25,339 nt of DNA from a virus: the IMG/VR virus record IMGVR_UViG_3300048444_000275, positions 1-25,339 of that record. The stretch is one strand, 5' to 3'. Shown piece by piece: positions 1 through 25,339 of the stretch; the first letter of the stretch is position 1; every line of letters starts with the position of its first letter. The translations under genes were made by a program, and so were the position numbers. The notes beneath the pieces were generated by a model. The model ran no database searches, was not told the DNA's origin, and saw nothing but the letters and a program-made list of their open reading frames with translations.

Positions 1-550
1 ATACCTCATAAGGGTATAGCATATAGGTAAAGTAAAAAGAAGCAGTTCTAGTGGCTGTATCAGTGCTAATGCCTGTAACGATACCACTGTTGGCTAGTCT
101 ACCTGTTTGGTTTTTTAACTGCCCATCAACTCCCATGTGCTTTTTTGCATACAAGAATAGAGTTAAGTTAAGTAACCTCTCTAAACTAACAGGAGATATG
201 AACCTACCTTTTTTATCTCTAAGTAACGTTCCTCCGCTTACAGATATAGTAGATTTTCTATTAACTCTTTTTGTTTCCTGATTAGTTAACTCTTCAATAT
301 CTTCATTAGCCATACGCCTTAGAATATCAGTTACTAAAGCGTCTGCTGCTTCTTCGAAATCTTGTTGCTCGTTTTCGCCTAAAGAAAGCTCTTCTCCACG
401 TTTATTACTTCGTATTCTTATAGTTCCTTCTAACTCTAAAGCTTTCAGTTCTGCTTTTTCTAGTATCTCTAGTTGCTGACCTGACAATCTGCCCTTATAT
501 TTATTTCCCAGCTCTTTTATAAGAGTGTCTCTAAATACTTGAGAAGCCAT
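1..550 (-). CDS. neck / tail-completion type structural protein, 3' part outside the window
   Basis: The first 183 codons of a gene that runs off the left edge. The product begins MASQVFRDTL and is charged and helical, with a stretch near residues 95-115 (VNRKSTISVSGGTLLRDKKG) and a segment ending in FTYMLYPYEV at the edge. The start ATG shares one base with the stop of the connector gene upstream (TAATG), so the two are probably translationally coupled. Position after capsid and connector is where HK97-like and T5-like phages keep their stopper and tail-completion proteins. The specific assignment is from synteny only; no diagnostic motif is visible. Confidence 0.65.
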   Translation of the reverse strand, partial: MASQVFRDTLIKELGNKYKGRLSGQQLEILEKAELKALELEGTIRIRSNKRGEELSLGENEQQDFEEAADALVTDILRRMANEDIEELTNQETKRVNRKSTISVSGGTLLRDKKGRFISPVSLERLLNLTLFLYAKKHMGVDGQLKNQTGRLANSGIVTGISTDTATRTASFYFTYMLYPYEV

Positions 551-1047
551 TAGATGTACCTATATAAGTCTAGCCCAGCCCTTATATGCGGAGGTATAAT
601 AGAAGGATCTAGATAGGTTACCGTTTCTCCCCCTAAAGATTTGGATTTATTGAACTCTCTCTTGTAGAAATAAGATATAAGTTCAAAACAAGGTACTTTT
701 AAACCCTCAGGCACTTCTGAAAAGCCCCAAGTATAATCAACTCTAGCGTTAACAGAGTCTTCAAAGTCTACCTCTACAGTACCTTCTTCTTGCCTAAGCC
801 AATAATCAAACTCCCTACTATCCTCTATTAAGTCGATATTCTCTATAGATTGGACTGGAGCATTTGGAAGGATAAAGCCGCCTTCAGAGATCAAAACACG
901 TTCACCAGTTACTGTTGTGGTTTCGAACTTAGTGCCGCAATACCTCTGTATAAAGTCATTAACATACGCAACTAGAGGGGTTAGTTTGTTATCCTGATTA
1001 GGAGAGTTAATATCTGCGTAACTCTTATAATCTTCTAGTAAAATCAT
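550..1047 (-). CDS. head-tail connector (gp6 / adaptor-like)
   Basis: A 165-residue protein starting MILLEDYKSYADINS, followed by a helical region with YVNDFIQRYCGTKFE and a later β-rich part (VDYTWGFSEVPEGLKVPCFELISYFYKR). This layout is typical of HK97 gp6 / SPP1 gp15-type adaptors that dock under the portal after packaging. The size and the slot directly behind the capsid gene agree. AAGGGG lies about ten bases before the ATG. A strong terminator separates it from the capsid gene, so it must depend on read-through or a separate promoter. Family assignment rests on pattern and synteny. Confidence 0.7.
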   Translation of the reverse strand: MILLEDYKSYADINSPNQDNKLTPLVAYVNDFIQRYCGTKFETTTVTGERVLISEGGFILPNAPVQSIENIDLIEDSREFDYWLRQEEGTVEVDFEDSVNARVDYTWGFSEVPEGLKVPCFELISYFYKREFNKSKSLGGETVTYLDPSIIPPHIRAGLDLYRYI

Positions 1048-1064
1048 TTTTTATTCCCCTTATA

Positions 1065-1095
1065 ACAAAAAAGGCCGGCCATCGGCCAGCCTTTT
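1065..1095 (-). terminator. Rho-independent terminator after the capsid gene
   Basis: On the minus strand the stem AAGGCTGGCC / GGCCGGCCTT (one G-T pair) closes a three-base loop and is followed by TTTTTT. It sits about 15 bases past the capsid stop. Leaky termination here could set the high capsid-to-connector ratio; that last point is inference. Confidence 0.9.
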
Positions 1096-1110
1096 ATATG
1101 TTAATAACTA

Positions 1111-2490
1111 TTAGGTAGCAGCGTAAGTGATAGCTACGACACCTTTACCATTTCCACTACCAGGAGTAGCTTCGATTAAAGGCTCTAAGTTAAGACGTTG
1201 AGTAGCTACGAAGATACGACGATCTTTCTCTACGTCAAAGTCAGTTTTAACAGTAGCTCCACGTTGACGAGCAACCATGAAGTTAGTTTTATTAACCATT
1301 ACAGCGAAAGCAGTGTCTACAGCTTTAGCAGCAAAGTGGTTAGAAACGATAACCGGCATTCCGTAGATGTTACCTACTTCACCGTTAAGTTTAGTAGACG
1401 CGCTACCAACTTGTTGTACGTCGCCCCATTCACTGTCTTCAAGTAAGTCCCAATAAGCATCTTGAGAAACTACTAGAGCAATTTCGTTTAGCTTGATACC
1501 ATACAGACCTAACTTACGACGTGCTTTAAGGATTTCTTTAGCAGTTACTAGAACAGATCCGTCTGCTTTAGCTGCTGAAGCTTGTACTGCACCTGCAGCC
1601 GTAGCTTGAGTTACAAGACCTTTTGGTTGTCCTGTACCAGAACCTAGCAAGAATGCACGATCGATTTCGTTAGCGTGAGCTTCTACTAAGTGTTGACGTA
1701 GTAAAGGTACTAGCGCGATAATTGCGTCTTCGTCAGTTTCTTCTGTTAAGAAAGTCTTAGCAGCTAGCTTGAACGTTTTTAGTGTGCGTTCTGTTAACGC
1801 GACTGATAGTTCGTCACCAGTAGATGCTGCTTTACCGTAGTCTGCTGCGTCAACCCATGAAGCGTTCTTACGGTCTGGGTTAATTGGAAGAGTCATCTGC
1901 TTAGCATTCATAACTACTTCGTCAAACAAAGGAGCAACTACTAATTCTGCTTGGATATCACGAATTAAGTTAGTAGAGAATTCAGTCTCATAACTTTCGC
2001 TAGATACCTGGATACTAGAACTAGAGTTTACCGCTTTTACACGTTCTTTGAACGACTTACCATAAGAGGTTTCGAACATGTCAGTGCTCTTGATCATACC
2101 TAGCATTACTAGGGTATCTACTTCTTTCTCGCTAATATCAGCCATGCTTGACTTGATACCTGCTGAGATAGGGTTTTTACGAGCTACACTTACTTGTGCA
2201 ATTTCGTCTTTCAACTCTACGATTAAGTCTTCGTGCTTTTTAACAGCTTCAGCAAAAGCGCCGTCTTTTTCGTTTAGTTTAGTTTGTAATTCGTCGATAA
2301 GCTTCTGTGCTTCAGAGCTCGCTGCCGAACGAATTGATTTTTCTGCTTCTTCTTTAGCAGCTTTTTCTGCTGCGACTTTGTCCGCCTCAGCTTTTTCTGC
2401 TTCTTTTTGAGCTTTAACAGCGTCAGTAGCAGCTTTTGATACGTCTCCAAGAAGATCCTTCTTGAACTGTTCTAAGTCAAAGTTATCCAT
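1111..2490 (-). other. nested in-frame start giving a 459-residue capsid precursor
   Basis: Met180 of the fusion is preceded on the minus strand by AAAAAGGA, ten bases before the ATG, which is a usable Shine-Dalgarno inside the coding region. Translation from here would give 459 residues consisting of Δ-domain plus capsid. As I recall, the T5 pb8 precursor is 458 residues, almost the same. I infer two products from one gene: a small amount of protease-Δ-capsid and a large amount of Δ-capsid. No experiment is implied; the spacing is slightly long for an optimal site. Confidence 0.65.
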
Positions 2491-3027
2491 GTCAGTTTTT
2501 TCCTTTTTAATACTGAAGTTTTGTTTAAATGATTCAAAATTATCATCAATACTTTTTGCGACCGAGAAGGTCGAGTCTTGGTTACACGGAACAGCAACAA
2601 CTGAGATTTCTGTTAGCTCTAAATCCGTAATATAGAAAGTATCAGTCTTAGGATCATAGTTTGCATCTTTGATCATAAAACCAACACTAAATGTTGAAAG
2701 GACTTCGTCCTTAATTAGTTGATAAACTTCTCCTGCTGCTTTACTGATTCTAGCTTTTATTTTTAAGCCCATATCAGTGACGCCAGCCTCGATAGTTTTT
2801 CCAATAGGCTTACCGTGGTTATGATAAGCTAGTACAATAGGATTTTTATAGTAATTAGCTAAAGCGTCTGACTTTTGCCAAGTCTCAGTAGGAATTATAT
2901 CCCCTGCCCTATCTCTATTGGTTGTGTTAGCATAACCTTCGATAATTAAGTCTTCCGACTCATCATCAACCATGCCAACTTGTTTAATTCGTGTGTTTAA
3001 GTGAGCGGAATAATTACTTTTTAGCAT
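1111..3027 (-). CDS. prohead protease fused to HK97-fold major capsid protein
   Basis: A 638-residue protein with three parts. Residues 1-165 look like an S78 (HK97-type) prohead protease: AYHNHGKP around residues 67-73, STFSVGF at 111-117 and ELTEIS near 137-142 fit the His, Ser and acidic catalytic positions. Residues 185-285 are a Lys/Glu/Ala-rich coiled coil like the scaffolding Δ-domain. From about residue 290 there is an HK97-fold capsid (EFSTNLIRDIQAELVVAPLF, and the C-terminal MVARQRGATVKTDFDVEKDR). T5 encodes protease and capsid (pb8) as separate genes. Here the frame is open throughout, and Met180 has its own Shine-Dalgarno (separate entry). The start is preceded by AAGGGGG. Confidence 0.92.
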   Translation of the reverse strand: MLKSNYSAHLNTRIKQVGMVDDESEDLIIEGYANTTNRDRAGDIIPTETWQKSDALANYYKNPIVLAYHNHGKPIGKTIEAGVTDMGLKIKARISKAAGEVYQLIKDEVLSTFSVGFMIKDANYDPKTDTFYITDLELTEISVVAVPCNQDSTFSVAKSIDDNFESFKQNFSIKKEKTDMDNFDLEQFKKDLLGDVSKAATDAVKAQKEAEKAEADKVAAEKAAKEEAEKSIRSAASSEAQKLIDELQTKLNEKDGAFAEAVKKHEDLIVELKDEIAQVSVARKNPISAGIKSSMADISEKEVDTLVMLGMIKSTDMFETSYGKSFKERVKAVNSSSSIQVSSESYETEFSTNLIRDIQAELVVAPLFDEVVMNAKQMTLPINPDRKNASWVDAADYGKAASTGDELSVALTERTLKTFKLAAKTFLTEETDEDAIIALVPLLRQHLVEAHANEIDRAFLLGSGTGQPKGLVTQATAAGAVQASAAKADGSVLVTAKEILKARRKLGLYGIKLNEIALVVSQDAYWDLLEDSEWGDVQQVGSASTKLNGEVGNIYGMPVIVSNHFAAKAVDTAFAVMVNKTNFMVARQRGATVKTDFDVEKDRRIFVATQRLNLEPLIEATPGSGNGKGVVAITYAAT

Positions 3028-3238
3028 CTTTTTTCGCCCCCTTAGTGGTAGTTTTCACTTCGTTACGTTTTTCTATAATTCTTGCTAGATAGGCTTGTTT
3101 GAATTTCTCGTAAGAACCAAACTCCTTTCGTAGTTCCAGCATAGTAACGGGTGAAGCCACCGTTGCTTGGTATAAGTCTCTGTCTTCTGGTAAATCATTA
3201 CCATAAACTTTAAAGACTTTTTCAATAGTATCAGTCAT
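3014..3238 (-). CDS. small protein between portal and protease genes
   Basis: A 74-residue protein, acidic and helical in its first half (MTDTIEKVFKVYGNDLPEDR) with a very basic tail (TTTKGAKKDAKK). I chose the ATG that lies seven bases after GGAG at the 3' end of the portal gene. Longer readings from upstream starts would overlap the portal gene deeply. It overlaps the portal stop by 8 bases and the protease start by 14, so it belongs to a coupled head operon. No family recognised. Its position suggests a minor head or assembly factor, which is inference. Confidence 0.7.
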   Translation of the reverse strand: MTDTIEKVFKVYGNDLPEDRDLYQATVASPVTMLELRKEFGSYEKFKQAYLARIIEKRNEVKTTTKGAKKDAKK

Positions 3239-4427
3239 CTTCATTCTCCGGTCTTCCGCCCTCTTGTCCAGAAACTCCAGTACCTGAACCAGCAATATTT
3301 TGAGGAATTCTTATTTTATCCATTTCAGGATCGTCAAGTTTCTCTAAGCGCATTTTTTCTCTAGCCTCATTACCAGTCATAAGACCGTTATTGACTAGAG
3401 TAGAGTACCTATCTGCTTCTGCCTTTTGGTCAGGAAGAAGTGCTGGAACTCTTAAAGTTGTAAGTTCTATATCATAAGCAAAGAAGAACTCTACTGCTGA
3501 TTCAAACTTACGAAGCATTGGAAGAACCTCTGTATAAAACCACAACTCTAAGTTGGGCTTTAAGTTGGCGTTATTGCCTGAGTCCAATAAGATAGGGGGT
3601 ATACCTAAAGCAACACAAACCTTCTTCTCTTTATCAGAAATAGAGTCGTTAAACATCATTTCTCTAAAGTTAGGATTTGTTACTTGCTTAGCTTTCATTC
3701 CGCCGTCTAAAATAATTGGCCTTCCATTCCCTCGCTTAGGATTATACTTTTTCAACCATTCCTTTTCTTGTCTTTCTTTCATTCTAGTATTAAGAATTTG
3801 CTCGGTTTCTATGATCATTCCCATTGCAGTCCCATTCTTGAAGAAACTGTCTTGGAAGTCGACCATCGTCTCACGAGTATAAAGCGACTGTAAGGAGCTG
3901 GTTATTCTAGAGTCGCCACGATATAAGCTAGTAGTGCTATTATCACGGATATGTATAATTTCGTTAGGAAAGAATTCTTCGTTTGTTAAGCCCTCGTACC
4001 TGTAGTATGCAACATAAGCATTCTCATCTGGTACGATTGTAACATTTCTAGCGGGTAGATGATAAAGGGAAGTTCCGTCGAAGTACCAGAAAGTATTTCC
4101 GTCTACTAGAAAGTCAAAAAGACTCAAACGTCTAAAAGTACTTATATCCATATAAGGGTTAGGACGTTTATTTAGTAGCTCATTAATCTTTTTATGTCTT
4201 ACAGAGGTTACTTTTCCTGTGAAACTAAGAGTCTCTCCTACAGTAAAGTCTACTAAAGCTGCGTTATTAGCTATTAAGTTAACACATCTGTTTACTACTT
4301 CGATATTTTCATAAGCTCTATCTATAGTCATAGACTTAGTTTGAGTAGAGCCTTGCTCCCCTTGATCTTCCGCTATTGAGCGTTGGACAGGGTTTAACTT
4401 TTCTAATATTTTTTGCCAAACTCCCAT
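3231..4427 (-). CDS. portal protein (HK97 type)
   Basis: A 398-residue phage portal, forming the dodecameric vertex ring through which DNA is packaged and ejected. Recognisable features are the N-terminal VVNRCVNLIANNAA, the central NEIIHIRDNSTTSLYRGDSRI, the stem-region FFKNGTAMGMIIET and the C-terminal KKVCVALGIPPILLD followed by helices and a disordered Gly/Glu-rich tail. The length is normal for HK97-type portals. It is nine bases downstream of the HNH gene and overlaps the next gene, which fits a packaging-to-capsid operon. T5 pb7 is the positional counterpart. Confidence 0.95.
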   Translation of the reverse strand: MGVWQKILEKLNPVQRSIAEDQGEQGSTQTKSMTIDRAYENIEVVNRCVNLIANNAALVDFTVGETLSFTGKVTSVRHKKINELLNKRPNPYMDISTFRRLSLFDFLVDGNTFWYFDGTSLYHLPARNVTIVPDENAYVAYYRYEGLTNEEFFPNEIIHIRDNSTTSLYRGDSRITSSLQSLYTRETMVDFQDSFFKNGTAMGMIIETEQILNTRMKERQEKEWLKKYNPKRGNGRPIILDGGMKAKQVTNPNFREMMFNDSISDKEKKVCVALGIPPILLDSGNNANLKPNLELWFYTEVLPMLRKFESAVEFFFAYDIELTTLRVPALLPDQKAEADRYSTLVNNGLMTGNEAREKMRLEKLDDPEMDKIRIPQNIAGSGTGVSGQEGGRPENEDD

Positions 4428-4435
4428 CTTTACTC

Positions 4436-4897
4436 CTATAGTATATCGGAAAATCTAGTAAAGGTTTTTGGAATAAATCTCGAAAATCCTTCTGAATTAG
4501 TAGAATGGGATTCCTTTCCCGTGGATCTATCCCTGATTCTTTTTACCCACTCCCTTTGCTTAGGTGCAGTACTTAAAGGGGGTTGAGACCCGTACACTTT
4601 ATGCAAAGCTTTATGGTGAGTATTACAAAGCGTCATAACATCATCGACTAATTCATGCCAATGCTCGTTATAAAATTCTGTTCTTATTTCTAGTATCTCT
4701 TCCTTAGTTTCAGGGTTATAACCTTTATCAAGGCACCACTGGTCAAATAGAAGAGAGACTGTATTAGGGTGATGAAGTTCTAAATCGTCAGTACATCCGC
4801 AGACTTCACAAGTTTCAGCATATTTATAGTTGGCTTTGATTCCATCTCTAATATATCTTATAGCCGATCTCTTCATCCCACCAGTGTTCTTAGCCAT
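4436..4897 (-). CDS. HNH endonuclease next to the terminase
   Basis: A 153-residue protein with an HNH ββα-metal site: a zinc knuckle at C30-x2-C33, LHHP at 41-44, and LCNTHHKALH at 90-99 with C91, H94, H95 and H99. The tail is basic. I chose the ATG nine bases after AAGGA; a GTG two codons upstream leaves too little spacing. It lies between large terminase and portal and has its own strong promoter. HNH proteins here either assist terminase cutting, as HK97 gp74 does, or are homing nucleases. Its neighbours in the head operon make a packaging role plausible, but a freestanding homing gene cannot be excluded. Confidence 0.85.
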   Translation of the reverse strand: MAKNTGGMKRSAIRYIRDGIKANYKYAETCEVCGCTDDLELHHPNTVSLLFDQWCLDKGYNPETKEEILEIRTEFYNEHWHELVDDVMTLCNTHHKALHKVYGSQPPLSTAPKQREWVKRIRDRSTGKESHSTNSEGFSRFIPKTFTRFSDIL

Positions 4898-4976
4898 CGG
4901 CACATATCCTTAAATATAAAGAGAAACCTACCGCATACAATTTGCACACAGCATTTCCCACCGATTCAATAAAGAT

Positions 4977-5005
4977 ATTATAACCTACCAGTATAAAAAT
5001 GTAAA
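4977..5005 (-). promoter_or_regulatory. σ70-type promoter before the HNH gene
   Basis: Minus strand TTTACA, 17-base spacer, TATAAT: five of six plus six of six consensus bases. It lies in the gap between large terminase and HNH and gives a leader of about 70 bases. It would drive HNH, portal and capsid genes independently of the terminase. Confidence 0.75.
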
Positions 5006-5025
5006 GTACTTCTTTTACTCCAACT

Positions 5026-6315
5026 CTATCTTGCTAGGCTATACAGTGCATACCTTAATGCATCGGCTACGTGTGAGTACTCATCGTGTATAGGTTTAGG
5101 TTTCGTCAAGTTTTCATTTGGATCCCAACGATAGTTGACCAACATCTCGATTACATGCTCACACTCTTTATGAACTATTAACTTATCTTGTTCAACTAGG
5201 GACTGTACATAAGATATTCCGTCTAATCTTGATTTCTTAGCATTATTAGAAGGTATATCGTATAAACTAACTAAATCCACACGGAACTGAGCAGCCGCCG
5301 AGTCCACGAAAATCATATCAACTTCATGCTGGTCTATAATAGGCTTAAAGTGGTCTGCGTGTATCTTAGTATTCTTCCCTGCTTGGCAATAATCCCAGAC
5401 ACAATAAAACTTATCATCATCAGGACTGTAATAAACTAGAACAGCACCAGTACTATCTCGGTAACCAGGGTCAATGCCCATAATGCGGTCACAATATTCA
5501 TCTAGGTCTAAGTAGTCAAAGTCCTGAACACACTCTTCAAAGTCAAACCCATCGTAAACCTGACCTTCCATCGTAACGAAAGAAGCACAATACTCTTGCT
5601 CAAATTCAGCACGACTCATAGAGCGCTTAGCTTCCTGGACGTCAACTTTAGTCATTCTAGGGTTGTCTTCCCAAGTAGAGTGTATTGAAGCCCAGCTAGG
5701 ATAGTCGTCGCTCATTCCACGCTCATAGAACTCTTTAAAGTAGTTAGAACCACGAGGAGTACTGATGAATATAACCTTACTGTTTACCTTGTCCAGTGTA
5801 GGACGTAATTGAATGTTATAAGCTTCGCCGCCTTTACCGTCCAATGCGCACTCATCAAATAGTATCAGGTCATAAGAGCGACCAACCAAACTATCCGCCT
5901 GAGAAACAGAACCAAACTTAATGATAGATCCATTCTCTAAGTGGATCTCTTTATCCGTTTTATTTTTAGATTTAACCTCAATACCATGACGTTTTAACAC
6001 TGCTTCCTGTTCTCTCCAGGATATGCCAGTCAGCGAGTAGTTGGGCGATACAATTAATACAGTAGACCCAGGTTCCATTGCCTTCAAAAAGGCAATAACG
6101 TTTGATATGTATGTTTTGCCCGTACGTCGCGACAGGCAGCCTATAACTTGTCGGTGTCTAGGGTCGTTAATAGCGTTTATCATTGCTATTTGGGGTGCTA
6201 TAGGATCTATACCCTCTACCTCTAGGAAGTTTTCTATAGGTAACTTCAGAAACCTGTCAGTTACAGGGAAGTCTACTATGTGCCCTGTTTCTATATAATC
6301 TCTACTTACCTGCAT
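5026..6315 (-). CDS. terminase large subunit (packaging ATPase-nuclease)
   Basis: A 429-residue motor protein. The ATPase half has Walker A SRRTGKT at 62-68, Walker B LILFDE at 150-155 and coupling motif STP at 185-187. The RNase H-fold nuclease half has GIDPG (D282), FVDSAA (D338) and HVADALRYAL (D418). All key acidic residues are present, so it should be active. Its start overlaps the small terminase by 14 bases and has AGAAGGTG just upstream. It pumps DNA through the portal and would cut at the end of the terminal repeat. Confidence 0.97.
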   Translation of the reverse strand: MQVSRDYIETGHIVDFPVTDRFLKLPIENFLEVEGIDPIAPQIAMINAINDPRHRQVIGCLSRRTGKTYISNVIAFLKAMEPGSTVLIVSPNYSLTGISWREQEAVLKRHGIEVKSKNKTDKEIHLENGSIIKFGSVSQADSLVGRSYDLILFDECALDGKGGEAYNIQLRPTLDKVNSKVIFISTPRGSNYFKEFYERGMSDDYPSWASIHSTWEDNPRMTKVDVQEAKRSMSRAEFEQEYCASFVTMEGQVYDGFDFEECVQDFDYLDLDEYCDRIMGIDPGYRDSTGAVLVYYSPDDDKFYCVWDYCQAGKNTKIHADHFKPIIDQHEVDMIFVDSAAAQFRVDLVSLYDIPSNNAKKSRLDGISYVQSLVEQDKLIVHKECEHVIEMLVNYRWDPNENLTKPKPIHDEYSHVADALRYALYSLAR

Positions 6316-6748
6316 TTAACACCTTCTCTAGGAGCTTGTTATAATTATCTCCGCCGCCATTATTGATTTGTGTATTGATTTGTACTCCAGGTTTTTGGTC
6401 CTGTAGTTTTAACTCCAGTTGTAACTGTTCCATTTTCATTTTATGGGCTACCTGGAGTATGTCAATAATGTCCTTTTGTGAACCCAGCCCTGTATCGTCC
6501 ATCTCCTCCAATTTCTTGGCAATAATGGCGTCCATGAGCTCCCCCATGCGGTGTCTATTTCGAAAGCCGCTTTCATGGTAGATTCTGTCTATAAACGCTT
6601 TAGTCTCACGCTTAGACAGTAATCTATCTACCTCGTCTAAAGGAAGACCTAGCATTCTCGCCGCTTCACTAGCATCTTGCCCGCATTCCAAATAAGCTTC
6701 CGCTACAGCAAGCCCTTCTGGACTAATTTTCTCGATTTCCGTAGACAT
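6302..6748 (-). CDS. terminase small subunit
   Basis: A 148-residue protein. Residues 10-55 form a helix-turn-helix-like region (AEAYLECGQDASEAARMLGL), followed by a long helical oligomerisation segment (MELMDAI-like helices, then KMKMEQLQLELKLQDQK) and a Gly/Asn-rich tail. Size, domain order and overlap with the large subunit fit TerS, which recognises the packaging site. It is the first gene after a consensus σ70 promoter, with GAGGA eight bases before the ATG. It is also the gene nearest the inferred terminal repeat, as in T5-like genomes. Confidence 0.85.
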   Translation of the reverse strand: MSTEIEKISPEGLAVAEAYLECGQDASEAARMLGLPLDEVDRLLSKRETKAFIDRIYHESGFRNRHRMGELMDAIIAKKLEEMDDTGLGSQKDIIDILQVAHKMKMEQLQLELKLQDQKPGVQINTQINNGGGDNYNKLLEKVLNAGK

Positions 6749-6776
6749 AACTTTATCCTCTTATTATATTTTCTCT

Positions 6777-6805
6777 ATCATACCAAATCCGTGTAAATTT
6801 GTCAA
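6777..6805 (-). promoter_or_regulatory. strong σ70-type promoter of the terminase genes
   Basis: Minus strand TTGACA, 17-base spacer, TATGAT: 11 of 12 consensus bases. The predicted leader is only about 20-25 bases to the TerS start codon. It faces left, out of the inferred terminal repeat and into the late genes. Confidence 0.85.
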
Positions 6806-6876
6806 TCACTATTTTTTGTGTAGCCTGTGTGAGACGTGTTGATCCGTGTGGGTATACAGCAGCTACACATAGTGAC

Positions 6877-6937
6877 ATACTTAAAATTAGCGACTATACA
6901 TAGCAACTACATTTAGCGATATACTTAAAATTAGCGA
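6877..6937. repeat. 17-bp direct repeat, two copies 44 bp apart
   Basis: ATACTTAAAATTAGCGA occurs at 6877-6893 and again at 6921-6937, in an AT-rich stretch just inside the left edge of the inferred terminal repeat. A related CATTTAGCGA lies between them. They could mark a terminase or TerS recognition site; that is inference. Confidence 0.8.
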
Positions 6938-6942
6938 ATAAT

Positions 6943-6988
6943 CTCACGAAGTGAGTTGTCTGCTACGGACCGGGATTCGGTCACCGAA
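6943..6988. repeat. cluster of short hairpins near the left end of the terminal repeat
   Basis: CTCAC-GAA-GTGAG (6943-6955), GACCG-N5-CGGTC (6968-6982) and the palindrome TTCGGTCACCGAA (6976-6988) follow one another; the last two overlap and would be alternative structures. The segment 6956-6971 recurs inverted at 11483-11498 (see findings). No gene is supported between 6806 and 7187. Confidence 0.7.
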
Positions 6989-7072
6989 GCGAAAAAGCCC
7001 GCGCCCTATTGAATTCTCCCAGATTATTAGTAGCGCGTATGGGGAGGGGTATACCGCCAAGCGCAATCGAAC

Positions 7073-7105
7073 AAGTCTATTAACCGCCCTATTTCTAATA
7101 GACTT
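7073..7105. repeat. 10-bp inverted repeat upstream of a σ54-like element
   Basis: AAGTCTATTA (7073-7082) and TAATAGACTT (7096-7105) form a perfect inverted repeat with a 13-base gap. It ends seven bases before the σ54-like motif. It could be a protein-binding site or a hairpin. Confidence 0.7.
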
Positions 7106-7112
7106 ATCCGAT

Positions 7113-7128
7113 TGGCACGATTTTTGCC
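7113..7128 (+). promoter_or_regulatory. σ54 (-24/-12) promoter-like element 1
   Basis: TGGCAC-N5-TTGCC, preceded by T to give TTGGCACG, with the invariant GG and GC separated by the required ten bases. It matches YTGGCACGNNNNTTGCW except for the last base. It points right, antisense to the dmp/A1/A2 genes, and no gene start follows at a convincing distance. A Fur-like palindrome begins about nine bases beyond the predicted start point. Confidence 0.5.
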
Positions 7129-7130
7129 GA

Positions 7131-7172
7131 CCTATGAAAATAACGCCAATGAGAACGGTTATCATTGGCGTT
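7131..7172 (-). terminator. 31-bp palindrome: probable terminator of the pre-early operon, also Fur-box-like
   Basis: AACGCCAATGAGAAC (7142-7156), a central G, and GTTATCATTGGCGTT (7158-7172) match as an inverted repeat with one mismatch. On the minus strand the stem is followed by TTATTTTC, so it can terminate transcription leaving the dmp-like gene, which ends 16 bases upstream. The central 19 bases (7148-7166) also match 14 of the 16 fixed positions of the Fur consensus AATGANAATNATTNTCATT. Confidence 0.65.
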
Positions 7173-7187
7173 TGGGCTATTGTCCTT

Positions 7188-7703
7188 TTATGCTTTTACG
7201 TCAGCGATAACATGAACAGCTTTTAACCCCATTTCTTTTGCCGCTATACAGTTGTCCAGATTATCATCTATTAAACAATAATTAGACCGTAAATACTCTG
7301 GAATATCGGCTTTAAAATGGTCTGTTTTTAATACGTAGTCCTTGCGCTTGTCGCTCTCACCATCACGACACCAAGCAATAAAAGGGTTTATTCTTTTATT
7401 AAACAGCCAGTTAAAGGAATGTTTACATAAGACTCTTGCCGTTGCTATTGAGTAGCCTATGCCTGACACGTTACAAAAGTTTACCGCACCATAAATAGGG
7501 AGCGTTTTATCTTTCGCCACTTGTTCGGCTGTGGTATTACTTCGATAATGCTCAAGGTCTAGGGAGCCGTCAGGGTTTAGGCTGATACGGTGGGAGGCGT
7601 CAGCAATTACACCGTCAATATCGAAAATGGGAGTGACCTTTTCACGGCTAATGAATTGACACAATTCTTTAGCGCCTGATTCCGTGTTATAAATAGTTAG
7701 CAT
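7188..7703 (-). CDS. HAD-family phosphatase, probable deoxynucleoside-5'-monophosphatase (Dmp-like)
   Basis: A 171-residue haloacid dehalogenase-type phosphatase like the phosphatase half of polynucleotide kinases. Motif I is FDIDGVIAD with D28 and D30, motif II the SIATAR segment (T88), motif III K126 in YVLKTDHF, and motif IV LIDDN with D146 and D147; all are present. T5 has a dmp gene in its pre-early region whose product dephosphorylates dNMPs from degraded host DNA. Position beside A1 suggests the same role here. No Shine-Dalgarno precedes the ATG, and a GC-rich hairpin lies 11 bases upstream, so translation may depend on the A1 gene. Substrate is inferred. Confidence 0.7.
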   Translation of the reverse strand: MLTIYNTESGAKELCQFISREKVTPIFDIDGVIADASHRISLNPDGSLDLEHYRSNTTAEQVAKDKTLPIYGAVNFCNVSGIGYSIATARVLCKHSFNWLFNKRINPFIAWCRDGESDKRKDYVLKTDHFKADIPEYLRSNYCLIDDNLDNCIAAKEMGLKAVHVIADVKA

Positions 7704-7713
7704 GGTAATAACA

Positions 7714-7736
7714 GGGGCGATTTATTAGACCGCCCC
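7714..7736 (-). other. GC-rich intergenic hairpin between A1-like and dmp-like genes
   Basis: GGGGCG (7714-7719) pairs with CGCCCC (7731-7736) over an 11-base loop in the 39-base gap between the two genes. There is no T-run after it, so it is more likely an RNA-processing or translational-control element than a terminator. Confidence 0.6.
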
Positions 7737-7742
7737 AATTCC

Positions 7743-9353
7743 TTAGATTGCCCAAACGTGAATTAATTGCGTGAAGCCGTTTTCATGCGTTACTGCATGA
7801 GATTGCCGCCAGCTACTCGCCCCACCTCGGTTATAGCCTTGATTCAGTGAAGCGGTAACGCCTACCGTTACAGTGTTCCCAATTATAGCAGGGCTGTGAG
7901 TATGCCCTGTCACCATTGGCTGCAACCATTTAGAAAACATATTGGTATTACCTGCTGAACCATTTTGCCCTTTGTGTCCATGCTGTGAGAAGTCTACACC
8001 GCAATGCACTTCCGCTTGGCTCATGCTTCCGAACCGTACACGGTCTGATAACTTGGGAAACTCTTCAAAGCGTTCCAGATTATCGAAAGCAACCTGAAGG
8101 GCTGTCGCTTGCTCTTGTCCGTCGTCGATTGCGTCACAGACTAGCCAATTTAACAGATAATACAGCTTCGCCTGTCTTGGGTCACGTTTCGGGTTATAGT
8201 TAATATCATGTAACCAATTATCTAAGGCGCTGTTGTGGTTACTCTCTACCACGTAAACGGGCGCTAACTCTGCTAACTGGTTTAGGTCATTTATTACCGT
8301 GTTTAGGTCGTCAATAACCAGTTTTTCTTTGGACTTATACAAGTGTTTGCCATCGTTGCGGTTATGGTGGCTCGCTGTTTCAAAATGCAAAATGTCATGA
8401 ACCACCAACAGCTTAGGCTGTATTATCTCTATTAAATCAAGCGTTTGTGTCCATGTTTTAGGGTCTTTTCGCTCGCTGTGAAGGTCGCCTAGTGTCATAA
8501 CTTCGGGGGCGTTGTTATATTCAACGTCCTGAATTGAGCCGTTTAAATACTGCACGTTGCGAGACATTACCAGACCGCCCAACATGGTAGGGTAATAAAT
8601 CACGCCCCCGAATTTATGCTCTCGCTTGGCGCTTGCACCTGCACCGCCCCGAATGTAATTCATGTTCGTTATGGTTCCGGTTGTCCATGCTTCACGGATA
8701 CCAGTTGCAGGGGAACGGGGGAGTGTTCTATGCTGCTGCTTAGTGCTTGCTAAAACGGTCGAGGCTTCGCCCTCATTAAGCTCTACGGCTTTATTAACGG
8801 GCATTTTTGCGGTTGGTAGGACTGCTGCACTAGGGCGCAATACAAGTTTTCCGTTTAACGCTTGGCTATCATTGAACAGCATATAAGGTACTATTTCAGG
8901 CGTGAAACGCTCGTTTTCATCTTCTACCGCTGCACTAAAGGCGCTTTTATTGTAATAGATAGGCAAAACCACAAGTTTTAGGTTTAACTCCTTACAAAAC
9001 CGCTTAACGGCTTTAAAGGCTTCTGTATTAACAGCCGTGTTATTTTGGGCGCTTGTTACAAATAACCCGTTATAACCGTCATGCTCTAAAACTGGTAGGG
9101 CTTCGGGTTCAGGTTCGCCAAGCTCTATTGCATCGGCTGTGGGCTTCTGCTTTTGCTCTACGCTTAACGGTGGGTTTTCTTCTAACCAGTTACAAAGGTC
9201 GCTAGGCTCGACAATCCATTCACCGAAAAGGTCGTTTAAATAATCCTCGCACCATTCTAGCTTGGTGTCTCGCTTGCGCTTGTTGTAAAAATTGCCCTCT
9301 AGGGCTGCTTTTTTTACGTCCTTTGACGTTACAAAATTAAATAGGTTTTGCAT
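7743..9353 (-). CDS. A1-like pre-early protein with a calcineurin-type metallophosphoesterase domain
   Basis: 536 residues, close to T5 A1 (about 556 as I recall). The C-terminal half holds a metallophosphoesterase set: GDLH at 289-292, VHD at 318-320, SNHNS at 371-375 (the usual GNHD slot), HGHKG at 458-462 and GHTH at 483-486. The N-terminal 280 residues are α/β and unassigned. T5 A1 is needed for host DNA breakdown and second-step DNA transfer. Gene order A2-A1-dmp and location in the terminal repeat agree. AAAGGA precedes the ATG. The Asn-His-Asn variant of the GNHD motif is unusual. Homology is inferred from motifs and synteny, not from an alignment. Confidence 0.75.
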   Translation of the reverse strand: MQNLFNFVTSKDVKKAALEGNFYNKRKRDTKLEWCEDYLNDLFGEWIVEPSDLCNWLEENPPLSVEQKQKPTADAIELGEPEPEALPVLEHDGYNGLFVTSAQNNTAVNTEAFKAVKRFCKELNLKLVVLPIYYNKSAFSAAVEDENERFTPEIVPYMLFNDSQALNGKLVLRPSAAVLPTAKMPVNKAVELNEGEASTVLASTKQQHRTLPRSPATGIREAWTTGTITNMNYIRGGAGASAKREHKFGGVIYYPTMLGGLVMSRNVQYLNGSIQDVEYNNAPEVMTLGDLHSERKDPKTWTQTLDLIEIIQPKLLVVHDILHFETASHHNRNDGKHLYKSKEKLVIDDLNTVINDLNQLAELAPVYVVESNHNSALDNWLHDINYNPKRDPRQAKLYYLLNWLVCDAIDDGQEQATALQVAFDNLERFEEFPKLSDRVRFGSMSQAEVHCGVDFSQHGHKGQNGSAGNTNMFSKWLQPMVTGHTHSPAIIGNTVTVGVTASLNQGYNRGGASSWRQSHAVTHENGFTQLIHVWAI

Positions 9354-9403
9354 TGTTCGGTTGTCCTTTTATGGGTTTTTAATCTGCAATTAAGCAAACG
9401 AAC

Positions 9404-9443
9404 AAAAAGGACAAGGCAATTTTTGCTCCCCTGTCCTTTTATG
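9404..9443 (-). terminator. hairpin with T-run between A2-like and A1-like genes
   Basis: AAAAGGACA (9405-9413) and TGTCCTTTT (9432-9440) are perfectly complementary, with an inner GCAA/TTGC. On the minus strand the stem ends in TTTTTGTT, so it can act as a partial terminator that lowers A1 relative to A2. A second AT-only hairpin (9452-9473) overlaps the A2-like stop. Confidence 0.55.
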
Positions 9444-9465
9444 ACTTGCTACAAAATAACCTTTG

Positions 9466-9837
9466 TTATTTTGCCGTGTCAGCCGTTTTAGTCAATGCTT
9501 CGGCTAAGGCTTCTAGCTCATCTTTACGGCCTTTTTCCAATGAATCGAGGGAGCCTTTTTTCATTGATAGCATTGTTTCGACCGCTCGAACGTACTCAAG
9601 TTTTCTGGTCGATGAAGCACCACCAACGGCTTTTGGTTCGTTTTTCTCATATACGCCCAGACTTACCAATTTTGAGCGAACGGCGGCGGCGGTTTTGCCT
9701 TGCACCATTTTGCCCAAGTTTTCATTGTCAGCGTTGCCGCTATAACGTGCTTTTAACGCTTGTTCGGCTTCTTCTGTCCATTGTCCATCCTTTAGTGCGA
9801 TTGCTTGCGCTTGTACTGCTTTTTGATCTTGTGACAT
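9466..9837 (-). CDS. A2-like small DNA-binding protein
   Basis: 123 residues. Residues 18-63 resemble a Myb/SANT-like DNA-binding fold: W20 starts helix 1, and GKTAAAVRSKLVSLGVY at about 47-63 looks like a recognition helix plus turn. A basic segment and a helical, charged C-terminus follow. T5 A2 (about 135 residues) is a DNA-binding pre-early protein that works with A1 to allow entry of the rest of the genome. Size, position and order match. It is the first gene after the strongest promoter in the terminal repeat. The many palindromes nearby are possible targets. Function is inferred from synteny. Confidence 0.6.
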   Translation of the reverse strand: MSQDQKAVQAQAIALKDGQWTEEAEQALKARYSGNADNENLGKMVQGKTAAAVRSKLVSLGVYEKNEPKAVGGASSTRKLEYVRAVETMLSMKKGSLDSLEKGRKDELEALAEALTKTADTAK

Positions 9838-9990
9838 AATATATACCTTTTTAAAATGAATTAAAATTAACCGCTATAATGCGGTGGGTAGTTTTACCCC
9901 TAATAGGCACTTAATTAAAATGCCTATTCAGTGTAACACTAGCAAATCTCCAATTTGTTAAGGTGGCGGCTGACGTTACCCCGTCCGATG
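9838..9990 (-). promoter_or_regulatory. structured 150-base leader of the A2-like mRNA
   Basis: Between the predicted start point and the ATG lie four short inverted repeats: CAAAT/ATTTG (9943-9957), AATAGGCA/TGCCTATT (9902-9928), GGGTA/TACCC (9886-9899) and ACCGC/GCGGT (9870-9885). The last is about 32 bases before the start codon, leaving AAAAAGG as the ribosome-binding site. Such a leader suggests control of RNA stability or translation. Confidence 0.55.
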
Positions 9991-9996
9991 TTTTAC

Positions 9997-10026
9997 ACTA
10001 TACTCTGTTCTGTTTCGGTTAGTCAA
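9997..10026 (-). promoter_or_regulatory. σ70-type promoter of the A2-A1-dmp operon
   Basis: Minus strand TTGACT, 18-base spacer, TATAGT: ten of twelve consensus bases. It overlaps the stop codon of the small membrane protein gene upstream. A strong host-type promoter is expected for genes expressed before any phage protein exists. Confidence 0.75.
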
Positions 10027-10169
10027 GCCCCTAAAACAAAAATAAGTAAACTTAACGCTAGAATCGAACCTGTTAAAGCCCCGAAAGCTGCAACCCATAA
10101 AGCCAGTTTATCGACCCAAGTATAGGGAACCTCTTTATAAGCCATGCCATACCGTTTGAATTTTGTCAT
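10023..10169 (-). CDS. 48-residue membrane protein in the terminal repeat
   Basis: MTKFKRYGMAYKEVPYTWVD is followed by one or two closely spaced hydrophobic stretches (residues 21-47, rich in Leu, Ala and Gly). The start was chosen because AGAGGG lies nine bases upstream; an upstream start 17 codons earlier would run back through the 29-residue gene. It begins four bases after that gene. T5-like terminal repeats carry several small membrane proteins of unknown role. No family recognised. Confidence 0.65.
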   Translation of the reverse strand: MTKFKRYGMAYKEVPYTWVDKLALWVAAFGALTGSILALSLLIFVLGA

Positions 10170-10173
10170 AAAA

Positions 10174-10263
10174 TTAACCCTCTTTAAAATAATTGTGTAA
10201 ACCGTAAATAATCGCCCCAATTAACCAGAGCAATATGATACTTATACCTAGAGTCTCTAACAT
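10174..10263 (-). CDS. 29-residue single-helix membrane protein
   Basis: A very short gene: MLETLGISIILLWLIGAIIY, then a polar tail ending FKEG. It has a good Shine-Dalgarno (AAAGGTGG, seven bases before ATG), and its 3' end contains the ribosome-binding site of the next gene. That arrangement argues for a real coupled pair. Short single-pass peptides of this kind are often inhibitors or toxins, but nothing here proves that. Confidence 0.55.
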   Translation of the reverse strand: MLETLGISIILLWLIGAIIYGLHNYFKEG

Positions 10264-10404
10264 AATTTACCACCTTTAGTTAAAAGCACTAAAAAAAAAA
10301 ACTAATGCGTTTAAATAAAGATCACCTCGGTGTATATCGCTGTACGCCTCACTGTCTAGGGTTTCGACAGGTCATAGGGTGCGGTTCTCAATGGAACGAT
10401 TACA

Positions 10405-10433
10405 AGTTTACCCTAATCAGTGAAAAGTGCCAA
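10405..10433 (-). promoter_or_regulatory. possible promoter of the two tiny membrane genes
   Basis: Minus strand TTGGCA, 17-base spacer, TAAACT: five of six and four of six consensus bases. It would give a leader of about 130 bases that includes a T-rich stretch at 10293-10302. Confidence 0.4.
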
Positions 10434-10725
10434 TAGAATTTTTAGATCGCTTAGGCTTATTTAATCGGTTTTTCCGATTCTGGTTATGCGGTTAACATAT
10501 GTTATAGGCGGTTGTTAATAAATTGTCGATTTTGCGATATTCTAACCATGCCCTTACTAGGGTATTGGAAACCCTTAAAAGCTCTTAAAATGGCTGTCAG
10601 GCGCTTTAAATGGCATATAGCTAAAAGTTATAAAAACTGGTGGCAACCAGGTCATATAGTTATAAGAAAGGACAATGCCATAAATACGAATGAGAACGGT
10701 TATCACTTGGCGCAGTTTCGCAAGT

Positions 10726-10741
10726 TGGCACGAATCTTGCA
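10726..10741 (+). promoter_or_regulatory. σ54 (-24/-12) promoter-like element 2, full consensus
   Basis: TTGGCACGAATCTTGCA fits YTGGCACGNNNNTTGCW at every fixed base, with GG and GC ten bases apart. It points right. A perfect Fur-box palindrome starts at 10751, the predicted start point, and another Fur-like sequence (10689-10707) lies about 50 bases upstream. Confidence 0.6.
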
Positions 10742-10750
10742 TAATCCCTA

Positions 10751-10769
10751 AATGAGAATGATTCTCATT
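10751..10769. promoter_or_regulatory. perfect Fur-box-like palindrome
   Basis: AATGAGAATGATTCTCATT is a 19-base perfect inverted repeat that matches the classic Fur consensus AATGANAATNATTNTCATT at all 16 fixed positions. It overlaps the predicted start point of σ54-like element 2. Weaker relatives lie at 7148-7166, 10689-10707, 10896-10914 and 10919-10937. A phage protein such as the A2-like product is an alternative ligand. Confidence 0.65.
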
Positions 10770-10870
10770 TGACCGCGCCTTACGGGCATGGAGTCCCACC
10801 AATAACATGGTATCGCATATAACGCCAACCGTCAACAATATTTTCATTATTTTTTCTGTGAATGACAATC

Positions 10871-10886
10871 TGGCATAACTCTTGCA
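10871..10886 (+). promoter_or_regulatory. σ54 (-24/-12) promoter-like element 3
   Basis: CTGGCATAACTCTTGCA differs from the σ54 consensus at two bases (AT-A in place of AC-G) but keeps GG and GC at the correct ten-base distance and ends TTGCATAAA like element 2. It points right, towards the repeat array. A Fur-like sequence starts at its predicted start point. Confidence 0.45.
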
Positions 10887-10893
10887 TAAAACG

Positions 10894-10945
10894 CAAATGC
10901 AAATGATTCGTATTCGCAAACGCTAATAATTCTCATTTGCATTTG
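10894..10945. repeat. 13-bp perfect inverted repeat enclosing two Fur-like sequences
   Basis: CAAATGCAAATGA (10894-10906) and TCATTTGCATTTG (10933-10945) are exact reverse complements 26 bases apart. Each overlaps one of two degenerate Fur-like boxes. It can form a cruciform or hairpin or bind a cooperative regulator. Confidence 0.75.
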
Positions 10946-10998
10946 TCTGCTTTGTTCGCTCAGTCCTAGCAGCGCAGATAATAGCTGCCCTGCGCCCT

Positions 10999-11272
10999 AG
11001 TACGAAACCGATTGTCAAGTACTAAACCTAGTATAAAACAAACGATTTGTTGGGAAATTTTGGGGCAGGAGGGGTCAATAAACTTTTTGGTCTAAGTACT
11101 AAACCTAGTACAAAACTGAGAAGATAGTACGAAACAAACCCGGTCGGAGCAGACTGCGGCTTCGCCGCGGATCGCTCGAATTGGGTGGGATCGCTCGAAT
11201 TGGGTGGGATCGGTTGAAGCAGGGAGAGAGTACAAAACTGAGGAGTACAAAACTGAGACTAGAGTACGAAAC
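10999..11272 (+). repeat. iteron-like array: nine copies of AGTACNAAAC
   Basis: Copies start at 10999, 11018, 11030 (AGTATAAAAC), 11095, 11107, 11126, 11229, 11244 and 11263, all in the same orientation. Many are 12-21 bases apart, in clusters of three, and the later ones extend to AGTACNAAACTGAG. Regular same-strand spacing resembles replication iterons or arrays of protein-binding sites. The centre also holds two copies of a 19-bp repeat. Confidence 0.75.
11156..11208. repeat. GCGGC-TTC-GCCGC hairpin and a 19-bp direct repeat
   Basis: A stable hairpin at 11156-11168 is followed by ATCGCTCGAATTGGGTGGG at 11171-11189 and again, immediately, at 11190-11208, with a partial third copy (ATCGGTTGAAG). 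Confidence 0.8.
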
Positions 11273-11283
11273 TGAGGTAATCG

Positions 11284-11353
11284 GGTAGAATGAGGTGGAA
11301 TGAGGTGGAATAGGGTGGAATAGGGTGGAATAGGGTGGAATAGGGTGGAATAG
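11284..11353 (+). repeat. 10-bp tandem repeat, seven units
   Basis: Five exact or near-exact GGTGGAATAG units are preceded by GGTAGAATGA and GGTGGAATGA. The unit length is about one helical turn, so all repeats face the same side of the DNA. The peptide read through it on the minus strand (FHPIPPHST-like) is an artefact of the repeat. Confidence 0.9.
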
Positions 11354-11370
11354 CATGAAAAGCTTAAGAG

Positions 11371-11385
11371 GGCGGCGGAGCCGCC
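11371..11385. repeat. GGCGGC-GGA-GCCGCC hairpin
   Basis: A very stable six-base-pair GC hairpin with a three-base loop, close behind the 10-bp tandem repeat. One of four strong small hairpins in this region. Confidence 0.7.
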
Positions 11386-11429
11386 TGGACCGGGTTGGAT
11401 TGAGCTGAATTGTGCGCCCTAGGAGGCTG

Positions 11430-11477
11430 AGCAGCCCGAAAAATTTGTTGCTACATTGGGCTGCTATTTTTAATTTT
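11430..11477 (+). terminator. terminator-like hairpin on the plus strand
   Basis: AGCAGCCC (11430-11437) and GGGCTGCT (11458-11465) pair across a 20-base loop and are followed by ATTTTTAATTTT. It would end any rightward transcript coming from the σ54-like elements about 550-700 bases upstream. Confidence 0.5.
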
Positions 11478-11482
11478 ATCCT

Positions 11483-11512
11483 GGTCCGTAGCGGACAATG
11501 CCCTTCGGGCAT
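11483..11512. repeat. GTCCG/CGGAC and ATGCCC-TTC-GGGCAT hairpins
   Basis: Two adjacent hairpins. The first 16 bases (GGTCCGTAGCGGACAA) are an inverted copy of 6956-6971 with one mismatch, and at both places a hairpin with a TTC/GAA loop lies next to it. Confidence 0.7.
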
Positions 11513-11614
11513 GAGAGGCTAAAGTTAGGGAGGATAGTGCTAGGAAGGATGGGCATGAGGTTGCTAATGATAGGATTGCTAATGGTAGGAATGAATGCTA
11601 TGATAGGAATGAAT

Positions 11615-11654
11615 ACTAGGAGAAATAATACTAGGAGAAATAATACTAGGAAAA
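11615..11654 (+). repeat. 15-bp purine-rich tandem repeat
   Basis: ACTAGGAGAAATAAT occurs at 11615-11629 and 11630-11644, followed by the partial copy ACTAGGAAAA. Upstream, 11520-11615 is built of related ATAGGA/GCTAATG motifs, almost all purines on the plus strand. The only plus-strand open frame here (11498-11695) is made of these repeats and is not supported. Confidence 0.8.
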
Positions 11655-11778
11655 GGCGAAAGTGCGGGGTGTACTTGTTCAGTTATAATCAGTAATATCC
11701 CTTGCTCTTTTAAGGTACATTATATTATTATAATATAAGAATTTAATATATAGTATTTGGGGCTTTTGTATTGTAAAA

Positions 11779-11895
11779 GAAATTCAAAGACCTGCGGAAG
11801 CCATCTGGGAATAAAGCCACCGAGGCCCGAGAAGCTGTGATCCCAAGGGCAGCGGCCTCTACTCAATTCCCATCTTACGCTAGTCTTTGAATTTT
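11779..11895. ncRNA. candidate structured RNA, about 117 nt, strand not determined
   Basis: AAATTCAAAGAC (11780-11791) and GTCTTTGAATTT (11883-11894) form a 12-bp closing stem. Inside it nest GCG/CGC (11794-11796 / 11878-11880), TGGGAAT/ATTCCCA (11806-11812 / 11866-11872), GAGGCC/GGCCTC (11822-11827 / 11854-11859) and GCTGT/GCAGC (11834-11838 / 11849-11853) with a ten-base loop. The interior is GC-rich in very AT-rich surroundings. I could not match it to a known riboswitch, ribozyme, tRNA or tmRNA. The plus strand keeps one more G-T pair. Confidence 0.5.
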
Positions 11896-11960
11896 ATTGG
11901 TTCGCTTCTAGCTCTCCAAACAATAGAGATAGTATATCATATTTTTTTCTCTACGTAAAG

Positions 11961-13046
11961 TTATTCTTTGTATCCCAGAATGGACTTCCAGTCCCAACGT
12001 TTTCCATACTCTTTTAAAGAATAAAGATAAAATGCCATCGGATCCTTCTTGCCTCGAAACTTGAATTCGTCTCCTACTTTTGACCTTTTTATTTTTTCGA
12101 TAGTCTGGGCGTCTTCATCGTCATAGACTGGTGGAGTTTCTTGTGGTGCTCTGTATAATGATGTTCTGTCTAAGTGCATCTCGCAAATCTGATCAAACAG
12201 GCATACGGTCTCTTTGGATAGCTGCTTTACTAAGTAAGGGGAGTCTCCGATACCTTTAACTCCTTCGTCAAAAGCTTGTTGATAGATTTTTAACGCTGGT
12301 TGCTTACAGTTCCACTCTAGTGGAGCTTCTTTAAACTGTGCTATTTTAAACTCTTTAGGTACTTTAACTACTGGCTCATTGTATGTTTGCATGAGTGCGT
12401 TGAATAGTCTAAACCTATCAAAGTTTTGACCGTTAGGCATTATCATTAACGGGCTTTTGATAAAGTCAACGTCTACCGGTTCTTCTAGTTTTTCCGTAGT
12501 ATAACCCTGATATATTTTACTCTTGCCAGTGCCGTCTATCCCTTTTACTAGGGCCGCTGCTTCTTTCCATTGTATATTAGAGTTACCAAACAATATATCT
12601 AGTACTTCTTCTATAGGGGTATCTTTAACAAAGTTAGACTCGTTAATTTCTCTAGATTCCCTATTCGCTTTTACACAGTCTTTAGCTTTTACATCATTAC
12701 CTTTTAGACAAGCTTTTATTGAAGCTAATGACGGGAGCTTATCCAAGTTATTAAGCCCCATAATATCCCTAGCTAAGACTAAGTAATTCCAAGAAGGGGC
12801 AGTACCGAATATGGAGATATGGCTATCTAAAGTGAATTGGCCTTTAGGTCCTTGCTTTATCTCTGGCAATTTCCACTCTTTTGCAGCAGGGCTAGGACCA
12901 GCCTTTAATAGTGTTGATGGCTCACTTAAACGCTCAAAATCTTTAATGAGGTTTCTATACCTAGGATTGAGTATCCCTTTTGTGTTTAACACTAGGGATT
13001 GAGTGTTTGCTTCATTGTTTATTTGTGTTTGTGTTATATTAAACAT
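11961..13046 (-). CDS. 361-residue phage protein of unknown function
   Basis: The first large gene beyond the repeat region and the last of a long early operon. It is a soluble, mixed-composition protein with no signal peptide or membrane segment and no catalytic motif I recognise. Recurrent features are a charged C-terminus (KVGDEFKFRGKKDPMAFYLY) and a Pro/Asp-rich stretch near residue 300. The ATG has a good AGGAG eight bases before it, and a possible pseudoknot overlaps that site. If the T5 comparison holds, it would be among the first genes expressed after second-step transfer. No function is proposed. Confidence 0.75.
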   Translation of the reverse strand: MFNITQTQINNEANTQSLVLNTKGILNPRYRNLIKDFERLSEPSTLLKAGPSPAAKEWKLPEIKQGPKGQFTLDSHISIFGTAPSWNYLVLARDIMGLNNLDKLPSLASIKACLKGNDVKAKDCVKANRESREINESNFVKDTPIEEVLDILFGNSNIQWKEAAALVKGIDGTGKSKIYQGYTTEKLEEPVDVDFIKSPLMIMPNGQNFDRFRLFNALMQTYNEPVVKVPKEFKIAQFKEAPLEWNCKQPALKIYQQAFDEGVKGIGDSPYLVKQLSKETVCLFDQICEMHLDRTSLYRAPQETPPVYDDEDAQTIEKIKRSKVGDEFKFRGKKDPMAFYLYSLKEYGKRWDWKSILGYKE

Positions 13047-13059
13047 ATGTACTCCTTTT

Positions 13060-13112
13060 TCTGGCGTTATTAATTTTAACTTAGACTTTCAGCCAGATAG
13101 AAGTCTAAGTTA
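13060..13112 (-). promoter_or_regulatory. possible H-type pseudoknot covering the ribosome-binding site of the 361-residue gene
   Basis: On the minus strand, TAACTTAGACTT and AAGTCTAAGTTA form a perfect 12-bp stem starting at the stop codon of the upstream gene. The 12-base loop contains TCTGGC, which is complementary to GCCAGA located 11 bases past the stem and immediately before AAAGGAG. Pairing of loop and downstream segment would place structure against the Shine-Dalgarno. Confidence 0.5.
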
Positions 13113-13499
13113 TTTCAGTGCTTTTACTAATATCTCTTGCTCAACTTGGGATAGAGCAATCTGAGCTTCTCTCCCTGTCATTGTAATATTGGGCGGTGCC
13201 ATTGGGTGTTGTGGTTGTGGTTTAGGTTCTTTCGTTACGAACTCTGGATAGGTTACTGAGTAGCCTACAGCCGGAGCTACTAGTGTACACTTAGACAGCT
13301 CGTCAAAATAGCTTAGCTCATCTGCTTGTTGCCCTGTAATGTGGAAACGATTAGCTGCATTATTGTACCAGAAAAGCTTTTCAAGTATTTTCTGGTGTTT
13401 AGCTTCCCAGTCTTTGATCTTTTTGATTTTAGAGTCATAGTTATTTTGAGCTTTGACCAGGAGCTCCTCTAGTTCGTGTCTATCGTAGTAGTATTTCAT
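13110..13499 (-). CDS. 129-residue early protein with coiled-coil N-terminus
   Basis: Residues 5-45 are strongly helical (HELEELLVKAQNNYDSKIKK). The middle contains Cys, Val and Pro, followed by a KEPKPQPQHPMAPPN linker and a short C-terminal helix. Start ATG overlaps the stop of the lipoprotein gene (ATGA), so the two are coupled. No membrane segment and no known domain. It might act with the lipoprotein, but this rests on coupling alone. Confidence 0.75.
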   Translation of the reverse strand: MKYYYDRHELEELLVKAQNNYDSKIKKIKDWEAKHQKILEKLFWYNNAANRFHITGQQADELSYFDELSKCTLVAPAVGYSVTYPEFVTKEPKPQPQHPMAPPNITMTGREAQIALSQVEQEILVKALK

Positions 13500-13684
13500 C
13501 GAAAGCCTTCCTCGGTTTCAGGGCAGTATAACTCTATTGCTTGAAGCTTACAATAGTGAAATTGCTCCTCACATTCTAGTATATAATTTACTGCTTGTTC
13601 TCTCTGTTCTGGTGTACAGGCATTTAGATCTTGTCCAACAGGAGCACAGCCTGCTAGTAACAGTGCTAGTAATAAATATCTCAT
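13496..13684 (-). CDS. small Cys-rich outer-membrane-type lipoprotein
   Basis: 62 residues. A signal peptide MRYLLLALLLAG ends in the lipobox LLAG|C, giving a 50-residue lipid-anchored protein (C13) with four further cysteines (23, 38, 45, 54), enough for two disulfides in a helical hairpin. T5 makes the lipoprotein Llp, which blocks its receptor to prevent superinfection and loss of progeny; a similar role is possible. Spanin outer subunits are another lipoprotein class, but no partner inner spanin overlaps it. AAGGA lies upstream. It is coupled by four-base overlaps on both sides. Confidence 0.8.
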   Translation of the reverse strand: MRYLLLALLLAGCAPVGQDLNACTPEQREQAVNYILECEEQFHYCKLQAIELYCPETEEGFR

Positions 13685-13968
13685 TCAATATTCCTTATTT
13701 CTTCTTCTAACTCTCTGAGCTCTTTCTTTAAGCGGTATTTTTTCAAATGTAACTCTTCTAAGCGTTTTTCATCGTAAGGAGTAATACCATTTAGTTCATG
13801 TTCATCGAATACTTCCGCCCCACAAGTACAGTAGCCTCGGAACACTAGCCTATCTTTTTCGTTGAAATACGAATCGTTGATAGGAACGTCCTTTCTACGA
13901 TACCATTGATCACAACTGTGACAGTGGTAGGACGCATCAGCGTGTTTTTCTGCTTCTACTGCATACAT
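13681..13968 (-). CDS. zinc-ribbon protein with C-terminal coiled coil
   Basis: 95 residues. CHSC at 16-19 and CTCG at about 47-50 form two knuckles of a four-Cys zinc ribbon, followed by a Leu/Glu/Lys-rich coiled coil (KKYRLKKELRELEEEIRNIE) to the end. It overlaps the upstream gene by 32 bases and the lipoprotein gene by four. The ribosome-binding site is weak, so translation is probably coupled. Could bind nucleic acid or act as an adaptor; no specific family seen. Confidence 0.75.
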   Translation of the reverse strand: MYAVEAEKHADASYHCHSCDQWYRRKDVPINDSYFNEKDRLVFRGYCTCGAEVFDEHELNGITPYDEKRLEELHLKKYRLKKELRELEEEIRNIE

Positions 13969-14287
13969 CGTTCTTTTCCATTAATTCTAGGAGCTTCTCT
14001 TTACTTATTACTACTGGGCATACTAGAGAGTGTAAATTATCTTCTTCCCCAGTGTAGTGCCAACACTCTTCATTACCGAAAGTAGAAAACTTCTTATATT
14101 TCCAATAGTCTAGCTCTTTTTCAGTGCGCTCTAACTCTCTTAGTTCGCCCGCTCGAATATCCGATAAGTGACGCAACTCAGCTTCTAGCTGTTCTATTTC
14201 GTCCGCTGCCACAATGAGATAGTCTAAGTCTACATCCAGTGGATGTGCCTTAGCTTCTTCCCTTAATCGTTCCGTTAATTTACTCAT
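13937..14287 (-). CDS. helical early protein with an HPLD-type motif
   Basis: 116 residues, mostly charged helix (VAADEIEQLEAELRHLSDI, then LRELERTEKELDYWKYKK). Near the N-terminus EEAKAHPLDVDLDYLIVAADE resembles a segment shared by two other genes here (ENPLDAS... and ENPIDAS...). It starts six bases after a perfect AGGAGG and overlaps the membrane-protein gene upstream (ATGA). Function unknown. Confidence 0.75.
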   Translation of the reverse strand: MSKLTERLREEAKAHPLDVDLDYLIVAADEIEQLEAELRHLSDIRAGELRELERTEKELDYWKYKKFSTFGNEECWHYTGEEDNLHSLVCPVVISKEKLLELMEKNDVCSRSRKTR

Positions 14288-14505
14288 TTGAACCTCCTAT
14301 GGTCGAAAGCTACCCAAATAGCAAAGCCTAGTAATAATACTCCTGTTAGAGAGCTAAACAGTACTAGCCCTATACTAGGGGAGGGTACCAAGTATATAGT
14401 GCCTAATTTTTTATTAGCGTCTGTCGCTATCTGGTAAGTGTCTACACTGGCAACATAACCATAAGATAAAGCCCCAATAAGTAGCCATAGTAAAAACCAT
14501 ACCAT
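14284..14505 (-). CDS. two-helix membrane protein
   Basis: 73 residues. Hydrophobic segments are at about 2-20 (VWFLLWLLIGALSYGYVAS) and 46-66 (SIGLVLFSSLTGVLLLGFAI), joined by a polar 25-residue loop; the end is DHRRFK. I preferred the ATG six bases after GGAGG over the GTG directly before it. Part of the envelope-rich early operon. No family recognised. Confidence 0.75.
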   Translation of the reverse strand: MVWFLLWLLIGALSYGYVASVDTYQIATDANKKLGTIYLVPSPSIGLVLFSSLTGVLLLGFAIWVAFDHRRFK

Positions 14506-14508
14506 CAC

Positions 14509-14565
14509 TTACCTCCATTGCGGATTTGCGTTATATGTTTTTAACACTTTAACTAAATCACTCAT
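14509..14565 (-). CDS. 18-residue micro-gene linking two coupled genes
   Basis: MSDLVKVLKTYNANPQWR. Its ATG overlaps the stop of the upstream gene (ATGA), and its stop falls just after the GGAGG that serves the membrane-protein gene. Without it there would be a 56-base gap in an otherwise gap-free operon. It may be a translational relay rather than a functional peptide. Confidence 0.4.
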   Translation of the reverse strand: MSDLVKVLKTYNANPQWR

Positions 14566-14807
14566 CGTTTTACTCTCTCAATCATGTAATTTGATAGTTC
14601 AACTGACACCCGTGTGAATTCGTTTCGGTATTTAGTTGGGAGCTTTTTAATAGCGTAGTCTAAGGTGTCAATGGCAATCTCTAGAGCTTCAGTATCGTGT
14701 TCTATACGCTTCTTCAGTTTAGATATTTCTTCAGCCTGTTCCGAGCAAATCTTTTGCACTTCGGCAAGTGATTCGCTCGGGCTTATTGTCTTTTGTAAGT
14801 CCGACAT
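14562..14807 (-). CDS. small coiled-coil protein
   Basis: 81 residues beginning MSDLQKTISP, with a heptad-like stretch from about 15 to 45 (EQAEEISKLKKRIEHDTEAL) and a further helix. The ATG lies five bases after GGGGGA at the end of the upstream gene; a TTG four codons earlier is less likely. Soluble, unknown function. Confidence 0.7.
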   Translation of the reverse strand: MSDLQKTISPSESLAEVQKICSEQAEEISKLKKRIEHDTEALEIAIDTLDYAIKKLPTKYRNEFTRVSVELSNYMIERVKR

Positions 14808-14808
14808 G

Positions 14809-14982
14809 TTATCCCCCAAAGACCGCTATTAAACCGTGATAAAACACACCGAATATGAACACAACAAAGCCAATAAGGCATAAAGTAGAGCAGAACTTAC
14901 CTGCTAAATCCCACTCTATCATATCGAACGCAATAGCCAGAATAAACATCACTATTGCTAGTATTAATGCGAAACCAATCAT
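14809..14982 (-). CDS. 57-residue two-helix membrane protein
   Basis: The first helix is MIGFALILAIVMFILAIAF and the second CLIGFVVFIFGVFYHGLIAV, with a short DMIEWDLAGK loop. The start overlaps the upstream stop (ATGA), and CCGGAGAG lies just upstream. The end supplies the ribosome-binding site of the next gene. It resembles the other two-helix proteins of this operon in layout, though not clearly in sequence. Confidence 0.7.
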   Translation of the reverse strand: MIGFALILAIVMFILAIAFDMIEWDLAGKFCSTLCLIGFVVFIFGVFYHGLIAVFGG

Positions 14983-15239
14983 AAAGCTCTCCGGTAAAAC
15001 TCTGATTCTGCTTTTTCTGAGGCAGATTTTATTTCTGTTTCTGTTTCTAGCATAATGTCTTTTTGGTGGTCAGTAACCGCAGCTTTATACCCTTCGTACC
15101 AACAATCCCCGTAAAACTCAACAATCTTTTCAAGTTCCCGCAGCCGATTAATAAGTTTATACGATGTGGAAGCATCCAAAGGATTCTCTCCCAGTCTTGC
15201 ATGGCACTCCCGTATATCTTTGATTATTTCTTCAATCAT
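14979..15239 (-). CDS. helical early protein with ENPLDAS motif
   Basis: 86 residues. RLGENPLDASTSYKLINRL at about 15-33 is shared in pattern with the gene ending at 17320 (RLKENPIDASALARLNYYKD) and more loosely with that at 13937-14287. The rest is charged helix with one CWYEGY segment. It overlaps both neighbours by four bases. Function unknown; the common segment suggests a shared binding partner. Confidence 0.72.
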   Translation of the reverse strand: MIEEIIKDIRECHARLGENPLDASTSYKLINRLRELEKIVEFYGDCWYEGYKAAVTDHQKDIMLETETEIKSASEKAESEFYRRAL

Positions 15240-15691
15240 AATAAATTTTCCACTCTAACTTGTAATTCTGACTTCTTATCTTTTAGTGTATCTTGGCCGT
15301 ATTTTAGGGCTTTATATACTAAGGTAGTATGTTCCTCTGTTGACATATAACCAAGCCACTGCACTCTTTCAATATCTCGTCTTACCTTTACTACTTGATA
15401 AGATACTTGAACCGCCCCATCAAATACTACCCTTTTCTTCACTCCTGGTGTTTTGAGTTTTTCTATTTTTATTTTATCTGGGTATTTGTAGATATGATCG
15501 GCTAAGGTACGAAGGTACTTAGGGGTACTAAAATAAACGCTCAATCTATAAATAGTAAATACTAAGGCTACCATAGATACTATAGCAAAAGCCCCGCCGA
15601 CCTCTTTGGAGAGATCTACTATTAAAGCACCAACAGTACCTGTCACTAATGAGAAGCTAAGAGGTTTTAAAACATATCTTGAAAATAACAT
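15236..15691 (-). CDS. membrane protein with long cytoplasmic tail
   Basis: 151 residues. Two hydrophobic helices at about 10-25 and 33-52 (GGAFAIVSMVALVFTIYRL), then a basic soluble domain of about 95 residues (KIKIEKLKTPGVKKRVVFDG) ending in helices. Start shares a base with the stop of the pilin-like gene (TAATG), and GGAG lies upstream. Unknown family. Confidence 0.75.
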   Translation of the reverse strand: MLFSRYVLKPLSFSLVTGTVGALIVDLSKEVGGAFAIVSMVALVFTIYRLSVYFSTPKYLRTLADHIYKYPDKIKIEKLKTPGVKKRVVFDGAVQVSYQVVKVRRDIERVQWLGYMSTEEHTTLVYKALKYGQDTLKDKKSELQVRVENLL

Positions 15692-15849
15692 TATCCGTGC
15701 TCCACGTTCATTTCTTTCTTTTCGGGTTCCTCTAGTTTAGGTTCCTCTGATTCTAATACTTTAGGCAACAATACTGAAGCTAATATAGCTATAATCAGGA
15801 TAACTATAACTAACTCAATCAATGTAAAACCTTTAAAAGAACTTTTCAT
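15691..15849 (-). CDS. 52-residue type IV pilin-like protein without a globular head
   Basis: The N-terminus MKSSFKGFTLIELVIVILII is a textbook class III signal: basic leader, cleavage Gly7|Phe8, Glu at position 5 of the mature protein, then a 20-residue hydrophobic helix ending in Pro29. In bacteria this is cut and methylated by PilD and assembled into type IV pili or type II secretion pseudopili. Here the protein stops after an acidic 23-residue tail (SEEPKLEEPEKKEM) with no head domain. Shine-Dalgarno GGGAG lies seven bases upstream, and the gene is coupled on both sides. It may act as a decoy that poisons pilus or pseudopilus assembly; that is inference. Confidence 0.82.
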   Translation of the reverse strand: MKSSFKGFTLIELVIVILIIAILASVLLPKVLESEEPKLEEPEKKEMNVEHG

Positions 15850-16033
15850 TAGCTAACTCCCAGTATTTGATACTATCTGCAATAACTGGATCTTTTACAA
15901 ATAAGAAGAATACAACCCAAAATAAGCCACAACAGCAAAGGAAGAAAGACTTATCCTCAGACTTATCAGTAATGGAGCCTACTGTTACCGCTAGGCAAAA
16001 CATAAAAAAGATTATTCCAAAAATTAGTTGCAT
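15833..16033 (-). CDS. 66-residue two-helix membrane protein
   Basis: Helix 1 is LIFGIIFFMFCLAVTVGSI and helix 2 FFLCCCGLFWVVFFLFV, separated by an acidic loop (TDKSEDKS). The triple Cys lies within the second helix. GAGG precedes the ATG. It overlaps the pilin-like gene by 17 bases and contains that gene's ribosome-binding site, so the two are tightly coupled and may act together. Confidence 0.72.
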   Translation of the reverse strand: MQLIFGIIFFMFCLAVTVGSITDKSEDKSFFLCCCGLFWVVFFLFVKDPVIADSIKYWELANEKFF

Positions 16034-16581
16034 AAATACCTCATGTATGGTTCGTTTCCACTAAGCTCAATGTATTCACTTAATTCTGCTGAATTAAGTA
16101 CGCCTTCTATAGCTCTCAGCCTACGTTTACTATCTTCTAGCTCTTGGTAATCTATATTAAGATTTAAGTCTAGTGAATGGAAGCTACTTGAGCGGTGTAG
16201 GATGCAAAGTACCTCATTAGATAGGTGCTCATTCAAGCTAAACATAGTACTAGGTCTATGAAAGAAACCCCACTCAGTGTATTTTGTCTTTAGAGACCTT
16301 TTAATACTAGATAGTATCCTCTCTATTAACTCGGCGTTGAGTTCATACTTTTCGGGCCCCTCTTTAAAAGGTTTAAACAAGCTGTTATTCCAGCGGTACC
16401 ATTCAGCTCTTATTTTTTTGTAAGAGTTTAAACCTTTTAATTCTTTTATTGCTTTATCAATCTTTTGGTTAAGCAGCTCCAAGTCAATTTCTGACTCTTT
16501 TTCAGCAATCTCCTTTTCTACAAGAGGGATAGCTTTTTTCAGTTTTTCTATTACTACGGAACTTTTAAATATATAACTCAT
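16024..16581 (-). CDS. 185-residue early protein, mostly coiled coil
   Basis: Helical throughout: residues 8-50 are a Lys/Glu-rich coiled coil (KLKKAIPLVEKEIAEKESEI), the centre is aromatic (AEWYRWNNSLFKPF), and there is a further helix near 148-170. AAGGT is seven bases before the ATG, which overlaps the previous gene (ATGA). No family recognised. Confidence 0.73.
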   Translation of the reverse strand: MSYIFKSSVVIEKLKKAIPLVEKEIAEKESEIDLELLNQKIDKAIKELKGLNSYKKIRAEWYRWNNSLFKPFKEGPEKYELNAELIERILSSIKRSLKTKYTEWGFFHRPSTMFSLNEHLSNEVLCILHRSSSFHSLDLNLNIDYQELEDSKRRLRAIEGVLNSAELSEYIELSGNEPYMRYLCN

Positions 16582-16754
16582 GTTATTACCTTGTCACAAA
16601 TAACGATAATAATAGACAATATTAATACGTAAGACAGGATTTTCTCTCCCCGTTTAAAAGGGACTTTAGAAACTCCCGACATTGCTAGAATTAATAAAAC
16701 TCCGAATAAAGCCACTAAAGTATAGGCTGCTCCAGTAAGTATTTCTAAAATCAT
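16578..16754 (-). CDS. 58-residue two-helix membrane protein
   Basis: MILEILTGAAYTLVALFGVL starts the first helix; a basic loop (SKVPFKRGEK) and a second helix (YVLILSIIIVICD) follow. GGAGG lies five bases before the ATG, which overlaps the upstream stop. The loop charge suggests its ends face the periplasm. Unknown function. Confidence 0.7.
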   Translation of the reverse strand: MILEILTGAAYTLVALFGVLLILAMSGVSKVPFKRGEKILSYVLILSIIIVICDKVIT

Positions 16755-17161
16755 AGTTCCTCCAATCGTTTAATCAGTACTAGAATAAAATCGTGAGCTA
16801 TATCACGGTCAGAATGGTCTAGGGTTAAATGTTCGTGCTCTAGTTCTTTTTCGGAAAATATATTTAAATCTTCTGCACTAATATAACGGTCTCTAGCATA
16901 TTGTCCCCATACGGATTCTGCGTCTACACGCTTGTTTACTAGACCCGTTGAATTAAGGAATTGGTTCATTAGGTCATCAAGCTCTTGAGATAGGTACATA
17001 GCTCTATTTTCTATATTTCCTTTGTTAGACTTATATAAAGCCCAATCTCCACAAAGACAACAAGAAGTGCCACAATACCAGTTAAACATATCTAAGTTGT
17101 TTTCAGTGTCTTTGCCTGCTTCTATAATCTCTTTTAGTAACTTAATTAACTGTTCTTTCAT
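16751..17161 (-). CDS. Cys-rich early protein, first gene of the operon
   Basis: 136 residues. An N-terminal helix (MKEQLIKLLKEIIEAGKD) leads to WYCGTSCCLCGDWALYKSNK near residues 28-47, whose Cys cluster could hold zinc. A helical region and a His/Asp-rich stretch (EKELEHEHLTLDHSDRDIAH) follow. It is the first gene after promoter 17193-17221, with AAAGGA nine bases before the ATG. No firm family. Confidence 0.75.
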   Translation of the reverse strand: MKEQLIKLLKEIIEAGKDTENNLDMFNWYCGTSCCLCGDWALYKSNKGNIENRAMYLSQELDDLMNQFLNSTGLVNKRVDAESVWGQYARDRYISAEDLNIFSEKELEHEHLTLDHSDRDIAHDFILVLIKRLEEL

Positions 17162-17192
17162 TTATACAATCCTTTTTCATTTCAATACACAT

Positions 17193-17221
17193 ATTATATC
17201 AAAATCTAAGCTTCTAAGCAA
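17193..17221 (-). promoter_or_regulatory. early promoter of the 17.2-12.0 kb operon
   Basis: Minus strand TTGCTT, 17-base spacer, TATAAT, followed by ATGTGTATTGAA. CGTATTTAATCTC lies directly upstream of the -35, as in the sister promoters at 17935, 22594 and 25294. Confidence 0.8.
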
Positions 17222-17234
17222 GAGATTAAATACG

Positions 17235-17257
17235 AAAAAACCCGGCACAAGGCCGGG
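17235..17257 (-). terminator. Rho-independent terminator
   Basis: Minus strand CCCGGC-CTTGT-GCCGGG-TTTTTT. It ends the operon of the two genes to its right, just before the next early promoter. Some T bases also belong to the upstream element of that promoter. Confidence 0.92.
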
Positions 17258-17319
17258 TATATAAATTTAGATATTAGCGCCACTATTATCCCTTATTCAT
17301 CCCTAGAAAAAGGAATAAC

Positions 17320-17685
17320 TCACCTATTTAATAGGTCCTTATAGTAGTTTAACCGTGCTAGTGCAGAAGCGTCTATAGGATTTTCTTTTAATCGTTCTTC
17401 CTCCTTTTTGATAAACTCTTCAATATCTTCCCAGGTTGTGTTATAGTCCATATTATGACTATCCATTTCTAGGACAAACTCTAGTAAGCACTTGTACTCT
17501 ACATGGAGGTCGTCCCGTAAAAGCTCTTTTAATACTACTTCCCGGGGCTTAGGCTGATTCAGGAGCTTTTGGCAATAGTCGGATAGTTCCTGATTGTGCT
17601 GGGCAAGTCGATTATTACCTTCTAGTTGAAAGTGTGTTGCGATATTTTGATAAAAGTGCATTTCTTGTTCTAGTACTGTTTTCAT
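17320..17685 (-). CDS. helical early protein with ENPIDAS motif
   Basis: 121 residues, helical (EGNNRLAQHNQELSDYCQKL, EYKCLLEFVLEMDSHNMDYN). It ends in EEERLKENPIDASALARLNY, the motif shared with the 86-residue protein at 14979-15239. Start overlaps the upstream gene (ATGA). There is a gap of about 60 bases before the terminator, with no further gene visible. Unknown function. Confidence 0.72.
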   Translation of the reverse strand: MKTVLEQEMHFYQNIATHFQLEGNNRLAQHNQELSDYCQKLLNQPKPREVVLKELLRDDLHVEYKCLLEFVLEMDSHNMDYNTTWEDIEEFIKKEEERLKENPIDASALARLNYYKDLLNR

Positions 17686-17906
17686 ATTAGCTCCCCTTGA
17701 TTCATTAACGCCATAAACTCTTCTAGTTCACGTTCCTCAACTCGAAAGATAATACGAACATCGTCACAGAACTGCTCAAAGTGAACACCTAGTATTTCTA
17801 CACCATGCCAGAATTGTTGTTCCATTTGGTCTTGTTTAGCGTTCCATTCTGCGTTTTTCATATCTACGATAAGCTCAACCCAAACTTTACCTTTTTCAAT
17901 TCTCAT
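17682..17906 (-). CDS. 74-residue early protein
   Basis: A small α/β-looking protein: β-strand KGKVWVELIVDM, a helix with AEWNAKQDQMEQQFW, then the β-strand DVRIIFRVEERE and a final helix. First gene behind promoter 17935-17963, with a strong AAGGAG seven bases before the ATG. No family recognised. Confidence 0.72.
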   Translation of the reverse strand: MRIEKGKVWVELIVDMKNAEWNAKQDQMEQQFWHGVEILGVHFEQFCDDVRIIFRVEERELEEFMALMNQGELI

Positions 17907-17934
17907 ATGATCTCCTTCAATTCAATATACATAT

Positions 17935-17963
17935 ATTATACTAAGAATCAGGTAATTTGGCAA
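17935..17963 (-). promoter_or_regulatory. early promoter before the 74-residue gene
   Basis: Minus strand TTGCCA, 17-base spacer, TATAAT, with CTGTATTAAATCTA upstream of the -35 and ATATGTATATTGAA downstream. Same design as the other three early promoters. Confidence 0.82.
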
Positions 17964-17976
17964 TAGATTTAATACA

Positions 17977-18000
17977 GAAAAACCCGCACTTGGCGGGTTT
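17977..18000 (-). terminator. Rho-independent terminator after the SPFH gene
   Basis: Minus strand AACCCGC-CAAGT-GCGGGTT-TTTC, starting five bases past the SPFH stop codon. It closes the NAD-metabolism/SPFH operon. Confidence 0.9.
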
Positions 18001-18004
18001 ATAA

Positions 18005-18874
18005 TTACTTGTTGGCTTCGATAAACGGAACGGCTTGATTTGGTAGCATAGTTTTAGGTAATTGCCCATCCCAGTTTTCTGCTTTAACTAACTCAATTAG
18101 TGCGGCGTTATTTTTCAGAGCATCAGCACGTTCTTTAATAGCTTCTGCTTCTGCTTGACCGCGCATTTTAATAGCGTCTGCTTCTGCTTCAGCAGCAAAT
18201 CTAACTTTATCTGCATCCGCTTGAGCTTTAGTACGAACAATATCTGCTAGAACTTTCTCACGCTCTAGGTTTTGTTGTTCTTTTTCTACCGCTACTTCCG
18301 CTAACATACGCTGCTCGATTGAATCTTCGTATACACTTGAGAATTTAACATCCTCAATTTGAACACCCAGAATAATCACAGGCGCGCCTGAGCGCTCGAT
18401 AGAGGAGGTCAGCTCAGAAACCATGTCCGCATTCAGCTTACCACGCTCTTTAATGGCTGTGCTAGCATTATATCGGCCAAATACTACTTTAACTTGCTCT
18501 AGTGTTTTACGGGTAATGATACGGTCAACTACGCCCATGCGATCCCCGTACTCAGAGTATACCTGCTCAACCCTAGATGCGTCGATTTGGTAGCTAACTG
18601 ATACGTTCAAAGAAGCTGATTGCTGGTCATTACTATAAGCACCTAAATTGGTATAACGAGCATAGTGCTCTTGAACACTCACCTCGCTGGTGTTATCCAT
18701 AATTGGAACCTTGAAGTGTAGTCCTGGATCGGATACAGTTACTACTTCTCCATAACGAGTTACTACTGTTCGCTCACCTTCGTCAACAGTGTACCAACTG
18801 CCTAATACTAGGGTTAATAAGAAGATAGCCAGAATAGCTCCTGAAATACTGGTAATAATTTGCTTAGTCGTCAT
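18005..18874 (-). CDS. SPFH / band-7 (prohibitin-stomatin) membrane protein
   Basis: 289 residues. A membrane helix at about 8-28 (SISGAILAIFLLTLVLGSWY) is followed by an SPFH domain (VDEGERTVVTRYGEVVTVSD, DPGLHFKVPIMD) to about residue 200. A long Ala/Glu/Lys coiled coil (190-260) and a short tail complete it. This is the HflK/HflC/prohibitin architecture, where proteins build ring-shaped membrane scaffolds and modulate proteases such as FtsH. It is the full length expected for a functional member. AAGGA lies six bases upstream, and the start overlaps a 42-residue membrane protein gene. It may shield phage proteins from FtsH or organise the envelope; that is inference. Confidence 0.92.
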   Translation of the reverse strand: MTTKQIITSISGAILAIFLLTLVLGSWYTVDEGERTVVTRYGEVVTVSDPGLHFKVPIMDNTSEVSVQEHYARYTNLGAYSNDQQSASLNVSVSYQIDASRVEQVYSEYGDRMGVVDRIITRKTLEQVKVVFGRYNASTAIKERGKLNADMVSELTSSIERSGAPVIILGVQIEDVKFSSVYEDSIEQRMLAEVAVEKEQQNLEREKVLADIVRTKAQADADKVRFAAEAEADAIKMRGQAEAEAIKERADALKNNAALIELVKAENWDGQLPKTMLPNQAVPFIEANK

Positions 18875-18992
18875 TTTTGTCCTTAGTGTTGTTGAAGTGT
18901 TGATCTGCTTTTTTGTCTAAAATAGAACGGATACCGAGATAGAAAATATATCCGATAACCGCTAATCCAATAACTGCCAGTCCTAGTGTCAT
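18864..18992 (-). CDS. 42-residue single-pass membrane protein partnered with the SPFH gene
   Basis: MTLGLAVIGLAVIGYIFYLG forms one helix, followed by a polar charged tail (KKADQHFNNTKDKNDD). The start overlaps the upstream stop (ATGA), and its last 11 bases overlap the SPFH start, whose ribosome-binding site it contains. Tight coupling suggests it acts with the SPFH protein. Unknown family. Confidence 0.68.
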   Translation of the reverse strand: MTLGLAVIGLAVIGYIFYLGIRSILDKKADQHFNNTKDKNDD

Positions 18993-19645
18993 AATAAGTT
19001 CTTCCCGTAAAAAGTTACGCTACCGTCTGGATTCACAGTTTGAATATTGTGAACTAACTTGGTGGGGATTTCTACTACTCGTCGTACTTTACCTTGAGTG
19101 CTTACTACAACACCTTCTGGTAGATTCTTATCTTTGACATTCTCAGTGTACCTAATAAGTAAGGTTTTAGAGCCGCTTTTGTCTGTTCGCACTTTAGCGT
19201 CTACAATACCCTTAAAGGTGTATTTATTACCATTAGTGTAGGTTAACGTAACTTTTTTGTAGGTTCCGTTAAATACACTACGGTCTCTAACGGTAATGTA
19301 CGTTTTGAGACTTTTACTATCAAAGTGTAAAGAGCTCGGCGGACCTATTAGTTGTAAAGCGTGTTCAATATCATTTTTATTAATCATAGTTCTTCCTGTT
19401 TGTGTCCCTTTTATCTCTAGTCTTATGCGAAAATCCAAAGCATTTCCTTTGAATCTAACTTTTGCGTTCACTAGGCGTTGTAACTCTTGTAAACGGTCTA
19501 TACAACGTACTTTTCCTGAGATTATAATTGTATCATCAGGATACCCAAAAGTAACGAAGCTATGAGGTGTCATAGCTTCTTTTACCATAGACTTAACCTC
19601 GGCCATAGTACCTTTAGTTAGTTTTCCAGTTACTACTGCTTCCAT
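18989..19645 (-). CDS. 218-residue protein downstream of the NadV-like gene
   Basis: A β-rich soluble protein with repeated strand patterns (FVTFGYPDDTIIISGKVRCI, KKVTLTYTNGNKYTFKGI, SVTFYGKNLL at the C-terminus). The first 85 and the last 100 residues both look like two-strand-plus-helix modules. It overlaps the NadV-like gene by 13 bases and so is co-expressed with the NAD pair. No recognised catalytic motif. Its conserved company makes it worth testing as an accessory factor, but no function is proposed. Confidence 0.72.
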   Translation of the reverse strand: MEAVVTGKLTKGTMAEVKSMVKEAMTPHSFVTFGYPDDTIIISGKVRCIDRLQELQRLVNAKVRFKGNALDFRIRLEIKGTQTGRTMINKNDIEHALQLIGPPSSLHFDSKSLKTYITVRDRSVFNGTYKKVTLTYTNGNKYTFKGIVDAKVRTDKSGSKTLLIRYTENVKDKNLPEGVVVSTQGKVRRVVEIPTKLVHNIQTVNPDGSVTFYGKNLL

Positions 19646-21222
19646 AAACGCTCCCTAATCTCTACAAAGTTTTGCTCATTATAAACTTTACCGTCTTTAA
19701 ATACGGTTTGTAATAACCCTTCTTGTTCTTGTTCTGGAGTTTGCTGGTCGAATAATGCAATTTCACCGAACTCGTCGTAGTCTACACGCAGTAGACCTTT
19801 AGCAGATTTTTTAGTACCGTCATCAGTGGCTGGGTCTTTGAATAGTTCATGACCTTCACCCTCAATTTCCGCATAAGTAGCTTTAACTGCCATACCTAGA
19901 TTATCACGAGTCATAAGTTGCATAGTAAACGAGCCGACACCGAAGATTACATTAGTAGAAGCGAAACCTTTATCTGCTAGGCGTTCACAAATTTGGCTAA
20001 TACGTTCGTAGTTCATACTATCCCCGTAGATTAGGCCTACGCGCTCATGTAGTACCTTGTATCCTTGTTCGGTCTCAGTACCGCCAAAAATATCCCATAA
20101 TACTTGAATTGCACCTTTGACTTCGTGCTCTGCTAGTTCTCTGCCTTTACTCCACCCATTAACAGTTGGAACTACTTCGTAGTATTTTCCGTTTTCTTCC
20201 ACTGCCTCACCAATAGTCGGTACAGTGTCATAATCTAATTTTGTTACCTTATAACCAGTAACAATCTTAACAGGATCGCCGCTGTCTGGACGGAACACGA
20301 CTTTCGCAAGTCCAAGTTCGTCCGGTTGGCGGTTCAAAATGTCTTGTTTTAATTGTGGTGCGAACTCGGTTAGTACATGCCAGAAGTCGTAAGTGTCACT
20401 AATAACAGATACAATACCTGTTGGGTAATCGTCACGAATCCATTTACGGATCATTTCTTTCTCCCCACGTACAGAAGTACCCGCAGATGCTAGGCTGTGC
20501 TCACTAGCGGGAACAGACGTAGCCAAGAACGTATCCTCTACTGAAGTATCGTAGTATTTCTCGATAAAAGGCAGAGATACAATGTTGTCAGTTCCGCAAC
20601 TAGAAAGTAAGAAAGCTGAACCAGACTTAGCAGCGTCAAAGCGGTTAGCCATACCACGGAAGCTGAAATCATGCAACTGAAACTCAGTTCCTTCAGTAGA
20701 TCCTGTGGTTGCTTTAGCCCACTGGTTGACTAATTTACGGTAGTGATAAATAATAGTAGCTACTGTAGGTGCTTTCCAAGTTTCAGCGCTCATAACAGTT
20801 TCTAGGTAATTAGTTAACCATGCAAAATCTGGATGAGTATTCTTGATAGTGTACATTGGAACTTTTAAAGGACACAAGGTGCCTTCTGGTAAAGCTTTGA
20901 CTTCAATAGGTAAATATCCTAAGTCATATAGCTCACCAAAATGAGCAGTATCGGTCATACCAACATAACCTTTAAATAGCTTCTCCGCTAGACCTACTGC
21001 GTGTACTTTAGGCAGCTTGAAGAACCCGTTATTAAACTCACTAACTAAAACATCCAAGATTGCATGTTGAATACCATAAACTACTACTTTACCGTTAAAG
21101 TTAGGTAAGTTTAGGTGTTTAGCGCTTCGTGCTGTCATATTAGCATAAATCAATGAAGTTCCAGGCTCCATAAAACCTTTGTGAGATAATTTATAGCTGT
21201 CTGTAAGAGTAATCGGGTTCAT
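19633..21222 (-). CDS. nadV: nicotinamide phosphoribosyltransferase-like enzyme (NadV / Namat candidate)
   Basis: 529 residues, full length for the NAMPT family. HDFSFRGM at 184-191, VPASEHS at 237-243 (H242 lies where human NAMPT has its catalytic His247) and FRPDSGDP at 310-317 are all present. NAMPT joins nicotinamide and PRPP to give NMN. In phages, a NadV-like gene next to a Prs-like gene has been shown to work as Namat in NARP1, joining nicotinamide to ADPR-pyrophosphate to remake NAD+ directly. The start shares a base with the stop of the Prs-like gene (TAATG). The exact substrate cannot be told from sequence here. Confidence 0.93.
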   Translation of the reverse strand: MNPITLTDSYKLSHKGFMEPGTSLIYANMTARSAKHLNLPNFNGKVVVYGIQHAILDVLVSEFNNGFFKLPKVHAVGLAEKLFKGYVGMTDTAHFGELYDLGYLPIEVKALPEGTLCPLKVPMYTIKNTHPDFAWLTNYLETVMSAETWKAPTVATIIYHYRKLVNQWAKATTGSTEGTEFQLHDFSFRGMANRFDAAKSGSAFLLSSCGTDNIVSLPFIEKYYDTSVEDTFLATSVPASEHSLASAGTSVRGEKEMIRKWIRDDYPTGIVSVISDTYDFWHVLTEFAPQLKQDILNRQPDELGLAKVVFRPDSGDPVKIVTGYKVTKLDYDTVPTIGEAVEENGKYYEVVPTVNGWSKGRELAEHEVKGAIQVLWDIFGGTETEQGYKVLHERVGLIYGDSMNYERISQICERLADKGFASTNVIFGVGSFTMQLMTRDNLGMAVKATYAEIEGEGHELFKDPATDDGTKKSAKGLLRVDYDEFGEIALFDQQTPEQEQEGLLQTVFKDGKVYNEQNFVEIRERLWKQ

Positions 21223-22031
21223 TAAATAATCCTTTGGTAAAAATAAACAGAATCAACTTCTAGTGAGTTAATACCTTTTGAAAAAATTCCGTGGGTGACA
21301 TAGAGAACTATTGATTTAGCTCCTTGCTCACGCAGTTTTTGTGCTGCTATATTAAATGTTGCTCCACCATCGCAAATATCGTCGCATATAATAACATTTC
21401 GACCTTTTACACTTGTGCCTTCTAAAATCTCAAGACCGGAAATGTATCCATTGTGTGGATTTCGTTCTTTTCGGCACAAAGAGTAGTCTTTTCCATGTTC
21501 TTTAGCTATGTCAATTACGTTATCCCAGGCACCTTCGTCTGGCGCTAGTATAATTGGGTTATAGTTTTTTACAAACTCTTTTAGAGGTTTATTTCGGTTG
21601 AGTACTTGTTTAAAACAATGAGCCTGACTAAGCACCGTTACCTTATCTACCTGAGGAGCGTTTTCCATTACGGCGTCTAGATTATGTGGGTCAGTTAGCT
21701 CAAGTTCGTTGATATCTAACAGTGCAAATGTTCGTAAAAAGATTTTTAAAGGATTAGCGTAACCTTCTCCGAAAGGGCGGTCTGCTCTAGCGTACGGTAG
21801 ATATGGTAAGCATACCTTTAAGTGAGCAAACACGCTCTTTTCTATTAAAATATCGTATACCTGTTGAATAACAGTAGAGTAGCTATCTGCTGATACATTC
21901 TGTATTGTAATTACAGCCCTTTCGAAGTCTTTTGGTAAGCTAGGAGCTACAACGGAACTAGCTCCGTCTGAAAATTTTATAACCTTAAAGTTAAAAGGTT
22001 TGTTGTCGATGACTACTTGTACTTGAAACAT
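21222..22031 (-). CDS. prs: ribose-phosphate pyrophosphokinase-like enzyme (Prs / Adps candidate)
   Basis: 269 residues, shorter than bacterial Prs (about 315). YLPYARADR at 77-85 and the DPH of TDPHNLD at 114-116 fit the ATP/flexible-loop and catalytic regions. APDEGAWDN at 163-171 and the phosphoribosyl-binding loop CDDICDGGAT at 216-225 are recognisable. Prs makes PRPP from ribose-5-phosphate. The phage homologue Adps of NARP1 instead pyrophosphorylates ADP-ribose, the product left when defence enzymes destroy NAD+. It overlaps both neighbours and shares one promoter with the NadV-like gene. Adps versus Prs needs biochemistry. Confidence 0.9.
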   Translation of the reverse strand: MFQVQVVIDNKPFNFKVIKFSDGASSVVAPSLPKDFERAVITIQNVSADSYSTVIQQVYDILIEKSVFAHLKVCLPYLPYARADRPFGEGYANPLKIFLRTFALLDINELELTDPHNLDAVMENAPQVDKVTVLSQAHCFKQVLNRNKPLKEFVKNYNPIILAPDEGAWDNVIDIAKEHGKDYSLCRKERNPHNGYISGLEILEGTSVKGRNVIICDDICDGGATFNIAAQKLREQGAKSIVLYVTHGIFSKGINSLEVDSVYFYQRII

Positions 22032-22561
22032 TCTAGCTCCTTATTAATTTCCTCTAATTCAGCCATAAGCTGAGTTCTTAATTCAGTAATTTCTACTCTA
22101 CGATTTCTCAAATAGTCTCGGCGTTCTTTCGCTTTTAGCTTTTCCTGCTCTCTTTTCCATTGAACGTGTTCAGGTCTTTGTTCTTCGAAGCCGTTATGGG
22201 CTATGTGAATAGGATTAGTAGGATCATATTTAATAATGATAGCGTCAGAATTACTAGATACGAAGTCTACTTCTTCTTCTACATAATCTTCCGATATTGC
22301 ACCAGACCCGCACTCAGGGCAGTTGCCTTGAGAGAGCCCTCCGCCCTCTTCTTCGCTATAATGGCAATTATCGCACTCTAGAACAACTTCTGGAGACCGA
22401 GCACTATAAGCAGCCTCTCTTTGCTCTTCCCACACTAAATCTTCTGCTTCTTTTTCATTATCGAACTCACGAAGCTCAAAGAAATTACCTTTACAAGGGT
22501 TCTTTATGTAAGAGTCTCTATGCCAAAGTGTTCCAGATTCTACTTTTACTAGAAATAACAT
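22013..22561 (-). CDS. zinc-ribbon protein heading the NAD operon
   Basis: 182 residues. CDNC at about 63-66 and CPEC at about 81-84 form a zinc ribbon in the middle. The N-terminus (FLVKVESGTLWHRDSYIKNP) is β-rich and the C-terminus is a long coiled coil (EQEKLKAKERRDYLRNRRVE). First gene after promoter 22594-22622, with GAGGG before the ATG. It overlaps the Prs-like gene by 19 bases. No specific family; perhaps a nucleic-acid or protein adaptor. Confidence 0.75.
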   Translation of the reverse strand: MLFLVKVESGTLWHRDSYIKNPCKGNFFELREFDNEKEAEDLVWEEQREAAYSARSPEVVLECDNCHYSEEEGGGLSQGNCPECGSGAISEDYVEEEVDFVSSNSDAIIIKYDPTNPIHIAHNGFEEQRPEHVQWKREQEKLKAKERRDYLRNRRVEITELRTQLMAELEEINKELECFKYK

Positions 22562-22593
22562 ATAATCTTTCCCTCATTTCTTAATATGTATAT

Positions 22594-22622
22594 ATTATAC
22601 CGAAATTTTGGGAACTAAGCAA
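22594..22622 (-). promoter_or_regulatory. early promoter of the NAD / SPFH operon
   Basis: Minus strand TTGCTT, 17-base spacer, TATAAT, then ATATACATATTAAG. The -35 begins directly beyond the stop codon of the 83-residue gene. The upstream AATAAACTAA is a weaker version of the shared upstream element. Confidence 0.8.
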
Positions 22623-22874
22623 TTAGTTTATTGAAATTGTTTGTCCTTTATGCTGTATACCTTTTAAAGTAATATCTAAGCCTATACCTTCTAGTAGATT
22701 TTCAATCTTTTTCTGGTCGGTGTAAGGGTCTATACTTTCCCTAGTTAAAGAGACGTTAGCTAAGCCACCTCCCAAGATAGTTATCTTAACTCTAGTAGAG
22801 AAAAACTTGCTTAATATATTAACTATGTCTAAATCGTTTGTTCTAACAACATAGACGAATGTATAGAGTTTCAT
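22623..22874 (-). CDS. 83-residue early protein
   Basis: A small α/β protein (YTFVYVVRTNDLDIVNILSK; LGGGLANVSLTRES; LDITLKGIQHKGQTISIN). It is the last gene of the operon starting at 25.3 kb and ends just before the next promoter. Start overlaps the upstream stop (ATGA); GGGGGAAG is about 11 bases upstream. No family recognised and no obvious terminator follows. Confidence 0.7.
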   Translation of the reverse strand: MKLYTFVYVVRTNDLDIVNILSKFFSTRVKITILGGGLANVSLTRESIDPYTDQKKIENLLEGIGLDITLKGIQHKGQTISIN

Positions 22875-23089
22875 ACGGCTCTAACTTCCCCCTCTAACTC
22901 TAGTAGTTTGCCCGTATGGTCACACTCTAAGGGTACGGGGGCTACAATACAGTTCCAGTAAGAATGTAGTAGGCAGTTCCCACACTGTAAAATAAAACCG
23001 TAATCTGTACGCTGTGCGTAGGGTTTCTTATCAGGGTTATCTGTAAGCCACATATCACAATGTGGGCATTTAACATCTACTCCGGACAT
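22871..23089 (-). CDS. small zinc-binding protein
   Basis: 72 residues. CPHC at 8-11 and CGNC at about 36-39 give a four-Cys zinc ribbon; C47 and C55 follow, then an acidic end (LLELEGEVRAV). GAGG lies upstream of the ATG, one base after the TM2 gene's stop. Likely a nucleic-acid or protein-binding adaptor; unassigned. Confidence 0.75.
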   Translation of the reverse strand: MSGVDVKCPHCDMWLTDNPDKKPYAQRTDYGFILQCGNCLLHSYWNCIVAPVPLECDHTGKLLELEGEVRAV

Positions 23090-23090
23090 A

Positions 23091-23360
23091 TTACTTAAAC
23101 CTCGGATCTTTTGATAAACCTATAACTAAAGCTTCCAGGCATGCAATAATCCATGGAATCCCAGTCCAACTAAATAAGAAGTACAAACAGCCTAAACCAA
23201 CATTTCCTAGATAAAATCGGTGGATACCAAAGTTACCTAGTAATAGTGCTAGTATAATAAACACTGGTTTGCTTTTTAATCCAAATTTAAACGGTTCCCC
23301 ACAGTTAGGGCAACTGATTGCATTAGGACTTACTTCAATTCCACAGTTATTACAAAACAT
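23091..23360 (-). CDS. TM2-domain membrane protein with N-terminal zinc ribbon
   Basis: 89 residues. An N-terminal zinc ribbon (FCNNCG, ISCPNCGEPF) is followed by a TM2 domain: helix FIILALLLGNFGIHRFYLGN with the typical G-x-H-RFYLG signature, then a second helix (YFLFSWTGIPWIIACLEALV). TM2 proteins are widespread, short and of unclear role. I chose the second of two adjacent ATGs because it is better spaced from GGAG. It overlaps the gene before it. Confidence 0.85.
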   Translation of the reverse strand: MFCNNCGIEVSPNAISCPNCGEPFKFGLKSKPVFIILALLLGNFGIHRFYLGNVGLGCLYFLFSWTGIPWIIACLEALVIGLSKDPRFK

Positions 23361-23524
23361 CATTTCTCCAAATTATTGTTTACATAGTCTAGGTCAAACC
23401 ACTTGCAGTTTTCTTCTTTGTATTCTTCCTCTACAGGGTAGGCTAGACACTTGTCATGGTTAGTTATTACTACTTCAAATACGCGATCTTTATGTGTAAA
23501 AGTCTTGTTATTATTTTCAAACAT
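23360..23524 (-). CDS. 54-residue acidic protein after the macro-domain gene
   Basis: MFENNNKTFTHKDRVFEVVI, then a Glu-rich stretch (YPVEEEYKEENCKWFDLDYV). Overlaps the macro-domain gene by eight bases and the TM2 gene at its stop, filling the gap exactly. No clear Shine-Dalgarno, so it probably depends on translational coupling. Function unknown. Confidence 0.6.
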   Translation of the reverse strand: MFENNNKTFTHKDRVFEVVITNHDKCLAYPVEEEYKEENCKWFDLDYVNNNLEK

Positions 23525-23954
23525 CTTTTTTGTACCATACTACGTTATGTACCATATCTTCTACGATTTTCTTGACTAACTTCCAGTCTCCACCTGCTCG
23601 GTCAGATCCAAACTTGTAAGGAAAAGCATAAGTTTTATCCTGACCAAGTTCAGTAGCCACTTTCGATAACCCAGTAGCTAAAGCTTCATAGTGAAGCTGG
23701 CGTCCTGTTGCTGCATAAAAAGGGCCGTAAGTTCCGTAGTATTCTTGAGCAAATAGGTTAATTACATTGCCGCCCTCACAAAAGGTTCCTAGTACTTGTG
23801 GGCTATCCATATACACTGCGTATGCCATAGGCACTCTGTTCTTTATTTCTAAAGCAATACCTGAACCCATAGTTCGTTGGCAATTAACGCAATGTACTAA
23901 ATAGTCTACTTCTCCGTTTAATAATGCTGTTACTGCGTTGCCTTGTTTAATCAT
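23517..23954 (-). CDS. macro-domain protein (ADP-ribose binding / Appr-1''-p phosphatase type)
   Basis: 145 residues forming one macro domain of the Poa1p/ALC1-like kind. VDYLVHCVNCQRTMGSGIAL at 16-35 holds the conserved Asn and Gly-rich nucleotide loop; FCEGGNVINLFAQ at 58-70 and FPYKFGSDRAGGDW at 111-124 form the second and catalytic loops. Such proteins bind ADP-ribose or remove a 1''-phosphate or ADP-ribose from targets. It lies in the operon next to the NAD cassette, which suggests work on ADP-ribose derivatives or on ADP-ribosylated phage or host molecules. Substrate unproven. Confidence 0.88.
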   Translation of the reverse strand: MIKQGNAVTALLNGEVDYLVHCVNCQRTMGSGIALEIKNRVPMAYAVYMDSPQVLGTFCEGGNVINLFAQEYYGTYGPFYAATGRQLHYEALATGLSKVATELGQDKTYAFPYKFGSDRAGGDWKLVKKIVEDMVHNVVWYKKDV

Positions 23955-24412
23955 TTCAACAACTCTCCTAGTCGTTTTCGCTCTTGCTGTTCTTTAGCTT
24001 CTTTAGCTTCTTTATACGATTTGAACATTTTGGCTTCCCAACGGGCAGCTATATTAGTATATAAATACTCTTGCTCTTCATCGGTCAGCCGTATATCAAA
24101 GTCTTTTATAGAAACCCGATAATTAGCATTACGCCCGTAACTTTGTGTAAAGGTAAATACTACTTCTAAACCTGCATCTTTTAGTATAAATATTTTGATT
24201 TTAGTCAGGGCGTTTCCAAAAGTAAACCAACTACTTTCACGGAACCTAGAAGCCTCAGGAACCCATTTAACCTTAAGTTTATCTGTGTCTTTATACTTTT
24301 CTACCAATTCCTGGACTGGATAGCTCACTTTCTTTAGTTCTGGCATTTTTGCCTCGCTAGTATTGGGAGGCAACGGATTACTGCCTTTCTGTCTTTTTGA
24401 ACGACAAAACAT
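23951..24412 (-). CDS. 153-residue early protein, lysine-rich C-terminal helix
   Basis: The start region is basic and Pro-rich (MFCRSKRQKGSNPLPPNTSE), the middle β-rich (KVKWVPEASRFRESSWFTFG) and the end a charged helix (KEAKEAKEQQERKRLGELLK). The ATG shares a base with the metallophosphoesterase stop (TAATG), and the gene overlaps the macro-domain gene by four bases. An internal Met23 (MPELKKVSYP) is an alternative start. No family recognised. Confidence 0.7.
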   Translation of the reverse strand: MFCRSKRQKGSNPLPPNTSEAKMPELKKVSYPVQELVEKYKDTDKLKVKWVPEASRFRESSWFTFGNALTKIKIFILKDAGLEVVFTFTQSYGRNANYRVSIKDFDIRLTDEEQEYLYTNIAARWEAKMFKSYKEAKEAKEQQERKRLGELLK

Positions 24413-24900
24413 TATAACTTACCTGCCATTAATTCTTGAAACGAAATAGGCTTATACTCAGTATGTTCAACACAGATATTAATGTATCTAGAGTCATCAA
24501 TGCAGTAGTCGTGAGTATGCCCATGAATATTGAATTTCTTTCCTCTTAGTTCATCGGGATGCATTGGGCAGTGACTAAACCAACAGTTACGTTTGCTAAA
24601 CAAACCCGATACTTCATCAAAAACTTCTGCTAGATCTCGAATTCCTACATTACGTTCAGTGTCATGGTTTCCGATTACTAGTGTCATCTTTTGACACTTA
24701 ATTTCTTTCAAACGATATAGCCACTCTTTAGTAAAAGCAACATCTCCTAGCAAAATCACACTATCCCGTTTATTTATATTACTAGCAAAGTTTTCGAAAA
24801 TTGTTTCATGGTGGTCCTCTGCGGACTCGAACTCCGTTCGGTATTTGCAGATGGCTCTATGGCCTAGATGCAAGTCCGAACCTAACATTAGTCTACTCAT
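24412..24900 (-). CDS. calcineurin-type metallophosphoesterase
   Basis: 162 residues with a complete metal site: SDLHLGH at 8-14, GDVAF at 52-56, GNHD at 77-80, FSHCPMH at 108-114 and NIHGHTH at 124-130. Length and order fit small YfcE-like phosphodiesterases common in tailed phages, which act on nucleotides or nucleic acid ends. It overlaps the upstream membrane-protein gene by eight bases and sits one gene upstream of the macro domain; both could act on nucleotide derivatives. It is clearly different from the A1-like protein, which is more than three times longer. Confidence 0.92.
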   Translation of the reverse strand: MSRLMLGSDLHLGHRAICKYRTEFESAEDHHETIFENFASNINKRDSVILLGDVAFTKEWLYRLKEIKCQKMTLVIGNHDTERNVGIRDLAEVFDEVSGLFSKRNCWFSHCPMHPDELRGKKFNIHGHTHDYCIDDSRYINICVEHTEYKPISFQELMAGKL

Positions 24901-25081
24901 TACTTATTAGTTCCGAAATTACAAATACAATAAAAGACAGAGCTGTAGCTATAACGCCTAGTACAGCGGATATAGCTGCAGACTGTAAATGGTTCTCTGT
25001 CACTTCTGGAACAATTATGCCTGTTGCTACTAAACAGACTAACCAGAAAGTTACTGCTAAAAGTATGCTTCTAATTTTCAT
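24893..25081 (-). CDS. 62-residue two-helix membrane protein
   Basis: Helices at about 5-22 (SILLAVTFWLVCLVATGI) and 36-57 (ISAVLGVIATALSFIVFVIS) flank a short polar loop. The chosen ATG lies behind GGTGG at the end of the upstream gene; a longer version would extend back into that gene. Similar in layout to the next protein upstream (shared AVLG.I..../ISVI pattern). Function unknown. Confidence 0.7.
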   Translation of the reverse strand: MKIRSILLAVTFWLVCLVATGIIVPEVTENHLQSAAISAVLGVIATALSFIVFVISELISNE

Positions 25082-25268
25082 AGTTCTGTACCACCTTATA
25101 TACTCCAAAAGTAAAACCAATAACAGATATAGTACCTAGTACCGCTATTACTACTACAGATACTTCAGGATCAATAGTAGTAGATTGATTGATTGCTTTA
25201 CTTATAGATAATGCAAGTAAAGAACTTGATAAAAGGAAAGCTAAAAATCCTGCTATTTTTTCTTTCAT
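25071..25268 (-). CDS. 65-residue two-helix membrane protein, first gene of its operon
   Basis: Begins MKEKIAGFLAFLLSSSLLAL; second helix VSVVVIAVLGTISVIGFTFG; polar end KVVQNYEN. GAGGAG is seven bases before the ATG; an upstream start nine codons earlier would remove most of the leader. Overlaps its neighbour by 11 bases. The pair may have arisen by duplication. Confidence 0.72.
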   Translation of the reverse strand: MKEKIAGFLAFLLSSSLLALSISKAINQSTTIDPEVSVVVIAVLGTISVIGFTFGVYKVVQNYEN

Positions 25269-25293
25269 AATGTTCTCCTCATTTAATATAACC

Positions 25294-25322
25294 ATTATAC
25301 CTAAAACTTAGCAGTTTAGCAA
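25294..25322 (-). promoter_or_regulatory. early promoter at the right end of the window
   Basis: Minus strand TTGCTA, 17-base spacer, TATAAT, preceded by CTGTATTTAATCAC. It drives the operon from 25268 down to 22623. Confidence 0.82.
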
Positions 25323-25339
25323 GTGATTAAATACAGAAA

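Follow-up and report, generated by a model that had tools for sequence, protein, structure and literature searches.

NAD+ rebuilding pairs made of an Adps and a Namat enzyme (NARP1), a published means of overcoming bacterial defences that destroy NAD+, are known from Bacillus phage SPbetaL1, from Vibrio phage ICP1, where they are named NrsAB, and from mycobacteriophage DyoEdafos. In ICP1, the nrsAB genes are required to defeat Nezha, a NAD-depleting system (PMC11559045), while for Namat the roles of the residues forming an adenine clamp have been described (PMC12774641).

The stretch of DNA analysed here (the window, 25,339 nucleotides) is a linear fragment of a virus record, and its terminase showed 58% identity to terminases of T5-like vibriophages whose genomes measure about 112 kb. 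Sequence comparison and structure modelling indicate that two adjacent genes of the window very probably form a NARP1 module, leading from ADP-ribose via ADPR-PP to NAD+ and countering NAD-depleting defence. The Adps would carry out an ATP-driven pyrophosphorylation of the free ribose in ADP-ribose, giving ADPR-PP. Namat would join nicotinamide to this product, forming NAD+ directly with release of pyrophosphate and requiring no NMN adenylyltransferase. During infection, NAD+ that was split into ADP-ribose and nicotinamide by TIR, SIR2 or comparable defence NADases would thereby be restored. This substrate, activity and counter-defence role are what we infer for the window pair.

Gene organization and distribution of the pair

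The following features were located in the window:

18989..19645, minus strand: ORF of 218 aa, no significant family match
19633..21222, minus strand: Namat-like gene for a 529-aa protein of the NAMPT/NadV family, a predicted nicotinamide ADP-ribose transferase
21220..21224, minus strand: junction at which the stop codon of Adps and the start codon of Namat share one base (ORF coordinates)
21222..22031, minus strand: Adps-like gene for a 269-aa protein of the Prs family, a predicted ADP-ribose pyrophosphate synthetase
22013..22561, minus strand: ORF of 182 aa, possible zinc ribbon, with weak zinc-ribbon matches only
23517..23954, minus strand: macro-domain gene (145 aa, TARG1/Poa1-like; phrog_335, E 2e-30), proposed ADP-ribose-freeing accessory

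According to the ORF list, both frames of the pair are intact and overlap by one base at position 21222, which confirms the overlapping Prs-like and NadV-like genes noted in a preliminary description of this DNA. The 182-aa ORF shares 19 bases with the beginning of the Adps gene, and the 218-aa ORF shares 13 bases with the end of Namat. All genes from about 25.3 down to 18.0 kb run in one direction and are tightly packed.

The preliminary description had also placed the pair under a single early promoter and the macro-domain gene in an adjacent operon. Promoter-like matches between 17.9 and 25.3 kb were at shuffle level (22 seen versus 19.9 expected from shuffles), and neither the 153-bp gap below the macro gene nor the stretch directly upstream of the pair contained one, so that the single promoter is unsupported. 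The terminator scan was at chance level as well. The macro gene itself was recovered by its family match, while its separate operon was not, no boundary being given by the promoter or terminator scans; because of the common direction and tight packing of the genes, a single transcription unit and two units are equally likely. PADLOC matches covered partial domains only and were uninformative.

Nearly all relatives have kept both genes, Adps and Namat: only 16 of the fetched NadV-like loci had no Prs-like ORF, among them the two phages of NAMPT type and some loci whose flanks were short. A scan of viral contigs gave no match with the Prs-like protein as sole query and two loci with the NadV-like protein; an alignment was used as query afterwards. 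Related pairs are also common in bacterial chromosomes, beside NrtR-type regulators. The gene next to these bacterial pairs is annotated as NadM, an assignment that was rejected, as Pfam gives a Nudix domain and an NrtR winged helix. One Acinetobacter 'phage' record was taken as a bacterial relative only, since it is apparently bacterial DNA, with transporters and metabolic genes flanking the pair.

An NMN adenylyltransferase had been reported as not visible in the window, and indeed its domain (PF01467) was not found within these 25 kb. This is weak evidence, because the window is a fragment of 25 kb and its T5-like terminase relatives are about 112 kb long, and for the same reason the gene may lie elsewhere in the genome. 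The enzyme was likewise not found in 15 whole phage records carrying the pair. Matisse and XacN1, two phages of the NAMPT type, do have it, and in BUCT608 it is annotated beside NAMPT.

The Adps-like and Namat-like proteins

The Adps-like protein matched phrog_619 (E 8e-56) and scored 103 bits against TIGR01251, slightly below the cut-off of 113 bits. Its AlphaFold2 model (pLDDT 93.9) matched PRPP synthetases. In the phylogenetic tree it was placed on the Adps side, with a 100/100 split from the canonical Prs proteins of bacterial genomes, and grouped with Adps proteins including Bas63 and ICP1 NrsA (support 100/98 with the NrsA group). Within the protein, one segment distinguishes it from ordinary Prs:

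21354..21383, minus strand: ribose-phosphate-binding loop, D217-F226 = DDICDGGATF, canonical DDMIDTGGTL (family alignment)

All nine canonical Prs proteins carry Thr followed by Leu/Ile in this loop. Across the Adps-like family, Gly/Ala occupies the Thr position in 148 of 157 sequences, and Phe ends the loop in 156 of 157. Thus the canonical phosphate loop D-T-(A/G)-G-T is absent from the Adps-like protein, which has D-G-G-A-T instead. It had been proposed that a short Prs with altered loops would fit a changed substrate; the loop, of Adps type and without the phosphate-binding Thr, would be consistent with this, whereas the short length is a family trait (269 aa here, 272 aa in SPbetaL1 Adps).

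The Namat-like protein matched phrog_448 (E 1e-179). Among PDB entries, phmmer gave the SPbetaL1 Namat structures 9w5x/9w5w with E 4e-125, compared with 1e-62 for NAMPT, and the same two structures were the top matches in Foldseek (E 2e-57, TM 0.86 by query length). In the tree, the protein grouped with SPbetaL1, Bas63 and ICP1, separated by a 100/100 split from the human, Xanthomonas and phage NAMPTs. Neither protein of the pair is thus placed with ordinary Prs or NAMPT; placement with these would have spoken against the NARP1 assignment. The nicotinamide/ribose contacts are kept (window numbering: D8, Y10, F186, S187, R189, D212, A239, R311, D313, G400, D401), and all Namat core residues checked were identical when aligned, with one exception: A362 is replaced by Ser, a change seen in most relatives. 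The classical NAMPT signature GG(A/G)LLQ is absent from this protein.

The adenine clamp is represented by two segments:

19903..19935, minus strand: clamp helix motif GSFTMQLMTRD, in which F432 corresponds to Namat F392 and L436 (CTT, 19917-19915) stands in place of Namat Y396 (alignment to SPbetaL1 Namat)
21115..21120, minus strand: clamp-loop residues K35-H36, at the Namat R40 position and the next residue (alignment)

Two of the three clamp elements are kept, and at the third the residue is Leu and not aromatic. Compared with the consensus GSX-phi-X-phi-X-phi-TRD, which has aromatics at positions 3 and 7, the helix has Phe at 3 and Leu at 7. Leu at the Y396 position was otherwise found in the alignment only in the L103/L104 pair; 17 other aligned sequences also have neither an aromatic residue nor His there, including both NAMPT-type rows, and other Adps-linked relatives carry Met, Cys or Leu. 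In the clamp loop, Namat proteins have Arg or else Lys/Tyr with a stacking residue directly after it, the Lys form being a described alternative arrangement (PMC12774641). The K35-H36 pair also occurs in LAh6, phiA8-29, Noelle and L102, and the His of the window protein would be the stacking residue. The Leu at the second adenine-stacking position offers a natural test of how much of the published clamp is required.

Sequences, trees and structure models therefore support the preliminary proposal that the pair acts as NARP1 does, and the Adps-type loop and the Namat-type clamp with one substitution agree with it. Within the known NARP1 family, the pair is unremarkable apart from one odd substrate-contact residue.

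The macro-domain gene and alternative readings of the pair

As a single sequence, the macro protein remained below the Pfam threshold (14.6 versus 22 bits). Its family profile (A3) matched macro structures in the PDB with E 1e-44, BT1257, TARG1 and the yeast ADP-ribose 1''-phosphate phosphatase being found (Poa1, 2e-17). Macro genes are found near Adps-Namat pairs more often than chance would give. Of 27 records with a macro gene, 17 have it no more than 2.5 kb from Namat, where 1.5 records are expected. Several distinct phages and bacteria carry the macro gene between Adps and Namat. A role of the macro gene as ADP-ribose feeder for the pair is plausible. Its substrates would be compounds unusable by Adps, such as ADP-ribose 1''-phosphate, O-acetyl-ADP-ribose and cyclic or DNA/protein-bound ADP-ribose. 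That the gene in the window works as a third NARP1 part, both freeing ADP-ribose from such derivatives to feed NAD+ synthesis and removing an immune signal or toxin, is a tentative suggestion, and somewhat doubtful. The recurrence of the gene suggests a feeder step for NARP1 that can be tested.

The pair could also represent ordinary salvage, with Prs making PRPP, NadV making NMN and a host NMN adenylyltransferase completing NAD+. Namat itself retains NMN-forming activity on PRPP (PMC12774641), the NMN-forming HdNadV of Haemophilus, a genuine NAMPT, nests in the Namat clade, and the clamp of the window protein is incomplete. However, no clamp residue is left in HdNadV, and its plasmid of 5.6 kb shows neither an annotated Prs nor an Adps partner, whereas the window retains Adps along with two clamp elements out of three. 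The loop lacks the Thr found in every canonical Prs examined, and bacteria already possess a canonical Prs: ten pair-carrying genomes encode one (350-420 bits) besides the Adps-like protein. Salvage is consequently very improbable. A relaxed or drifting NARP1, in which the clamp change and a fast-evolving Adps leave weak or dual-substrate activity, is also quite unlikely. The Leu at the Y396 position and the long Adps branch (1.55, versus 0.42 and 0.69 for two sisters) are in its favour, and because of this branch the Adps activity could have shifted. Nevertheless, when clamp residues of SPbetaL1 Namat are mutated singly, the loss is just 1.3 to 1.7-fold (PMC12774641), both overlapping frames are intact, and the conserved columns are retained, 20 of 21 in Adps and all except five of 115 in Namat, four of these five deviations being conservative and their number not exceeding that in relatives. 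A degenerate Adps, as the long branch might indicate, was rejected since the conserved columns are kept.

The chemistry may also be that of NARP1 and the purpose another one, namely an NAD+ top-up for phage replication or the recycling of ADP-ribose derived from ADP-ribosylation. For the chromosomal pairs beside NrtR-type regulators a housekeeping role has been proposed (PMC12774641), and the macro gene of the cluster would handle ADP-ribose derivatives. Against this, the ICP1 relative is needed specifically on Nezha hosts and is costly otherwise (PMC11559045), and we consider such a purpose unlikely. The NARP1 reading with a counter-defence role is thus preferred.

Comparison with described systems

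The NARP1 of SPbetaL1 shares with the window two adjacent genes in identical order and the same branches in both trees. The Namat proteins are 46% identical (alignment A5) and share the catalytic core; the Adps proteins belong to the same length class, yet show only 23% identity. SPbetaL1 Namat differs in having Y396 where the window has Leu, and a clamp-loop Arg where it has Lys-His. Of the ICP1 pair, NrsA groups with the window Adps, whereas NrsB is placed apart from the window Namat. A macro gene was found in neither SPbetaL1 nor ICP1.

Rheinheimera phage vB_RspM_Barba19A, like the window, carries macro, Adps and Namat genes in one row, with 59% identity for Namat and 48% (alignment) for the annotated macro protein. 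The macro gene of Barba19A directly adjoins Adps; that of the window is located 1.5 kb upstream of it. This phage has no match to the window terminase, and no laboratory characterisation of its cluster was found in the literature. In DyoEdafos, an accessory ADPR-releasing enzyme is included in the NARP1 locus (PMC13232231), a part for which the window macro gene is a candidate. The DyoEdafos enzyme, RyDEP, is a RyR-domain glycosidase acting on cyclic ADPR (PMC13232231), while the window has a macro-domain protein with a putative activity instead. With the present pair, the carriers of NARP1 include a fragment of a T5-like phage, and this phage can therefore be predicted to resist NAD-depleting defences.

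Human and Xanthomonas NAMPT and H. ducreyi NadV have the fold and catalytic core of the window Namat but no adenine clamp, with GGxLLQ in NAMPT and GAQTYQR in HdNadV. Because HdNadV nests inside the Namat clade, membership of this clade alone is not proof of function. As a clamp-less, NMN-forming enzyme among Namats, it indicates that annotation by family or clade only will mis-assign function, and that linkage to Adps together with the clamp residues provides better criteria.

Enzyme types of the gene pair

The window, a linear virus record of 25,339 bases, carries the following genes discussed here.

Genes in the window
5026-6315, terminase, T5-like vibriophage type
18005-18874, SPFH/Band 7 membrane protein, downstream of the pair
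19633-21222, minus strand, NadV-like (Namat-like), 529 codons
21222-22031, minus strand, Prs-like (Adps-like), 269 codons
23517-23954, minus strand, macro-domain protein
24412-24900, calcineurin-like phosphoesterase, in the gene run of the pair

The Prs-like and NadV-like genes very likely form a NARP1 module. The stop codon of the former and the start codon of the latter have one base in common, and the pair overlaps its flanking genes by 19 and 13 bases. By family search, the superfamily assignment of both predicted proteins is unambiguous (phrog_448, E 1e-179, for the NadV-like and phrog_619, E 8e-56, for the Prs-like protein).

The Prs-like protein scored 103 bits against the ribose-phosphate diphosphokinase model (cut-off 113) and far under all Prs equivalog cut-offs. 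In trees, for which canonical Prs sequences were taken from bacteria also carrying such pairs, it fell on the Adps side (100/100) and grouped with NrsA of Vibrio phage ICP1 and the Noelle protein (100/98), on a long branch (1.55). Canonical Prs carries Thr at one set position of the phosphate loop (9/9 sequences), and the loop closes with Thr-Leu/Ile, while Adps-like loops end in Phe (156/157) and have Gly or Ala for the first Thr (148/157), Gly in the window protein. This first Thr helps to hold the 5'-phosphate of ribose 5-phosphate. Despite its long branch, the window protein retains 20 of the 21 conserved columns, and modelling gave a confident Prs-like structure (pLDDT 93.9). Tree placement and loop type support the preliminary description, which had not taken this partner for an ordinary Prs. 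ICP1 needs nrsAB to overcome the NAD-depleting Nezha system, and one isolate is reported with an nrsB nonsense mutation (PMC11559045), in agreement with the early stop codon in the Namat reading frame of the NadV-like gene of ICP1 2017_Dha_X (locus L012).

Among solved structures, the NadV-like protein matched 9w5x/9w5w best (E 4e-125), which are structures of SPbetaL1 Namat (PMC12774641), followed by Haemophilus ducreyi NadV (HdNadV; 1.6e-105) and human NAMPT (~1e-62). Foldseek with its AlphaFold2 model (pLDDT 90.6) ranked Namat chains first (E 2e-57, TM 0.86 by query length), with HdNadV and NAMPT behind. In trees, a 100/100 branch separated it, together with SPbetaL1, Bas63, ICP1 and other Adps-linked proteins, from the NAMPTs of human, Xanthomonas, Matisse, XacN1, BUCT608 and phiAS5. 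The Namat-like nature proposed earlier for this partner is supported by these results. Its nearest kin are in L008 (an 85 kb IMG/VR contig, 69%), the loci L102 (67%) and L118 (60%), and Rheinheimera phage Barba19A (59%). Near full-length relatives of the NadV-like gene occur in over 1,800 phage records, so the pair itself is an ordinary find; the remaining interest lies in its clamp variant and its link to a macro gene.

Adenine clamp and the HdNadV control

HdNadV (gene at 3828-5315 of H. ducreyi pNAD1, L216) nests within the Namat clade next to SPbetaL1 (97 SH-aLRT), yet has none of the three clamp elements, with Glu, Gln and Arg at those positions, and no Prs annotation was found on its 5.6 kb plasmid. 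Clade membership is therefore no proof of Namat function, and clamp plus Adps linkage does better as a criterion; the window pair includes Adps, and its clamp has two of the three elements. HdNadV has been co-crystallized with NMN (9ke8) and is named in studies of NMN production in engineered E. coli (PMC6095924, PMC7384224). For this NMN-forming enzyme, nesting among Namats together with the lost clamp and the lack of an annotated Adps partner on the plasmid looks like a return from Namat-like function to NAMPT use.

Adenine recognition in Namat involves a loop position, occupied by R40 or by Lys/Tyr with a stacking residue after it, and, on a helix, F392 and Y396 in the motif GSX-phi-X-phi-X-phi-TRD (PMC12774641). 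The window protein has K35-H36, F432 and L436 at these positions. The L436 codon (CTT, 19917-19915) is two base changes away from a Tyr codon, so that a single base-call error cannot account for it; the position holds Tyr in L008 and Met, Cys or Leu in other relatives. As single clamp mutants of SPbetaL1 Namat lost only 1.3 to 1.7-fold activity and R40A/F392G 16.6-fold (PMC12774641), we expect by analogy that use of ADPR-PP would be kept despite L436.

NMN adenylyltransferase search, neighbours and possible mobility

As described earlier, no NMN adenylyltransferase is visible in the window (PF01467 search of the 25 kb). The window terminase shares 58% identity with its counterparts in T5-like vibriophages, whose genomes are ~112 kb, so the window is perhaps one fifth of a genome and the absence of a gene from it is weakly informative. 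PF01467 was absent from 15/15 whole or near-whole phage records with an Adps-Namat pair, including the L008 contig and Barba19A, and was found in Matisse and XacN1, both with NAMPT-type enzymes. The exception is contig L009, a more distant relative with a PF01467 match and a Prs-like gene 2.8 kb off.

Promoter-like and terminator-like sites occurred at shuffle level, including a terminator-like hairpin past the SPFH/Band 7 gene (18000-17980), and none was positioned to drive the pair alone. The single early promoter and the separate adjacent operon for the macro gene, both proposed before, are consequently not sustained. The terminase had no match in the records of the pair's relatives L008, L102, L118 and Barba19A, some of which are fragments, and this suggests transfer of the pair between phage lineages.

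Loci of relatives
L008 (closest NARP1 relative), 4576-5133, SLOG/DprA-like gene; 1282-3575, RNA ligase and Pnkp genes
L005 7543-8310, L035 2211-2930, L032 2371-3069, bacterial NrtR-type regulators
L013 3423-3899, L116 5233-5751, L139 5473-5988, L173 1343-1822, L076 3503-3973, macro genes

In L008 the SLOG/DprA-like gene (185 aa; weak DprA match, E 0.27) lies directly upstream of Adps, with the RNA ligase and Pnkp genes close by. In Acinetobacter, Citrobacter, Siphonobacter and other bacteria, Adps-Namat-like operons adjoin a gene for an NrtR-type regulator that combines Nudix and winged-helix domains, one regulator being wrongly annotated as NMN adenylyltransferase; they look like chromosomal NARP1 modules.

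The macro-domain gene and known systems

The macro-domain gene reported earlier was confirmed by its match to phrog_335, and its product shares 48% identity with the macro protein of Barba19A. A profile built on proteins of this kind matches the structures of BT1257, human TARG1 and yeast ADP-ribose 1''-phosphate phosphatase. Macro genes recur beside Adps/Namat genes, and in several distinct lineages between both (Noelle, L109, L116, L139/L148/L165 and L173; bacterial L076 and L086, the Prs match of the last being a short fragment). They lie within the fetched flanks in 27 of 101 viral loci, and every macro match, viral or bacterial, shares the Namat strand. Macro genes were within 2.5 kb of Namat in 17 of 27 macro-bearing whole records (expected 1.5) and, with one record per group, in 10/20 (expected 1.04). 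These counts are limited by a profile derived from neighbouring macro genes, by grouping done by hand and by the disregard of circularity. Partial matches raise the possibility of a DarG-like protein that removes ADP-ribose from DNA, which would also release ADP-ribose.

Iyer and colleagues (PMC9503650) drew attention to phage macro domains and to NADAR genes located next to NadV, and the macro-NARP1 link may already have been published. The gene order in Barba19A is macro, Adps, Namat. In the NARP1 locus of Aeromonas phage LAh_6 a calcineurin-like phosphoesterase adjoins Namat, comparable to the one in the window gene run. That a NARP1 locus can include a feeder enzyme is directly illustrated by RyDEP of a mycobacteriophage (PMC13232231).
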